Assembly (NCBI GenBank): GCA_944324095.1 | Contig: CALUUY010000004.1 | Location: 1-55,000, forward strand | DNA length: 55,000 nucleotides | Direction: 5' to 3' | From: an uncultured Elusimicrobiales bacterium | GTDB lineage: Bacteria; Elusimicrobiota; Elusimicrobia; Elusimicrobiales; Elusimicrobiaceae | Shown here: positions 1-55,000 of the stretch, piece by piece | Position numbering within the stretch: the first letter of the stretch is position 1 | Layout of the letters: the number at the start of each line of letters is the position of its first letter | The notes under the pieces: generated by a model | The model's input: the letters and a program-made list of their open reading frames with translations, nothing else | The model's database searches: none | What the model was told of the DNA's origin: nothing | Program-made: the position numbers and the translations under genes

Positions 1-52
1 AAAAAAAAAAACAAAGCAACCGCCTATAAATAGCCCCTGCCCAACAGTCCCC

Positions 53-361
53 TCATTCTGTTTTATTTTGGCTGTCCAGGTTTATTTTTAGCAAGCAAGT
101 GCTTCTGCCACAGGGCCCCCGTTTGCGAAGTTCTTGTTCAAATAAAAGCGCTTGCCGGGTATAATATTGCTGGGTAAGCCGGATGTCTGAAAGAGAAAAA
201 AGGAGGTTCTCCCGCTTAAAGAAACGGTTATAAAGTGTAATTAACTGCTGCAACAGTTCATCTTGTGCCTGGCAAACCAACGCACCTTCTCGTTGCGTTA
301 TCTGCGCGCCTAGGGCATACGCCCGCTTATAAAGCAGCCTTTCCATATCGGTCTTATCCAC
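53..361 (-). CDS. Hypothetical protein, 102 aa
   Basis: I do not recognise this small, charged, probably helical protein. Translation starts at a GTG at 361. An AAGGCGG Shine-Dalgarno lies 6 nt upstream of it, which favours it over the internal ATG at 346 (97 aa). The protein is rich in Leu, Gln and Arg, with no signal peptide or membrane segment. It lies downstream of the YfcC-type carrier gene on the same strand, but a strong terminator separates the two, so it probably has its own transcript. Codon use resembles the neighbours, which together with the ribosome site argues it is real. Function is unknown. Confidence 0.55.
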   Translation of the reverse strand: MDKTDMERLLYKRAYALGAQITQREGALVCQAQDELLQQLITLYNRFFKRENLLFSLSDIRLTQQYYTRQALLFEQELRKRGPCGRSTCLLKINLDSQNKTE

Positions 362-403
362 CCTGAACCGCCTTTTACAATTAAAAAATTTCCCTCAAAA
401 GAG

Positions 404-431
404 ATAAAAAAAAGGGCCCGGCCGGGCCCTT
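404..431 (-). terminator. Intrinsic terminator of the YfcC-type gene
   Basis: An 8-bp GC-only stem (413-430) is followed on the minus strand by a run of eight T. Confidence 0.85.
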
Positions 432-448
432 GCTAGAAAAGATACGTT

Positions 449-1840
449 TTAATGCCACCCAAATAAAAACGGCGGTATTAATAACAACATAGAAAGCACC
501 GCCAATATAATTTGAAGCGGCACATTCCACTTAGCCCATTTTAACCAAGGGATTCCCGCCATACCAATGGCGGCCATTGTAACAGGAGCGGTGGGGATGA
601 TGGAGTTTGTCCACCCCTCGCCAAACTGATAAGCCAAAATGGCAATTTGCGGATTAACGCCAATAATATCGGCCAGCGGGATCATAACCGGCATAGTAAG
701 CACAGCCTGCCCGGAACCGGACGCTACAAAAAAGTTGATAAAACTATGCGCCCAGAACATCCCTTCCGCCGCCATCAGCGGGTTCATTTGGCCAATAAAC
801 TGGGCTATACCGTATAAAACGGTATCCAAAATGCGCCCGTCAGCTGCGATGACCACAATAGCTCTGGCTAAAGCCAGCATCAAAGAAACGCTCACCATAC
901 TGCGCGCCCCGTCTATAATAGCATCGGTTGTTTGGTTAAGGCTTAGTTTGCCCACAATGGCACACACGATACCAACCCCTAAAAACAAGCCGGAAATTTC
1001 TATAATGTACCAATGAAACAGCGCCACCCCGGCCACCAGCCAAGCCATACCCGCTGCAAAAATAAACGTAATCAATAAATGCCGCGCTGTAAATTGGGGC
1101 TTTTCCAGCACGTTTAAATGCAGTTCTTTACGTTTGGCTTGGTCAATATCGTAAGTAATGCTTTTTTTAGGGTTTTTGCGCACGCGCTCCCCGTACCAGG
1201 TTACAAAACCAATTACAACCGCCGTACAGATTCCCCACACCAACACACGATACCCCATACCGGAATAAAGCGGTAGCTGAGCAATGCCTTGGGAAATCCC
1301 CACCGTAAACGGGTTCATAAAAGCAGAGCCAAACCCCACCCACGCCCCTAAGAACGGTATGCTTACCCCCACCGCCGTATCATACCCCAAAGACAAGGCC
1401 AACGGGATAAATAGCGGAATAAAAATGAGGGTTTCTTCTTCCATACCAAATACGGCCCCTCCTAAAGAGAACAACAGCATACTGGCAGGAATAAAGAATT
1501 TTTTCAGCTTTTCCTTTTTGGAAAACAAATAACTGGTACCCAAAATAACAGCATTTACCGTGCCGGTGCGTTCAATAATGGTAAAAATCGCCCCGGTAAT
1601 AAAGATAAAAATGATGATATCGGAACAATCTCCAAACGCTTTGGCAGGCGCCGTAAGCACCGCCCCAATGCCTTGCGGGGCGGGATCTACCCGGTGATAA
1701 GAACCGGCCACGGTATAAGTGCGTCCGTCTTTTTGTATGGTATTATATTGGCCGGCAGGCAGGATGTAAGTTAAAGCGGCCACTATAATCATAATAGAGA
1801 AAATAAGGCCGTAAATATTGATAGAAAAACCTTTCTGCAT
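449..1840 (-). CDS. YfcC-family membrane carrier (C4-dicarboxylate/basic amino acid carrier superfamily)
   Basis: This 463-residue integral membrane protein resembles the YfcC/ArcD-like branch of the C4-dicarboxylate anaerobic carriers. Members are proposed to exchange amino acids or short organic acids, but the substrate cannot be read from sequence. The N-terminus holds a hydrophobic segment followed by LPAGQY and a G-S-Y-H-R-V loop, a typical start for this family. The rest is about ten further hydrophobic segments, with the conserved GSGQAVLTMP and GEGWTNSIIPTAP regions near the C-terminus. Length is normal for the family. There is no Shine-Dalgarno; instead a TATAAT lies 6 nt before the ATG (see promoter at 1847-1852). 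It is monocistronic, with a terminator downstream. Confidence 0.85.
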   Translation of the reverse strand: MQKGFSINIYGLIFSIMIIVAALTYILPAGQYNTIQKDGRTYTVAGSYHRVDPAPQGIGAVLTAPAKAFGDCSDIIIFIFITGAIFTIIERTGTVNAVILGTSYLFSKKEKLKKFFIPASMLLFSLGGAVFGMEEETLIFIPLFIPLALSLGYDTAVGVSIPFLGAWVGFGSAFMNPFTVGISQGIAQLPLYSGMGYRVLVWGICTAVVIGFVTWYGERVRKNPKKSITYDIDQAKRKELHLNVLEKPQFTARHLLITFIFAAGMAWLVAGVALFHWYIIEISGLFLGVGIVCAIVGKLSLNQTTDAIIDGARSMVSVSLMLALARAIVVIAADGRILDTVLYGIAQFIGQMNPLMAAEGMFWAHSFINFFVASGSGQAVLTMPVMIPLADIIGVNPQIAILAYQFGEGWTNSIIPTAPVTMAAIGMAGIPWLKWAKWNVPLQIILAVLSMLLLIPPFLFGWH

Positions 1841-1846
1841 TTATAT

Positions 1847-1852
1847 ATTATA
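1847..1852 (-). promoter_or_regulatory. -10 box placed for a leaderless mRNA (YfcC gene)
   Basis: A perfect TATAAT lies 6 nt upstream of the ATG at 1840 with no ribosome-binding site between. Transcription should start at or next to the start codon. The -35 region is poor. Confidence 0.6.
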
Positions 1853-1993
1853 GATTATTTAGGGCCTTGCCCTCTATACAGCGTGGTTTTTACCAGTGTT
1901 TTAACTCTTTAACAATCCCCCAACAGCCAATCAATAACAATACCAAACAGACGGTTTGCTGGCATACAAACACGGTGTTAAACACCAAAAGTC

Positions 1994-2071
1994 AGTAAAG
2001 TTATACCAGCAGAATAGCCCGGTTTGCCCGTATAAGGTGGGTCCGTCTTTACAAACTAATATAACTTTACT
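1994..2071. repeat. 12-bp perfect inverted repeat
   Basis: AGTAAAGTTATA (1994-2005) is exactly complementary to TATAACTTTACT (2060-2071), with a 54-nt loop. It lies in the gap between the divergent YfcC and XRE genes, just upstream of the -10 box at 2094. Role unknown; it could be a regulator site or an RNA stem. Confidence 0.6.
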
Positions 2072-2093
2072 AACAAAATCACTCATTTTTTGC

Positions 2094-2099
2094 TATAAT
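2094..2099 (+). promoter_or_regulatory. Extended -10 promoter upstream of the XRE gene leader
   Basis: TGCTATAAT is a perfect extended -10 element. The -35 is weak (TAACAA at 17 bp). A transcript from here would begin near 2106 and carry a leader of about 235 nt before the XRE regulator ATG at 2342. Confidence 0.6.
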
Positions 2100-2105
2100 A
2101 TAAGT

Positions 2106-2341
2106 AATACGATTCGGGCGAATACGTATAACATAAGGTTTATTAAGCCAAAGTGCCGCAAAGCTGCTGCACCGGTTCTGAAGAAGAACCGCTTATAAAC
2201 CAGGTAAGAAATGAGTGAAAACAGCGGGGGAGGCGCCCCGCCGGTTAAGAGAGTTACTCTTAACATTTGTTAGTATAGTAAATTTTGTTAGTGTTTGTCA
2301 AGCGTTTTTTACACAAAACCGCCGCATATCCAGGAGGGCCT
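2106..2341 (+). promoter_or_regulatory. Structured leader/operator region of the XRE regulator
   Basis: The leader folds by eye into a three-way junction. An outer stem pairs 2137-2148 with 2191-2201 with one bulged T. It encloses GTGC (2153-2156) paired with GCAC (2169-2172), and a hairpin CGGTTCT/AGAACCG with loop GAAGA (2173-2191). Downstream come a GCGGGG/CCCCGC stem (2224-2241) and a perfect operator-like palindrome, GTTAAGAG-5-CTCTTAAC (2244-2264). The direct repeat TTTGTTAGT occurs twice, at 2266 and 2284. The palindrome and direct repeats are good candidates for autoregulation by the XRE protein. The junction does not match any riboswitch I know. Confidence 0.45.
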
Positions 2342-3013
2342 ATGAATCAATTTGAAAAACAATTAGAAAAATGGAACCACGGCACTCTGCGCGGCGCACA
2401 GGCCAAGTTGGCCCGCTTATTAAAAGTATCCACAGCTACCGTAGCCCTTTGGACAACCGGTAAAAGAAACCCCTCCAAAGGCTATATAGAACAAATGGCC
2501 CATTTGTTTGAATTACCTGTGGAGGCTTTACGGGATGTATTAAACGGTAAAGAAAGCATCGCCTATCCGCAAACGCCTTTTGCACGCCCGGCACACACGC
2601 TGCGGGATAGTTTTCAAGAAACGACATACGCCCCGCGGCCGCATTTAGCCGCCCAAAGTAACAGTATTGCTATACCGTTATTAGCGGCGGCCCCCTCCGG
2701 GAACACCGTGTACGAAGACAGCGATGTGTTGGAATGGTGGACGTTGCCCCGCCAACGTGCACAAGGAGCTAAGTTTTTAATCAAACTGCCTCAAAGCGGC
2801 TTGATTGTAGCCATAAAACCGGGGTTATCGGCACCGGCCTTTTCCCAAATACTGGTACAAAAACAAGACGGAACGTACCAGGTGAAAGATTTTCAGGGGG
2901 AGCAAAACCCAACGGTTGTCGCTCAAAACGAAACGGGCGTTTTGGCAGGAAACAAAATAATTGGAACGGTTGTATTTTCTGTAACTGAAAATAAACCTAC
3001 AATTAAGTATTGA
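2342..3013 (+). CDS. XRE-family transcriptional regulator with S24-like C-terminal domain
   Basis: This 223-residue protein has an N-terminal helix-turn-helix domain of the XRE/Cro type (residues about 15-65; the segment around ATVALWTTGKRNPSKGY is the turn and recognition helix). A linker rich in Ala, Pro and Arg follows. The C-terminal domain (about 100-223) looks like the beta fold of LexA/CI-type S24 peptidases and ends with GTVV near residue 210. I cannot find the usual catalytic serine in a G-x-S-M motif or a clear partner lysine, so self-cleavage is doubtful. The start at 2342 is set by AGGAGGG just upstream; an in-frame upstream extension is not supported. The structured leader in front suggests autoregulation. 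A phage-like repressor origin is possible, but no phage genes are near. Confidence 0.8.
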   Translation: MNQFEKQLEKWNHGTLRGAQAKLARLLKVSTATVALWTTGKRNPSKGYIEQMAHLFELPVEALRDVLNGKESIAYPQTPFARPAHTLRDSFQETTYAPRPHLAAQSNSIAIPLLAAAPSGNTVYEDSDVLEWWTLPRQRAQGAKFLIKLPQSGLIVAIKPGLSAPAFSQILVQKQDGTYQVKDFQGEQNPTVVAQNETGVLAGNKIIGTVVFSVTENKPTIKY

Positions 3014-3037
3014 TTTTAGTTGAAAATCCATTATACT
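3010..3037 (+). promoter_or_regulatory. Promoter for the candidate ncRNA
   Basis: TTGATT (3010-3015), a 16-bp spacer and TATACT (3032-3037) overlap the stop codon of the XRE gene. Transcription would start near 3044, at the first base pair of the closing stem of the RNA. Confidence 0.6.
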
Positions 3038-3045
3038 ATCAATAA

Positions 3046-3469
3046 TCCCAAGGATGTATGGGGTACAGGTATTTGACAGAAAAACGCACATAAGCCCAGC
3101 TGTGCCGTATGATGTATGGCGGGATGTGTGCAACTATTTGGGCTTCAGCCCGCAGCGGTTTTGTGGAGAGCAATCCGGCGTGGCAGGATTTCAAGATAGA
3201 AAAAAAGAGTTCTTTTAAGTCCGTGGCGGCGTGGCGGTCTTGTTTCTGGTGTCAGTATCCGTGGCACAAGCTTTGGGCCTGTTTTCTGAGGAAAACAGGA
3301 GCCCCCAAAGATATGGGACGGGGCATCGGGCAAGGGGCTATGATCCGTTCGCTTAAATCCTCTTAACTGGCAAGCCTGGCCAAATCTTTATGTACTTGGG
3401 AAAGAGAGTAACAAAATGGAAGAGTCGACTAACTAAACCCTCGCGTTGAATAAACGCGAGGGTTTTTTA
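3046..3469 (+). ncRNA. Candidate structured non-coding RNA, ~420 nt including terminator
   Basis: This 350-plus-nt stretch lacks credible coding sequence: its only ORF of note, at 3109-3366, is tryptophan- and cysteine-rich with no Shine-Dalgarno. It is rich in helices. TCCCAAG (3046-3052) pairs with CTTGGGA (3395-3401), closing the whole molecule. Inside lie GCACA/TGTGC (3086-3105), GCCGTA/TATGGC (3104-3120, alternative to the previous stem at its edge), GGGC-TTCA-GCCC (3140-3151) and a 16-bp hairpin. In that hairpin CTTTGGG pairs with CCCAAAG and CCTGTTTTC with GAAAACAGG, closing a TGAG loop (3271-3310). A promoter ends just before 3046 and an intrinsic terminator follows. I compared it by eye with RNase P RNA, tmRNA, 6S and SRP RNA and saw none of their signatures. 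The class is unknown. Confidence 0.6.
3437..3469 (+). terminator. Intrinsic terminator of the candidate ncRNA
   Basis: An 11-bp stem ACCCTCGCGTT/AACGCGAGGGT with a 5-nt loop is followed by TTTTT. Confidence 0.9.
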
Positions 3470-3642
3470 TGGGTATTGAAACACCAGCTTGCCTCTTACT
3501 TATAAACACGAACCAAGTTCTTCAGCAAATTTCTACTCGCGGCATTTTAGGCCCAGTCACAACTTAGGCCCAAAGGCCCTTTTAAAGTTTAAGCTTTTCT
3601 TTATAGCATATTATTAATAACTTAAAAGGAGATGAAAGAAGA

Positions 3643-5238
3643 ATGCAAAACTCGTCTATCACTACCCTCTTGTTAGGTTCGTTATTTTTGTTGCCTAACT
3701 TATCGTGGGCACAAAAAACGCCCAAACAAGCAGGCAAAGCTGTGCAAAAAATAATCAAAAAACAACAAACGGCCCAACAAGCCAAAAAAATTATTTTACC
3801 CGTACGCCAATGGGGTCTAAGCGCGCAGGATATGCCGCAACCCAGTACCCCGGTGCAACTCATTCTTCCGGTGCGTCAATGGGGCCGGCAAGCAGAACCG
3901 GCGGAGCAACTCTCTTTATTAGAACGGGCCGAATTGACCAACCGCTTGGAATTATTAGAAAACCTGCGCCGTTCTTTGCAAAAAGACCCGGCCATCATTG
4001 TTAAACCCAAATTTGCCAAGCAAATGGAATCTTTAAACAAATTGGGCATTCAAATGCCGCAAATCAGCGCCCTTCCGGCCAATGCCACAGAAAAACAAAA
4101 AGCCGCTTATGTAGCCAACTTACAAAACTGCATTGAAACGGCTTTAAATAAAGCCCAGGCTGATATTGCCGCCCGTTTGGGCCAACAAGTACCCGCTTTA
4201 CATTTGGAACAAGCCGTCTCTTCCAACCGTAAAGACTTGCTGCTTGCCCGCGGCCGCCACCAACAAAAATGGGCCATTTTTCAAGCTGCCGCCAAAAAAC
4301 ATAAATCCTCTTTTAGTTGGGGCACGCCGGGCATTGATTTAATTGAAATCACGCCCTTAAAAGAAGCCAACACCAAAAACCTCATCAATCAAATAGCAGA
4401 CGCCAAGCCGTCTTCTATGGGAGCTATGCTGGATGTGGTGTTATATGATGCAAACTCCTCCTTACCGCAAAAAAGAGCCTTAATGCAACACATTGCCGGT
4501 ATGAGCGAGCTGGTGGGCTACAACTTTGTACAGGCGTATTTACAAACCTTCAACCAACTTCCCGCGGTTAAGAACATACAGGCGGCCGAATACACCGATT
4601 ATCGCCTGCTCAACAAATACGCCCGCAACACCCAGGCAGAATTACTGGAACGCCAGTGGGAAACCAAAACTTTTATGCCTAACAATGACGCAAAAGCCTT
4701 TACAGCCTTGGCTTCGTTTGTGGATCACACCACTTCCCGCGCCAGTATGTTAGCCGTCGCTCACGGAGACCAAAAAGCCGCGTTGTGGTTATTGCGCCAC
4801 GCGCCCAGCAACGTTATCAGCCAAAAACTGGTGCACTATTTATTTACGCAATACCCGCCCAGAAAATACGGTGTAATTTTCTCCAGCAACCCGCAAAAAG
4901 AAGTGGTATCCGCCCCGGACATTCCGTTGTTTGACAAGTCCACCTATCAAAACGCTTTGGAAGCCCGTTTAGAAGTGGTGGAACAGCGTATTGCAAACGT
5001 CAGCCGGGAAATACAAGCGCTTTCTCAACAAGTAAACAATATGAGCGCAAATATAGAAAACGCCAAAAAGACGGAAGGAACCGACTGGAACCCCGCCAAT
5101 ACGGAAATGCAATTAGTCTATTTCCGCACGCAGCGCGCCAAGTTGGACTTACGCATTACCCGCTTGAAAGATTTAGCTAAAAAACTGCGCGTAGAATACA
5201 AAGAAGTATATGGAGACTTGCAGGATTTACAACGCTAA
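3643..5238 (+). CDS. Secreted protein with ILPVRQWG repeats and C-terminal coiled coil
   Basis: This 531-residue protein has a clear signal peptide (hydrophobic core at residues 8-20, likely cleavage after SWA). It does not match a family I know. The mature N-terminus is rich in Lys, Gln and Ala. ILPVRQWG then occurs twice, at residues 51-58 and 74-81, a 23-residue period. The middle is mostly helical. The last ~100 residues (LEARLEVVEQR onward) have heptad-like spacing and are probably a coiled coil. An AAGGAG at 3626-3631 serves the ATG at 3643; the nearer ATG at 3632 is out of frame. It sits alone between terminators. Its signal-peptide style resembles the proteins at 27771 and 35434. An outer-surface or periplasmic location is inferred. 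Confidence 0.7.
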   Translation: MQNSSITTLLLGSLFLLPNLSWAQKTPKQAGKAVQKIIKKQQTAQQAKKIILPVRQWGLSAQDMPQPSTPVQLILPVRQWGRQAEPAEQLSLLERAELTNRLELLENLRRSLQKDPAIIVKPKFAKQMESLNKLGIQMPQISALPANATEKQKAAYVANLQNCIETALNKAQADIAARLGQQVPALHLEQAVSSNRKDLLLARGRHQQKWAIFQAAAKKHKSSFSWGTPGIDLIEITPLKEANTKNLINQIADAKPSSMGAMLDVVLYDANSSLPQKRALMQHIAGMSELVGYNFVQAYLQTFNQLPAVKNIQAAEYTDYRLLNKYARNTQAELLERQWETKTFMPNNDAKAFTALASFVDHTTSRASMLAVAHGDQKAALWLLRHAPSNVISQKLVHYLFTQYPPRKYGVIFSSNPQKEVVSAPDIPLFDKSTYQNALEARLEVVEQRIANVSREIQALSQQVNNMSANIENAKKTEGTDWNPANTEMQLVYFRTQRAKLDLRITRLKDLAKKLRVEYKEVYGDLQDLQR

Positions 5239-5257
5239 ACACTGCTTAAAAACCACA

Positions 5258-5288
5258 AAAACCCCGGTTTTGAAAACCGGGGTTTTTG
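5258..5288 (+). terminator. Intrinsic terminator of the secreted repeat protein gene
   Basis: The stem AACCCCGGTTTT/AAAACCGGGGTT (loop around 5272) is followed by a T-run. Confidence 0.9.
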
Positions 5289-5800
5289 TTATTTTTTAAA
5301 TACATTAGATAACCTTTCTTCCCGCAAACGCCGCTGTATTTTTTTACATTCAAATTAACAGCACCAATAATCTTCTGTCTATCTCCCCCCAACTATACCT
5401 GCCACCCCTTTTTGCACACGCCACCCAAAAACTACGCTCGGCGAGGCTTCGGTTAAGCCTTTTGTATAAAAAGCCCCCTCTTCAAGCGATATTTTCCTCT
5501 GTTAAAACCCTGTTACTTATTGTCCGTAACCACTTATACCTTTTTTATCTATTTTCCCCCCTTAAACCTTCGCTTTACACAGCATCTTTGGTTTTTAGAA
5601 CGGCTTTTATTTATTCATTTTTAAGTTTTACTGCGTTTTTGATTTAACAGACATCACTTTATCATCCAGCCCCATTTAAATGCTTTATACACGATTTTTG
5701 GGGCTTTAAAAACATTTAAGCCGTAAAACCCGTAGTCCTTATGTTTTTTTTGAGTAAAAATGCGTTAATTAGACTAATAATTTTTATTCCCCTTACGCAC
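5289..5800. other. Intergenic region without a recognisable gene
   Basis: About 510 bp lie between two convergent transcription units. The plus strand is pyrimidine-rich. A 61-codon ORF at 5462-5647 has no Shine-Dalgarno and an odd composition, so I do not call it. Two small inverted repeats are visible: AGGCTT/AAGCCT (5444-5460) and AGCCCCA/TGGGGCT around 5669-5706. I see no RNA-gene signature. Confidence 0.5.
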
Positions 5801-5829
5801 AAACGCCCCGGGGACAACCCGGGGCGTTT
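5801..5829 (-). terminator. Intrinsic terminator of the bcd-etfBA unit
   Basis: A perfect 12-bp stem AAACGCCCCGGG/CCCGGGGCGTTT with a 5-nt loop lies just downstream of etfA. Confidence 0.85.
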
Positions 5830-5853
5830 AATCAAGCCATATTAGATAGTGAC

Positions 5854-6840
5854 TTAGTGCAAGGCTTCCAGCATAGCAGGAATCACTTCATACAAGTCCC
5901 CCTGCACCGCATAATTGGCAACCTTCATAATAGGGGCCTGCGGGTCTTTGTTTACAGCCACAATAACGTCCGCCCCGCTCATACCGGCCATATGCTGTAT
6001 TTGCCCGGAAATACCACACGCAATGTACACCTTCGGCTTTACAGTGCGCCCCGTCAGGCCGATTTGATAGCGGTAATCAATCCACCCATTATCCACCGGT
6101 GCGCGGGAAGCAGCCACAGCTCCGCCCAAGCGGTCAGCCAGTTTTTTAAGTAAAGCAAAACCTTCCGGTTTACCCAAACCGCGCCCGCCGGCTACAATAA
6201 TTTCCGCTTCGGATAAATCCAGCCCGTCGCCTTCGTTCTTAATAAACTCAATAAACTTAGCTAAAGACGTATATTTTTCCGCATCAAACGCAAAACGGAT
6301 TACTTCCCCTTGGCGGCCCGGCACCCGTACAGCTTTTTCATAAGACATCGGCCTCAGGGAGCACATTTCCGGGCGGGTTCTTTTGCAAGTAATCGTAGCC
6401 ATCAAATTGCCGCCAAAAGTAGGGCGGGTGGCGTGCAGTTGGCCGTCTTCTTTATTGATAAGCACTTCGGTAGCGTCCGCCGTTAAACCGGTACCTGCAA
6501 AAACAGCCGTCTTGGCCGATAAAGAACGCCCCATATTGGTGGCCGGCAATAAAAATTTATTGGGCTTATATTGGGCAATCATAGCCGCTAAAGTTTTAGC
6601 GTAAACATCATCTACATAATTAGCCAAGTGGGCGTCATCACACACATACACGATGTCAGCCCCGTATTCAAAAAGCTCAGCCGCAAACTTTTCCACGCCG
6701 CTTCCCAACAAAACAGCACACAGTTTCTCGCCCAAATCATCGGCCAGCTTACGCCCGGCATTTAGCAATTCATAGGCGGTGGGGCTTAATTTACCGTGGT
6801 TTACTTCCGCCAAAATCCATACATTTTTCCAATCGTTCAT
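5854..6840 (-). CDS. etfA: Electron transfer flavoprotein, alpha subunit
   Basis: EtfA binds FAD and, with EtfB, passes electrons to and from acyl-CoA dehydrogenase in the cytoplasm. The protein is 328 residues, normal for the family. Its N-terminal Rossmann-like half is followed by the C-terminal FAD domain. That domain carries the conserved stretch VAGGRGLGKPEGF, then SRAPVDNGW, then GRTVKPKVYIACGISG and ADVIVAVNKDPQAPI. These are textbook FAD-domain signatures. An AAGGAT ribosome site precedes the ATG. The gene follows etfB after 13 bp and is last in the operon with an acyl-CoA dehydrogenase. This arrangement is typical of the butyryl-CoA dehydrogenase/Etf complex of anaerobes, some of which bifurcate electrons to ferredoxin; bifurcation here is inference. 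Confidence 0.95.
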   Translation of the reverse strand: MNDWKNVWILAEVNHGKLSPTAYELLNAGRKLADDLGEKLCAVLLGSGVEKFAAELFEYGADIVYVCDDAHLANYVDDVYAKTLAAMIAQYKPNKFLLPATNMGRSLSAKTAVFAGTGLTADATEVLINKEDGQLHATRPTFGGNLMATITCKRTRPEMCSLRPMSYEKAVRVPGRQGEVIRFAFDAEKYTSLAKFIEFIKNEGDGLDLSEAEIIVAGGRGLGKPEGFALLKKLADRLGGAVAASRAPVDNGWIDYRYQIGLTGRTVKPKVYIACGISGQIQHMAGMSGADVIVAVNKDPQAPIMKVANYAVQGDLYEVIPAMLEALH

Positions 6841-6853
6841 ATTAAATCCTTAA

Positions 6854-7651
6854 TTAAATATATTTGTTTTCTTTCAGTAATTCCACCAATTTGGCGGCTT
6901 TTTCTTTGCCGTTTGCACCTTCTACGGTTACGGCGCAAACTTCTCTTTTAGGCACAAAAGATTTAACCACATTGGTAGGGCAATTTTTAATACCCAATTT
7001 GGATTTATCGGCCCCCACATCATCAGCCGTCCACTTGGTAACCTGCGCCCGCTTGGCTAAAATACGGCCTTTGGGGCTTTTTACGCGGGGCTTATTGATT
7101 TCCTTTACCACGGACAACACACACGGATAGGGGATTTCCAACACGTCCGTTCCGTCCTCGGTCAAGCGTTCTACCACAACGGATTTCTCCCCCGCTTTTA
7201 CCACTTTTTTAACAAACGCCGCATTGGGCCAGCCCAACCAAGCCGATATTTGCGGCCCGATGTGGCCCGTATCGCTATCATTGGTTTGTTTGCCGCAAAT
7301 GACCAAATCCACCGGATTTTGGGCGGCAATTTTTTCTATCCCCTTAGAAAGCGCATAACTGGTTGACCAAGTATCCGAACCGGCAAAAGCCATATCACCC
7401 AACTGGTAGGCCGCATCGGCCCCGCGGGCGATACTGTCTTTTAACACGGCTTCCGCCTGCGGCGGCCCCATAGTGATAACGGACACGGTACCGCCCAGCT
7501 GTTCTTTTAACGTAACGGCCTCTTCCAGGGCGTACTCGTCAAACGGGTTAATATCGCTGGCGGCGCCGGAGCGGATTAAACAACCGGTCTGCGGGTCTAT
7601 TTTTACATTGTCGGACTTGGGGGTCTGTTTTACGCAAGCAACAATATGCAT
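6854..7651 (-). CDS. etfB: Electron transfer flavoprotein, beta subunit
   Basis: EtfB pairs with EtfA in the flavoprotein that serves the upstream acyl-CoA dehydrogenase. The 265-residue protein begins MHIVACVKQTP, the usual start of the family. It carries INPFDEYALEEA and the signature VICGKQTNDSDTGHIGPQ followed by LGWP, which in Etf beta contacts the nucleotide cofactor (AMP in classical Etf, FAD in bifurcating Etf). Which of the two this is cannot be settled by eye. AGGAG lies at the proper distance from the ATG at 7651. The gene follows the dehydrogenase after 11 bp, so the three genes are almost surely co-transcribed. Confidence 0.95.
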   Translation of the reverse strand: MHIVACVKQTPKSDNVKIDPQTGCLIRSGAASDINPFDEYALEEAVTLKEQLGGTVSVITMGPPQAEAVLKDSIARGADAAYQLGDMAFAGSDTWSTSYALSKGIEKIAAQNPVDLVICGKQTNDSDTGHIGPQISAWLGWPNAAFVKKVVKAGEKSVVVERLTEDGTDVLEIPYPCVLSVVKEINKPRVKSPKGRILAKRAQVTKWTADDVGADKSKLGIKNCPTNVVKSFVPKREVCAVTVEGANGKEKAAKLVELLKENKYI

Positions 7652-7662
7652 ATAAATTCTCC

Positions 7663-8892
7663 TTATTCGCCCTGAGAGGCGTACTCCTTAATTAACGCGG
7701 TGGCAATTTCATTCTTTTGAATGTGCACCGTACCTTCATAAATTTGGGTAATTTTAGCATCGCGCATGTATTTTTCCAACGGGAACTCGCGCGTATAGGC
7801 AATGCCGCCGCAGAGGGTTACACATTCGTCGGCCACTTCCATAGCCGTGTTGGAACAGAAAAGCTTGGCCTCGGCGCTGTATTTCGTCCAGCGGCCGCCT
7901 TTTATCTTTTTGAGCTCATCGTGTACGGAAGTACCATTTTTGAGCGCTTCTTTTACCGCCGGTAAAAATTCTGCGTCCATTCTATGCGTAATGCTGTACA
8001 CCAAAGCGCGGCCGGCTTCCGTCTTAGCCGCCAGTTCAGCCACTTTGTGGGCTAACGCCTGGAAAGTAATAATCGGCTGGCCAAACTGCTTGCGGGTGCG
8101 CAAATAAGGGATAGTCTCGTCCAACGCGCCCTGCGCAATACCCACTGCCTGCGCCGCTACGCCCGGGCGGGAATAATCCAACGTTTCCTGCAAATACAAC
8201 AGGCCGCGGCCTTCGCTGCCCAGCAGGTTTTCTTTCGGCACGCGCACGTTTTCAAAAATTAATTCATAGGTGGGGTTGGTGCGGATACCCATTTTTTGTT
8301 CTTTTTTACCAAAAGTAAAACCGGGGGTTCCTTTTTCTATCACTAATAACGAAATACCACGTGCCCCGCGGGCAGGGTTGGTATTAACGGCTACGGTATA
8401 AAAATCCGCCTCTTTACCAGTGGAAATAAAATGTTTGGTGCCGTTTACCACATAAAAATCGCCGTCTTTAATGGCGGTAGTTTTAAGGGCGGTAGCATCG
8501 GAACCGGCTTCCGGCTCCGTTAAGGCAAAGGCCCACAATTTTTTGCCGCTGGCTAAATCATAGCACCAACGTTCACGCTGTTCTTTGGTGGCGGCCAAAT
8601 ACATAGGAATAGCACCCAGCGCTGTAGTACCCGGCGTAAGCGCCAAACCGGCGCACACGCGGGAAAGCTCCTCAAACGCCATAGCCAGGCAGGTAATCCC
8701 CCCGCCTAAACCGCCGTATTCTTCCGGCAGCCACAAGCCAAACATACCCGACTTGCGGTACTCTTCTAACATTTCATAAGAAAATTCTTCCTTCGCGTCC
8801 ATTTCCGCGCGTAAAGGTTTTAATTTTTTTTGGGCCAGTTCGCGAGTGGCGTTTAGCACCTCTTGTTCCAGCTCATTAATTGCGTAATCCAT
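7663..8892 (-). CDS. Acyl-CoA dehydrogenase (butyryl-CoA dehydrogenase-like)
   Basis: This FAD enzyme oxidises or reduces the alpha-beta bond of an acyl-CoA. With EtfAB in the same operon, reduction of crotonyl-CoA to butyryl-CoA is the likely role, though the chain length is not proven. The 409-residue protein shows FALTEPEAGSD, the R-KQFG-P-I--FQ segment, and QIYEGT near the C-terminus, whose Glu is the usual catalytic base. There is an insertion of about 25 residues (from HRMDAEF to GGRWTKY) before the last helices, longer than in classical short-chain enzymes. The start at 8892 is chosen from a GGGAGA site; an in-frame extension to 8955 would run into the upstream gene. It overlaps the end of the glycosyltransferase gene by 17 bp, an unusual pairing. 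Confidence 0.9.
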   Translation of the reverse strand: MDYAINELEQEVLNATRELAQKKLKPLRAEMDAKEEFSYEMLEEYRKSGMFGLWLPEEYGGLGGGITCLAMAFEELSRVCAGLALTPGTTALGAIPMYLAATKEQRERWCYDLASGKKLWAFALTEPEAGSDATALKTTAIKDGDFYVVNGTKHFISTGKEADFYTVAVNTNPARGARGISLLVIEKGTPGFTFGKKEQKMGIRTNPTYELIFENVRVPKENLLGSEGRGLLYLQETLDYSRPGVAAQAVGIAQGALDETIPYLRTRKQFGQPIITFQALAHKVAELAAKTEAGRALVYSITHRMDAEFLPAVKEALKNGTSVHDELKKIKGGRWTKYSAEAKLFCSNTAMEVADECVTLCGGIAYTREFPLEKYMRDAKITQIYEGTVHIQKNEIATALIKEYASQGE

Positions 8893-10123
8893 TTTTGTCT
8901 CCCGGTTTGGAATGTTTAAAATGTTTTTTGTATCTAAAAAAACGTCTCCGGCCAAACATCTTTTTGGCAGGCGGCACTAAACTGCGGTATAAGTGTTCCT
9001 GCTTTTTAATCATAGCCGGAATGGCAAATTCTGAAAAATCCCGTTTATCAATGGCCGCCTCAAAGCGCTCCCGCAAAGAGGTATGGCGCAACAGCACTTT
9101 TATCTTTTCGGCCAGGGTGCTTATGTCACTGGGGCGCACCAAAAAACCTGTTTTGTTATTGGTAACCACTTCGCCAATTCCATCCACATCGTAGCACACC
9201 ACCGGCACCCGCATAGACATTGCTTCTAAAAGAGACATTGGCAAGCCCTCGCGCAAAGAAACGCTGACGTACACGTCGCTAATTGCCAAAAGTTCCAATA
9301 TGTCACTGCGCCAGCCGGGCAAAATAACCTGCTTTTCTATCCCCAAGCTGTGTATTAATTTTTCGGTAGCTTCTTTTAATTCGCCGTCCCCCGTGAAAAT
9401 AAAATAAACATTTTTCATCTGCATCAGCACCTTATGCGCCGCCAACACAAAATGAAGCGGATTTTTTAACGGCTTAAAATTGGCTATAGCCAACACCACC
9501 TTAGCCTTTTGCGGAATGTGTAAGGAAGCGCGTTTGGCTGCCGGGTCAAAATGAATGGGCAGCACCGGGCGGAAATTGACCCCGGCACGGATAAGCTCCG
9601 TACGCACCCCTTTACCAATGCCCAGTTTCTTGGCTTCGGCCGCGTTGCGGCGGGAAACAAAAACTAAAACATCCGTCAATTTCCCGCAAAATTTTTCCAC
9701 CCACACAAAGGTTTTAAAGCGTTTTTCGCCCTGTTCTTTGGCAAAACCCAACCCGTGAAAAGTATGCACCACTTTGGCCCGGCGCCAAAAAACGCGCGCA
9801 GCTAAACGCCCCAATATGCCCGCTTTGGGGGCATTGGTGTGTACAATATCCGGCCGGATGCGGCGCATTAAAAGGCCCATCTGCACAATGGCAGCTACAT
9901 CGTGGAAAAACCATTTGGGGTGCACATCGTGGCGAAGAGCGGAAATAAAAAATAAATTTTTAAATTCATTTTTTATCTTTCCGTCCAAACGCCCGCCTTT
10001 ACCGGCGGCCAGGTAAGTTTCAAACTGCTGTTTGTTCAAATTTTTAATGGAAGTCAACACGCTGGCCTGGGCTCCGCCCTGATCCAAACGGGTAATGAAA
10101 TACAGAATTTTTGTCTTTTGCAT
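8876..10123 (-). CDS. Glycosyltransferase, family 4 (GT-B fold)
   Basis: The protein transfers a sugar from a nucleotide-sugar donor onto a surface glycan or lipid; donor and acceptor are unknown. It has 415 residues. The N-terminal acceptor domain begins with ILYFITRLDQGGAQ, the common GT4 start. The C-terminal donor domain shows LKNPLHFVLAA, FTGDGELK, and the EGLPMSLLEAM motif carrying the E-x7-E pair, followed by PVVCYDVDGIGE. The C-terminal tail is very basic. It starts 1 nt after the SpoIID-like gene ends and overlaps the acyl-CoA dehydrogenase start, so all may share one transcript. A functional link to the Bcd/Etf genes is not obvious. Confidence 0.88.
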   Translation of the reverse strand: MQKTKILYFITRLDQGGAQASVLTSIKNLNKQQFETYLAAGKGGRLDGKIKNEFKNLFFISALRHDVHPKWFFHDVAAIVQMGLLMRRIRPDIVHTNAPKAGILGRLAARVFWRRAKVVHTFHGLGFAKEQGEKRFKTFVWVEKFCGKLTDVLVFVSRRNAAEAKKLGIGKGVRTELIRAGVNFRPVLPIHFDPAAKRASLHIPQKAKVVLAIANFKPLKNPLHFVLAAHKVLMQMKNVYFIFTGDGELKEATEKLIHSLGIEKQVILPGWRSDILELLAISDVYVSVSLREGLPMSLLEAMSMRVPVVCYDVDGIGEVVTNNKTGFLVRPSDISTLAEKIKVLLRHTSLRERFEAAIDKRDFSEFAIPAMIKKQEHLYRSLVPPAKKMFGRRRFFRYKKHFKHSKPGDKNGLRN

Positions 10124-10124
10124 A

Positions 10125-12359
10125 TTATTTTATTTTTCCTGTTTTAACGTTTAGCAGGCGCGCCTCAGGGAAATAGTATTTAATAATCCCCATATAATCC
10201 AACCCTTCTTTGGCCAGGCCCTCGGCTCCTTGCAGGCACAACCCCACGCCAAGCCCCGTATCATAACCGCGTACCAAGAAGGAGCGGATATTTTTGCCTT
10301 TATAAAAAGGCACAATGTCAAAAAAGTTAGACCGTAAAGAGCCAGCCCCCAACAAGAAAGAAATTTCCTGCGGAGTCTTGGCCACATAACTGCCTTTGCT
10401 GCCCACAAAACGCATTGTTAAAATACGCCCGTTGCGGCTGCGTTCAAGCGGTTCCAAGGCGCGCAAACGGCCAAACTTAACTTGGCGGGAAACACGTTCT
10501 TCCACGTCCTTTGCGTCCAGCAAATACGCCCATTTTACGTCTGCCCAGCGTGTAGTATCCAGCGGTTTGGACACCAAATCCGCCGGCGGATTGGATATCA
10601 TATATTTACCCACATTAACGGGCGAAAAGCGGTACGCGGGTTTTTGTTGCGTGTTGGTGCAAACATCGGCCGCCAAAGGGCCGCAATCTTCGTACAAGCC
10701 GGGCTGAGTGTCCAGCAAACGAACCCCGGCCGACACGCGCGCCGCTTCCAACAAGCTGGGAAACACCATATTGATGCCTCTAAATTTAAAGAAGGCGTCG
10801 TTATCCGTAATATGATACGCGGCAGACGGATTCTTTTCCACCGCGTCAAACAAGGCCGAGCGGTACACCACCGCCAATGCCCGTAAAGCCTCTTCTTGGC
10901 GGATTTCCTGCGCGCGCCCCGCCAATAAAGCAGGTACCAAATCTTCCGCCGGTACCGTGTTAATAAGCGTCATTCCCCCTTCTTGCGGGATAACCGTTAA
11001 AGCGCCTTTCAGTTCTTTATCGCTTAAGTCCGCTTCAAACAAATTAAGGGTCACCGCATCACGTAACAGAAGAGTGCGGTCATTCTGCGTAAGCAAAATG
11101 GTAAATGGACGCTTAGCCGAAAATTCCACCTGTCCTTTGGAGTCCATCACGTCCACAGCCATCGTTTGAGGATTGTAAGCTATCCGACGTTCCTGATAAG
11201 AAACCAAATCTTTTACATTACCCAGTTTTTCATCCGTAATACGGGCCAACCCGGAAGGAATGACTTTTACGCTTTGCACTACGGCGGGTTTACCTTCCCG
11301 TGTGGCGTATAAAGCCATACGCACATCGGGCGACGGGACAGACTCCACCCGCGCCGCTATGGGATTTTCCAAACGCAGATAATATAGAAAATTTTCCGCA
11401 CGCGCCCCGATTGCTTTTTCATATTTAGTCATTTTTTTGGCTATTTTTTCGCTCTGCGGGTCTAACGCGTACAAAGTGGCGTAATATTGCCAGGCGTGTT
11501 GTTTGTTTTTTTCTTTTTCGGCCAGCTTAGCCAACAGTTTTACGGCCGCATAATTGTTTTTGTCGTGCTCCAGCGCCTGCTGTAAAAAAACCGGTGCAAA
11601 TTGTTTGGAGCCTTTCATACGGGTGGATACATCCCCCAACAAATAAGAAGTTAAAGAAATGGTATAAGGGTCAAACGTGTATAAATACTGCAAGTCTTGG
11701 GCGGCTTTTTTTTCATCCCCGTCAAAATACCAAGAAAGCGCCGTACCCAGTTTGGCAGAAGCCACATATTCAAAATCCGCCGTTAAATACATTAAATTCG
11801 CAAAGGCTTGGCGGGCTTTTTTGTATTTACCAAGAGACAGCCACACCCACCCGCTGTACAAAACAGGATAAGGCTCATCCGGCGTGAGTTTAACGGCGTT
11901 TTGGGCGTATTTTAAGGCCTCTTTCGGCTGCCCTCTTTGCATAGACAAAACGGCCAACTCCATATTGGCGGCCGCGGCTAGAGAAGGGTTAGCGTCCTGC
12001 TCAAAACCTTTTAATGAAAAAAAGCATTCGTCCGCTTGTCCCTGGCGGCACTTATCCAAGGCATTTTCCAGCTCATAAGGCACTTGATAAGAAAGAACGC
12101 TTTTAAACAAAGACGGGTCACTAAAACGGGAACGCATTTTTACCGTAGTAAGAGAAGTGGTGGTGGTAATGCGGGTGGGCTGAGGGGCCTCTTGCTGCGT
12201 TTGCGGATCCGCCGCATTGACCGACGCAGAAGACACCACCGGCTGCGCAGCCGCTTGCCCCGCCGCAGACACCGGCGGTATGCCTTCAAAAATAGAGCTA
12301 TAAGCCGAGCCTGCCCCAAACAACACCAAACAAAGGGTAAAAAATGCGTGTTTTCTCAT
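10125..12359 (-). CDS. SpoIID/LytB-domain protein with N-terminal TPR repeats
   Basis: SpoIID/LytB domains bind or cleave peptidoglycan, so this is probably an envelope protein. It has about 744 residues. A signal peptide (residues 1-21, ending SAYSS) is followed by a low-complexity Ala/Gln/Pro/Thr stretch and then tetratricopeptide-like helices (about 90-330). The C-terminal half has the family pattern: VPAEDLVPALLAG, EALRALAVVYRSA, and near the end LGVGLCLQGAEGLAKEG leading to a YYFPEARL finish. The catalytic Glu of true SpoIID (usually in GVVxxE) is not evident, so it may only bind glycan. ATG 12359 is preferred over TTG 12365 because a TATAAT sits exactly 6 nt before it. Confidence 0.8.
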   Translation of the reverse strand: MRKHAFFTLCLVLFGAGSAYSSIFEGIPPVSAAGQAAAQPVVSSASVNAADPQTQQEAPQPTRITTTTSLTTVKMRSRFSDPSLFKSVLSYQVPYELENALDKCRQGQADECFFSLKGFEQDANPSLAAAANMELAVLSMQRGQPKEALKYAQNAVKLTPDEPYPVLYSGWVWLSLGKYKKARQAFANLMYLTADFEYVASAKLGTALSWYFDGDEKKAAQDLQYLYTFDPYTISLTSYLLGDVSTRMKGSKQFAPVFLQQALEHDKNNYAAVKLLAKLAEKEKNKQHAWQYYATLYALDPQSEKIAKKMTKYEKAIGARAENFLYYLRLENPIAARVESVPSPDVRMALYATREGKPAVVQSVKVIPSGLARITDEKLGNVKDLVSYQERRIAYNPQTMAVDVMDSKGQVEFSAKRPFTILLTQNDRTLLLRDAVTLNLFEADLSDKELKGALTVIPQEGGMTLINTVPAEDLVPALLAGRAQEIRQEEALRALAVVYRSALFDAVEKNPSAAYHITDNDAFFKFRGINMVFPSLLEAARVSAGVRLLDTQPGLYEDCGPLAADVCTNTQQKPAYRFSPVNVGKYMISNPPADLVSKPLDTTRWADVKWAYLLDAKDVEERVSRQVKFGRLRALEPLERSRNGRILTMRFVGSKGSYVAKTPQEISFLLGAGSLRSNFFDIVPFYKGKNIRSFLVRGYDTGLGVGLCLQGAEGLAKEGLDYMGIIKYYFPEARLLNVKTGKIK

Positions 12360-12365
12360 ATACAA

Positions 12366-12371
12366 ATTATA
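12366..12371 (-). promoter_or_regulatory. -10 box placed for a leaderless mRNA (SpoIID-like gene)
   Basis: A TATAAT lies 6 nt upstream of the ATG at 12359, with no Shine-Dalgarno between. TTTTAA at about 17 bp further up is a weak -35. Confidence 0.55.
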
Positions 12372-12396
12372 ACAAATTACCTATACCTTTAAAATC

Positions 12397-12428
12397 AAAA
12401 ACCCGCCGCTTTTAGTTTCTGCGGCGGG
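12397..12428 (-). terminator. Intrinsic terminator of the ABC exporter gene
   Basis: The stem CCCGCCGC/GCGGCGGG (12402-12428) is followed on the minus strand by TTTTT. Confidence 0.85.
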
Positions 12429-12439
12429 CACGAATTAAA

Positions 12440-14230
12440 TTACGCTTTTTTGTGCTTAAACTGGGCATTGTACAAAGCCGCATAAGCCCCGCCCTCAATA
12501 TCCAGCAATTGCTGGTGGGTGCCCTGTTCCACAATCTCCCCTTGGTTTAACACCACAATTGTGTCTGCATTTTCCACGGTGGACAAGCGGTGGGCAATCA
12601 CAAAAACGGTTTTATTTTTAGTTAAATTGTCCAAGGCCTTCTGCACAACCGCTTCGGACTTGTTATCCAAAGCGCTGGTGGCTTCGTCCAGCACAATAAC
12701 AGGCGCATTTTTAATAAACGCACGCGCTATGGCTACCCGCTGGCGCTGCCCGCCGGAAAGAGTGATGCCTCTTTCACCCAATACCGTATCCAGCCCGTCT
12801 TTTAAAGAAGCAATAAAACTATCCAAGTGGGCGTTTTTGACGGCTTCTTTTAAATCCGCCTCCGTGGCACCCGGCCGGCCGATTAAAATATTATCGCGTA
12901 TAGTACCGGAAAACAGGAAATTATCCTGAAACACCACCGCAAACTGGTCTCTTAAAGAAGACAAGGTAAAATCCCGTATGTCTTTTCCGTCCACGGTTAC
13001 CCGGCCTTTTTGCGGGTCATAAAAACGCGGCAGCAGACTGACGATGGTAGATTTACCGCCGCCGGAATTACCTACAAACGCCACCGTATGCCCCACCGGA
13101 ACGGTAAGGTTAATGTCTTTAAGCACCCACACGCCGGGAGTATAGGCAAAGGAAAGGTTTTCAAAGCGGATTTCTTTATGTATGCCGCTTAAGGTGGAGG
13201 CGGAAGGCTTATCGGCTATTTCTGTTTTTAACGAGAACACTTCAAAAATACGGTCAATAGCCAAAAATGCTTTTTTGATTTCCACATAATTATCCCCCAT
13301 TGTTTTCACCGGGGTGTACAACATCAAAAGCGCAGCCACAAAAGAGGTAAAATTACCGCTGGTAATTTTACCGGCCACAATCATAGAACTGCTCTGCCAA
13401 AACACCAACGCCAACCCCAACGACACAATAAAATGCATTACCGGAGACAGCCACCCCGTGTGTTTAATCATACCCATATTTAAATTAAACGCGCTGTCCA
13501 TCAACTGATTAAAACGGGTGATTTGGTCGTCCTGCAAATTATAGGCAAAAATGGTGCGGTTTCCGCTGAAGGCTTCATTATAGGCACGCATAGCAATAGA
13601 GCTGACAATAACCGTGTCTCTTACCAATTCCTCCAACTTGCGCCGTACAATAAAAATCAGCCCCCCCGCTACCGAGAAAGCCCCCACTGCAATCAACGTC
13701 AACTGCCAGGAATTGTACAACAATACCCCCACCAGCGTAACCGAAGAAAACACCCGCGTTACAATCATACGCAGGTTATTAATCAGGCCGTTGCAGGCGG
13801 TGTCGGCATCGCTGTTAAAGCGCATCATAACAAAGCCGGAGTCCACCTTGTCAAAATACCCGCTGTGCATAGAAAGCAATTTTTGGAACAATTTTTTGCG
13901 TACGCCCAGCGTGATTTTATTGCCCACCCAAGTATTGAGGTATTTTACAATATAGGTAAGAATACTTTGTACCAGCACAAACGCAATGATAAGCACCGGA
14001 ATCCAAGCCGCAAAAAAAGCATCTTTTTTTACCAGCACGTCATCGGTATAATATTTTAAAAATAGCGCTACGGTTGCGTCCAACGCACCTACGGGCAAAG
14101 CAAGAACCAGCCCCAATACGGCCCTAAACCAGTACGGTTTTACAAAAGGCCACATCTTTTTGTAATTGGCAACCAGGGGTTGCTGGCGGATTACGTCCCC
14201 CAGCGGGCGGGTAAAGATATTTGTTGTCAT
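12440..14230 (-). CDS. ABC exporter, MsbA-like half-transporter (permease + ATPase)
   Basis: This 596-residue protein fuses six membrane helices to one ATPase domain and would act as a dimer in the inner membrane. Its closest look is the MsbA/lipid-exporter type, which flips lipid A-core or other lipids, but multidrug export is an alternative. The membrane domain spans about residues 30-330. The ATPase shows GNSGGGKST (Walker A), VFQDNFLFSGTIRDNI (Q loop), LSGGQRQRVAIARA (signature), VIVLDEATSALD (Walker B) and the switch His in FVIAHRLST. It is monocistronic, with a Shine-Dalgarno (CGGAGA) before the ATG and a terminator after it. Its divergent neighbour is the DksA-like gene. Confidence 0.9.
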   Translation of the reverse strand: MTTNIFTRPLGDVIRQQPLVANYKKMWPFVKPYWFRAVLGLVLALPVGALDATVALFLKYYTDDVLVKKDAFFAAWIPVLIIAFVLVQSILTYIVKYLNTWVGNKITLGVRKKLFQKLLSMHSGYFDKVDSGFVMMRFNSDADTACNGLINNLRMIVTRVFSSVTLVGVLLYNSWQLTLIAVGAFSVAGGLIFIVRRKLEELVRDTVIVSSIAMRAYNEAFSGNRTIFAYNLQDDQITRFNQLMDSAFNLNMGMIKHTGWLSPVMHFIVSLGLALVFWQSSSMIVAGKITSGNFTSFVAALLMLYTPVKTMGDNYVEIKKAFLAIDRIFEVFSLKTEIADKPSASTLSGIHKEIRFENLSFAYTPGVWVLKDINLTVPVGHTVAFVGNSGGGKSTIVSLLPRFYDPQKGRVTVDGKDIRDFTLSSLRDQFAVVFQDNFLFSGTIRDNILIGRPGATEADLKEAVKNAHLDSFIASLKDGLDTVLGERGITLSGGQRQRVAIARAFIKNAPVIVLDEATSALDNKSEAVVQKALDNLTKNKTVFVIAHRLSTVENADTIVVLNQGEIVEQGTHQQLLDIEGGAYAALYNAQFKHKKA

Positions 14231-14313
14231 TTAAAAATCTCCGGGTTTGGCGTTATTTTTAGATTATAACAATTCCCGCAAAAGCTTGTCCCCCCAGGGG
14301 CAAAAATGAGGGG

Positions 14314-14342
14314 TTGAAAAATATACGCTACTTTGCTAAACT
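14314..14342 (+). promoter_or_regulatory. Sigma-70-type promoter of the DksA-like gene
   Basis: TTGAAA (14314-14319), a 17-bp spacer and TAAACT (14337-14342) stand about 80 bp upstream of the ATG at 14421. Confidence 0.6.
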
Positions 14343-14420
14343 AATCAAACAGCCGTAAACAAATCCTGACGTTTGTTGACGGTAACTTTTCAAAACGCTT
14401 TACAGCACAAAGGGGAGTTT

Positions 14421-14798
14421 ATGGTAACTAAAAAAGTAAATAAAGAGGCTTTAACCGCGGCCGAAATTAAAGAGATTAAAGCACACCTGCTGGAATTAAA
14501 AGAAGACGCCGCCGCCCGCTTAAAAGACAAAAAAGCAATGGATATGCCTGACAATGACGTAGGTGACCCCATTGATGATGCCTCTAAAAGCTTAGATAAA
14601 GAAATTTTATTTGAATTATCCGGCAATGCCCACAAAACTTTAGACCAAATTGAGGCTGCCTTGCGTAAAATAGATAAAGGCATTTACGGCATTTGCGAAT
14701 ATTGCCGCCAGCCTATTCCTAAAAAACGCATCAAAGCGCTGCCGTTTGCACGTTACTGCATTAACTGCCAGCACTCTACCGAGTCTCATCATCATTAA
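14421..14798 (+). CDS. DksA/TraR-family C4 zinc-finger protein
   Basis: DksA-type proteins enter the secondary channel of RNA polymerase and, often with ppGpp, tune transcription of rRNA and stress genes. The 125-residue protein has a long N-terminal helical part that would form the coiled coil (residues 8-88). It contains MPDNDVGDP at about 42-50, close to the acidic tip region of the family. A four-cysteine finger follows (Cys92, Cys95, Cys113, Cys116). The C-terminus is STESHHH. The start at 14421 is fixed by GGGGAG; the upstream in-frame extension lacks a site. It has its own promoter and terminator. Whether it is a true DksA or a TraR/YbiI-like relative is open. Confidence 0.88.
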   Translation: MVTKKVNKEALTAAEIKEIKAHLLELKEDAAARLKDKKAMDMPDNDVGDPIDDASKSLDKEILFELSGNAHKTLDQIEAALRKIDKGIYGICEYCRQPIPKKRIKALPFARYCINCQHSTESHHH

Positions 14799-14810
14799 AA
14801 TACAATCTAA

Positions 14811-14840
14811 AACCCCCGGGCCAATAGCCCGGGGGCTTTA
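14811..14840 (+). terminator. Intrinsic terminator of the DksA-like gene
   Basis: The stem CCCCCGGGC/GCCCGGGGG (14813-14835) is followed by CTTTAT. Confidence 0.85.
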
Positions 14841-14949
14841 TAATCCCCACTTCCCATATAACTAACAAAGTATTCTCTTCCCTCTTATAAACAAACAGGC
14901 CGGCTTTTATTTAAAGCGCTGTTTTGCACCCAATCCTATTTGCTGCCCC

Positions 14950-14976
14950 ATAAAAAACCCCGGATAAACCGGGGTG
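14950..14976 (-). terminator. Intrinsic terminator of the RDD-family gene
   Basis: The stem ACCCCGG/CCGGGGT is followed on the minus strand by TTTTTT. Confidence 0.85.
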
Positions 14977-14983
14977 TTTAAAT

Positions 14984-15865
14984 CTATCTGTCCCGATAAG
15001 GGATAAATACCACTTGGGTTCGGCGCACGTCTTTGGCATTGGCCACTATCTTGTACGTATTGCGTGATACCCCAATACGAAAACCCTTGCGGTCTAACGC
15101 GGCCTGAATATCCCGCTGAAACTGAACCGGATCGCCGGACAGCAACATCAAGCGCTGCAAATCATTGGTATAATAGCCATATTTAGTGCGGTGCACCTCT
15201 TCCAATATAGACATATTATCCAGTATCCTTTCCGCCTTAAAAATATAAGACTGCTGCAGCAAAGACCCTTTGGCAAAAAACTGCTGGTAAATCATTCCGC
15301 CAAACAGCACCACCAACAGCGTTGCCGCCACCCCAATGCTAACGGTTTCCGCCACGCCTTTAGAGCGCAAACGCACCACCACGCTGTGGCCCATAAAATC
15401 GTGCAAAGAGCGTTTTCTTTCTTCAAAAAACGCCAAAAAGAAACCGCAAAAAAATACTGCCGTACTAATAAAATATCCCACGGCACGTAACACCGCGCGA
15501 AAGAAGCCAATAGGCATTTGAGGGTCATCGGCCGAGGCTACGGCTATGCCCATTAATTTTTTACCCAACGTAACCCTGCCCCCGCAGGAAAACACCGCCT
15601 CGTATAAAACAAAAATAAGCGCCAACAGCAGTTCCAACCCCACTAATTGGGAAATTTGCGTCATATTCCGGCCGATAATATTGAGCAAAATAAACTGCCC
15701 CGGTATGGCTATGATGGAAACATCCACCAACAGCGCCACCAATCTTTCCGAAAAAGAAGCATACTCCACCGCGGAAGGATCTTCCTGCTGGGTTTGCGCT
15801 TGAACGACAGGAGCCTGCTCCTGTGCAAAAATGTTTATTCTGGTTTCTGGCATATTATCAGGCAT
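14984..15865 (-). CDS. RDD-family membrane protein
   Basis: The RDD domain is a small membrane domain of uncertain function; some members have been linked to ion transport. The 293-residue protein has a soluble N-terminus rich in Gln and Pro. The RDD membrane region follows (about 38-185, four likely helices), containing RLVALLVDVSIIAIPG, GRVTLGKKLMGIAV and the R-KRSLHDFMGHSVVV stretch. A further helix (about 200-220) leads into a soluble C-terminus. That last ~80 residues (ERILDNMSILEEVHRTKYGYY) resemble the soluble part of pilin-like proteins, which is unusual for the family. The start at 15865 follows a GAGGGG site; the longer frame to 15913 lacks one. Confidence 0.8.
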   Translation of the reverse strand: MPDNMPETRINIFAQEQAPVVQAQTQQEDPSAVEYASFSERLVALLVDVSIIAIPGQFILLNIIGRNMTQISQLVGLELLLALIFVLYEAVFSCGGRVTLGKKLMGIAVASADDPQMPIGFFRAVLRAVGYFISTAVFFCGFFLAFFEERKRSLHDFMGHSVVVRLRSKGVAETVSIGVAATLLVVLFGGMIYQQFFAKGSLLQQSYIFKAERILDNMSILEEVHRTKYGYYTNDLQRLMLLSGDPVQFQRDIQAALDRKGFRIGVSRNTYKIVANAKDVRRTQVVFIPYRDR

Positions 15866-15915
15866 AAAAAACCCCTCTTTTTCTTTATTATAACAAGTTT
15901 TCCCCTTTAACACAC

Positions 15916-15948
15916 AAAAACAAAGGGCGCCCCAAAAGCGCCCTTTGT
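15916..15948 (-). terminator. Intrinsic terminator of the sodium symporter gene
   Basis: An 11-bp stem ACAAAGGGCGC/GCGCCCTTTGT is followed on the minus strand by TTTTTG. Confidence 0.9.
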
Positions 15949-15967
15949 GTAAATTTTACGCCTGCGT

Positions 15968-17608
15968 TTATGCCGCAATTCCTAATGAAGAGAACAACAC
16001 ATACAGCAAAAACACACATACCACAATGGCAATACTGGTTACTACACCGTGTTTCCAAGGGGTAATATCCACCACTTGCAAGTCTTTGCTGTCGTCATAC
16101 TTATTGGCAGCCGGCCAGAAAATACCCGTAATGAACATAAACACAATGCTAATTACAAACAAGATGGCCATAATGTGCAGGAAGTGCAGGCTGCTAAACG
16201 CGCTAAGCCAGGAAATATGCTCTTTCCACGCCATAAAGCTGATGGTGGAAGGCAGCTGGGTAATACCATACGCAATGATAAAGAACACCAGCGTAACCTT
16301 AGCCGCCCACGCCGGGGCGCGTTTATTTAACATACCAAAAATCATCAGCGTAAAAATTGGCACGTTATAAAAGCCGTTTACCATCTGCAAATAGTTAAAC
16401 AGCCCGCTGGGTGCCTTAGCAATAAGCGGCGCTACACACATAGAAAACACCGCTAGCCCAATGCCTACCCATTTGCCTTTGCTTACCAGCTCTGCATCAG
16501 AGGTATTGGGTCTAAACGGTTTATACACGTTTAACATAAACAGCGTGGAGGTGGAGTTAAGCGCCGCATTAAACGAGCTTAAAATGGCCCCAAACAACAC
16601 CGCTGCAAAGAACCCAATCAAATACGTGGGCAACACCGTGTTTACTAACATCGGGTACGCCATATCCCCCACAGCCAGCGGCTTATCCATAAAGATATGG
16701 AAGGCTACCACGCCGGGCAGAATCAAATACACCGGGCCGATTAACTTAAATACCGCCGCCAGCAACAACCCTTTTTGGCCTTCTTTTAAGTTCTTAGCCG
16801 CCAAGGCACGCTGGATAATGGTTTGGTTGCAGCCCCAATAAAACAAATTAACCAAAAACATTCCGGTAAACATCGTGGCAAAAGGAACCGGGTCATTCGG
16901 GCCGCCAATGGCGTTGAATTTTTCCGGGTGGGCTTCCACCACCGTGGTTAAACCGGTTAATACGTTACCGTCACCCACGTACATCAAGGCAAAAATCGGC
17001 ACCATTAAACCGCCAAAAATTAAGCCGATACCGTTAAGAGTATCGGCAATAGCCATAATGCGCAATCCGCCAAATACCGTATATAAGCACCCCAATACGC
17101 CAATGGCTACCACCACTACCACAATGGATTGCATAGCCGAAATTTGGAACGTATCCATAATATTAAAGATACCCCCCATACCGATGGCGCCCGAATACAA
17201 TACCGTAGGCAACAAAATAAGCACATATCCGGCCAGGAACAGAAAGTTCACAAACTGTTTGGTCACTTCGTCGTAACGTTCCCCGATGAAATCCGGTATC
17301 GTGGCATAGCCTTTTTTAAGGTATCTGGGCAAAAAGAAAAACGCCACTATGATCAGCGCCAGCGAAGCGCCCAACTCATAACCGATGCCGGAAATGTTGA
17401 ACATATACCCTTGTCCGTTCAACCCCACCATTTGCTCGGTAGATAGGTTAGTAAGCAGCAAAGATGCCGCAATCACCCAACCCGTTAAACCTCTCCCCGC
17501 CAAGAAATACCCTTCGGAAGAGGAGGTGTCATTCTTACGCGTTAGGTAGTAAGACAGCCCTAGCACCAACGCAGTAAACCCTACGAAAGAAGTTACTGTC
17601 AACAACAT
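15968..17608 (-). CDS. Sodium:solute symporter (SLC5/SSS family, sugar-type)
   Basis: This 546-residue inner-membrane protein has about 14 hydrophobic segments and the family order of motifs. EGYFLAGRGLTGWVIAAS and LLTNLSTEQMVGLNGQGY lie near the N-terminus, followed by YATIPDFIGERY. GGLRIMAIADTLNG and NPxPF-like elements lie in the middle, and GAILSSFNAALNSTSTLFMLNVY at about 350 is the usual sodium-site helix. It most resembles the vSGLT/YidK branch, which suggests a sugar or sugar-like substrate; this is inference. GGAGGAAC gives a strong ribosome site. It is monocistronic. Confidence 0.88.
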   Translation of the reverse strand: MLLTVTSFVGFTALVLGLSYYLTRKNDTSSSEGYFLAGRGLTGWVIAASLLLTNLSTEQMVGLNGQGYMFNISGIGYELGASLALIIVAFFFLPRYLKKGYATIPDFIGERYDEVTKQFVNFLFLAGYVLILLPTVLYSGAIGMGGIFNIMDTFQISAMQSIVVVVVAIGVLGCLYTVFGGLRIMAIADTLNGIGLIFGGLMVPIFALMYVGDGNVLTGLTTVVEAHPEKFNAIGGPNDPVPFATMFTGMFLVNLFYWGCNQTIIQRALAAKNLKEGQKGLLLAAVFKLIGPVYLILPGVVAFHIFMDKPLAVGDMAYPMLVNTVLPTYLIGFFAAVLFGAILSSFNAALNSTSTLFMLNVYKPFRPNTSDAELVSKGKWVGIGLAVFSMCVAPLIAKAPSGLFNYLQMVNGFYNVPIFTLMIFGMLNKRAPAWAAKVTLVFFIIAYGITQLPSTISFMAWKEHISWLSAFSSLHFLHIMAILFVISIVFMFITGIFWPAANKYDDSKDLQVVDITPWKHGVVTSIAIVVCVFLLYVLFSSLGIAA

Positions 17609-17813
17609 AGTTCCTCCGCTACAATAAACAACATTAAGATAGTAATGATTTGTTAACGCCTAACGGCCTGTGCTGCGGCAATTTATCTAAAGCCGGCGTT
17701 AAAACTCTTGATAAATTGCTTTCTAACGGCTATACTCTTTTATATCGGTGTGTCTAAAAAATATTGTAAATATAAAAACCAAATTCGTCAACTAAAATCC
17801 GGGAGAATAAAAT

Positions 17814-18332
17814 ATGATTAACGCTTGCTTGATAGGGGTTATGCTGGCTGTGCTGGTTGCGTTGGTATTGGCTTATATTAGATTAAAAACCTTGGAAAAA
17901 ACCGTCAAAACCGCCTGGATGCGGCTGGACGGAAGATTAAAAGACCGTGCCGAATACATTTCTCCCGTTGCTTTGCGTGCGGCCGCCATACCCCATATAG
18001 ACCGCCCTTTTGTATATCACCTGCAAAGCCTTAAAGACCAATCCCTCCAAACAGCAGCCCTGCCACGCCGCGCCGCTTATGAAACGGAAATAACCCAAAA
18101 ATTTAAAACCGTATTCTCTGCCGCGCGCAAATACCCGCAGCTGCAGCAAGATGAAAAATTTCTAAAACTTCAAGCCGCCGTTACCCGCGCCCAAATGCGT
18201 TTAAAACGCGCCAAAATACGTTATAACAGCGCCGTACAAAATTACAACACCCTCACAACCACCATCCCTTTAAATTGGTTAGCACAAGCGTTTGAGTTTC
18301 CTAAGCACGAATATTTTTCTATTGAAAAATAA
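17814..18332 (+). CDS. Divergent LemA-like protein
   Basis: This 172-residue protein has one N-terminal membrane helix (residues 3-22) and a long helical domain outside it, the layout of LemA. The C-terminal half keeps the family landmarks: KYPQLQQDEKFLKLQ, then RAKIRYNSAVQNYNT, then IPLNWLAQAFEFPKHEYF. The part corresponding to the canonical RRYDLIPNLVETVKG is strongly altered. GGGAGA precedes the ATG at 17814. It is divergent from the symporter and convergent with the second LemA-like gene. LemA proteins often work beside membrane M48 proteases, and two such genes lie 1-3 kb away. Its exact role is unknown. Confidence 0.75.
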   Translation: MINACLIGVMLAVLVALVLAYIRLKTLEKTVKTAWMRLDGRLKDRAEYISPVALRAAAIPHIDRPFVYHLQSLKDQSLQTAALPRRAAYETEITQKFKTVFSAARKYPQLQQDEKFLKLQAAVTRAQMRLKRAKIRYNSAVQNYNTLTTTIPLNWLAQAFEFPKHEYFSIEK

Positions 18333-18618
18333 CAGTCTTTCCGCCCATACGGCCCCAAAACGCCGTTGCGTTTGCCTCTTTAAAACACTCCTCAAACACC
18401 GTTAGACAGCGGTTTACACAAACGTCATTTATTCCCCAACGGGTTATACCGTATGGCACGTATGCGTTTAACGTGTTGCCTTTACAAACGAGCTACCCCC
18501 AGCTCATTTTCCGCTATGTTTACACAATACGACCAAAAGACCACACAAACATTAAAAAGTGGCACCACATATCCATAAACAGCCACTTTAGCGGCTGGAT
18601 TGAGCTAAAAAACACCAC
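18333..18618. other. Short intergenic region, inverted repeat only
   Basis: About 290 bp lie between two convergent LemA-like genes. I see one inverted repeat, AAAGTGGC (about 18556-18563) against GCCACTTT (about 18582-18589), and no coding or RNA signal. Confidence 0.5.
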
Positions 18619-18649
18619 AAAAAACCCGCCTTTAAACCGGCGGGTTTTT
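18619..18649 (-). terminator. Intrinsic terminator of the htpX/lemA-like unit
   Basis: The stem AAAACCCGCC/GGCGGGTTTT has an 8-nt loop and a flanking T-run on the minus strand. Confidence 0.85.
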
Positions 18650-18671
18650 AATGACGCGAAATTAAAAGGCA

Positions 18672-19223
18672 TTACTGCAAATGAGGTTCTTCCAACTCGG
18701 GCTTGGTTTCAAACAAAGGGGCTTTTTCCAGCTTGAATACGGAACAAACAATATTAGCCGGAAAAGTCTCAAACAGCTTATTATATGCGGCCACCGCCCC
18801 ATTATATTGATTGCGCAAGAGGGTTATTTTTTGATTGGCAACCGCCACTGCCTGCTGGGCAGCCGCCCAGCGGGCATCCGTAGCCAGCCCTGCAAAAGAT
18901 TGTTCCAACTGCCGCGAAGCCGCCAGCAACCGTGCAAACCCTTCTTCCCGCGAGGCCGCCAACTCTACATTGTCCAGCTGTAAGGTTTGCTCGGCCAACG
19001 GCTGAGTAAAAGCCTGTATAAACGGGTGCTGCGGGGCCACGGCTTTTACCAAATCCAAAATACGCGCGCCGGCGGCCTGGCGCACGCGTATCTGTGCACA
19101 AATACCGTTCCAAGAAGCAGTAATTTCCGCCTGGAAACCGGTTATTTTACTACGCACCGGGCTCCACACCTTGGTGTACAAAAAATACCCTGCTATGCCT
19201 AAAACAATAACATCAAATATCAT
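18672..19223 (-). CDS. Divergent LemA-like protein, second copy
   Basis: This 183-residue protein has an N-terminal membrane helix (residues 2-18) and a helical, Ala- and Gln-rich domain. The C-terminal LemA landmarks remain: NQKITLLRNQYNGAVAAYNKLFETFPANIV, with CSVFKLEKAPLFE at the end (compare the canonical copy's FNFQKAEFFE). The N-terminal half is very different from canonical LemA. An AGGAG site precedes the ATG. It starts 42 bp after the M48 protease gene at 19266 and probably shares its transcript. It looks like the fast-evolving half of a duplicated lemA-M48 pair. Confidence 0.75.
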   Translation of the reverse strand: MIFDVIVLGIAGYFLYTKVWSPVRSKITGFQAEITASWNGICAQIRVRQAAGARILDLVKAVAPQHPFIQAFTQPLAEQTLQLDNVELAASREEGFARLLAASRQLEQSFAGLATDARWAAAQQAVAVANQKITLLRNQYNGAVAAYNKLFETFPANIVCSVFKLEKAPLFETKPELEEPHLQ

Positions 19224-19265
19224 CTTTTACTCCTTTTATTTGCTTGATACCGGGCCAGTATTGTG

Positions 19266-20261
19266 TTAACGGGCCATTTCTTCCAACCGCTGGATACGCT
19301 TTTCAATAGGCGGGTGGGTGGCAAAAACGCCGGATATAGCGTCAAAAAGCCCCGTGCTGGTGAGCGGGCTGGCAATACACATAGCCGCCATACTGTGGGA
19401 TTTTTGCAAAGACTCCGTTTTGCAATTCCCCGATATTTTACGCAACGCACTGGCCAAAGCCAGCGGGTGACGCGTGGTTAAAGCGGCCGTAGCATCAGCC
19501 TGATATTCCCGCTGGCGAGAAAGAGCTAAACGAACCAGCGGTGCAATCACGTATCCATATAACAATAAAGCTAATCCTATAATTAAAAACAACAAAGACG
19601 CCTTTCCCCCCTCCCTTCTGTGGGAACTAGATAAGCTGATACGCAAACAAATTTCACCAGCCAAGGTAAAAAAGGATATACCCGCCACCGTCAGCAACAT
19701 AAGACGCACATCGCGGTTTTCTATGTGGGCCAGTTCGTGCGCGGCAACCCCTTCCAACTCCACCCGTTCCAGTTTTTGCAAAATGCCTTTGGTAAAAGCA
19801 ATGGAAGCATTCTGCGGGTCACGCCCAGTGGCAAAAGCATTTAAGCTGTTATCGTCTATAATGTAAATGGTGGGAGTAGGAAGCCCGCGGGTAATGGCCA
19901 AATTTTCAACCAAATTATAAAGCTCCGGCTGATTATCACGCGTTACTCTTATGGCACCGGCCGCGTTTAAAATCAAAGAATCCCCCACATAATAAGACAT
20001 AAAAATCCACACCATAGCTATTACCCACAGCACCGGCACCCAACGCAACATAGTGGAGGTTATCAACTCTACTTGCGAAGGATACGCACACCCCACATCA
20101 TACGGGCTGCAATAATTCATAGCCGTTTGGAGATCTGCCCCTCCCAGCATTACTATCAACCCGATAACCGCTGCCGCCGTGATGGCAAAAGTAATGGGAA
20201 AAAGCAAAATTAACAAAACAGAACGCCATTTATTTTGTGAAATATGTTCGTATGTATTCAT
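19266..20261 (-). CDS. M48-family membrane zinc metalloprotease (HtpX-like), copy 1
   Basis: HtpX-type proteases degrade damaged or unassembled membrane proteins. The 331-residue protein has membrane helices at about 15-40, 70-92, 180-205 and 220-245. The zinc site HELAH is at residues 175-179. The third ligand is supplied by REYQADATAALTTRHP further on, and GRDPQNASIAFTKG lies upstream of the active site as expected. The C-terminus ends with the M48 pattern THPPIEKRIQRLEEM. An AGGTGA site precedes the ATG. Helper LemA-like gene at 18672 follows. Compared with copy 2, it has a short loop with YCSPYDVGCAYPS between the first two helices. Confidence 0.9.
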   Translation of the reverse strand: MNTYEHISQNKWRSVLLILLFPITFAITAAAVIGLIVMLGGADLQTAMNYCSPYDVGCAYPSQVELITSTMLRWVPVLWVIAMVWIFMSYYVGDSLILNAAGAIRVTRDNQPELYNLVENLAITRGLPTPTIYIIDDNSLNAFATGRDPQNASIAFTKGILQKLERVELEGVAAHELAHIENRDVRLMLLTVAGISFFTLAGEICLRISLSSSHRREGGKASLLFLIIGLALLLYGYVIAPLVRLALSRQREYQADATAALTTRHPLALASALRKISGNCKTESLQKSHSMAAMCIASPLTSTGLFDAISGVFATHPPIEKRIQRLEEMAR

Positions 20262-20490
20262 AATGTTTCACCTAAATTTATAGTAAGTGATAAACTACTT
20301 TTATTTTACTTGTATTTTAATCATTTAGCCAGATACAATTTGGCTTTTATTCCCACCTGTTAAACGCCGCCCTTTTACAGGAGCGCTGCCAGACCTAACT
20401 TCTCTAACAGCTCTAGCAGCCGCTATGAAGGCGCACCAGACAAAGTGTAATATTTCCCCCCTCTTAATAACCCCAAAAAAGCAAAATTTC

Positions 20491-21501
20491 TTACATTTGC
20501 CTTAAGCGTTTAATTCGTTCATACACCGGGGGATGGGAAGCCGTCAGCCCCGCCAAAAAACCAAACACGCCTTGAGAGGCCAACGGGTCAGCTATACACA
20601 TAGCAGACATAGAGGCGTGAGCGTCCAAAATTTCCACCCGAGAGTCTTTACTTACTTTTTGCAAAGCACTGGCCAAAGCCATCGGGTGGCGGGTCATTAA
20701 AGCCGCCGAAGCGTCCGCCAAATACTCCCGCGTGCGGGACAGCGCCAACCGCACCAGCGGCGCCAACAAAAAACCATAAATGGCAAAAAACATCCCCAAC
20801 ACACTGCCCATAGCCGCGCCCAACACCCACACCAGCGGATTTTTGCTGCTGGATAACCGCCGGGCTGATGAAACCCCCGCCCGGAAACATATTTCTGATA
20901 AAAATGTAAAAAAAGACACGCACGCCACTGCCAGCAACATTAAACGCGTATCGTTATTTTGAATATGCGCCAGCTCGTGCGCCAGCACGCCTTCCAGCTC
21001 CACTCTTTCCAATTTTTCAATCAGGCCGCTTGTTAATACAATGGTGGCCGTGTGGGGATCCCGCCCAAGAGCAAAAGCATTTAAAGAGCGGTCGTTAATT
21101 ACACACAGCCTTGGCATAGGCATTCCCTGGGAAATACACAAATTTTCGGTTAACAGGTAGGCCTCGGGCTCTTCCTCACGCGTTACAGGCATTGCGGCCG
21201 AAAAATACAACAACATTCTATCCCCGTATAAATAAGACACCACCATCCATATCCCCACCGCAAGCGCCAGCCAAGGCAGCACTTCTTGGGTAACTTGATT
21301 GGCTAAATGCACAATGGGCACAGCCGTTTGGCTGCTGACAAAGGTTGCACTGGCCTCATCGTATTTATACGAACTGTACATCAACCAAAAATATCCGCAC
21401 ACCCCGGCATAAAACCATAAAAAAATAGTTACCGGAAACAACAAAACAAGCAGCCAACTGCGCTGCTTGTTTTGTGCTACATGCTTATAAACCGTCATCA
21501 T
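20491..21501 (-). CDS. M48-family membrane zinc metalloprotease (HtpX-like), copy 2
   Basis: This 336-residue protein is a paralogue of the protease at 19266, aligned nearly end to end. HELAH is again at residues 175-179, with REYLADASAALMTRHP as third-ligand region and SHPPVYERIKRLRQM at the C-terminus. Membrane helices lie at about 16-42, 74-92 and around 185-245. It lies 9 bp downstream of canonical lemA, so this pair is the standard lemA-htpX operon. Local similarity to copy 1 (LEKLERVELEGV-AHELAHI) suggests tandem duplication of the whole unit followed by reordering. Confidence 0.9.
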   Translation of the reverse strand: MMTVYKHVAQNKQRSWLLVLLFPVTIFLWFYAGVCGYFWLMYSSYKYDEASATFVSSQTAVPIVHLANQVTQEVLPWLALAVGIWMVVSYLYGDRMLLYFSAAMPVTREEEPEAYLLTENLCISQGMPMPRLCVINDRSLNAFALGRDPHTATIVLTSGLIEKLERVELEGVLAHELAHIQNNDTRLMLLAVACVSFFTFLSEICFRAGVSSARRLSSSKNPLVWVLGAAMGSVLGMFFAIYGFLLAPLVRLALSRTREYLADASAALMTRHPMALASALQKVSKDSRVEILDAHASMSAMCIADPLASQGVFGFLAGLTASHPPVYERIKRLRQM

Positions 21502-21510
21502 ATCCGGCCG

Positions 21511-22068
21511 TTAAAACTGTACCTTTACGGCTTTTCTGGCTTCTTGTTCGTCTTCAGCCAGTTCAAAAAATTCCGCCTTTTGAAAGTTAAACATACCCGC
21601 AATAATGTTGCTGGGGAACATTTCCGCCTTGGTATTTAAGGCAAGAACATTGGAGTTGTAAAACCGGCGCGCAGCCTGGATTTTATCCTCCGTATCGCGC
21701 AGCTCGCGCTGTAATTCCATAAAGTTTTGGTTGGCCTTCAAGTCCGGGTAATTTTCGGACAAGGCAAAAATGGATTTAAGTGCTCCGGTAAGCATATTTT
21801 CATTCTTAGCTACTTCTTTTACGTCTCCGTGAGGAGCCATTGCTATATTGCGCGCTTGGATTACTTTTTCCAACGTGCCGCTTTCGTGCGCCGCATAGCC
21901 TTTTACCGTTTCCACCAAGTTAGGGATTAAGTCATACCGGCGCTTCATTTGCACTTCAATATCGCTCCAGGCTTCTTTTACCCGGTTTTTTAACTGCACA
22001 AACCCGTTGTACGTCATTCCCACGTACCCTACAATAAGCACTACTGCTACAACTAAAAAAATTACCAT
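21511..22068 (-). CDS. lemA: LemA-family protein (canonical copy)
   Basis: LemA proteins are single-pass membrane proteins with a helical-bundle domain; their molecular role is unsettled, but they co-occur with M48 proteases. The 185-residue protein has a membrane helix (residues 2-18). The full family signature follows: NGFVQLKNRVKEAWSDI, MKRRYDLIPNLVETVKGYA, NYPDLKANQNFMELQ, and RRFYNSNVLALNTKAEMFPSNI. AAGGAGG precedes the ATG. It lies 12 bp downstream of the LTA-synthase-family gene and 9 bp upstream of the protease, so these three genes probably share one transcript. Confidence 0.92.
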   Translation of the reverse strand: MVIFLVVAVVLIVGYVGMTYNGFVQLKNRVKEAWSDIEVQMKRRYDLIPNLVETVKGYAAHESGTLEKVIQARNIAMAPHGDVKEVAKNENMLTGALKSIFALSENYPDLKANQNFMELQRELRDTEDKIQAARRFYNSNVLALNTKAEMFPSNIIAGMFNFQKAEFFELAEDEQEARKAVKVQF

Positions 22069-22080
22069 TTTTACCTCCTT

Positions 22081-24102
22081 TTAATTATCTTTCTCATCCT
22101 TCTTTTTATTATTATACTCCAAATACTGGGACGTTTCATACAACCCCAAAGCCAACTTTTTCATCTGTTCAAAACGCTCCGGTTCCTGTTTGGAAATATC
22201 TTCATTATAATTATCTGCCCCGTACTTGTAAAGACCTTCCTTTTCCCCTTTCTGGTTGTAGAAATACTCCCCTTGTACCAAACCGATAGGGTGAGGTTCA
22301 TTGGCCCAGCCGTAAATCAAAGCGCCTTCTTCCAGGGTTTCATCACCCAGCACATCACGCCCGATAGCACTCGTAAAATACGGCCGCCCCAACACACCCA
22401 TTACAATGGGGAAAATGTCCACCTGGCTGGCTGTTTTGGAAATTACACGAGGTTCTTTTACCACCGGGCCCGCCAAAATAAGCGGCACTTGGTGGTTAAT
22501 TAAGTTGTGCTCCACATAGCCGCGAGGCATATTTTCAGACTGAGGAGCCGAGAGGCCGTGGTCTCCAAAAATCACAAACAGGGTATTATCCCAATAGTCG
22601 GACTTTTCGGCCAATTTAAAAAACTCTCGCAAAGCGTGATCAGAAAAGCGAAGCGAGTTGTACTCTTCCACACTCACAAAACTGCGTTTGTGGGCTTTAT
22701 CGGCGCCGATGTCTTTAGACACAAAGCCGGCGTTATCCTCCGGTATTGTATAAGGGCGGTGATAACCGGCCGTTTGAATGATGGCAAAAAACGGTTTTTT
22801 GGTTTCTTTTTGGTCTTTTTCCAAAATACGGTTGGCTTCACGGAATAAATCCAAGTCCGAAATACCCCACACGTCATTGCGGTTTTCATTCTCAAACTTG
22901 CCTTCCTCATACATGTGCACATTGGAAATATTGTGTTCCAAAATACCGCGTATGTTCCCCCAGCTGGAGCTGCCGCCTATAAAGTAATATTTTTCATAAT
23001 CTTTTAAGGCATTAATAACCACGTGCTGGTCAACAATCAGCGGATTGCGGGAGCTGGTTTTATAGGACGTTACATCCGGTATCCCGGTTACCGTGGCAAA
23101 CACCGCGCGCGCCGTGGCCGAGGTGGGCGTAAAAAAGTGATTAAATAAAATAGATTTATCCGCTAATTCCTTTACAAAGGGGGTGGGGTCAATATCAGGG
23201 TTGGTCATAGAAGTTTTATTCCAGGCCAAAGACTCCATAAAAATAACCACCACATTGTAATCTTTTTGCTGGGCTTTGGGTTTTCCCTCAAACACGCGGG
23301 TAAAGTTCAGGTTTTCTTTATCCGGGTGCTGAACCCCCAAAAAGCGGGCTACGTCATCGTAATAGCGGGCCGTTTCTTCCCGGTCGAAAGACACATTTTT
23401 GGCAAAACGGGCCGTATCAAACAAATTTAACCCCGGGTTAAGCGTTAAGTTACAAATAAAATTGTTGGTAGAATGATAAGCATTGCTCCAGCGTAACGGA
23501 TACTGGCTGATTTGCCCAAACATCAGCGCCCCCGTGGCTAACAAGCCGGCAAAAAACCACCCCAATTTACCTTTCCAGCGGTAGCCATCTTCCTCTTTAA
23601 AGGCATAATTGCACAGTTTGCACACAAACCAGCAGGCTAGTGCCGCCCACACCAATACGCCCAAAACGCCCCACACCAGCGGATAGGTTTCCCACGCCAT
23701 TTGTAAAGAGATGAGCGGGTTTTCGGCGTATTTTAAAATGGAGTAATTAATACGCATAGAAATATAGGCATAGTGGGCAAAATCGGCAAAATACACTAGC
23801 AGCACCGCGCCTTCCACCGCGCCATAAAAAACGCCTACTCCCTTTTTAATACAACGCCCGGCCTTCCAAAAAGCGCACACCGTTAAATACAACCCCAGGG
23901 GGATGGCCAAAGCACAGGCAAAGCGAGCATCAAATTTAGCCCCCAAATAAAAGGTTTTCCACAGTTCGTGGTAAGCCTCGGGTACTAAAGCAGCGCGGAA
24001 TACAAACAAAAAAATCCCGCGGAAAACGGTAAACAACAACCAGTTGGCCAGAATAAAAGAAGCATAAGCCTTTATCCAGCGCGGTACGGCCAATTTTTTC
24101 AT
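22081..24102 (-). CDS. LTA synthase-family membrane phosphotransferase (sulfatase fold)
   Basis: This 673-residue protein has five N-terminal membrane helices (about 12-215) and a large extracytoplasmic sulfatase-fold domain. It would transfer glycerol-phosphate or phosphoethanolamine to an envelope glycan; in Gram-negative cells OpgB-like enzymes are the nearest analogue. Visible active-site elements are VVIFMESL (metal-binding Glu), FFTPTSATARAVFATVTG (with the candidate Thr/Ser nucleophile), FAIIQTAGYHRPY, and VIFGDHGLS (metal Asp-His). GGAGGA precedes the ATG and a TATAAT lies about 20 bp further up. It heads the likely operon with lemA and htpX copy 2. The true substrate is unknown. Confidence 0.87.
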   Translation of the reverse strand: MKKLAVPRWIKAYASFILANWLLFTVFRGIFLFVFRAALVPEAYHELWKTFYLGAKFDARFACALAIPLGLYLTVCAFWKAGRCIKKGVGVFYGAVEGAVLLVYFADFAHYAYISMRINYSILKYAENPLISLQMAWETYPLVWGVLGVLVWAALACWFVCKLCNYAFKEEDGYRWKGKLGWFFAGLLATGALMFGQISQYPLRWSNAYHSTNNFICNLTLNPGLNLFDTARFAKNVSFDREETARYYDDVARFLGVQHPDKENLNFTRVFEGKPKAQQKDYNVVVIFMESLAWNKTSMTNPDIDPTPFVKELADKSILFNHFFTPTSATARAVFATVTGIPDVTSYKTSSRNPLIVDQHVVINALKDYEKYYFIGGSSSWGNIRGILEHNISNVHMYEEGKFENENRNDVWGISDLDLFREANRILEKDQKETKKPFFAIIQTAGYHRPYTIPEDNAGFVSKDIGADKAHKRSFVSVEEYNSLRFSDHALREFFKLAEKSDYWDNTLFVIFGDHGLSAPQSENMPRGYVEHNLINHQVPLILAGPVVKEPRVISKTASQVDIFPIVMGVLGRPYFTSAIGRDVLGDETLEEGALIYGWANEPHPIGLVQGEYFYNQKGEKEGLYKYGADNYNEDISKQEPERFEQMKKLALGLYETSQYLEYNNKKKDEKDN

Positions 24103-24238
24103 GAATCCTCCAAAAGTAGTATTATATATATGATACCAAAATCAAATCCGCCCCGCACCCGTAAAAACAAGGTTATAAAACCCCCTTTTTTTGAGGCATT
24201 TCTATGCGGCACCCTTCAAAAGTGCTATCATAAATATT

Positions 24239-25621
24239 ATGATTATTGATGACGAAAAACTGCAACGAACCTTGGAACGTGCCAAATCACATACGGACGC
24301 CGAGGTGACGGGAATTTTAAACAAAGCCAAAGAATTAAAAGGTATTTCTTTGGAAGAAGCCGCCGTTTTGCTTAACGTAACGGACAAGAACCTTCTTAAC
24401 AAAATTTTTGATGCGGCCAAATACGTAAAAGAAGCCATCTACGGCAACCGCATTGTATTGTTTGCCCCTTTATATATATCCAATATTTGTACCAACGAAT
24501 GCGTTTACTGTGCGTTTCGCCGGTCTAACACCTCGCTTAAACGCCACGCCAGCACGATGGACGAAATCCGCCAAGAAGTAACCGCCCTTTTGCAACAAGG
24601 ACATAAACGCATTTTAATGGTGGCGGGCGAAGCCTACCCCGGCGGCGGGCTGCAATATGTGTACGACAGTATCAAAACCATTTATGACACCCGCTGGAAC
24701 GGCCAAAACATCCGCCGCGTAAACGTAAACATCGCCCCGTTGACGGAACCGGAATTTGAAGAACTCAAAAAATGTAACATCGGCACCTACCAGCTTTTCC
24801 AGGAAACTTATCACAAAGAAACCTACGAAAAACTGCACCTGGCCGGCGCCAAGAAAGATTATCAATTCCGCCTGGACGCTATGGACAGAGCCCTCCAAGC
24901 CGGCATAAACGACGTAGGCATCGGCCCGCTCTTGGGGCTTTATGACCATAAATATGAAATACTGGCCACGCTGGAACATTCCAATTATCTGGATAAAACG
25001 TACGGCGTTGGCCCGCACACTATTTCCATCCCCCGCATAGAACCGGCGGAAGGGTCTGACTTTAGCCAGCACCCCAATGATGAACTAACTACCGAAGAAT
25101 TTAAACAATGCGTGGCGGTGTTGCGCCTGGCGGTGCCGTACACCGGCATCATCTTAAGTACGCGTGAATCCCCCCAAACCCGCAACGAATGTTTGGAATT
25201 GGGCGTATCGCAAATATCGGCCGCTTCCCGCGTTAACCCGGGCGGATATTCGTACGATAAAGAAAACGGCAGCCAATTTACATTGACTGACGACCGCACT
25301 ACCGACCAAGTAATAGAAGCCATTGTGGACGCTAAACACATGCCGTCCTTCTGCACCGGCTGCTACCGCTTGGGCCGCGTGGGTAAAGACTTTATGGATA
25401 TGGCTAAACCAGGGTTGATTAAAACCCACTGCCTGCCCAATGCTATGTTCACCTTTGCGGAATATTTGTATGATTTTGCCCCGCAAGGGCTTAAACAAAA
25501 AGGCCTGGCGCTTATACAAAGCACCACGCAGGAAAACTTCCCGGAAGGGACGCCTATACGCAAAATGATAGACGAAAACCTGCAAAAAATAAAAGAAGGC
25601 AAACGGGATTTGTACTTTTAA
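24239..25621 (+). CDS. hydG: [FeFe]-hydrogenase maturase HydG (radical SAM tyrosine lyase)
   Basis: HydG cleaves tyrosine to supply CO and cyanide for the H-cluster of [FeFe] hydrogenase. The 460-residue protein has the radical-SAM cluster motif CTNECVYC (Cys84, Cys88, Cys91; C-x3-C-x2-C), GEAYPGG, and the C-terminal auxiliary-cluster cysteines in CTGCYRLGRVG and HCLPNA. Length is normal. I chose ATG 24239; an upstream TTG at 24191 would add 16 residues but lacks a site. There is no Shine-Dalgarno, and TATCAT lies 7 nt upstream, so the mRNA may be leaderless. hydF lies 0.8 kb away on the opposite strand; hydE and the hydrogenase genes are not in the window. Confidence 0.95.
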   Translation: MIIDDEKLQRTLERAKSHTDAEVTGILNKAKELKGISLEEAAVLLNVTDKNLLNKIFDAAKYVKEAIYGNRIVLFAPLYISNICTNECVYCAFRRSNTSLKRHASTMDEIRQEVTALLQQGHKRILMVAGEAYPGGGLQYVYDSIKTIYDTRWNGQNIRRVNVNIAPLTEPEFEELKKCNIGTYQLFQETYHKETYEKLHLAGAKKDYQFRLDAMDRALQAGINDVGIGPLLGLYDHKYEILATLEHSNYLDKTYGVGPHTISIPRIEPAEGSDFSQHPNDELTTEEFKQCVAVLRLAVPYTGIILSTRESPQTRNECLELGVSQISAASRVNPGGYSYDKENGSQFTLTDDRTTDQVIEAIVDAKHMPSFCTGCYRLGRVGKDFMDMAKPGLIKTHCLPNAMFTFAEYLYDFAPQGLKQKGLALIQSTTQENFPEGTPIRKMIDENLQKIKEGKRDLYF

Positions 25622-25626
25622 CCCGC

Positions 25627-25880
25627 CTAAAGCCCCGCCGCCAGGCGGGGCTTTTTAATATATGGTTGGTCTATAACCGCCTGTTTTAAACGTTCATATA
25701 ACAACGTCCTAAACTGAGCCGAAGACATCCGCCCCGTTATTTTTATTTCGGCCTGTTCTATTTTGTCCCACCTTTCCATTTTTATAAGGGAGCCCACGCT
25801 CAATCAGCCGGAAAGATCCCTGGTTCATCTCTTCTAAAAATCCTTTTATTACCCCAGCTATACGAGGGCGGAGGGTATGT
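25627..25880 (-). pseudogene. Possible frameshifted gene remnant
   Basis: The minus strand between hydG and the pilin-like gene reads as protein-like sequence in two frames. From about 25880 to 25795 it gives GVIKGFLEEMNQGSFRLIER. Near 25795 the sense appears to move to another frame, which continues as MERWDKIEQAEIKITGRMSS and ends at a TAG at 25627, inside the hydG terminator. Neither part has a ribosome site. Alternatively the second frame is a genuine 50-residue ORF (25627-25779). I do not recognise the family. Confidence 0.3.
25631..25657 (+). terminator. Intrinsic terminator of hydG
   Basis: The stem AGCCCCGCC/GGCGGGGCT is followed by TTTTTAAT. Confidence 0.9.
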
Positions 25881-25903
25881 TGAGCTTAGAGGCATTTAAA
25901 TAC

Positions 25904-25937
25904 AAAAAAATTCCGGCCTGTTTATTACGGGCCGGAA
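25904..25937 (-). terminator. Intrinsic terminator of the pilin-like gene
   Basis: The stem TTCCGGCC/GGCCGGAA has an 11-nt loop and is followed on the minus strand by seven T. Confidence 0.85.
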
Positions 25938-25964
25938 GACATAGAAAACAAGGTAATGCCGGTT

Positions 25965-26408
25965 TTAGCAGGTTTTGCCTTTTAAACCGCTTAAGGTTAA
26001 GAAATCCGCGCATTCATCACCGCTGCAGCTCCAGCACATTTTATAAGGGGAATAGATTACCTTTAACGTTAACGTCAAACCCGGGAAATGTTTGGAGTTA
26101 GTAGCCGCAACAGAGCAGTCTTTGCCTGCTTGCGCAGGTACGGAAAAATGCCATTTCCCGTCTCCAGAATCCGCACTTAAACTATCCGCCGGAATGTTCA
26201 CATCCAGTTTGCTCATATCATCGGCACACTTTTTAAAAGTGGTTAAATACATTTGCTGGGCGTTAGAAATAGATTTTAATACCACCAATGCTTCCGCCGT
26301 GCGGGATCTTTTAATAGAACGCTCATACTGCGGCAACGCAATGGCCGACAAAATACCAATAATCAGTACTACCACCATTAGTTCAATCAGCGTAAAACCT
26401 TTTTTCAT
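25965..26408 (-). CDS. Type IV pilin-like protein (prepilin N-terminal methylation domain)
   Basis: This 147-residue protein begins MKKGFTLIELMVVVLIIGIL, the class III signal recognised by prepilin peptidase. Cleavage after Gly4 would leave an N-methylated Phe and the Glu5 of mature pilin. The hydrophobic helix is followed by PQYERSIKRSRTAEALVVLKSI, then a small globular domain with six Cys that could form disulfides (CADD, DCSV, MCWSC, ECAD, KTC at the C-terminus). AAAGGAG precedes the ATG. It is a single gene with its own terminator and no assembly genes nearby. Many such orphan pseudopilins are known from Elusimicrobia. It may be a pilus subunit or a minor pseudopilin. Confidence 0.9.
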   Translation of the reverse strand: MKKGFTLIELMVVVLIIGILSAIALPQYERSIKRSRTAEALVVLKSISNAQQMYLTTFKKCADDMSKLDVNIPADSLSADSGDGKWHFSVPAQAGKDCSVAATNSKHFPGLTLTLKVIYSPYKMCWSCSGDECADFLTLSGLKGKTC

Positions 26409-26461
26409 ACATTCTCCTTTTTTAACTTGTATTTAAAGTATATCAAAAATACCCTTTAAAG

Positions 26462-27634
26462 TTATTTGCGCGTGCGGAAAATGGCGCTCACACGCTCAAA
26501 AATACCATTGCAATAAGCCAACGCCATACCATAATTGGTTACCGCTACACCCGCCCGTTGCAATATTTCCAGCCGCCGTAAAATTTGGTTGCGCGTTACC
26601 ATACACCCCCCACACTGCACAGCCAATTTGTATTGAGATACATTTTGGGGGATAGGGTCTAAATTAGCCAAGACATCAAACTCCAAGCGCTTGCCGGTAT
26701 ATTTACGCATAAGCGCGGGGATTTTTGTCCGCCCGATGTCATCACACTTATTGACACTGTGGGAGCAGGACTCCATCACCAATATTTTATCGCCGTCGTT
26801 TAATTTGTCAATAGTTTGAACCCCTTTTAAAAAGGCGTCAAAATCACCTTTCATCCGTGAAAATAAAATACTAAAACTGGTTAAGGGTACCTCTTGGGGA
26901 ACCACCGAACTGACGTATTTAAACGCCTGGGAATCCGTAATCACCAAATCCGGCGTATGGTGTTTTAACCAATCGGCCAGTTCCGTGTCTTTTAGGCATA
27001 CGGCTGTGGCTCCTATATCCAACAAGTTGCGTATCGTTTGCACTTGGGGTAAAATAAGGCGTCCCTGCGGGGCGGAAGCGTCTATGGGAATCACCAACAC
27101 CACCTGCTGCCCCGGGGAAACTATATCATCTAGCAAAACATCCTGCGCATAGGCCGTTTGGGGCAAGTGTTTTTTAATGGCTTGCAGCAGGGGAGCCACA
27201 TCCGGCGTTTTGCAGGAAAAGTCCACCATATCCACCCCCGTTAGGTTTACAGACGGGCGGGGCAAATCGCTTTTATTATGAACCAAAAAGAAAGGGATAT
27301 TTTGCGCGGTAAAAAGGTTTAACAGTTGTTGGTCATAGTCGTTCCATTCTTCGGCAAACACCAAAATGGCTAAGTCCACCTGTTGAAGTACTTCCGTAGT
27401 TTTTTGTACGCGCTGCGCCCCCAGGGCGGAAAGATCATCCAAACCGGCAGTGTCAATAATAGTTACCGGGCCTATGCCCAAAATTTCAATAATTTTTTTT
27501 ACCGGGTCAGTAGTGGTGCCGGGGTGCTGCGCCACGACGGAAACTTGCTGTCCCGTCAAGGCGTTTACCAGCGAACTCTTGCCCACGTTCATTTTTCCAA
27601 AAATGCCGATATGCGGCCTATTCACTTTTACCAT
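26462..27634 (-). CDS. hydF: [FeFe]-hydrogenase maturation GTPase HydF
   Basis: HydF is the scaffold on which the 2Fe precursor of the H-cluster is built before delivery to the hydrogenase. The 390-residue protein has a GTPase domain with GKMNVGKSS (residues 13-21), DTAG (61-64) and NKSD (120-123). A dimerisation domain follows, then a cluster-binding domain with CSH and, about 50 residues later, QCGGC. The usual motif is C-x-H...H-C-x-x-C; here the second His is replaced by Gln, a known kind of variation. No Shine-Dalgarno is seen: a TATAAT lies 6 nt before the ATG. Confidence 0.95.
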   Translation of the reverse strand: MVKVNRPHIGIFGKMNVGKSSLVNALTGQQVSVVAQHPGTTTDPVKKIIEILGIGPVTIIDTAGLDDLSALGAQRVQKTTEVLQQVDLAILVFAEEWNDYDQQLLNLFTAQNIPFFLVHNKSDLPRPSVNLTGVDMVDFSCKTPDVAPLLQAIKKHLPQTAYAQDVLLDDIVSPGQQVVLVIPIDASAPQGRLILPQVQTIRNLLDIGATAVCLKDTELADWLKHHTPDLVITDSQAFKYVSSVVPQEVPLTSFSILFSRMKGDFDAFLKGVQTIDKLNDGDKILVMESCSHSVNKCDDIGRTKIPALMRKYTGKRLEFDVLANLDPIPQNVSQYKLAVQCGGCMVTRNQILRRLEILQRAGVAVTNYGMALAYCNGIFERVSAIFRTRK

Positions 27635-27640
27635 ATTAAA

Positions 27641-27646
27641 ATTATA
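27641..27646 (-). promoter_or_regulatory. -10 box placed for a leaderless mRNA (hydF)
   Basis: A TATAAT lies exactly 6 nt upstream of the hydF ATG at 27634, with no ribosome site between. Confidence 0.6.
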
Positions 27647-27770
27647 TATAAAACAAAAGCCGGTTAGGTCTTTTTGTCCAACTAAAATAGGTCTAAAGGC
27701 CCTTTCGCTAAGCGTGCGTCTATTTTAAAATAAAATAGAATAACTATTATTTTATTTAAGAGAGGATTCT

Positions 27771-28790
27771 ATGCGTCACACTCGTTTTTATACGGCGGCC
27801 TGTGTTTTTTGTTTAACCCTCACCGCCCCGGCATACGCCCAAAAAATTCCGGCTAAAGCACTGGCCAAAAAAACCGCTGCTTCAGCAGCCCAAAAAGCTC
27901 CTCAAGCTCTTACAAACGCCGCCCTTGCACGCCAATGGAAAACGGCCGCCTTACAAGAGGCCCGCCAAATAGATAAAGCTTTTGAGTATGTATTTTTTAA
28001 AACCGGCCAAGCCCAACTGGCCCATCTGATAGATCTGGCTGCATTTCGTGTATATACAGAAGATCTGGGCGTCACCTCTACCTTAAGCAACTGGTGGGCT
28101 AGCCTGTATGAAGGGCTCAACATTATGCACTTTGGCCCCAATTCCCAAACCTCGGCCTTAACCTTACGCAAGAAATTATTACAAAACGAGGCCCGTTTTA
28201 AACACGCTTTGAAAAAATGGCAGGAATTAAAACCGGTGGTATTAAAAACGGCTACCCCGGCAGATTATTCCTTGCTGTCCCAGGCGAATGCTCCTACCCG
28301 TTTCTTTTTTGAAGACTCCCCCTCGCTGGACGTTTTCTCTAAAGAATTAGCCTCTTTAGGTGCCGGGCGCAAAGACGCTATAAGCCTTATGGCCAACGGA
28401 CAGACCGAAGTGGAAACGCTCTACCGTAAAATGATGGCCTTTGCCCACGGTAAGGGAGCCTTCCCGATGAAGACGAACGAGGTCTATCAATTTTTAAACT
28501 TAAAAAAATATTCCGACCAGCAATTGGCAGACTTACAGAAAAATTTAAATTCTTCGGAATGTACTTTACTTCGTTCCTGGGGTTGGAGCAACCGCAGCAT
28601 CAGCCGGGTGATTGCTTTATACCGCTCCCAAAACTGGGCCCAGCCCTTTAACGAGAAGGACTTTTTCCCCGTGGTGATGGAACAGTATCAAGCGCTTTCT
28701 TCCTGGAGCAAATCCTGGAAGCAGGCCGCCAAAACAGATTTGGAAAAAGGCCGCCAAATCCAGCAGCAGCTAAATACCAAAACCCGTTAA
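27771..28790 (+). CDS. Secreted protein of unknown function
   Basis: This 339-residue protein has a signal peptide (hydrophobic residues 8-20, likely cleavage after AYA before QKIPAK). The mature N-terminus is Ala/Lys-rich, and the rest is mainly helical with several Trp residues (LSNWWASLYEG, RSWGWSNRS). I do not recognise a family. Two cysteines are in or near the signal peptide and one is in SSECTLLRSWG. GAGAGGA precedes the ATG. It is a single gene with a promoter-like AT-rich stretch before and a terminator after. Its N-terminal style matches the secreted protein at 3643, so the two may belong to one lineage-specific group. Confidence 0.7.
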   Translation: MRHTRFYTAACVFCLTLTAPAYAQKIPAKALAKKTAASAAQKAPQALTNAALARQWKTAALQEARQIDKAFEYVFFKTGQAQLAHLIDLAAFRVYTEDLGVTSTLSNWWASLYEGLNIMHFGPNSQTSALTLRKKLLQNEARFKHALKKWQELKPVVLKTATPADYSLLSQANAPTRFFFEDSPSLDVFSKELASLGAGRKDAISLMANGQTEVETLYRKMMAFAHGKGAFPMKTNEVYQFLNLKKYSDQQLADLQKNLNSSECTLLRSWGWSNRSISRVIALYRSQNWAQPFNEKDFFPVVMEQYQALSSWSKSWKQAAKTDLEKGRQIQQQLNTKTR

Positions 28791-28795
28791 CATTC

Positions 28796-28825
28796 GGCCC
28801 CGCCCTTTAGCGCGGGGCCTTTTTG
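28796..28825 (+). terminator. Intrinsic terminator of the secreted protein gene
   Basis: The stem GGCCCCGC/GCGGGGCC is followed by TTTTTG. Confidence 0.9.
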
Positions 28826-28885
28826 TGTCTGCTAATAAGGTATAATAAGAGTAAGACGTATATTTCCATAAAACAAGGAATGGTT

Positions 28886-29896
28886 ATGAACGATTTTAAC
28901 GTGTATCTAAAAGAACGCGCCAAACTGGTAGAAAAAAATTTAACCAAATATATAGGTAAAATCAAAAATTCTCCTAAAATTTTGACCGATTCTATGGCCT
29001 ACTCGCTCCAAGCGGGCGGCAAACGGGTTCGCCCCATTTTGCTGATGGCTACCGCCGAGGCCTTTGGCAAAAAACCTGCCGACGTGATGCCCGCCGCCTG
29101 CGCGGTGGAAATGCTGCATACCTATTCCTTAATCCACGACGATTTACCCTGTATGGATAATGACAACCTCCGCCGCGGCAAACCCACCAACCACAAAGTA
29201 TTTGGGGACGACCTAGCCCTCCTGGCCGGGGACGCCCTTCTTACCTACGTGTTTGAGGTGTTTGCCCAAAACGGAAAAGTCAAATCCATCGGGGCCGAAA
29301 ACACCCTAAACGCCCTATTAAATTTTGCCAACTGTGCCGGCGCAAGCGGTATGGTGGGCGGCCAAACGGCTGATGTGTACGCCGAAGGTATGGGTGCGGC
29401 GGATGCCGCCAGCACAAGAGCGGAAAAACTCAAAAAAACCTCTAAACCGCTGGCCGATAAAACCCTGCACTATTTTATGCTTCCTTCCTCTGTTAAGGAA
29501 ACCACGCCCGAAACCATTTTAAATTACATTCACGCCAATAAAACCGGCGCCTTAATCCGCGGCAGCGTGGAAAGCGGCGCCCTGCTAGCCGGCGTAAAAG
29601 GTAAAGATTTAACCCTGATTAAAAAATACGCCAACTGCATTGGTTTAGTGTTTCAAATTGTGGATGACATTTTAGACGTTACCTCCACCGCCCAGCAACT
29701 GGGTAAATCCAACAGCGATAAAGAAAACGGTAAACTTACGTTTGTTTCTTTGTATGGGCTGGAAGGCAGCCGAAAACACGCCCAATTGCTGATTGCCAAT
29801 GCTCAAAAAGCGCTGGACGGGTTAAAAACTGCCAAGAAGAAAAACTTATGGCCTTTGTATGAAATGGCCGAGTTTTTCAAAACCCGTACTTATTAA
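28886..29896 (+). CDS. ispA: Short-chain polyprenyl diphosphate synthase (farnesyl/geranyl type)
   Basis: The enzyme condenses isopentenyl diphosphate with allylic diphosphates to make C10-C20 prenyl chains in the cytoplasm. The 336-residue protein has LQAGGKRVRP (residues 41-50) and the first Asp-rich motif DDLPCMD (85-91). The two-residue insertion in that motif is typical of bacterial type II FPP synthases. Next come GDALLTYVFE and GLVFQIVDDILD as the second Asp-rich motif. ATG 28886 is chosen because AAGGA is 6 nt upstream; the ATG at 28880 touches that site. It is about 30 residues longer than E. coli IspA, with an insertion (KKTSKPLADKTLHYF) in the middle. It is followed by dxs after 14 bp. 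Confidence 0.92.
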   Translation: MNDFNVYLKERAKLVEKNLTKYIGKIKNSPKILTDSMAYSLQAGGKRVRPILLMATAEAFGKKPADVMPAACAVEMLHTYSLIHDDLPCMDNDNLRRGKPTNHKVFGDDLALLAGDALLTYVFEVFAQNGKVKSIGAENTLNALLNFANCAGASGMVGGQTADVYAEGMGAADAASTRAEKLKKTSKPLADKTLHYFMLPSSVKETTPETILNYIHANKTGALIRGSVESGALLAGVKGKDLTLIKKYANCIGLVFQIVDDILDVTSTAQQLGKSNSDKENGKLTFVSLYGLEGSRKHAQLLIANAQKALDGLKTAKKKNLWPLYEMAEFFKTRTY

Positions 29897-29910
29897 TTTG
29901 AGGTTTGTGT

Positions 29911-31764
29911 ATGAAAGTACTTCCCAGCATTCAAAGCCCAAAAGATTTACGCTTAATTAAAAAAGAATTGCTGCCCACGCTGTGCCAAGAATTACGGGAC
30001 ACCATCATCTCCACCGTCAGCAAAAACGGCGGGCACTTGGGTTCCAGCTTAGGCGCGGTAGAAATTATCACGGCCCTGCATTATGTATTCAACACGCCGG
30101 AAGACAAAATTGTGTTTGACACCGGCCACCAAGCCTATGCCCACAAACTGCTTACCGGGCGGCAAAAAGAATTTGAACACATCCGCCAAAAAGGCGGCAT
30201 AAGCGGTTTTCCCAAACGTTACGAAAGCCCTTACGATACTTTTGGTGTAGGACACGCGTCCACAGCGCTTTCAGCCGCGCTGGGGATGGCTATTGCCAGA
30301 GACCAAAAGAAAGAAAAATCCAAAGTCATCGCCGTGGTGGGGGATGGCTGCCTGACCGGCGGTATGGCCTATGAAGCCCTGCAAAATGCAGGCCTGCTGG
30401 CCAGTGATATGCTGATTATTTTAAACGATAACCAGATGTTCATCTCCCAACGTGTGGGCGCATTAGGAAAGTTTTTAACCAAACTGCTTACCAAACAATA
30501 CGTGCAAATGGCCGAGGAACGCGCCTCTCAATTTTTAAAACGTTTTGACGATTTGGGCAACAATGCCGCTAAGCTGGCCAAAAGAGCCCGCTCAATTTTA
30601 TTTCCCGGCACTATTTTTGAAGAAATGGGGGTGCGGTATTTCGGCCCCGTAAACGGCAATAATATAGAAGAAATGATAGAAGTGCTGGAAAGCGTAAAAG
30701 ACGTAAAAGGCCCGGTTATTTTGCACGCCGTTACCAAAAAAGGCAAAGGCTATAAACCGGCCGAAGAAAAACCAACCAAATTTCACGGTATTGGTATTTT
30801 TGATGTGGAAACTGGCGACACGATTGGCAAAGCCAATTCCGTCACGTTTACGCAAGCATTCTCGGACGCGTTGTTAAAACTGGCCGAAAAGGATGAACGC
30901 ATCAACGCCATTACCGCCGCTATGCCGGAAGGAACCGGGTTGGACGCGTTTAGAGACAAGTTTCCCTCGCGTTATTTTGACGTAGGCATTGCCGAAGAAC
31001 ACGCCGCCACCTTTGCAGCAGGTATGGCAGCCTGCGGGTTAAAACCGGTTTATGCGTTGTATTCATCTTTTGCCCAACGCTGTTACGACCAAATTTTGCA
31101 CGACGTGGCTTTACAAAAGCTCCCCGTTGTATTTGCATTAGACCGCGCCGGCCTGGTGGGAGAAGACGGCCCCACTCACCACGGCGTATTTGACTTAAGT
31201 TTCCTGCGCACCGTGCCGGATTTAATCATATCCGCCCCGGCCGATGAAAATGAACTGCAGCATCTGCTTAAAACCGGGTTAGATGCTAATGCTCCCTTCG
31301 TGCTGCGTTATCCGCGCGGGGCCGGTTTTGGGGTGGAAATGGACGCCAAACCCAAACGCCTGGAAATTGGCAAAGGGATTTGGCTTAAACACGGCAAAGA
31401 TTTAACCATAGCGGCCATTGGCAACCGGGTACACCCGGCGCTAAAAGCAGCGGAACTGTTAAAAGAACAAGGCTTAGACTGTGGGGTAATTAATATGCGC
31501 TTTGTAAAACCCTTAGACACACAAATATTGGACGAAGCCTTAAAAATCTCCCCCCGCTTGGTTACGGTGGAAGACAACAGCTTAATAGGCGGTTTTGGCT
31601 CAGCCATAGCGGAATACCTGGCAGATAAGCAAAGTTCCAGCAAGTTGCTGCGCCTGGGGATAGAAGACCATTTTGTAGAACACGGCAAATCCTCCCAACT
31701 TTATGAACAATTGGGATTAAATGCCGATCAAATAGCAAAACACATTTTAGATTGGCAAAAATAA
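29911..31764 (+). CDS. dxs: 1-deoxy-D-xylulose-5-phosphate synthase
   Basis: Dxs joins pyruvate and glyceraldehyde 3-phosphate, the first step of the MEP isoprenoid pathway, with thiamine diphosphate. The 617-residue protein has the usual features. GGHLGSSLGAVE and FDTGHQAYAHKLLTGR lie near the N-terminus. VVGDGCLTGGMAYEALQNAG with LNDNQM forms the thiamine-diphosphate motif. RYFDVGIAEEHAATFAAGMA and DRAGLVGEDGPTHHGVFD lie in the pyrimidine-binding domain, and EDNSLIGGFGSA near the end. GAGG lies 8 nt before the ATG. The pairing with prenyl synthase is a common isoprenoid operon. Confidence 0.97.
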   Translation: MKVLPSIQSPKDLRLIKKELLPTLCQELRDTIISTVSKNGGHLGSSLGAVEIITALHYVFNTPEDKIVFDTGHQAYAHKLLTGRQKEFEHIRQKGGISGFPKRYESPYDTFGVGHASTALSAALGMAIARDQKKEKSKVIAVVGDGCLTGGMAYEALQNAGLLASDMLIILNDNQMFISQRVGALGKFLTKLLTKQYVQMAEERASQFLKRFDDLGNNAAKLAKRARSILFPGTIFEEMGVRYFGPVNGNNIEEMIEVLESVKDVKGPVILHAVTKKGKGYKPAEEKPTKFHGIGIFDVETGDTIGKANSVTFTQAFSDALLKLAEKDERINAITAAMPEGTGLDAFRDKFPSRYFDVGIAEEHAATFAAGMAACGLKPVYALYSSFAQRCYDQILHDVALQKLPVVFALDRAGLVGEDGPTHHGVFDLSFLRTVPDLIISAPADENELQHLLKTGLDANAPFVLRYPRGAGFGVEMDAKPKRLEIGKGIWLKHGKDLTIAAIGNRVHPALKAAELLKEQGLDCGVINMRFVKPLDTQILDEALKISPRLVTVEDNSLIGGFGSAIAEYLADKQSSSKLLRLGIEDHFVEHGKSSQLYEQLGLNADQIAKHILDWQK

Positions 31765-31776
31765 GCGAGGTTTCTT

Positions 31777-32586
31777 ATGAGCGTACAAGACATAGAACAC
31801 GAACATTCTTATATTAAAGCCTACGAAGACATTCAGCTTTTAAAACAAGACATTATGCGCCCGGTGCGTATGGAGCTGGAAGTAATGAAGCCGGAACTTT
31901 ACTTACAGCACCACAAAATAGAAGAAACCATCGTCTGTTTTGGCAGCGCCCGCGTGCGGGAAGAGCAGGAAGCTAAACAAAAAGTACAAGCGGCCCAAGA
32001 AGCGCTTGATAAAAACCCGCAAGACAAAAACCTGCAAAACCGCTTATATGAGGCAAAAGGACTGCTGAAACTTTCCAAATATTACGATATTGCCCGTAAA
32101 TTTGCCAATATTGTTATTGAAAAAGCCGGAGACCGCTTTGCCGTTGTAACTGGCGGCGGCCCGGGCCTGATGGAAGCTGCCAACCGCGGCGCCTATGAAA
32201 AAAACGGCAAGAGCATTGGTTTTAATATTACCCTGCCGCACGAACAAAAGCCCAATGCCTATATTACGAAAGACTTGGCCTTCCTGTTCCATTACTTTGC
32301 TATACGCAAACTGCATTTGGTTATGCGTTCCAAGGCGTTTGTGGTATTCCCGGGCGGGTTTGGCACGTTTGATGAACTGTTTGAAATTTTAACCTTGGTA
32401 AAAACAGGCAAAAAACAAGAAATCCCGATAGTGTTGGTAGGTAAAGAATTTTGGAACACCGTAGTCAACATTCCGGGGTTGGCGTCCTACGGGGTGATTT
32501 CCCCGGAAGAAGCAGAATCCTGCGAAGTGGTAGAAACCGCCGAAGAAGCGTGGGACATTATTGCCAAGTTCTACAAACTTAAATAA
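31777..32586 (+). CDS. LOG-family protein (TIGR00730-type nucleotide phosphoribohydrolase)
   Basis: LOG-type enzymes, often misnamed lysine decarboxylases, release the base from nucleoside 5'-monophosphates. The 269-residue protein has GGGPGLMEAANRGA (residues 126-139) and PGGFGTFDE (192-200), the two defining motifs of the Rossmann-like fold. IRKLHLVMRSKAFVVF leads into the second motif. An extra N-terminal helical region of about 50 residues and a linker rich in Gln/Lys (65-95) make it longer than the ~190-residue plant-type LOGs. It lies 12 bp downstream of dxs and ends the operon; whether it is linked to isoprenoid (cytokinin-like) chemistry is not known. Confidence 0.88.
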   Translation: MSVQDIEHEHSYIKAYEDIQLLKQDIMRPVRMELEVMKPELYLQHHKIEETIVCFGSARVREEQEAKQKVQAAQEALDKNPQDKNLQNRLYEAKGLLKLSKYYDIARKFANIVIEKAGDRFAVVTGGGPGLMEAANRGAYEKNGKSIGFNITLPHEQKPNAYITKDLAFLFHYFAIRKLHLVMRSKAFVVFPGGFGTFDELFEILTLVKTGKKQEIPIVLVGKEFWNTVVNIPGLASYGVISPEEAESCEVVETAEEAWDIIAKFYKLK

Positions 32587-32601
32587 CCCGCAAGCCATTA
32601 T

Positions 32602-32638
32602 AAAAAACCCCAAACACACCATACGTTTGGGGTTTTTT
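32602..32638 (+). terminator. Intrinsic terminator of the ispA-dxs-LOG operon
   Basis: The stem CCCCAAAC/GTTTGGGG is followed by TTTTTT. Confidence 0.9.
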
Positions 32639-32712
32639 ATTGATGTAGTTCTTTACAGAACGAAGATTTTTGTTTTTCAAAACCAATATTTTTTCTAAGT
32701 GATAACAATTCA

Positions 32713-32750
32713 TAAAAAATAAACCCGCCGTTTAGAACGGCGGGTTTATT
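32713..32750 (-). terminator. Intrinsic terminator of the H1-like gene
   Basis: A 12-bp stem AAACCCGCCGTT/AACGGCGGGTTT is followed on the minus strand by ATTTTTT. Confidence 0.85.
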
Positions 32751-32764
32751 TTCAGTTGTACAAA

Positions 32765-33088
32765 TTATTTCTTTTTAGCCACCTTTTTTACTGCTTTCTT
32801 TGCAGCAGTTTTTTTGGCAGGAGCTTTTTTAACGGCTACTTTTTTGGCCGGTGCTTTTTTAGCGCAGGCTTTTTTAGCACAAGCTTTTTTGGCACAAGCT
32901 TTTTTGGCACACGGTTTTTTAGCGGCGGCCTTTTTAACGGCGGCGGCTTTTACCGTGGTTTTTTTAGCACAAGCTTTTTTAGCGCAGGCTTTTTTGGCAC
33001 ACGGTTTTTTAACGGCAGCTTTTTTAACAGCTACTTTTTTAGCCGGTTTTTTAGCAGCGGCTTTTTTAACAGTTTTTTTAACGGCCAT
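32765..33088 (-). CDS. Histone H1-like Lys/Ala-rich protein with cysteine repeats
   Basis: This 107-residue protein consists almost wholly of Lys, Ala, Val, Pro, Thr and Cys, in KKAxA-type pentads like the C-terminal tail of histone H1 and bacterial Hc1/AlgP-type proteins. It has no acidic and no aromatic residues. It should be disordered and bind DNA or other polyanions. What is odd is the cysteine: seven, all in CAKKA units (three in residues 30-40 and four in 60-75). The antisense frames are open only because the DNA is repetitive. TAGGAG precedes the ATG. A nucleoid or envelope polyanion role is inference. Confidence 0.85.
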
Positions 33089-33205
33089 TTTATTCTCCTA
33101 AGACAATTAGTTTTAACCTCATAAAAATAATAGCACAAATTAGTTTAAAATGCAATAAAATTACCGTCGTAAAATAATTTTTTTAAAAAAAGCAAGAGGT
33201 ATTTT

Positions 33206-33643
33206 TTATTTCGTTTTCCCGTCTGAGGTTTGACTTTCCGACGTAGATTTTCTATTCGGCTTTATAATTTCATAAAGTCCTCTGCGCCCGCACAAAGCAG
33301 AAAACAAAATTTCTTTATGCGTATTTTTAAACACAGCCACAATCATAAATGCGCTTAAAACTCCCGTCCACGGATGGCTTTGCGCTCCTCCAAATCCGCG
33401 CGCCCCTGCCTGCACAATGGCAAACAACACGCACAAACTATACAACCAATTAAACCAATAAAATAACTTAAGCAACCCCTCTTCCGTTTGTACGCGTAAC
33501 ACCCGCACGCTTAGCGGTAACAAGGCTGTTTTACCTAAAGCAAACATCCCCCCCAAAGCAGCACCCAGCCAATAATCGCCATTAAAAACTTGCCCGGCGC
33601 CCGGTGCCACCATACTCAAAACTAACGCAATAATTCCGTTCAT
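33206..33643 (-). CDS. Small membrane protein, unknown
   Basis: This 145-residue protein has about four hydrophobic segments. It begins with MVAPGAGQVFNGDYWLGAA, a pattern seen in several small membrane families (PGxGQ-hydrophobic-G) without known function. The tail after residue 120 is hydrophilic (KPNRKSTSESQTSDGKTK). Its ATG overlaps the stop codon of the CYTH-domain gene (ATGA), so the two are translationally coupled. I cannot assign a family with confidence. Confidence 0.7.
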   Translation of the reverse strand: MNGIIALVLSMVAPGAGQVFNGDYWLGAALGGMFALGKTALLPLSVRVLRVQTEEGLLKLFYWFNWLYSLCVLFAIVQAGARGFGGAQSHPWTGVLSAFMIVAVFKNTHKEILFSALCGRRGLYEIIKPNRKSTSESQTSDGKTK

Positions 33644-34260
33644 TTGTTTTCCTCCAACAAACTACGCGCACTTTCCACTTTAGATTTTTCGGGTACAGAT
33701 AAGCCGCTTTTTTCAGTTAATAAAAGTGCAAAAGCAGAAAACTCTTTTTCGCTTCCGCGTTTTAACTCAAGCTCAATTTCTTTTAACGGCATTTGTTTTA
33801 TACCGGCGGTTAGCTGGCAGTCGTCCAAAGCTAATTCATACAAGGCATCATCGCTAGTTAAATTATATATTTGACGGTGGTTACTAATAGTAAACACCAC
33901 CTCTAGCCCCGCCAAAGGCAACCCCTGCCAAGTTGCTTTTTGTTCAAGCAATTTAACAGCGTCTTCAATATTTCCGGCAGAGGCAAGCGGGATTGTTTCC
34001 TCCTGGCGGACGGCTTTGCCGTTTACCATTTTAGTTTGAGTTTTGGACGTGGCTTCAAACACGCCATTTGAACACCGTATCCGTAAAGCGGTTTTATGGG
34101 CACTCCACTGCCGGGAGGGTGTATCTAAATAATAATCTTGGTTTAATACCTTCTGCGGCCCCTGCAAATGCCCGGTAAAATATTTATTTATTACTTCTAA
34201 CATACGGGAGAAATCTTCCTGCGTATGCGCCTTCCACTTAAATTCACATTCAATAGCCAT
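33640..34260 (-). CDS. CYTH-domain protein (triphosphate tunnel fold)
   Basis: CYTH enzymes bind triphosphates in a beta-barrel tunnel; members include class IV adenylate cyclase, thiamine triphosphatase and inorganic triphosphatase. The 206-residue protein starts with the hallmark E-x-E-x-K (ECEFK, residues 4-8), then DYYLDTP, ALRIRCSNG, the basic/acidic strand ATSKTQ and VRQEETIPL, and near the end LKEIELELKRG. These give the alternating charged strands expected. Start ATG at 34260; the preceding sequence has no clear Shine-Dalgarno. The substrate cannot be decided from sequence. Confidence 0.88.
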   Translation of the reverse strand: MAIECEFKWKAHTQEDFSRMLEVINKYFTGHLQGPQKVLNQDYYLDTPSRQWSAHKTALRIRCSNGVFEATSKTQTKMVNGKAVRQEETIPLASAGNIEDAVKLLEQKATWQGLPLAGLEVVFTISNHRQIYNLTSDDALYELALDDCQLTAGIKQMPLKEIELELKRGSEKEFSAFALLLTEKSGLSVPEKSKVESARSLLEENK

Positions 34261-34306
34261 ATTTTAAGTTTAGCAAAAAAGTATAATATAGTTTTGAGGA
34301 GGAGTT

Positions 34307-34792
34307 ATGGAAAAATTACGCCAACCTACGTCTTTAGGCTGTTTTGCCTGTGGCAGAAACAACCCCTTCGGCCTGCACTTGGAATGGTACAACAATTATG
34401 ACGAAAACCAAGTGGAAGCCGAATTTATGTTAGATGACAAGTATTGCTCTTACCCGGGCACTATGCACGGGGGCATTATAGCCACCATATTAGACGAAAC
34501 CTCCGGCCGCGCCATTTTGCTTAATAATGATTTTAACCGCCTGATGGTAACCCTTAAGATGGAAGTGGTTTACAAGCAAAACACCCCCACCAACACCAAA
34601 CTAAAAGCCATTGGCCGGGTGATTAAGGACGGCGGCTCCCGTGCACAGGTGGAAGGTGCCATCATTCTGCCGGACGGCAGTATCTCCGCCAAATGCACCA
34701 GCATTTTATTTAAAATACCTCAAGCCGTAAAAGACAAATGGGGCCCCGAAGCCGATGAATGGGCCCGCACCACCCCAAAAGTGGAAAAATAA
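34307..34792 (+). CDS. Hotdog-fold acyl-CoA thioesterase (PaaI-like)
   Basis: The 161-residue protein has the 4HBT hotdog core: an early CFACGRNNPFGLHL segment, then GTMHGGIIATILDETSGRA as the central helix with the catalytic-type Asp/Glu, and MVTLKMEVVYKQNTP as a strand. The CFACG start is characteristic of a PaaI-like subgroup. It would hydrolyse an acyl-CoA, so it could act with the acyl-CoA dehydrogenase elsewhere in the window. GAGGAGG precedes the ATG and a TATAAT lies about 25 bp upstream. It is divergent from the CYTH gene. Confidence 0.85.
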   Translation: MEKLRQPTSLGCFACGRNNPFGLHLEWYNNYDENQVEAEFMLDDKYCSYPGTMHGGIIATILDETSGRAILLNNDFNRLMVTLKMEVVYKQNTPTNTKLKAIGRVIKDGGSRAQVEGAIILPDGSISAKCTSILFKIPQAVKDKWGPEADEWARTTPKVEK

Positions 34793-34811
34793 CAAACTGT
34801 TTTAAAAAATA

Positions 34812-34840
34812 TTGAGCTGAAGCTTTTTTTATGCTAAAAT
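34812..34840 (+). promoter_or_regulatory. Promoter of tRNA-Val
   Basis: TTGAGC (34812-34817), a 17-bp spacer and TAAAAT (34835-34840, with TG two bases before) lie 30 bp upstream of the tRNA. Confidence 0.65.
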
Positions 34841-34869
34841 AAATGTAGGTTCTTATAGAAACAGTTTTA

Positions 34870-34945
34870 GGATCGGTAGCTTAGCTGGTAGAGCACCTGC
34901 TTTACACGCAGGGGGTCAGGGGTTCGAGTCCCTTCCGGTCCACCA
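34870..34945 (+). tRNA. tRNA-Val (anticodon TAC)
   Basis: The 76-nt cloverleaf has acceptor stem GGATCGG/CCGGTCC, D arm GCTT...GAGC, anticodon stem CCTGC/GCAGG with loop TTTACAC (anticodon TAC), a TTCGAGTC T loop and encoded CCA. It has its own promoter and terminator. It also marks the left edge of the A+T-rich accessory stretch. Confidence 0.97.
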
Positions 34946-34950
34946 TTTTA

Positions 34951-34979
34951 AAAGGCACTTCGTACGAAGTGCCTTTTTT
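34951..34979 (+). terminator. Intrinsic terminator of tRNA-Val
   Basis: A 12-bp stem AAAGGCACTTCG/CGAAGTGCCTTT is followed by TTTG. Confidence 0.9.
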
Positions 34980-35433
34980 GTTGCCTTTTTCTTCAGCCGT
35001 CATTAACATATATATATATTTTGTGATTTATCCTTGCTTCTATACAAGGAACCTATCCCAATTTTTAGAGGGACATTAGAAGAGGTCATCTCTAAGAGAT
35101 TTCAAATATTATTAATTATTAAAAATTATCTTCCCTTCAATAATACCACTCTGTATAAACAGAAAGAATCAAGAACAGTTTTTTGTCTTTAATTATCTCA
35201 TAATCAGTAGCTGTACATTCATCAACCAGTTTTTATAGGTTTTTTAATAGATTTGCATTTGTTTATAACACAAAAAATCGTTGTTTAGGGGTAATTTTTA
35301 ACGGGGTTCATAGGACGCATTCCTCCTGCAAGAGTCTTGTTTCAAAACGCCTTTTAACCTGTCGCCTCTTTCATACGCTTATTTCACTTATCAATCCTTG
35401 TAAAACTTACAACAGCCATTTAAAATATACTAT
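34980..35433. other. A+T-rich intergenic region next to tRNA-Val
   Basis: About 450 bp hold no credible gene. I see a small hairpin TCCTTG/CAAGGA (about 35031-35050) and scattered A/T tracts. No copy of the tRNA 3' end and no integrase remnant are visible. A TAAAAT at 35421-35426, 7 nt before the next ATG, may be its promoter. Confidence 0.5.
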
Positions 35434-36693
35434 ATGAAAACATTTTCCATTTATTTACTCTTAAATCTGTTTATATGGATACCGGTTTGTGCACAAAGCC
35501 AGGGGAAGCCCTCCTTGCCGGATTTGGAAAAAGCGCAACAAACACTTAAAAATTTACCGCTACGTTTAGAAGATAAATCAATTCTGGAACAAGCCAAAAA
35601 GTACCTTGATAATCTGCCGGATATCGCGCCGGATCAGACGAATATTTCATATAAAACAAGAATGTTTTCTAATGCTGGCTACTCGCTAAAAGACATTCTG
35701 GTTTGGCTGCCACATTTAATAACCCAAATGCCAGAACAACAAAGGCCGTTGTTTAAACGCGCCAGCCAGCTCTTACAGCAAAAAGAGCCTCCTGCGGAAA
35801 AAATTCCAGCAGTCCTGTCGCAAAATAACGTCTTTCAAGCTATGTATAAGCATTTACAACAGCACAAGCCGCTGGTTTTAAATAAAAACGCCGCCAACCC
35901 TTTTTTATTGCCTGATTTACAAAAAGCACGCGTTATTTTAATTGGGGAAGACCACACCATGCACTACCCCGCCGAACAACTGGTGGAATATTTAATTGCC
36001 TATAACCAATCCGCCCCAGAAAATGAGCGTATTACCCATTTATTTGTGGAATTTTCCTATCAGGCAAATATTGCTATGGAATTTATCCGTGCCCACATAA
36101 AAGAACTGCCTGAAAAAGAGTTATTAAAACAAGCGGTGGAATACGCTCATAAACAGATGGGGAAAAAATACATTCCCGCCACTTTGCGGGAAGAGGTGCG
36201 CTGGCTGCGTTTAGGCTATCGGCTGCTTAAAGAACAGCCGGATGTAGTGTTCTATGCCTATGATCTTCCTAACCCGTCTATTGACGTTCGTAATGCTGCC
36301 GCCAAGGCCTTTCTGCGGGCTGGGTATGAACAGCCTAATACTAAAATGGTATTTATCGGTGGGGCGTTGCATGTTTTGCGCTACAACTTAAATACCCCAT
36401 TGTTTTCTGACCCCAGTATTAATGCCCAAAACTCCTTAGCTAACACATCGGGAATCCCCCCGCAGGAAGTTGTTTCTATTTTTGCTGTGGGCGGTATGCC
36501 GTGGAAAGAAGATGCCCAGTTATATGGCTCTAGTTCTGCCCAAGTAGATCTCTATCATTTTGTAATTGAGTTTTACAAAAACACCCCCAAAAATCTGGCT
36601 GTTAAAACGCCTGCCAAGCTGTTTGGGTTTGATTACTATTTTTATTTTGATGTCACTAAAAAACCTTTTGTTACAGACGCTAATACTTGGTAA
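35434..36693 (+). CDS. Secreted protein with ChaN/EreA-like domain
   Basis: This 419-residue protein has a signal peptide (residues 1-20, ending PVCAQ). A helical N-terminal part (25-165) precedes a domain with ARVILIGEDHTMHYPAEQL, then THLFVEFSYQANIAMEFI, and later KMVFIGGALHVLRY. The order of a beta-strand ending in GE-x-H, a following acidic strand and a late G-G-A-L-H motif recalls the ChaN/EreA/TIKI superfamily. Those include haem-binding lipoproteins, erythromycin esterases and proteases. Which of these applies is unknown. There is no Shine-Dalgarno; TAAAAT lies 7 nt upstream of the ATG. It resembles the secreted proteins at 3643 and 27771 in its N-terminal style. Confidence 0.65.
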   Translation: MKTFSIYLLLNLFIWIPVCAQSQGKPSLPDLEKAQQTLKNLPLRLEDKSILEQAKKYLDNLPDIAPDQTNISYKTRMFSNAGYSLKDILVWLPHLITQMPEQQRPLFKRASQLLQQKEPPAEKIPAVLSQNNVFQAMYKHLQQHKPLVLNKNAANPFLLPDLQKARVILIGEDHTMHYPAEQLVEYLIAYNQSAPENERITHLFVEFSYQANIAMEFIRAHIKELPEKELLKQAVEYAHKQMGKKYIPATLREEVRWLRLGYRLLKEQPDVVFYAYDLPNPSIDVRNAAAKAFLRAGYEQPNTKMVFIGGALHVLRYNLNTPLFSDPSINAQNSLANTSGIPPQEVVSIFAVGGMPWKEDAQLYGSSSAQVDLYHFVIEFYKNTPKNLAVKTPAKLFGFDYYFYFDVTKKPFVTDANTW

Positions 36694-36812
36694 AACGAGC
36701 TGTGGAAGTACTTATAACTTAAAAATCTATCTATCAATAAGGCGTTTCATATTAACCTTGAATAAGAATAATACCACCTTGCCCAAGTTGTTGTGTGTTT
36801 AGACAGGAGAAT

Positions 36813-36914
36813 ATGTCCCTCAAAGAACAACCAAAACCTCTGTTTATTAAAAAGGGCTACTTGTTTTATCAAATAATATCTGACTCCAAGAGTTCTCCCA
36901 CTTTTCTTTATTAA
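36813..36914 (+). CDS. Short ORF with strong ribosome site, possible truncated gene
   Basis: A good AGGAGA site with 2-5 nt spacing precedes ATG 36813. The frame gives 33 residues, starting MSLKEQPKPLFIKKGYLF, and then runs antisense into the end of the glycosyltransferase gene at 36847. This looks like the 5' end of a gene cut off when the adjoining sequence arrived, or a small peptide gene. No family is recognised. Confidence 0.3.
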   Translation: MSLKEQPKPLFIKKGYLFYQIISDSKSSPTFLY

Positions 36915-38085
36915 ATACTGCAGCAGTTTTAATGGCATTATTCGCCAAGAAGTTTCGCAAATTTGGAGAAGTAATCAGTTCTTTTAAAGCCTTATAAAAG
37001 TCTTCTACAGTAGGATTTACCAAAAGGCCATTAAAATCTTTTAACACAATATTGGATAATCCCCCCACATTACTAGATACCACAGCACATCCACTAGCCA
37101 TTGCCTCCAAACAAGATAATGAGGTTCCTTCAGAATAAATGGTAGGAATAACTGCAATTTGAGCAGAACGATAGAAATCAGGCATTTTATCTGGCGAAAC
37201 GGCTTCTTGAATAATTCTATTTGGAAACTCCTGTTTTAATAGCATTATATCTTTAGCAATATCACCTTCATGAACAAAACCAACAAAAGCCAATTCTGTG
37301 TTTGGAAATTCCTGCAAAATGCGCCTCCCAGCTTGAGACATTATCCAATACCCTCTATAATAGGTTGCTCTTCTAGGGAAAAGGATTCGTATTTTAGTGC
37401 TACATTCAGCGGCAGGATAAAATTTAGAAACATCTACGTAATTAGGAATGTAACACATTGTTTTATTCCTAGAATAGGAAGGGAAGGTACATCTAAACCA
37501 AGATAACGTATTCACATCTACAGACAATAAAACTTTACAATTAATTAACTGGGTTTTAATTTCTTGTAAACGCTTGGATTCCAAAGTTTTAGTTTTAAGA
37601 TAACTATCCCAAAAAACACCATGACTAAGAAGCAAACTTCCCGGAGTCATTCTATAACTACCAGCACACCAAGAATACAATACCTGATATGAACAGACGC
37701 TCTTCAAGAGATAAAAAATTTCCTCATAATACACTTCTGCACTTCCTACTGTAGGAATAGCAACCACCCATAAATTTTTCTCTTTTCTCACCCATAAACC
37801 TTCATTAGAATATTGCAGTAAAACACAGTTTATTTCTTTACGTTGGCACAAGTCAGCTAAATCCAACATATATTTCTCTGCCCCGCCATAAAAGCAACAT
37901 TGGCCTTTAGGGTCAAAAAATGAGGCTTGGATTATAAAAACAGTCTTTTCCGTTGCTATTTTCTCCCTCCTCATCCATTCAAATAAAAAAGCTTTATAAC
38001 ACCTAGCGAGCCAAAAACCTCTAACTCGAACAGGAAGGATTCGTAAAAATTTTTGCCACCAAAAATGTTTTAGTATTTTCTTCAT
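36847..38085 (-). CDS. Glycosyltransferase, family 4
   Basis: This 412-residue GT-B enzyme ends the surface-glycan cluster. It has an unusual basic, aromatic N-terminus (about 35 residues), then VFIIQASFFDPKGQC and GGAEKYMLDLADLC as acceptor domain. The donor domain contains ILFPRRATYYRGYWIM, FVGFVHEGD, and TIYSEGTSLSCLEAMASGCAVVSSNVGG, which carries the E-x7-E pair. Its ATG overlaps the wecB stop (ATGA), so the genes are coupled. Base composition is more A+T-rich than core genes. The sugar and linkage are unknown. Confidence 0.85.
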   Translation of the reverse strand: MKKILKHFWWQKFLRILPVRVRGFWLARCYKAFLFEWMRREKIATEKTVFIIQASFFDPKGQCCFYGGAEKYMLDLADLCQRKEINCVLLQYSNEGLWVRKEKNLWVVAIPTVGSAEVYYEEIFYLLKSVCSYQVLYSWCAGSYRMTPGSLLLSHGVFWDSYLKTKTLESKRLQEIKTQLINCKVLLSVDVNTLSWFRCTFPSYSRNKTMCYIPNYVDVSKFYPAAECSTKIRILFPRRATYYRGYWIMSQAGRRILQEFPNTELAFVGFVHEGDIAKDIMLLKQEFPNRIIQEAVSPDKMPDFYRSAQIAVIPTIYSEGTSLSCLEAMASGCAVVSSNVGGLSNIVLKDFNGLLVNPTVEDFYKALKELITSPNLRNFLANNAIKTAAVFNKEKWENSWSQILFDKTSSPF

Positions 38086-39203
38086 TTTATTATGCTTTCC
38101 TGTAGAATAGAAATAATTTTAGCTGCACTATTTCCATTCCCATACGGATTATTACCAAGGGATAAACGTGTAGCTTCTTTGGGCAAGTTCAAAATTTGCA
38201 CGGCTTCATCAAAAATATTTTCTTCTTTGGTCCCGACTAGTTTGACCATCTTAGCACGTACTCCTGCCATTCGTTCAGTTTTATAACGTAAGACTAATAC
38301 CGGACACGAAAAACTGAGAGCCTCTTCCTGAATACCTCCCGAATCAGTAAGAATTAGTTTGGCTGCTTTCATTAAACAAACCAATTCTGGATAAGAAAAC
38401 CCATCAGTTAATATGAAATTAGACAAAGAGGATAACTGCTCTCTTACAAATTTATTCACATTCGGATTAGGATGCACTGGACAGACAAACTGATGATCAG
38501 GAAACTTTTCCCCCAATCGTTTTAATGCGTGTAAAATTTCTTGTAAACGAACGCCATGATTCTCTCGCCTATGAACAGTAACCAACACTGATTTATCATT
38601 AAATATAATGTTCATTTTTTCAAGTCTAGCCCGCGCTATTTTTAATTGTTCGTCTGTAATGCTTAACAAACTATCTATAACCGTATTACCAACTACATAC
38701 AAACCCTGTGTAATATTTTCTTTAATTAAACTATCTTGATCTTCAATAGTGGGGCAAAAATGCCACGTAGCCAGCCTAGAGATCATCTGTCGCAAACCTT
38801 CTTCTGGGAAGGGTTCTCGTAAATTATAACTACGTAGCCCCGCTTCAATGTGCGCTATAGGAATATGATTATAAAAAGCAACTAAAGCCCCACAAAATGC
38901 CGTCATTGTATCCCCTTGTACTACAACAACAGAAGGATTTTCTTGTTGAACAATCATATTCAAAGACATAAGCAAACGGGCTTGCAATTGAGGCAATGTT
39001 TGATTTTCTTTCATAATATCTAAAGCATAATCGGGTTTGATATTAAAAAAACTTAATGTAGATTGAGAAAGTTCTCTTTGTTGCTCTGTATTAACAACCA
39101 GTGCTTTTAACAAAGGGTGGGCCTGCACTTCTTTAATAATGGAAGCCATTTTTATAACTTCCGGACGAGTACCTAAACAAAATAATATATGAGAACCTTT
39201 CAT
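38082..39203 (-). CDS. wecB: UDP-N-acetylglucosamine 2-epimerase
   Basis: The enzyme converts UDP-GlcNAc to UDP-ManNAc, a precursor for surface polysaccharides such as enterobacterial common antigen-like glycans. The 373-residue protein has GTRPEVIKMASII at the N-terminus, VQGDTMTAF, HIEAGLRSYNL followed by PFPEEGLRQMI, VTVHRRENHG, and LTDSGGIQEEA, all signatures of the non-hydrolysing epimerase. Length is normal. It lies in a row with two GT2 genes upstream and a GT4 gene downstream, so ManNAc or a derivative is probably part of the glycan made by this cluster. No UDP-ManNAc dehydrogenase is present. Confidence 0.95.
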   Translation of the reverse strand: MKGSHILFCLGTRPEVIKMASIIKEVQAHPLLKALVVNTEQQRELSQSTLSFFNIKPDYALDIMKENQTLPQLQARLLMSLNMIVQQENPSVVVVQGDTMTAFCGALVAFYNHIPIAHIEAGLRSYNLREPFPEEGLRQMISRLATWHFCPTIEDQDSLIKENITQGLYVVGNTVIDSLLSITDEQLKIARARLEKMNIIFNDKSVLVTVHRRENHGVRLQEILHALKRLGEKFPDHQFVCPVHPNPNVNKFVREQLSSLSNFILTDGFSYPELVCLMKAAKLILTDSGGIQEEALSFSCPVLVLRYKTERMAGVRAKMVKLVGTKEENIFDEAVQILNLPKEATRLSLGNNPYGNGNSAAKIISILQESIIK

Positions 39204-39208
39204 TTTTT

Positions 39209-40252
39209 CTACCTATTTAATCCAATCTTAAAACCAAGTAAATATAAATATTTTTTTCCATTTTCTTTACGAATTGCAAATACTTTTTCCCAAGAAGAAG
39301 GCTGGTTATAGCTTGTTAATATCTTAGTATTCCCGGTAGCAATAGCTTTTAACTTCGTATTTTGGTGCACAAATGGGATGGTCGCTAAAATTGCTTTTCC
39401 TTGTTCAAGCACAATAGGTTTATTCTCCGGTGTGACATGATCAAAATCCATAAAAAATAAACTTAAAAATATTTTCTGCAACAGAGACTCATATCGATAA
39501 AACAAACCTTTAGAAATATAAAAACACGCTATATCTTGAGCGACCTTGGCACCATTTGCCCGCGATGACAGCTCATTGCGAAACAACTTGCCCATAATAG
39601 AATCATTTCTTTGCGTATAAAAATAATATTTATCTTGAATAAAATATGCGGTATGACAAAAAGGAAAATATTTCCAAAAGAATCCATTATCTTCAAATAA
39701 ACATTTTTCAGGAAACAAAATAGAATGTTGGCGTATAATATCTGCTCTAAATAACTTATTCCATACCGTTACCGGAGTTTTACGGGCAATTTTAACCCCA
39801 AACTTACATTTTCCTTTAAAGCGAATTCTCAAATGACTATTTTGAATAGAAAGCCACGGAATCAACTCATTATTCTCCGCTATAGCTTGAGCCCCCCAAC
39901 ATATTAAATCCAAATTAGGCCTTATATGTTTTGCTAACTGTGTTAAAAAGTTTTCTGCCACATAATCATCACTATCTACAAACATTAACCATTGCCCTTT
40001 AGCAGCTTCTATACCTCTATTTCTAGCGCTAGAAAGTCCCTGGTTTTTTTGAAAGATCACTCGAAGGTTATCCCTATATTTTTTTTCATATTCGGCCAAT
40101 ATTAAAGCAGACTCATCAGTGGAACCGTCGTTAACACAAATGACTTCTACAGAAGGAAACGATTGCTTTAAAATACTATCCAAACAACGGGGCAAATAAC
40201 GCTGTACATTGTAAACAGGAACAATAATAGAAATTAAAGGGTTACTCTTCAT
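39209..40252 (-). CDS. Glycosyltransferase, family 2 (GT-A fold)
   Basis: This 347-residue enzyme begins with the classic GT2 start, ISIIVPVYNVQRYLPRCLDSIL, followed by EVICVNDGSTDES, ARNRGIEAAKG, and the metal-binding DSDD at residues 93-96. The C-terminal half (about 200-347) is unlike common GT2s and contains an extended basic region. It overlaps the end of the upstream GT2 gene by 11 bp and ends 5 bp before wecB. Its donor is unknown. Confidence 0.88.
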   Translation of the reverse strand: MKSNPLISIIVPVYNVQRYLPRCLDSILKQSFPSVEVICVNDGSTDESALILAEYEKKYRDNLRVIFQKNQGLSSARNRGIEAAKGQWLMFVDSDDYVAENFLTQLAKHIRPNLDLICWGAQAIAENNELIPWLSIQNSHLRIRFKGKCKFGVKIARKTPVTVWNKLFRADIIRQHSILFPEKCLFEDNGFFWKYFPFCHTAYFIQDKYYFYTQRNDSIMGKLFRNELSSRANGAKVAQDIACFYISKGLFYRYESLLQKIFLSLFFMDFDHVTPENKPIVLEQGKAILATIPFVHQNTKLKAIATGNTKILTSYNQPSSWEKVFAIRKENGKKYLYLLGFKIGLNR

Positions 40253-41168
40253 AGATCTGATTTCCCAGACTAAACAGCTTGGTATCTGACACTTTTAAAC
40301 AGGATTTTTCCTCTCGACGTTTCTGTTTTATTTGAGGATACAAACGAATACATTCAAACAAGGCCTTAAAATTGACAGATAATACCAACCACATAATGTG
40401 ATTTATTAATAATTTCTTAGAATGAATGTTTTTCCACACAAACAAAATACGATTCCGTTTAGACAAGAACTTTGTTCGCGCACTTTTTTTACTATTTATA
40501 GTACCACCGCATTTGTGACGTGGAGTAGTATCTGCAGCGTACGTAATTTTCCACCCTCTTTTTAAACCACGATAAGCCAAATCCGTTTCTTCCAACAAGT
40601 AAGGATCTAACAAAACATCAAAGCCACCTAACTCCTCAAATTTACTGCGTTTACAAGCAAAATATGCCCCCTGTACGCCCCAAGACAAATAAGAAGCATT
40701 TTCTTTTAATTTCGAATTAAATACATTTACTGTAAAACGAGGATAGCCTCTTTTCCAATGCAACAATTTGATACCATCCAATTGCTCCGGTTCATTCATA
40801 TTTTTCGGATAAGCAGCATACCCAGCGCAAGTGACACAAAAAATATTGGGTTTTAAATATTTGGCCAAAGTATCAAAAAAAGTCTCTTCCAAAAACACAT
40901 CATTATCTAAAAAAACCAGCCACTCGCCTTTAGAATGAGACACGCCCCAGTTACGTGCAGAACAAGCGCCTTGCGAAGGATTTTGCAAAACTTGAATCGA
41001 AGGGAATAATTCTAATAATAATCTGGATGTATTATCGGTTGAATTATCATCAACAACTGTAATATCAACCTCACAAAAAGATTTTTGGGCTGCTTTAATA
41101 ACGGTAGGCAAACATTCTTTTAAATGATGTAAGCCATTTTTAGAAGGGATAACAACAGATATTTTCAT
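40242..41168 (-). CDS. Glycosyltransferase, family 2 (rhamnosyltransferase-like)
   Basis: This 308-residue GT2 is the first gene of the glycan cluster. It has ISVVIPSKNGLHHLKECL, ITVVDDNSTDNT, ACSARNWGVSHSKG, the metal-binding DND at residues 88-90, and a later stretch GAYFACKRSKFEELGGFD followed by EETDLAYRGLKRGWKI, whose ED-type motif is common in rhamnosyltransferase-like GT2s. The C-terminal ~70 residues hold one hydrophobic segment and a basic tail. The A+T-rich upstream region presumably carries the cluster promoter, but I cannot single one out. Confidence 0.87.
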   Translation of the reverse strand: MKISVVIPSKNGLHHLKECLPTVIKAAQKSFCEVDITVVDDNSTDNTSRLLLELFPSIQVLQNPSQGACSARNWGVSHSKGEWLVFLDNDVFLEETFFDTLAKYLKPNIFCVTCAGYAAYPKNMNEPEQLDGIKLLHWKRGYPRFTVNVFNSKLKENASYLSWGVQGAYFACKRSKFEELGGFDVLLDPYLLEETDLAYRGLKRGWKITYAADTTPRHKCGGTINSKKSARTKFLSKRNRILFVWKNIHSKKLLINHIMWLVLSVNFKALFECIRLYPQIKQKRREEKSCLKVSDTKLFSLGNQIYEE

Positions 41169-41634
41169 ATTTTTAATAACAATGCATTAGGTAATTAGGT
41201 GTTATAAAACACACTACAGCAAAACATGCTTAAGGACACACTTTGCTACATATTTTTAATCTTATAAGACCCTCTTTATAAATAATGATATAACATTATA
41301 ATTTATTAACTTATTATAGTTATATAATATATTATTTTTATATTATTTTACACAACTAATAAAGATTATTCTAAGATTAGAAAAGTTGTAAGATTGATAG
41401 GTTAAACGTCCAATTGTCTCACAGTTATAAATAATAGCTTTAGTCTAGAAGGAGCATATTTTATGGAATAAAAAGAGTGAAACTCTTTTCGACGCAGCTT
41501 CGGACGACGTTATCGGCAAGAGCCATTATCGGCAGGATTTAGGAAACAAAAACACAGTTTAAAGGCATACTGCTCAGCCCTAAAAATATAGTTTGTTTTT
41601 AAAAAAGAATTAGTCAAAGCGGTAATTAAAATAT
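41169..41634. other. A+T-rich region upstream of the glycan cluster
   Basis: About 465 bp contain no gene I can support. On the plus strand an AAGGAG precedes a two-codon ORF (ATG GAA TAA at 41463), which looks like a chance or decayed start. A small hairpin AAAGAGT/ACTCTTT (41473-41489) and a doubled TTATCGGCA (about 41510 and 41527) are visible. Confidence 0.45.
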
Positions 41635-41660
41635 AAAAAACCCCAGCCTTACAGCTAGGG
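41635..41660 (-). terminator. Second (distal) terminator of the NlpE-like gene
   Basis: A weak stem with one bulge (CCC-AGC/GCT-GGG) is followed on the minus strand by TTTTTT, just beyond the stronger hairpin. Confidence 0.5.
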
Positions 41661-41663
41661 CGT

Positions 41664-41695
41664 GAAAAAAGCCGCTCTTATGTATAAGAGCGGCT
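41664..41695 (-). terminator. Intrinsic terminator of the NlpE-like gene
   Basis: An 11-bp stem AGCCGCTCTTA/TAAGAGCGGCT with a 4-nt loop is followed on the minus strand by TTTTTC. Confidence 0.9.
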
Positions 41696-41713
41696 GGTTA
41701 ATGGTTAAAAGAG

Positions 41714-42178
41714 TTATTTTTTACGCAATATGTAATGTGCCGCCAAAGCGCCTGTAATAGGTTTTTGATCCATTGTCAACATAACAGCAGCATTTTCTTC
41801 TAAGCGAAAATAGCGGGGAGTGTCACCCGTTTCCAATAGCGTAAGCACGCCGTTTTCCACCTTAAATGTACCTTGTTGGGTAAAAGCAGTATCGCGTTCT
41901 AAGTACACTTCGTTTAACTGGAAAGAACCATCCTTATATAATGTAAGTGTAGTTTGAATACCGGGGCAGTCTGCTGCCGGTAATACGCCTTCATAAACAC
42001 TCTGCACCTCTTTGGAAGGGGCCTGTTGGGCCGTAGCTGGAGCTTCGGCAGGCTGTTGTATTTCTTCTTGCACAGCCGGTTCCAATAATCCGTCCTGCGC
42101 TTCTTGATCCAACGTACCAAACCACACCAACCCGGCGGCAAACACAATCACCACTGCTATTAATAAATATTTTTTCAT
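41714..42178 (-). CDS. NlpE-like protein with membrane anchor in place of lipobox
   Basis: NlpE is an outer-membrane lipoprotein that reports surface or lipoprotein stress to the Cpx system. The 154-residue protein has the NlpE N-terminal domain at about 62-150: YEGVLPAADCPGIQTTLTLY, then DGSFQLNEVYLERDTAF. Two features are unusual. The first Cys of the family's C-x-x-C is replaced by Ala (PAADC), and the N-terminus is a hydrophobic helix without a lipobox cysteine, so it is probably anchored by a single helix. A Gln/Pro/Ala-rich linker joins the two parts. AAGGAG precedes the ATG. Composition is core-like, in contrast with the A+T-rich flanks. Confidence 0.78.
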   Translation of the reverse strand: MKKYLLIAVVIVFAAGLVWFGTLDQEAQDGLLEPAVQEEIQQPAEAPATAQQAPSKEVQSVYEGVLPAADCPGIQTTLTLYKDGSFQLNEVYLERDTAFTQQGTFKVENGVLTLLETGDTPRYFRLEENAAVMLTMDQKPITGALAAHYILRKK

Positions 42179-42633
42179 AAAATCTCCTTAAAAAAACTAT
42201 TATTGTTATTCTATCAAACTTGTTAGCCCTCTAAAAGAACTCACAAAACTCCTTTCTCTCCAGAACACCCACCTGCTATAAATACCTAAAACATAACCCT
42301 ACAATTTAGCATCTTCTAGGTTATGCATAAACATAAATTTCCATAGCCTAGGCAATTATATATTAAACTTATCCGATGCAGAAATATTAAATACTTAGTT
42401 TATCACCCTCAAACCTGCTATAAATAATATTTCTAGCGGGGCTGAGGGTTGGAGAGAACAACAAGATTATTTCGTTTTTTTACTATCTTTTTTGTAAATT
42501 TTGATTTTCTTTACATCATTATTATGGTAATTATGCTTCAGTCTTTACATTAAAACTAATAATTAATATCTAACATATGCAACTAAAAAACAGAATACAA
42601 CACAAAACATAAGCAACATAACTAGATAAAATA
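42179..42633. other. A+T-rich intergenic region with one long hairpin
   Basis: About 455 bp without coding signal separate the NlpE-like gene from the YLDPGTGS operon. A two-part stem, CCCTCA/TGAGGG plus CC-GCTA/TAGC-GG inside (42406-42448), stands out. It is not followed by a T-run on the plus strand. Confidence 0.5.
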
Positions 42634-42639
42634 TATAAT
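42634..42639 (+). promoter_or_regulatory. -10 box placed for a leaderless mRNA (YLDPGTGS operon)
   Basis: A TATAAT lies exactly 6 nt upstream of the ATG at 42646, with no ribosome site between. Confidence 0.6.
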
Positions 42640-42645
42640 AAACAT

Positions 42646-42825
42646 ATGAAATATATTCTCCTTTCATTTCTATTAATGTGTTCTTTACCTGCCTATGCAT
42701 ACTTGGATCCAGGAACAGGCAGTATGTTTCTCCAAGTTTTATTAGCTAGCTTTTTAGCCGTTTTATATGCAATCAAGCTTTTTTGGAAAAATATTAAAAA
42801 CTTTTTTACTAGCCTTCATAAATGA
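42646..42825 (+). CDS. Small exported membrane protein with YLDPGTGS motif, 59 aa
   Basis: The protein has a signal-peptide-like N-terminus (MKYILLSFLLMCSLPAYA), followed by YLDPGTGSMFLQ, a hydrophobic helix (VLLASFLAVLYAIKLFW) and a short basic tail. I know this layout as a recurrent small protein of unknown function that lies beside sulfatase-like and methyltransferase genes in surface-glycan regions; this is recollection, not a search result. Its stop codon overlaps the next ATG (ATGA), so it is coupled to the methyltransferase gene. TATAAT lies 6 nt upstream. Confidence 0.8.
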   Translation: MKYILLSFLLMCSLPAYAYLDPGTGSMFLQVLLASFLAVLYAIKLFWKNIKNFFTSLHK

Positions 42826-44180
42826 AAAAAATATTTTCTTCTTTTAAAGATCCGGCAGGCTTTGTTTATACACAAAATTCGGTTTTATATAGAAAAATAA
42901 ATAAAACCTATTTAGATGTTTACGAAAAATGTAAAAACAGCGGGCTATATGAGGTTCTATTTAAAAAAAATTTGTTAATTCCCCACACAGAAATAGCCAA
43001 AGACACCATACAACCCCAACAAATATTTATTTCATACCCTTATGAGTGGTGTTTTTCCCAACTAAAAGACGCCGCCTTGGCAACACTTGAAATTGAGCAA
43101 ATAGCTTTAGATTATGGTATGACGTTAAAAGACGCCACACCCTTTAATATACAATTTCTAAATGGCAATCCGTTGTTAATAGACACCTTATCCTTTGAAC
43201 CTTTTGAAAACAAACCCTGGGACGCTTATAAACAGTTTTGTCAAACCTTTCTAGCACCGCTGGCGATGATGTCTTACATTGACATTAGAATTGCTCCCCC
43301 GTTATTAAAAGAATATCTAAACGGGATTCCTTTGGATTTAGCCAAAAGATTGCTTCCTCTCCGTGCGTTCTTTAAGCTAGGGCTATTTATACACATCTTT
43401 CTTCATAATTACAATGAGGCCAAATACAATAAACAGTTCTATAAAATAAAAGAAGCCGATCTGGTTTTCTCCAAATTTCAAATGCTTGCACTTATTGATA
43501 ACCTAAAATCCACTATACAGGCCCTCAAACCACACAAGCAAAAAACCCAATGGCAGGATTATTATCAATTTTCTTCTTATACTGCAGAGGACTTAAAAAT
43601 AAAAAATGATTTACTGTTATCCTTTATCCAAACCATTCATCCAGACAATATTTGGGATTTCGGTGGAAATATCAGTCTGTTCTCGAAAAATATCGCCCAG
43701 TTAAATATTAACACTATTTCGTTAGACATTGATTCTATAGCCGTTGAAAAAGCCTACCAAGCCTTAAAGAATTCCCATTTGCCAGTCCTTCCGCTTATTA
43801 TGGACTTGACCAATCCCTCTCCGGCTCTTGGCTTTGCGCATCAAGAACGGGATAGCCTAAACAACAGAAAAAGAGATAATAGCTGCATTTTATGTCTAGC
43901 CTTTATACATCATCTTGCAATCAGTTACAATATTCCGTTTGAACTGATAGCTCAATATTTTTCTGCTTTTGCAAAACATCTTATCATTGAATTTGTTCCC
44001 AAAACAGACATACAAACACAAAAACTTTTGCTTAATAGGAAAGACGTCTTTGGTAATTATAATCTAAACACCTTTATACAAGCATTTAGCCAGTTTTACA
44101 CAATAAAACAACAACAAGAAATCGCTCATACGAACCGTATTCTCTTTGTAATGGAAAGCAAAAATGTTTCGGTTAAATAA
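42822..44180 (+). CDS. NoeA-like SAM-dependent methyltransferase, two-domain
   Basis: This 452-residue protein has two parts. The N-terminal half (about 1-230) contains GMTLKDATPFNIQFLNGNPLLIDTLSFEPF, which recalls the catalytic and metal loops of kinase-like folds. The C-terminal half (about 265-450) has a Rossmann-type methyltransferase core: DNIWDFGGNISLFSKNIA as motif I, TISLDIDSIAVEKAY as the acidic strand, and CILCLAFIHHLAIS further on. The combination matches proteins annotated NoeA-like (nodulation) in other genomes. The substrate is unknown; a surface glycan is likely from the neighbours. It overlaps both flanking genes. A+T-rich. Confidence 0.72.
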   Translation: MKKIFSSFKDPAGFVYTQNSVLYRKINKTYLDVYEKCKNSGLYEVLFKKNLLIPHTEIAKDTIQPQQIFISYPYEWCFSQLKDAALATLEIEQIALDYGMTLKDATPFNIQFLNGNPLLIDTLSFEPFENKPWDAYKQFCQTFLAPLAMMSYIDIRIAPPLLKEYLNGIPLDLAKRLLPLRAFFKLGLFIHIFLHNYNEAKYNKQFYKIKEADLVFSKFQMLALIDNLKSTIQALKPHKQKTQWQDYYQFSSYTAEDLKIKNDLLLSFIQTIHPDNIWDFGGNISLFSKNIAQLNINTISLDIDSIAVEKAYQALKNSHLPVLPLIMDLTNPSPALGFAHQERDSLNNRKRDNSCILCLAFIHHLAISYNIPFELIAQYFSAFAKHLIIEFVPKTDIQTQKLLLNRKDVFGNYNLNTFIQAFSQFYTIKQQQEIAHTNRILFVMESKNVSVK

Positions 44181-45651
44181 AATTAGACTTAAATTACTTT
44201 GGCTAACGCCTCTTATCTTAAGCAACACTTATATAGTATTGTATTATGTCTTAAGGAACAATTTAACCAACTACTATGTAATTTCTAACAAAGATATTTT
44301 TTATTATGTATTAGCCTGTTTCTCTGTGCTTTTTTTATTATTTAAACTATTTCGTATATTCCTTTCTTATAAAAAAGCCGCATTAATGCTTTTTATGCTT
44401 CAAGGGCTAATATTCTATTTTAATAACTCATTTCAACCTTCAGAGCAACCTTTGCTGTTATTTCACGAATTACTTATTCCCTGTCTTTTATTAATAGTCT
44501 ATTTTCTATTATGGAAAAACTGTCACCATCGAATTATCTATAAAATCATCAATTTTGTAGGTATTTGTTTATTATGTATATGCTTACTCAATAACCTTGT
44601 ACCTGGGTATCGTTATGTAAATGCAATACGTAATGCCTCTAAAGCATACACCTCTTTTTTAACAGAGGATGAATGTCCTCATTTCGCGGGAGATAAAAAC
44701 ATTATTTTTATTGTCTTAGATGGACACATATCCAAGCATTGTATATCAGACCCCTATTATTTGCAAAAATATTTACAATTTGAAAAATTTTTAACAGACA
44801 AGGGCTTTTATATTGTGCCAAACTCGTTCGCCAACGACCCTTTTACTTTGTACGCGCTGCCCAGCATGCTTAATTTTAATTATTTAGATAAAATGTCTTT
44901 TAGCTACCAGGGAAATGAGTTAGTGGCTTTTTCTAAATATTTTTATAAACATAATTTAATGGCCCGATTGCTTAAAAGATACGGCTACAACGTAACACTT
45001 ATAAATAATTTTAACGTTGTATATAACAAATTCAAATCCTCTGACCAAAACTATGCTTCCTCCAAGATATTAACCAATATGCTGTTTCATGATATTAGAT
45101 TTATACCTTCTGCCTCCCATATTAAATTTACCCAATATGCTAAGGCAAAATCTTTAAATCATTCTTTATCTCTACTAAGAAAAGAGGTGAACCAAAACAA
45201 AGAGCACCCTAAATTTATTTTTATGCACTTGCTTTTTCCCCATGAACCATACGTTGTTAATGAACAGGGAAAAGTTGGTTTCTCTACCTATTTAGAACAA
45301 ATGACGTATACAGACCAAGTAATACAAACAGAAATTGAGCATATTTTAAAATACGCTTCCAACAGTATCATTATTTTAATGTCCGATCATGGATATTATA
45401 CCGATTATGAGCGTATGTCTAATTTTATAGCCCTATATACTCCAGACAAGAATTATTCCTTTTTAGGGCGAGATCCTATATCTAACGTTAACTTTTTACG
45501 AAAAGTATTCAATAAAGAGTTTAGCTGTAACTTTGCAACGTTGGAAGACGAGGTTTTCTATACCGATAATTGGGCCACACATCCCCAGCCCCAAAGGATA
45601 GCACTGGATCATACCAACCGCAACCTCCAGCCTTATCCCACGAATCGTTAA
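44164..45651 (+). CDS. Membrane protein with sulfatase/alkaline phosphatase-fold domain
   Basis: This 495-residue protein has five or so N-terminal membrane helices (about 10-160) and an extracytoplasmic domain of the sulfatase superfamily. NIIFIVLDGHISKHCIS supplies the first metal Asp, FANDPFTLYALPSMLNF contains the candidate Thr/Ser nucleophile region, KFIFMHLLFPHEPYV follows, and IIILMSDHGYYTDYERM gives the Asp-His pair. This is the layout of phosphoethanolamine/phosphoglycerol transferases, so transfer of a phosphate-linked group onto a glycan is plausible. It overlaps the methyltransferase gene by 17 bp. No terminator is evident after it; 157 bp of A+T-rich sequence follow. Confidence 0.78.
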   Translation: MFRLNKIRLKLLWLTPLILSNTYIVLYYVLRNNLTNYYVISNKDIFYYVLACFSVLFLLFKLFRIFLSYKKAALMLFMLQGLIFYFNNSFQPSEQPLLLFHELLIPCLLLIVYFLLWKNCHHRIIYKIINFVGICLLCICLLNNLVPGYRYVNAIRNASKAYTSFLTEDECPHFAGDKNIIFIVLDGHISKHCISDPYYLQKYLQFEKFLTDKGFYIVPNSFANDPFTLYALPSMLNFNYLDKMSFSYQGNELVAFSKYFYKHNLMARLLKRYGYNVTLINNFNVVYNKFKSSDQNYASSKILTNMLFHDIRFIPSASHIKFTQYAKAKSLNHSLSLLRKEVNQNKEHPKFIFMHLLFPHEPYVVNEQGKVGFSTYLEQMTYTDQVIQTEIEHILKYASNSIIILMSDHGYYTDYERMSNFIALYTPDKNYSFLGRDPISNVNFLRKVFNKEFSCNFATLEDEVFYTDNWATHPQPQRIALDHTNRNLQPYPTNR

Positions 45652-45808
45652 CCCTACTACCAGCTACTATAACTTGTAGTCGATAAGTTTTATTTTAGGC
45701 AACGCAGTTATTACCATAAATAACAGTCCAAAAGATATTGTTTAACAAATTACTACTTTATATCCTTTTGCTGATCTTATACCTCATATTATGAAGTTTA
45801 GAAGATTT

Positions 45809-47005
45809 TTATCTAGAGGAAACAAACACACTTTCTTTTAATACCCGTACATATAGCACTGTACCAGCTACCAGTGCCACTAATAGGAACCCCGCCGTCC
45901 AATTAAGCCCCACTTGGTGCAACAGCGCCCCTTCCAGCCAGGAAACCGCCATCAAAGCCCCCCACGAAACCAATGTTACTAAACTGCCTATGGTAGTGCG
46001 GTCTTTAGAGTCGGCAAACACCTGCGGAATAAAAAGCAGTAACAGCATATTATATACGCGGTCTGTCATAGCAAACAGGCCGATAAAAGCAATCGTCCAC
46101 CACAGGGGCAATATCCCCCACGCAAACACGGCAAAAGCCGCCGCATTGCCCACGATAGACATATAGAACAACTTTTTAGGCCCGATTTTCAATAAAAACG
46201 GCACCACAAAATTAATTAATGTTTCACAAATGCCAATAGCCATTAGCGGGCGGGCTATTTCCAGCGTGTCCAAATGATAATGCCCTATAAACCACAACCC
46301 CAGCATAGAATAAAACCCAAAATAGCACAAGCGGTTTATAAACATAGCCGTAAAGAAGGTTTTTAACCGGGGGGTATGCCAAGCCCCTTGATAACGCTGT
46401 AACAAGGCCTTGGGCGTAAACGAAACTTTGTCCGCCTCATCTTTAGGGGCCGCCCACATAAAAGCCAAACAAAACAACGCCGTCAACACCCCCAGCGCCG
46501 CAAAAGACCAGCGCCAGCTTACGTATTGCCCGCCATACATTACTAACGGAACCCCAGCCGCCACAGCCATAGGGCGTGCAGCGGTCAACACGGTAATCAT
46601 AGGCGTATAAAAACGCCGGTCTATACTTTCATAAGCCAGCCACCATAAAACCGTACTAAAAATACCGGCACCCAACCCAAATATAAACCGCACCGTCAAA
46701 GACAAGACAAACGAAGGCGTAGCTACAAAAGCCCACACGCCGCCGCTCATCATAATCAGGCTCAGCCATACTGCCCGGTTTACCCGTATGCTTTTGATAA
46801 GTTGCGGCCCCACAAACAGCCCCGCCACAATACCTGCTGTACAGGAACTGATCAGCCACAGTACTTTTTCAGCCGTTACGCCAAAAAACACCCGCAGCCA
46901 TTCCACCAACGGGGAGATGGCGTGGTCAACCGTGCTAAATGCAAACACCACCACAAAAGAACAGACAACCAGCGTCCACCCTTTTATAAAACCAATGTCT
47001 TTCAT
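45809..47005 (-). CDS. Major facilitator superfamily transporter
   Basis: The 398-residue protein has about 12 hydrophobic segments. The cytoplasmic loop after helix 2 contains GPQLIKSIRVNRAVW, an MFS motif-A-like region, and helix 4/5 carries RFIFGLGAGIFSTVLWWL. Residues are core-like in composition, unlike the A+T-rich genes before it. It begins 1 nt after the methyltransferase gene at 47006 ends, so the two are co-transcribed. This pairing suggests that the transporter handles a methylated compound or a substrate of the methyltransferase, which is speculation. The substrate is unknown. Confidence 0.82.
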   Translation of the reverse strand: MKDIGFIKGWTLVVCSFVVVFAFSTVDHAISPLVEWLRVFFGVTAEKVLWLISSCTAGIVAGLFVGPQLIKSIRVNRAVWLSLIMMSGGVWAFVATPSFVLSLTVRFIFGLGAGIFSTVLWWLAYESIDRRFYTPMITVLTAARPMAVAAGVPLVMYGGQYVSWRWSFAALGVLTALFCLAFMWAAPKDEADKVSFTPKALLQRYQGAWHTPRLKTFFTAMFINRLCYFGFYSMLGLWFIGHYHLDTLEIARPLMAIGICETLINFVVPFLLKIGPKKLFYMSIVGNAAAFAVFAWGILPLWWTIAFIGLFAMTDRVYNMLLLLFIPQVFADSKDRTTIGSLVTLVSWGALMAVSWLEGALLHQVGLNWTAGFLLVALVAGTVLYVRVLKESVFVSSR

Positions 47006-47665
47006 TTATTTTTCCGCAATAACCGTGGACATAAAACACGCCGGGCTGGCAATTTTTAAGATATGAAAACCCGTAAACAACAAATGGTGGGTCAACTGAG
47101 CCAAATCACACGGTAGTTCCTGATACATCGTGGTAAAAAAAGCATCTCTAAAATCCGGCCAGTTGCTACCATAATAAATAGAGGCGTCTTTCTCCACTAA
47201 GGCACGGTTTTCGTCGCGCCGATGCAAGGCAAAAGTTAAAATCATGTCTTCAATAATCAAAATACCGCCGGGTTTAAGCCAATGGTAAATTTTGTCTATC
47301 AGCAGGCCTTTTTCATCATTGGTTAAATGGTGAATGGCTTTGCGGATAGACACTTTAGTAAAGGACTGCTCCGGAAAGTTCACTTCCTGCAAAGTGCTTT
47401 TAATTAAAGTAGCTCCTTTTACCCCTTTTAAGGCTTGGCGGGAAGCCGCAAGCTGCACGTCGGAAATATCCACCCCTGTTACACGCGCCCCCTGCTGGGC
47501 GGCTATGGCCAATAAGGTGCCGTCCCCGCACCCCAAATCCAACACGGCATCATTTTTATCAAACCCAAACAAAGAGGCATACCCCTCTAAACTGCCTCTC
47601 ATATTTTTGTTATACCATTGGGCTAACTCTTGTTCACGCCAATCCGTAGTGGTTCCGCCTTTCAT
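47006..47665 (-). CDS. Class I SAM-dependent methyltransferase
   Basis: This 219-residue protein has the motif I VLDLGCGDGTLLAIA (about 40-54), VTGVDISDVQL as the acidic strand for the SAM ribose, KVSIRKAIHHLTNDEK as motif IV region and LKPGGILIIEDMIL as motif VI, in the usual order of small-molecule methyltransferases. The substrate is not evident. It is upstream of the MFS gene in the same operon. GTGAGGTG precedes the ATG, and TATAAT lies about 30 bp upstream. Its promoter is divergent from that of the AlkD-like gene. Confidence 0.85.
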   Translation of the reverse strand: MKGGTTTDWREQELAQWYNKNMRGSLEGYASLFGFDKNDAVLDLGCGDGTLLAIAAQQGARVTGVDISDVQLAASRQALKGVKGATLIKSTLQEVNFPEQSFTKVSIRKAIHHLTNDEKGLLIDKIYHWLKPGGILIIEDMILTFALHRRDENRALVEKDASIYYGSNWPDFRDAFFTTMYQELPCDLAQLTHHLLFTGFHILKIASPACFMSTVIAEK

Positions 47666-47727
47666 AAATACACCTCACTAGAAAAGAATACTTTATTATA
47701 CTATTTTGCCCGTCCTTTCCCCTCTGC

Positions 47728-47733
47728 TATAAT
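47728..47733 (+). promoter_or_regulatory. -10 box placed for a leaderless mRNA (AlkD-like gene)
   Basis: A TATAAT lies exactly 6 nt upstream of the ATG at 47740. TTTGCC, 17 bp further up, is a possible -35. Confidence 0.65.
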
Positions 47734-47739
47734 TTATGT

Positions 47740-48432
47740 ATGCACGCAGAAATACAAAAACTATTAACTCCATTGGCAGACCCGTCTTATAAAACCTTTA
47801 GTTTAGCCTTGCTTCCCGGCCTTAATATGCCTATGTTAGGGGTGCGTCTGCCGGCATTGCGCCGCTTAGCCAAACAATTAGCCCGCCAATATAACACGCA
47901 GGCTCTTCATTTATTAACAGACGAAACGTTTGAAGAAAGAATGTTGCAAGGGATGATTATCGGGCTGCTTCAGACAAGCGACCGGGAAACCTTGTCCCTG
48001 ATTAAACAATTTGTACCCAAAATTAACTGTTGGAGTATTTGCGACAGCTTCTGCACCGGTCTTCACATCGCACGCCGCCGGCCGGAAACAATGTGGACTT
48101 TTTTGGCGCATTATTTTAAAGACAAGCGGGAATATTATTTCCGGTTTGCGGCCGTAACGGCGCTCTGTCACTTTGCAAACGGGCCCTTTGCACTAGACAC
48201 CTTCCCGCTGTTAAACGCCTGCCCTGCTGATGGATTTTACGCCAAAATGGCCGTTGCTTGGGCCATTAGTGTATTATGCGTGCACTATCCGCAGCAAACC
48301 TTAGATTTTTTGACTAAAGATGATTTGGACGCTTTTACCCATAACAAAGCCATTCAAAAAATAGTGGAATCCTACCGCATTAATGCGGACATTAAATCCG
48401 CCGCTAAAGCATTAAAAAAACCTTTCCATTAA
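47740..48432 (+). CDS. AlkD-like DNA alkylation repair protein
   Basis: AlkD-type DNA glycosylases of the HEAT-repeat fold excise positively charged alkylated bases without base flipping. The 230-residue protein has FETTFEERMLQG-like helices (SFEERMLQGMIIGLL in essence), INCWSICDSFCTGL as the family's W-x-x-CD signature, EYYFRFAAVTALCHF, and DGFYAKMAVAWAISVLCVHYP as the last conserved helix. These fit the AlkC/AlkD family, with AlkD most likely. It is transcribed alone, probably without a leader. Its stop codon shares bases with that of ogt. The window has two other base-repair genes (48429, 51795). Confidence 0.85.
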   Translation: MHAEIQKLLTPLADPSYKTFSLALLPGLNMPMLGVRLPALRRLAKQLARQYNTQALHLLTDETFEERMLQGMIIGLLQTSDRETLSLIKQFVPKINCWSICDSFCTGLHIARRRPETMWTFLAHYFKDKREYYFRFAAVTALCHFANGPFALDTFPLLNACPADGFYAKMAVAWAISVLCVHYPQQTLDFLTKDDLDAFTHNKAIQKIVESYRINADIKSAAKALKKPFH

Positions 48433-48893
48433 TGCCGCCTCTCCCACTCTAAAAGCCAGCTCTTTTTATCCAATCCGCCGGCATACCCGGTTAAGCGCCC
48501 CCCGGCCCCCACCACCCGGTGGCACGGCACAACAATTCCCCACGGGTTCAAATGGCACGCCTGGCCCACGGCCCGCGCAGCGGCCGGTTTTTGTATTTCA
48601 GCAGCCAGCTGCCCGTAGGTGCGCGTTTGCCCATAAGCAATCGTACGCAAACGGCCCCATACCGCTTGCTGAAAGGGCGTGCCTAAAAAAGGGGCTAACG
48701 GCAAATTAAAAACCACGCGTTGGCCGTTAAAATACGCTATTAGCTGGGATTTTGCCTGCTCCCCTAGCGGGTTGGGATGAACCACGCTCCATACAGGATT
48801 ATTTACAAAATGAACTGCCAGCAAAAACTGTCCGTCATTTTGTATTTCCAGCCAGCCGCACGGGGTTTGCAAATAGTCGATATGCTTCATCAT
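48429..48893 (-). CDS. ogt: Methylated-DNA-[protein]-cysteine S-methyltransferase (Ogt-like)
   Basis: The protein removes methyl groups from O6-methylguanine in DNA by suicide transfer to a cysteine. The 154-residue protein has the ADA-type C-terminal domain: FQQAVWGRLRTIAYGQTRTYGQLA (helix-turn-helix for DNA), then NPWGIVVPCHRVVG with active Cys124, and GRLTGYAGGLDKKSWLLEWE. There is a short N-terminal domain of about 65 residues. No ribosome site is evident before the ATG at 48893. The terminator of the lipoprotein gene is directly upstream, so it may need its own weak promoter. It converges with the AlkD-like gene, sharing its stop bases. Confidence 0.95.
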   Translation of the reverse strand: MMKHIDYLQTPCGWLEIQNDGQFLLAVHFVNNPVWSVVHPNPLGEQAKSQLIAYFNGQRVVFNLPLAPFLGTPFQQAVWGRLRTIAYGQTRTYGQLAAEIQKPAAARAVGQACHLNPWGIVVPCHRVVGAGGRLTGYAGGLDKKSWLLEWERRH

Positions 48894-48895
48894 TC

Positions 48896-48927
48896 AAAAA
48901 GCAAAACGCCCCGCTAAAGGGGCGTTT
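48896..48927 (-). terminator. Intrinsic terminator of the small lipoprotein gene
   Basis: The stem AAACGCCCC/GGGGCGTTT has a 6-nt loop and is followed on the minus strand by TGCTTTTT. Confidence 0.8.
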
Positions 48928-48947
48928 GGGCCATTTACAACCAATGG

Positions 48948-49172
48948 TTATTGAGCGGCCGCTTCTACGGCGTTTTCTTCCACCACTTCTACTTCTGCGG
49001 GGGCGGAAGCATCTGCGGCAGCAGCTTGTCCTTCAACAGGCGCAAATTCTTCTACTTCTTCAATTTCCACCGTTTGGGCGTCAGAAGCTACGTCCCCCTG
49101 CCCCCCATTGCCACAAGCCGCCAGCAAACCGGCGCTTGCTAATACAGCTAACAACATCATCCATTTTTTCAT
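48948..49172 (-). CDS. Small acidic lipoprotein
   Basis: This 74-residue protein starts with a signal peptide and a clear lipobox (LLAAC, Cys at 20), so it should be lipid-anchored. The mature part is very acidic and low in complexity (Glu, Ala, Val, with VEIEEVEEF and VEVVEENAVE). It has no visible domain. Small lipoproteins of this kind often serve as spacers or partners in the envelope; the function is unknown. A GAGGGTTC site precedes the ATG. Confidence 0.75.
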   Translation of the reverse strand: MKKWMMLLAVLASAGLLAACGNGGQGDVASDAQTVEIEEVEEFAPVEGQAAAADASAPAEVEVVEENAVEAAAQ

Positions 49173-49259
49173 AATAAGAACCCTCTTTTAATTTAGTTTT
49201 AGTTTTTATTATCATATCATTTTCCTAGCGGATACCGGCAACCATTCAGGCTTTATTTA

Positions 49260-49265
49260 TATAAT
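49260..49265 (+). promoter_or_regulatory. -10 box placed for a leaderless mRNA (C_GCAxxG_C_C gene)
   Basis: A TATAAT lies exactly 6 nt upstream of the ATG at 49272, with no ribosome site between. Confidence 0.6.
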
Positions 49266-49271
49266 TTATAT

Positions 49272-49724
49272 ATGACTAACCACGAAGAAAAAGCCAAACA
49301 ACTCTTTTTAAAAGGCTATGCCTGCTCCCAGGCTGTATTGGGGGCCTACGCCCAGGAATTGGGTTTAGACGAGCAAACCGCCCTTAAACTGGCCTTGCCG
49401 TTTGGGGGAGGAATCGGCCGTTTGCGTGAAACGTGCGGTGCCGTAAGCGGTATGTTAATGGCGTTGGGCGCAAAATACGGCCAGGCAGACGCCGCCCCGG
49501 AACACAAGGCCCAAATGTACGCCCGCGTGCAGGAACTGGTGCGGCGGTTTAAAGAAGAAAACGGCTCCATCATCTGCCGGGAACTCTTAGGCCTAACCAA
49601 GCCGGAAGGCTCCCCCATCCCTGCCGCGCGCACGGCCGAATATTACAAGGTGCGCCCTTGTGTGGAAAAAGTGGGTTGTGCAGCCCGCCTGCTGGAAGAA
49701 TACATTAAAGAACAAGAAAAATAA
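49272..49724 (+). CDS. C_GCAxxG_C_C-family protein
   Basis: This 150-residue protein matches the family named for its cysteine pattern (TIGR01909-type): C-SQAVLGAY near residue 17, GGGIGRLRETCGAVSGMLMALG in the middle, ICRELLGL, and CVEKVGCAARLLEEY at the C-terminus. The family is common in anaerobes and is thought to be redox-active or metal-binding, but no clear activity is established. The mRNA is likely leaderless. A terminator follows. Its length is normal. Confidence 0.88.
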   Translation: MTNHEEKAKQLFLKGYACSQAVLGAYAQELGLDEQTALKLALPFGGGIGRLRETCGAVSGMLMALGAKYGQADAAPEHKAQMYARVQELVRRFKEENGSIICRELLGLTKPEGSPIPAARTAEYYKVRPCVEKVGCAARLLEEYIKEQEK

Positions 49725-49733
49725 CTCTTTTCT

Positions 49734-49758
49734 CCCCGGCACCCAAGCCGGGGTTTTT
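49734..49758 (+). terminator. Intrinsic terminator of the C_GCAxxG_C_C gene
   Basis: The stem CCCCGGC/GCCGGGG is followed by TTTTTAT. Confidence 0.9.
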
Positions 49759-49910
49759 ATTACTGGGGTTAAGTTATTTAGTTAGGGACAGCGGCTCAAA
49801 ACTCTGTTTTTACGGTTTATGGAAGTAAATCTTCTCCCTGGCACCGCCATCAACGCTTTAGCTAACTTTTAATCCGTGCGTTTGCTAACCACACAAGAAT
49901 TCCGCCAGAC

Positions 49911-49936
49911 AAAAAACCCCGGGGTAAACCCGGGGT
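49911..49936 (-). terminator. Intrinsic terminator of the DUF2207 gene
   Basis: The stem CCCCGGG/CCCGGGG is followed on the minus strand by TTTTTT. Confidence 0.85.
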
Positions 49937-49944
49937 CTAAAAAT

Positions 49945-51723
49945 TTATCTTCCGCCGCCTCCACCACCGCCGGAACCTCCGCCGGAAAAACCTCCGCCGC
50001 CAGAACCGCTCCCGCGGGAAGATTGGCTCACCACTGCTCCAAAGCCCGAAAGCATACGGGTAAGAGACGACGTATTAGCCATCATTAACCCGCGGTTGTG
50101 CATCGTTTGGGTAAGGGCAGCGTCGCTTACCTTCTGTTTAAACAGTTTTATCCATTTGCTTTGTACGCCTAGAGCATAGGCATAGGGCAAATAGTCGCAA
50201 AACACTTGCGAGGCCTGCGCCGGGTTAGACATTTCCACCCGGCCCCCCTCAGCAATTTCCAAATATTCTTTAAATCCTTCTATTTGGTCCATCACGCTGC
50301 GCCCAAGCGGGGTATAACTTTGTATCCAATAAGCAAAGAACCCGCCGGAAACACCCACCAGCATCATTCCCAACCCTATTGGAAAAGGACACCCGGCATC
50401 CTTCAAAATAAGGAACTGAAATACGCCCAAGCACCCCACCGCGGCCAAAGCCGCCAAAGTGCCTAAAATACTTTTGTTACGCGCTTTGGCCCAAAAGTAG
50501 CTAACCACCGTTATAAACATTCCCAATACCACCCCAAACCCAGTGGCGTGGCTAATTCCCCCCGCCAGTGCCAACAGCACTAACGCAAACACGGTAATGA
50601 TGTTGTAGGCGCCATTAAATACAAAATATTTTTGGGAGCCTTGTTTGGTAAGAAAAGTCGTCAAAGCGTGGCTAGCCGCGCTAAAAACAGGGCGGGAACT
50701 GATTCCCGTTACCACTTCCGTACGGCTGCCGGAAAATAAAATATCCAGCACTTTTTGTTCTTCAGGAGAGAGCATTGGCGCGTTTTTGTTTTTTAAGCTA
50801 AACGTATATTGAGTGCCGGCCAAGAAAGAAGGTTCTTCTTTTATTTCCAACGCACCCTTTACAGCCAAGCTGCTTAAGCATACCGCCAATGACGACTGCG
50901 GTATTTGTGCATAATACACGTATCCCGTCATCACTGCCGAAAATCCTTCCGGCGGGTCAAAACGGCGTATTACGCGTGCGCGCGGGTCTTTGCCGGCTTT
51001 GCGCCAAAAAACATAATAGCACGCCCATAACAGCCCCACCACCACAATCACAAAAGCTAGCAAGCCTTTTTGCATCCATTTTTCCCGCCAACTTAATACC
51101 GGAGGCTGCACAACCCCCTTTTGCCACGGAACGGCCACCGTAAGCCCCTGGCGGGGAGCCAAGGGAGAAGGCGTCCAAAACACCAGCTGCTCCCGCACGG
51201 CCGGGTAGCCTTTTTGCCCATAATAGCCAATATAAGAGGAAATAGCTTCTTCTTGCGGGGCGGCCCCTTGCGGCAAGGCCAGCTCAAAAACGGCTCTTTC
51301 TATAGGGAAGGCCCACTCATTGCCTGTTACGTTCCAATAAAATTCATCATATTTAGGGAAAAAGCGCACCACATTTTTTATTTTGTAGGTTAAACGATAG
51401 GTGTGCGGGCCGCGGGGGATGTACTGATCGTCCCCAAAATTGACGCGGATTACGTCTTTGCGCTTTTCTATAAAAAATGGGTGGGGCTGGCCGTCCATTT
51501 CCAGAGAAATCACTTCCACAGGCTCTTGGGAAGTGTTGGGCAAATCCCGGTAAATGCCGCGGCGAATGTCTTTATGCTCCGCTACAATGGAAATATCTTC
51601 CTGTACCAAGGCCGTACCTTGACTGTCCACCCGGGCGGTGGAAGCAAACTGGGTAATGCGTTCCTGCGCCCACGCCCCACCAAATAAAAATAAACTTACA
51701 ACCAAAACAATTAATTTTTTCAT
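49945..51723 (-). CDS. DUF2207-family membrane protein
   Basis: This 592-residue protein has a signal peptide (ending AWA), an extracytoplasmic N-terminal beta-rich domain (about 20-200), one membrane helix (about 212-235), a cytoplasmic section, three or four more helices (about 345-450) and a C-terminus made almost only of Gly and Ser (GGGFSGGGSGGGGG). This is the layout of DUF2207 proteins, in which the start ITQFASTARVDSQGTALVQEDI and the Gly-rich tail are typical. Their function is not known. GGGGG precedes the ATG. In other genomes these proteins often neighbour LemA genes; here the LemA genes are 28 kb away. Confidence 0.85.
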   Translation of the reverse strand: MKKLIVLVVSLFLFGGAWAQERITQFASTARVDSQGTALVQEDISIVAEHKDIRRGIYRDLPNTSQEPVEVISLEMDGQPHPFFIEKRKDVIRVNFGDDQYIPRGPHTYRLTYKIKNVVRFFPKYDEFYWNVTGNEWAFPIERAVFELALPQGAAPQEEAISSYIGYYGQKGYPAVREQLVFWTPSPLAPRQGLTVAVPWQKGVVQPPVLSWREKWMQKGLLAFVIVVVGLLWACYYVFWRKAGKDPRARVIRRFDPPEGFSAVMTGYVYYAQIPQSSLAVCLSSLAVKGALEIKEEPSFLAGTQYTFSLKNKNAPMLSPEEQKVLDILFSGSRTEVVTGISSRPVFSAASHALTTFLTKQGSQKYFVFNGAYNIITVFALVLLALAGGISHATGFGVVLGMFITVVSYFWAKARNKSILGTLAALAAVGCLGVFQFLILKDAGCPFPIGLGMMLVGVSGGFFAYWIQSYTPLGRSVMDQIEGFKEYLEIAEGGRVEMSNPAQASQVFCDYLPYAYALGVQSKWIKLFKQKVSDAALTQTMHNRGLMMANTSSLTRMLSGFGAVVSQSSRGSGSGGGGFSGGGSGGGGGGGR

Positions 51724-51794
51724 TTATCCCCCATATAAGGCGAATTATGGTTTTATTGTAGCAATTTTAAAAACTTTCATATAATTAAAACAAT

Positions 51795-52289
51795 ATGTTA
51801 CAAAGTTTTTTGCCTGTTATTTCCCCACAAAGTAAATTTATCATCATAGGCAGTATGCCAGGGGCGGCGTCTTTAGCCGCTCAAGAATATTACGCCTATA
51901 AACACAATGCTTTTTGGCCTATTATTTTTGATGTATTTGCCCCCGGTAAAACCCCCATAAATTATGAAGACAAACTCCGCACGCTTCTATCCAACGGCGG
52001 CGCCTTATGGGATACTTTAGCCTCCTGCCACAGAACCGGCAGTTTAGACGCAAACATACACTCCGGCCGCCCCAATGATTTTGCAACCTTGTTTAACCAA
52101 TACCCGGCCCTGCAGACCCTTCTTTTTAACGGCCAAACGGCCCACAAGCTTTTTGTGCGGCATTTTGGTCACATTCCCGGCAAACATTATATTCTTTTAC
52201 CCTCCACCAGCCCGGCAAACGCCGCTTGCCCCTATGCCGCCAAGTTAGCCTTATGGAAGGAGGCCCTGCGCAAAGCCGCCGGTAGATAA
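51795..52289 (+). CDS. Hypoxanthine/uracil-DNA glycosylase (UDG superfamily family 6-like)
   Basis: The enzyme removes deaminated bases, probably hypoxanthine, from DNA. The 164-residue protein has FIIIGSMPGAASLAAQEYYAY near the N-terminus (the family's GSMPG catalytic-loop region), NAFWPIIFDVF, and LLPSTSPANAACPY near the C-terminus, where Ser-Pro-x-N is the minor-groove intercalation loop. This pattern fits the DNA-deoxyinosine glycosylase subfamily. A TATAAT lies 9 nt before the ATG with no ribosome site, so its leader is at most a few nucleotides. It precedes the YqaA gene by 4 bp. Confidence 0.85.
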   Translation: MLQSFLPVISPQSKFIIIGSMPGAASLAAQEYYAYKHNAFWPIIFDVFAPGKTPINYEDKLRTLLSNGGALWDTLASCHRTGSLDANIHSGRPNDFATLFNQYPALQTLLFNGQTAHKLFVRHFGHIPGKHYILLPSTSPANAACPYAAKLALWKEALRKAAGR

Positions 52290-52293
52290 AAAT

Positions 52294-52722
52294 ATGTTGA
52301 TTTTATTTTTAGCTTCTTTTTTGGCAGCCACCTTGCTGCCGGCCCAGTCTGAAGGAATTTTATGGTGGCAATTATATGAGGGCCATTGGCCCGCCTGGCT
52401 ATTAATTTTATCCGCCACGACCGGCAATGTGTTGGGCTCGTGGGTAAACTGGTTTATAGGTAAAGAAGCACTTAAATTAAGTACTAAAAAGTGGTTTCCG
52501 TTTACAAAACACCAATTAGAAAAAGCGCAACACACTTTTAACCGTTACGGTTTGTGGACACTTTTTTTCGCTTGGGTGCCTGTAATAGGAGACCCGCTTA
52601 CTGCCGCCGCTGGCATATTAAAGGTGCCGCTTAGATGGTTTTTGCCTTTAGTAACCCTGGGCAAAGGCGGGAGATATATGGTTATTTGGTTGGTATTCCA
52701 CGCGGTGGAGAAGCTAAACTAA
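52294..52722 (+). CDS. YqaA-family membrane protein (VTT/SNARE-associated domain)
   Basis: This 142-residue protein has about four hydrophobic segments and the VTT/DedA-like arrangement: LAATLLPAQSEGILW near the start, ATTGNVLGSWVNWFIGK, FNRYGLWTLFFAWVPVIGDPLTAAAGIL as the central conserved helix, and GKGGRYMVIWLVFHA at the end. DedA relatives include undecaprenyl- or phospholipid-flipping proteins, but for YqaA no activity is proven. It follows the glycosylase gene after 4 bp and is co-transcribed. Its stop codon shares two bases with that of the TPR gene. Confidence 0.88.
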   Translation: MLILFLASFLAATLLPAQSEGILWWQLYEGHWPAWLLILSATTGNVLGSWVNWFIGKEALKLSTKKWFPFTKHQLEKAQHTFNRYGLWTLFFAWVPVIGDPLTAAAGILKVPLRWFLPLVTLGKGGRYMVIWLVFHAVEKLN

Positions 52723-53885
52723 CGGTACATAATGGCGCGGAACTCAGCCGTTTTATTGATGTCTTTAAACATCCAGCCTTTTTGGTCTTCATCATATAAA
52801 GCATCAAAATTGCGGAAGTTGTGTTTGATGGCTTTATCCAAATTTTGATAAGTATTCTTTTTGTCTTTAGCGCTTAACCAATACACACCGGCTAAATTAA
52901 CATACGCCGTAGGGGCGGAAGGCTCTAAACTGATGGATTTTTCCAAATCTTCCTTGGCCTGTTTCCATTTCTTTAAATTCATATACGCAAAACCGCGGTT
53001 ATTGTATGGTATAGACCATTGGGGATTTAATTCGATGGCGCGGTCGTAATCGGCAACGGCTTTGGTAAAATCTTTCATTTCCTCATACACCAGACCGCGG
53101 CGGTTGTAGTAAGTGGCGTCTTTAGCGTCCAATGTAAGTAAAACGGTGTAATCCTCTAATGCGGCTTGCAGTTCACCCATTTCTTTAAAGGTGTCGGCAC
53201 GGCGCAGATAGGCGGGGGCGTAGGTAGCATCCCGGTTGACGGCTTTACTGTAAAAAGAAACCGCTTGATCCGGGTGGCCTTTTAATTGTTCCAAGCGGCC
53301 CAGCCAAAAGAACATTTCCACATTATCCGGCTCCCGCTTGGCTAAAGCCAACAGCTCGGCACGGGCTTTATCATACTTATAAGCACCCACATAAGCCTGC
53401 GCTAAAGCCAAAGACACTTGCGTATTAGGCCGCCGGCCGGATAAATATTTTTGATAGTCCGATATAGCGGCATCATATTTATTTAACTCCATTTCCACCC
53501 GAGCGCGGTTTAAATAAAAATCCTTATAATTCTTATTCAAAGAAATAGCCTTTGTTAAATCCGCCTCCGCTAAAGACCAGCGCTGCATATCCATATAGGC
53601 CAGTGCACGGGCATAGTAAGAAAACGAAAGTTTAGGACTTAGTTTAATGGTTTTGGTGTAGTCGTCAATCGCCTGTTTATAGCGGCCTTGGGCGCGGTAA
53701 GCATCTGCCCGCAAATGATAGGCCTTGCGCAGTTTGGGAGACTTCTTGATAATCGTATTCAACATCTTAATCTGTTTTGCAGGATCTTTTTCTGCCTGGG
53801 CAGACGCCAAAGAAGGCGCCGCCGCAAAAGAAGCCGCCCCCACGCACATAAACATCAAAACAAACGCTATCTTAAACATACTCAT
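52719..53885 (-). CDS. Secreted tetratricopeptide-repeat protein
   Basis: This ~388-residue protein has a signal peptide (ending SFAAA) and about nine TPR units through residues 30-350. Typical ones are AYHLRADAYRAQGRYKQAIDDY, SYYARALAYMDMQRW and PYNNRGFAYMNLKKWKQAKEDL. It would be a periplasmic scaffold for protein complexes. ATG 53885 is chosen; a TTG at 53894, directly after the upstream stop, would add three residues. It lies close behind the membrane-protein gene at 53895 and is probably co-transcribed. No catalytic domain is seen. Confidence 0.85.
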   Translation of the reverse strand: MSMFKIAFVLMFMCVGAASFAAAPSLASAQAEKDPAKQIKMLNTIIKKSPKLRKAYHLRADAYRAQGRYKQAIDDYTKTIKLSPKLSFSYYARALAYMDMQRWSLAEADLTKAISLNKNYKDFYLNRARVEMELNKYDAAISDYQKYLSGRRPNTQVSLALAQAYVGAYKYDKARAELLALAKREPDNVEMFFWLGRLEQLKGHPDQAVSFYSKAVNRDATYAPAYLRRADTFKEMGELQAALEDYTVLLTLDAKDATYYNRRGLVYEEMKDFTKAVADYDRAIELNPQWSIPYNNRGFAYMNLKKWKQAKEDLEKSISLEPSAPTAYVNLAGVYWLSAKDKKNTYQNLDKAIKHNFRNFDALYDEDQKGWMFKDINKTAEFRAIMYR

Positions 53886-53894
53886 ATTAAACAA

Positions 53895-54608
53895 TTATTT
53901 CCCGGCAAATACAAACCATACACTGCCGCCAAAAACAAGCACGCCTAAAAGATACAGGCCCCACAACAATACAGTGCAAATTAAAGACATATTTAACAAA
54001 ATAGCCCCTACCAACGTAACCCGGCTGGCAAACACGGCGCTCATACTTACCGTTGCGCCGGAAAGTTCCATAATCCGCCCGATAAAAACAGACTTGGCAA
54101 TAAATGAAACCATACTCAAAAACCCACGAGCCAACAATCCCCCCACGGAAGACATAGGAGCGCGCTTTAATTCTCCCACTACTTCGGCCAAACTATCCGC
54201 AAGCAATATTTTGGCCTGTTCTTTAGCAACGCCTTCATCCATAGAAGCTATTTTGGAAGAGATTTTTTGCTTTACCTCTGCAAATAACCCATATACAAAA
54301 TCTTCCATCCTTACGCTAAGTGTACGCAAGGCAAATAAACCCGAGGCAACCAGCGCATACAAAAAAGCCACCGCCCCAGAAAACACAAATAGAAACAGCG
54401 TCCAAACTACCAGCAAAACATCCGCTTGAGGAAAACCAGTTTTTACCACCTGATACAACGCCACCGCAGCTAACACAAATACAACCGCGCTCAAAGCCAT
54501 ATGCGGCAAAAATACCCACATAACCGCTTGCCAAACAAACTGCAAACAGGTACTAAGCGCCTGCTGGGTGCTCTGCAGAGAGGAAGAAACAGTAGGTTTA
54601 ATCTTCAT
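53895..54608 (-). CDS. Membrane protein of unknown function, ~237 aa
   Basis: The protein has two N-terminal hydrophobic segments (about 25-80), a helical stretch between (EDFVYGLFAEVKQKISSKIA), and two more near the C-terminus (about 165-237). I do not recognise the family. Start: ATG 54608 is favoured because it lies just before the end of the mini-protein gene (54598), which suggests coupling; a GTG at 54623 would add five residues. It is followed at once by the TPR protein gene, so the three minus-strand genes form a unit. Confidence 0.65.
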   Translation of the reverse strand: MKIKPTVSSSLQSTQQALSTCLQFVWQAVMWVFLPHMALSAVVFVLAAVALYQVVKTGFPQADVLLVVWTLFLFVFSGAVAFLYALVASGLFALRTLSVRMEDFVYGLFAEVKQKISSKIASMDEGVAKEQAKILLADSLAEVVGELKRAPMSSVGGLLARGFLSMVSFIAKSVFIGRIMELSGATVSMSAVFASRVTLVGAILLNMSLICTVLLWGLYLLGVLVFGGSVWFVFAGK

Positions 54609-54744
54609 GATGGCAATGGCCACAGCAGCCGTGGCAGACGTGAGCCCCTTCTTTTTTATTTAAAGAAGGAATACAAGAAGATACTTTTACCATTTTGCCT
54701 AATTTTTTATCGTACACATAGGTACCGGTATTATTTTCTTTCAT
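54598..54744 (-). CDS. Cys/His-rich mini-protein, 48 aa
   Basis: This short ORF begins MKENNTGTYVYDKKLGKMVK, followed by VSSCIPSLNKKEGAH and a metal-binding type tail VCHGCCGHCHHED. The tail holds four Cys and four His within 11 residues. It could bind zinc, copper or a cluster. The start resembles the beginning of FmdB-like zinc ribbons (YVYDKKLGKMV), but the rest is too short. A TATAAT lies 6 nt upstream of the ATG, so the mRNA is probably leaderless. Its end overlaps the following membrane-protein gene, which suggests an operon. I do not recognise a family. Confidence 0.65.
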   Translation of the reverse strand: MKENNTGTYVYDKKLGKMVKVSSCIPSLNKKEGAHVCHGCCGHCHHED

Positions 54745-54750
54745 ATTGTT

Positions 54751-54756
54751 ATTATA
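54751..54756 (-). promoter_or_regulatory. -10 box placed for a leaderless mRNA (mini-protein gene)
   Basis: A TATAAT lies exactly 6 nt upstream of the ATG at 54744, with no ribosome site between. Confidence 0.6.
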
Positions 54757-54838
54757 GCAGTTTACTCTGCCTACTCTTCTAAAAATGATATAATAAATAA
54801 TAACAAAAGAGCTGAAAACAACAATTTAAAGAAGTAGC

Positions 54839-54867
54839 TTGAAAGCCTTTTGTAAAAATGTTAAAAT
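54839..54867 (+). promoter_or_regulatory. Promoter of tRNA-Arg
   Basis: TTGAAA (54839-54844), a 17-bp spacer and TAAAAT (54862-54867) lie about 30 bp upstream of the tRNA. Confidence 0.7.
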
Positions 54868-54898
54868 ATTTGAGTAGTAAGAATTAGACAAGATTTCC

Positions 54899-54973
54899 GC
54901 GCCCATAGCTCAATGGATAGAGTGTCAGCCTGCGGAGCTGAAGATACAAGTTCGATTCCTGTTGGGCGCACCA
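54899..54973 (+). tRNA. tRNA-Arg (anticodon GCG)
   Basis: The 75-nt cloverleaf has acceptor stem GCGCCCA/TGGGCGC, D arm GCTC...GAGT, anticodon stem TCAGC/GCTGA with loop CTGCGGA (anticodon GCG), a TTCGATTC T loop and encoded CCA. Most bacteria read CGU/CGC/CGA with an ACG anticodon edited to ICG; GCG is unusual. Confidence 0.95.
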
Positions 54974-54976
54974 TTT

Positions 54977-55000
54977 AAAACCACGCGAAAGCGTGGTTTT
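54977..55000 (+). terminator. Intrinsic terminator of tRNA-Arg
   Basis: The stem AAAACCACGC/GCGTGGTTTT with a GAAA loop lies at the window end. Confidence 0.9.

Follow-up and report, generated by a model that had tools for sequence, protein, structure and literature searches.

An exported microprotein accompanies NoeA-type kinase-methyltransferases and NoeB-type membrane enzymes and belongs to a wider peptide superfamily

What does a 59-residue exported peptide do when its gene overlaps that of a soluble two-domain enzyme (452 residues), which in turn overlaps that of a membrane enzyme (495 residues)? The locus that raises this question lies in a 55,000-nucleotide stretch of DNA (the window; contig CALUUY010000004.1) from an uncultured Elusimicrobiales bacterium. 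The three genes, here termed P, K and S, all run on the forward strand; the P stop and K start share 4 nt (ATGA), and K and S share 17 nt (Table 1). A preceding sequence-only reading had placed the three open reading frames at these positions with these overlaps, and had also assigned them one leaderless-type promoter. The latter holds in part: a TATAAT element ends 6 nt before the P start, the start is not preceded by a Shine-Dalgarno sequence, and several other window genes that lack a Shine-Dalgarno sequence have the same TATAAT layout, but a scan with the generic sigma-70 consensus listed no −35/−10 pair ahead of P. A leaderless start of P is plausible but unproven.

Table 1. Positions of the trio, its domains and its candidate promoter element in the window
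Feature	Position	Strand	Basis
TATAAT −10-like element, candidate leaderless-type promoter	42634..42639	+	Sequence; ends 6 nt before P start
P gene, 59-aa exported single-TM microprotein	42646..42825	+	Sequence, conservation; no Pfam/NCBIfam family
P signal-peptide-like segment, 18 residues, MKYILLSFLLMCSLPAYA, ending AYA	42646..42699	+	Sequence; relatives
P YLDPGTGS motif, predicted new N-terminus, outer face of membrane	42700..42723	+	Conserved in 84 relatives
K gene, two-domain kinase-like/SAM-methyltransferase, NoeA (Lani_1194) family	42822..44180	+	Homology, alignments, model
K residues 1-235, kinase-like domain; D104, N109, D121 invariant	42822..43526	+	Alignment of 41 relatives, model secondary structure
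K residues 241-448, class I methyltransferase domain	43542..44165	+	Alignment, structure matches
S gene, membrane alkaline-phosphatase-superfamily protein, NoeB type	44164..45651	+	PF00884, conservation, model

The P-K-S cassette is accessory and was probably acquired horizontally, because it lies in a GC-poor island (about 32–40% GC over 36–45.5 kb and 33% at the trio, vs. about 47% around it) and because the K gene is absent from 36 congeneric genomes and from 24 of the same order. The low-GC region (36000–45500) holds a glycosyltransferase cluster together with the trio: two family-2 glycosyltransferases, a UDP-GlcNAc 2-epimerase and a family-1 glycosyltransferase lie upstream on the minus strand. 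A gene at 41714–42178 (−), divergent from the trio, encodes a protein with an NlpE N-terminal domain (PF04170). The earlier statement that such trios stand beside surface-glycan genes fits the glycosyltransferases of the window but not the family at large: in a census of 177 flanking proteins, glycosyltransferases and sugar epimerases numbered only a few each, and a general tie of the trio to polysaccharide loci is unsupported. The same census revealed no regulator gene recurring among the commonest neighbours, and MBOAT was not among the commonest flanking families.

Co-occurrence of the three families, proposed earlier as a check, is genuine across distant phyla. Searching the genomes of bacterial and archaeal species for K yielded 80 loci from many phyla; P is present in 78 of them (the other 2 begin at K), directly upstream of K in 69 and downstream in 5. 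As for S, 55 loci have it adjacent and 8 at another place in the locus, and several of those that lack it are truncated. In a plasmid search, homologues of K came from Planctomycetota, Gemmatimonadota, a deltaproteobacterium and alphaproteobacteria, one of them being NoeA of Sinorhizobium meliloti, and P lay beside K in all five loci examined (four by motif search, the divergent Novosphingobium one by profile). In an unbiased sample of 251 Chloroflexota genomes, P occurs in 33, K in 33 and both in 31; in all 31 the two genes are adjacent and on the same strand (Fisher p ~ 6e-35), which rejects chance linkage, and one of the two K-only genomes has a divergent P beside K after all (L127). The P-K pairing is almost certainly genuine. 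Anaerolineales loci carry a true P-K pair in a housekeeping region with no S nearby, and S is therefore not essential to the unit; P-K forms a near-obligate core, to which S is a frequent third gene. Five of these Anaerolineales loci (L011, L024, L040, L053 and L070) share a conserved chromosomal setting, in which P-K is followed by a protein of ~330 aa; the one such protein tested (L070:9453-10439) had no Pfam match.

In the window P, the YLDPGTGS motif is followed by one transmembrane segment and a basic C terminus. The family shares this plan: a signal peptide (or none), Y-[LIV]-D-P-G-[TS]-G-S, one transmembrane helix with a conserved Gln, K-x-x-W, a basic stretch and an acidic tail. Among 84 K-associated relatives, the motif D is kept in 84, Y in 82, S in 81, P and the second G in 79, and T or S in 81; the intramembrane Gln is kept in 82, an Ala directly precedes the motif Tyr in 63, and 43 have AxA. 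The motif described at the outset as fixed is thus near-fixed, and the peptide has a signal-like N terminus and one predicted transmembrane segment. P matches no annotated family in Pfam or NCBIfam. Its signal peptide and charge distribution predict that the motif end, with the Tyr, lies at the outer face and that the basic tail is cytosolic.

K has no transmembrane segments and is assigned to the NoeA/Lani_1194 family by full-length sequence similarity in both domains: it shares 31% identity with S. meliloti NoeA over 98% of the length (tblastn), as expected from the earlier description of K as NoeA-like, 43% with a Singulisphaera homologue (tblastn) and 43–51% with the aligned relatives. The two-domain architecture proposed for it likewise stands, with kinase motifs in the N-terminal half and a class I SAM methyltransferase fold in the C-terminal half. 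The former carries kinase-like LKDATPFN...IDT residues, and its D104, N109 and D121, invariant in alignments, correspond to the kinase catalytic D...N and D (D166/N171/D184 of PKA). The C-terminal domain, in a model of high confidence (pLDDT 90.6), matches class I methyltransferases, among them NodS, MePCE, BCDIN3D and WbdD, in a tie with many unrelated enzymes (Z within 1–2). WbdD, MePCE and BCDIN3D are enzymes that methylate phosphate. D279, G281, N283, D302, H363 and H364 are invariant in this domain among the 41 aligned sequences, and the window K has Ser at the usual G285, the third Gly of motif I; 26 of the 41 match a methyltransferase family in Pfam, and the window K alone has no significant Pfam match. 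The structure-search matches listed for K are to the methyltransferase domain, and its putative kinase identity derives from the motifs and from the published family assignment (PMC9758233).

S matches PF00884 at 6e-14, and its model (pLDDT 81) shows a helical membrane region to residue 165 and then an alkaline-phosphatase-superfamily catalytic domain. The membrane enzyme of the sequence-only reading is borne out in these respects; its sulfatase character is not, as the active site carries Thr. The site reads T-L-Y-A-L-P in the window, and T228 (68/68 relatives), D408 (65/65), D186 (67/69) and H409 are conserved, T228 being the predicted nucleophile and D186, D408 and H409 the predicted metal ligands. 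The best fold match is EptC (Z 22.5, 279 aligned, rmsd 3.6), YejM is second (Z 22.1), and LtaS-type enzymes and sulfatases are close behind; by sequence profile, the PDB matches are sulfatases. S shares membrane helices and an alkaline-phosphatase-superfamily domain with EptA/MCR, EptC, LtaS and YejM; a Thr nucleophile, Asp/His ligands and, in the predicted model, N-terminal helices with a C-terminal domain are features of EptA- and LtaS-type enzymes found in S. It differs from all of them in being operonic with P-K and in sharing only 9–15% identity over the aligned domain. Given the invariant Thr and the EptC/YejM/LtaS-like fold, a phosphotransferase is a likelier identity for S than a sulfatase.

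The same cassette exists in S. meliloti, where nodL is followed by an unnamed 71-aa YLDPGTGS peptide, noeA and noeB; the peptide gene overlaps noeA and is labelled 'hypothetical protein' in one record, and the S profile retrieves NoeB. K and S are thus relatives of NoeA and NoeB, with P-K-S order in both. The S. meliloti genes belong to the nod box n5 operon nodL-noeA-noeB, whereas the window cassette lies outside a symbiosis operon, lacks nodL and stands by glycosyltransferase genes in a low-GC island. In nodulation, noeA and noeB are known as host-range genes, and the nodulation-deficient strain M162 carries a truncated noeA (PMC4053727). The K family (Lani_1194) was published in 2022 as a kinase-methyltransferase with about two thousand homologues, the two domains fused in 94% and no function assigned; the neighbours Lani_1193 and Lani_1195, the latter NoeB-like with an alkaline-phosphatase fold, were kept in 65% and 38% of 816 neighbourhoods (PMC9758233). 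The earlier statement that the trio has no assigned function agrees with that report but passes over the host-range genetics of nodL-noeA-noeB.

Lani_1193-1195 of Legionella anisa resemble our trio in the K family and in conserved same-strand neighbours. The main text of that paper leaves the peptide and its motif undescribed, and its neighbour conservation of 65%/38% contrasts with the near-complete P-K linkage found here (PMC9758233). Lani_1193 is very probably P, because the region is syntenic with the acyltransferase-P-K-S order of L. saoudiensis (L084). WbdD of E. coli O9a adds a phosphate and then a methyl group to a polyprenol-linked glycan (PMC3482155), and it resembles K in joining kinase and methyltransferase in one chain and in the phosphorylate-then-methylate logic that we propose for K. 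However, WbdD has the order methyltransferase-kinase-coiled coil, reversed in K, and no P or S partner is described for it; the reversed order and the lack of significant sequence similarity between the two rule out K as a WbdD member. An Actinoplanes EPS paper was rejected as a match, as its clusters do not describe a P-K-S trio. The trio itself is already of a described, uncharacterised kind; the P superfamily is new here.

The sequence of P places it in a so far undescribed superfamily of microproteins, Y-x-(D/G)-P-x-x-G; literature searches on the peptide motifs returned nothing relevant and no publication naming this superfamily. A broader P profile, run on 349 Pseudomonadota and 246 Planctomycetota genomes, yielded 47 loci, in which the partner is K (21), S (5), a PF01663-type enzyme beside or fused to P (10) or a sulfotransferase, mostly with an arylsulfotransferase (9); two have no partner within 1.5 kb. 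P is thus adjacent or fused to a phospho- or sulfo-ester enzyme in 45 of 47 loci vs. 1 of 85 background flank windows, with a profile that was built from P members in these contexts but scores the peptide alone, not its neighbours. The L085 sequence, mis-trimmed at a spurious motif match, was left out of alignment A9.

The superfamily is varied in its partners. A YIDPNTGG variant of Chloroflexota precedes a PF01663 phosphodiesterase near a sulfotransferase; in five Chloroflexota loci (L121, L122, L123, L124 and L126), a variant peptide MYIDPNTGGILFQ (or MYIDPGTGG) in most cases directly precedes a PF01663 phosphodiesterase of ~605 aa, in L122 it is next to a Tat-type sulfatase, and sulfatases and sulfotransferases are found near some of the five. 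The P motif and transmembrane segment are also fused to the N terminus of PF01663-type phosphodiesterases (L132:6-1694, L134:1474-3162, L171, L175-L181 and L184), such fusions occurring in Desulfobacterota (L132, L134) and Planctomycetota. L133, another Desulfobacterota locus, carries P as a fusion with a domain like CDP-glycerol glycerophosphotransferases, with a Pfam match just under the cut-off; that gene follows a fused nucleotidyltransferase/choline-kinase gene, and it is possible that the two (L133:2-2820) are a phosphocholine or glycerol-phosphate decoration operon. P stands beside a sulfotransferase and an arylsulfotransferase in L135 and L136 of Desulfobacterota, L137 being similar. 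Peptides with Y-[VIS]-GPG lie between arylsulfotransferase and membrane PF13469-type sulfotransferase genes in L136, L143-L145, L149 and L151-L154, which suggests a sulfation cassette with the same type of microprotein.

We propose, as a tentative model that as a whole falls somewhat short of probable, that the trio is a NoeA/NoeB-type surface-modification cassette working across the inner membrane. P would be exported and its signal cleaved, leaving the YLDPGTGS end outside, one helix through the membrane and the basic tail in the cytosol, where it would tether the soluble K to the inner face of the inner membrane; this anchoring role is suggested mainly because P relatives are fused via the same tail to catalytic domains. 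K may place a phosphate on a membrane-linked acceptor, which is probably either a lipid headgroup or a polyprenyl-linked glycan; the second domain of K may then methylate that phosphate or a neighbouring group in a WbdD-like manner. S, with its predicted EptA/LtaS-like Thr nucleophile and metal site, would transfer or remove a phosphoester at the outer face, probably with the assistance of the YLDPGTGS end of P. The putative outcome, an altered surface molecule, is consistent with the role of noeA and noeB as host-range genes. The model is based on the near-obligate P-K linkage, the intact-looking catalytic residues, the Thr-type S and the recurrent P fusions. Against it, the partners of some P relatives are enzymes with other export routes, and P is therefore not simply an anchor for cytosolic domains; in addition, the flanking genes give no consistent glycan signal, the methyltransferase fold matches are tied, K has Ser in motif I, and S is missing from the Anaerolineales loci.

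Other readings of the trio change the substrate or the role of its members. The cassette could decorate a secreted signal or effector, the Nod factor in rhizobia and another molecule in Legionella (proposed in PMC9758233); the nod-box operon that joins noeA and noeB to nodL, the Nod-factor acetyltransferase, and the truncated noeA of M162 point that way, but the carriers are mostly free-living members of unrelated phyla for which Nod-factor synthesis is not known, and soluble cytosolic substrates would make a membrane peptide and an outer-face phosphotransferase needless, so that we consider this unlikely. A YejM-like lipid sensor at the membrane composed of S and P, with K as its cytosolic signalling output (a protein kinase/methyltransferase) rather than an enzyme of glycan chemistry, would accord with a fold match of S to YejM that nearly equals that to EptC (Z 22.1 vs. 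22.5) and with a kinase-like fold common to protein kinases. It appears distinctly unlikely given the invariant active-site Thr and metal ligands of S, the almost constant fusion of the K domains (94%, PMC9758233), which favours sequential chemistry on one substrate, and the lack of a recurrent regulator among the commonest neighbours. Formylglycine sulfatases require Cys or Ser in C/S-x-P-x-R, a position at which S has Thr in 68 of 68 sequences; this led us to reject an S1 formylglycine sulfatase and, despite the PF00884 match and the sulfatases found by sequence profile, makes it scarcely credible that S is a true sulfatase stripping sulfate from surface glycans.

P itself might be a covalent carrier, its outer-face Tyr taking a phospho or sulfo group and handing it to S or to an arylsulfotransferase. 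The precedent is DltX, a microprotein whose invariant extracellular Tyr carries an acyl group (PMC12148441), which is likewise an operon-encoded membrane microprotein with group-transfer enzymes as partners; the Tyr, predicted to be outer-face in P, is kept in 82 of 84 K-associated relatives and recurs in those P relatives whose neighbours are arylsulfotransferases or alkaline-phosphatase-superfamily enzymes. However, the motif lies at the C-terminal end of DltX and at the N-terminal end of P, and DltX works with MBOAT/SGNH partners whereas P accompanies a kinase-methyltransferase and phospho/sulfo enzymes. Moreover, the ester chemistry is unlike acyl transfer, we identified no membrane enzyme to load the Tyr from the cytosolic side, and the equal conservation of D, P, G and Y is compatible with a structural motif as well. 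We regard a carrier role as highly doubtful, and hold no better hope for its extension to the superfamily, in which P would be the common subunit of phosphate/sulfate-ester decoration systems in many phyla and, as a counterpart of DltX, its Tyr would shuttle the group from an inner to an outer enzyme.

In conclusion, the surface-modification cassette proposed here gives noeA and noeB, long-unexplained host-range genes, an overlooked third partner and a testable chemistry, and the P-K-S cassette is widespread outside symbiosis. If members of the P superfamily serve as a subunit common to phospho- and sulfo-ester enzymes, their small motif would flag many uncharacterised envelope-decoration systems.
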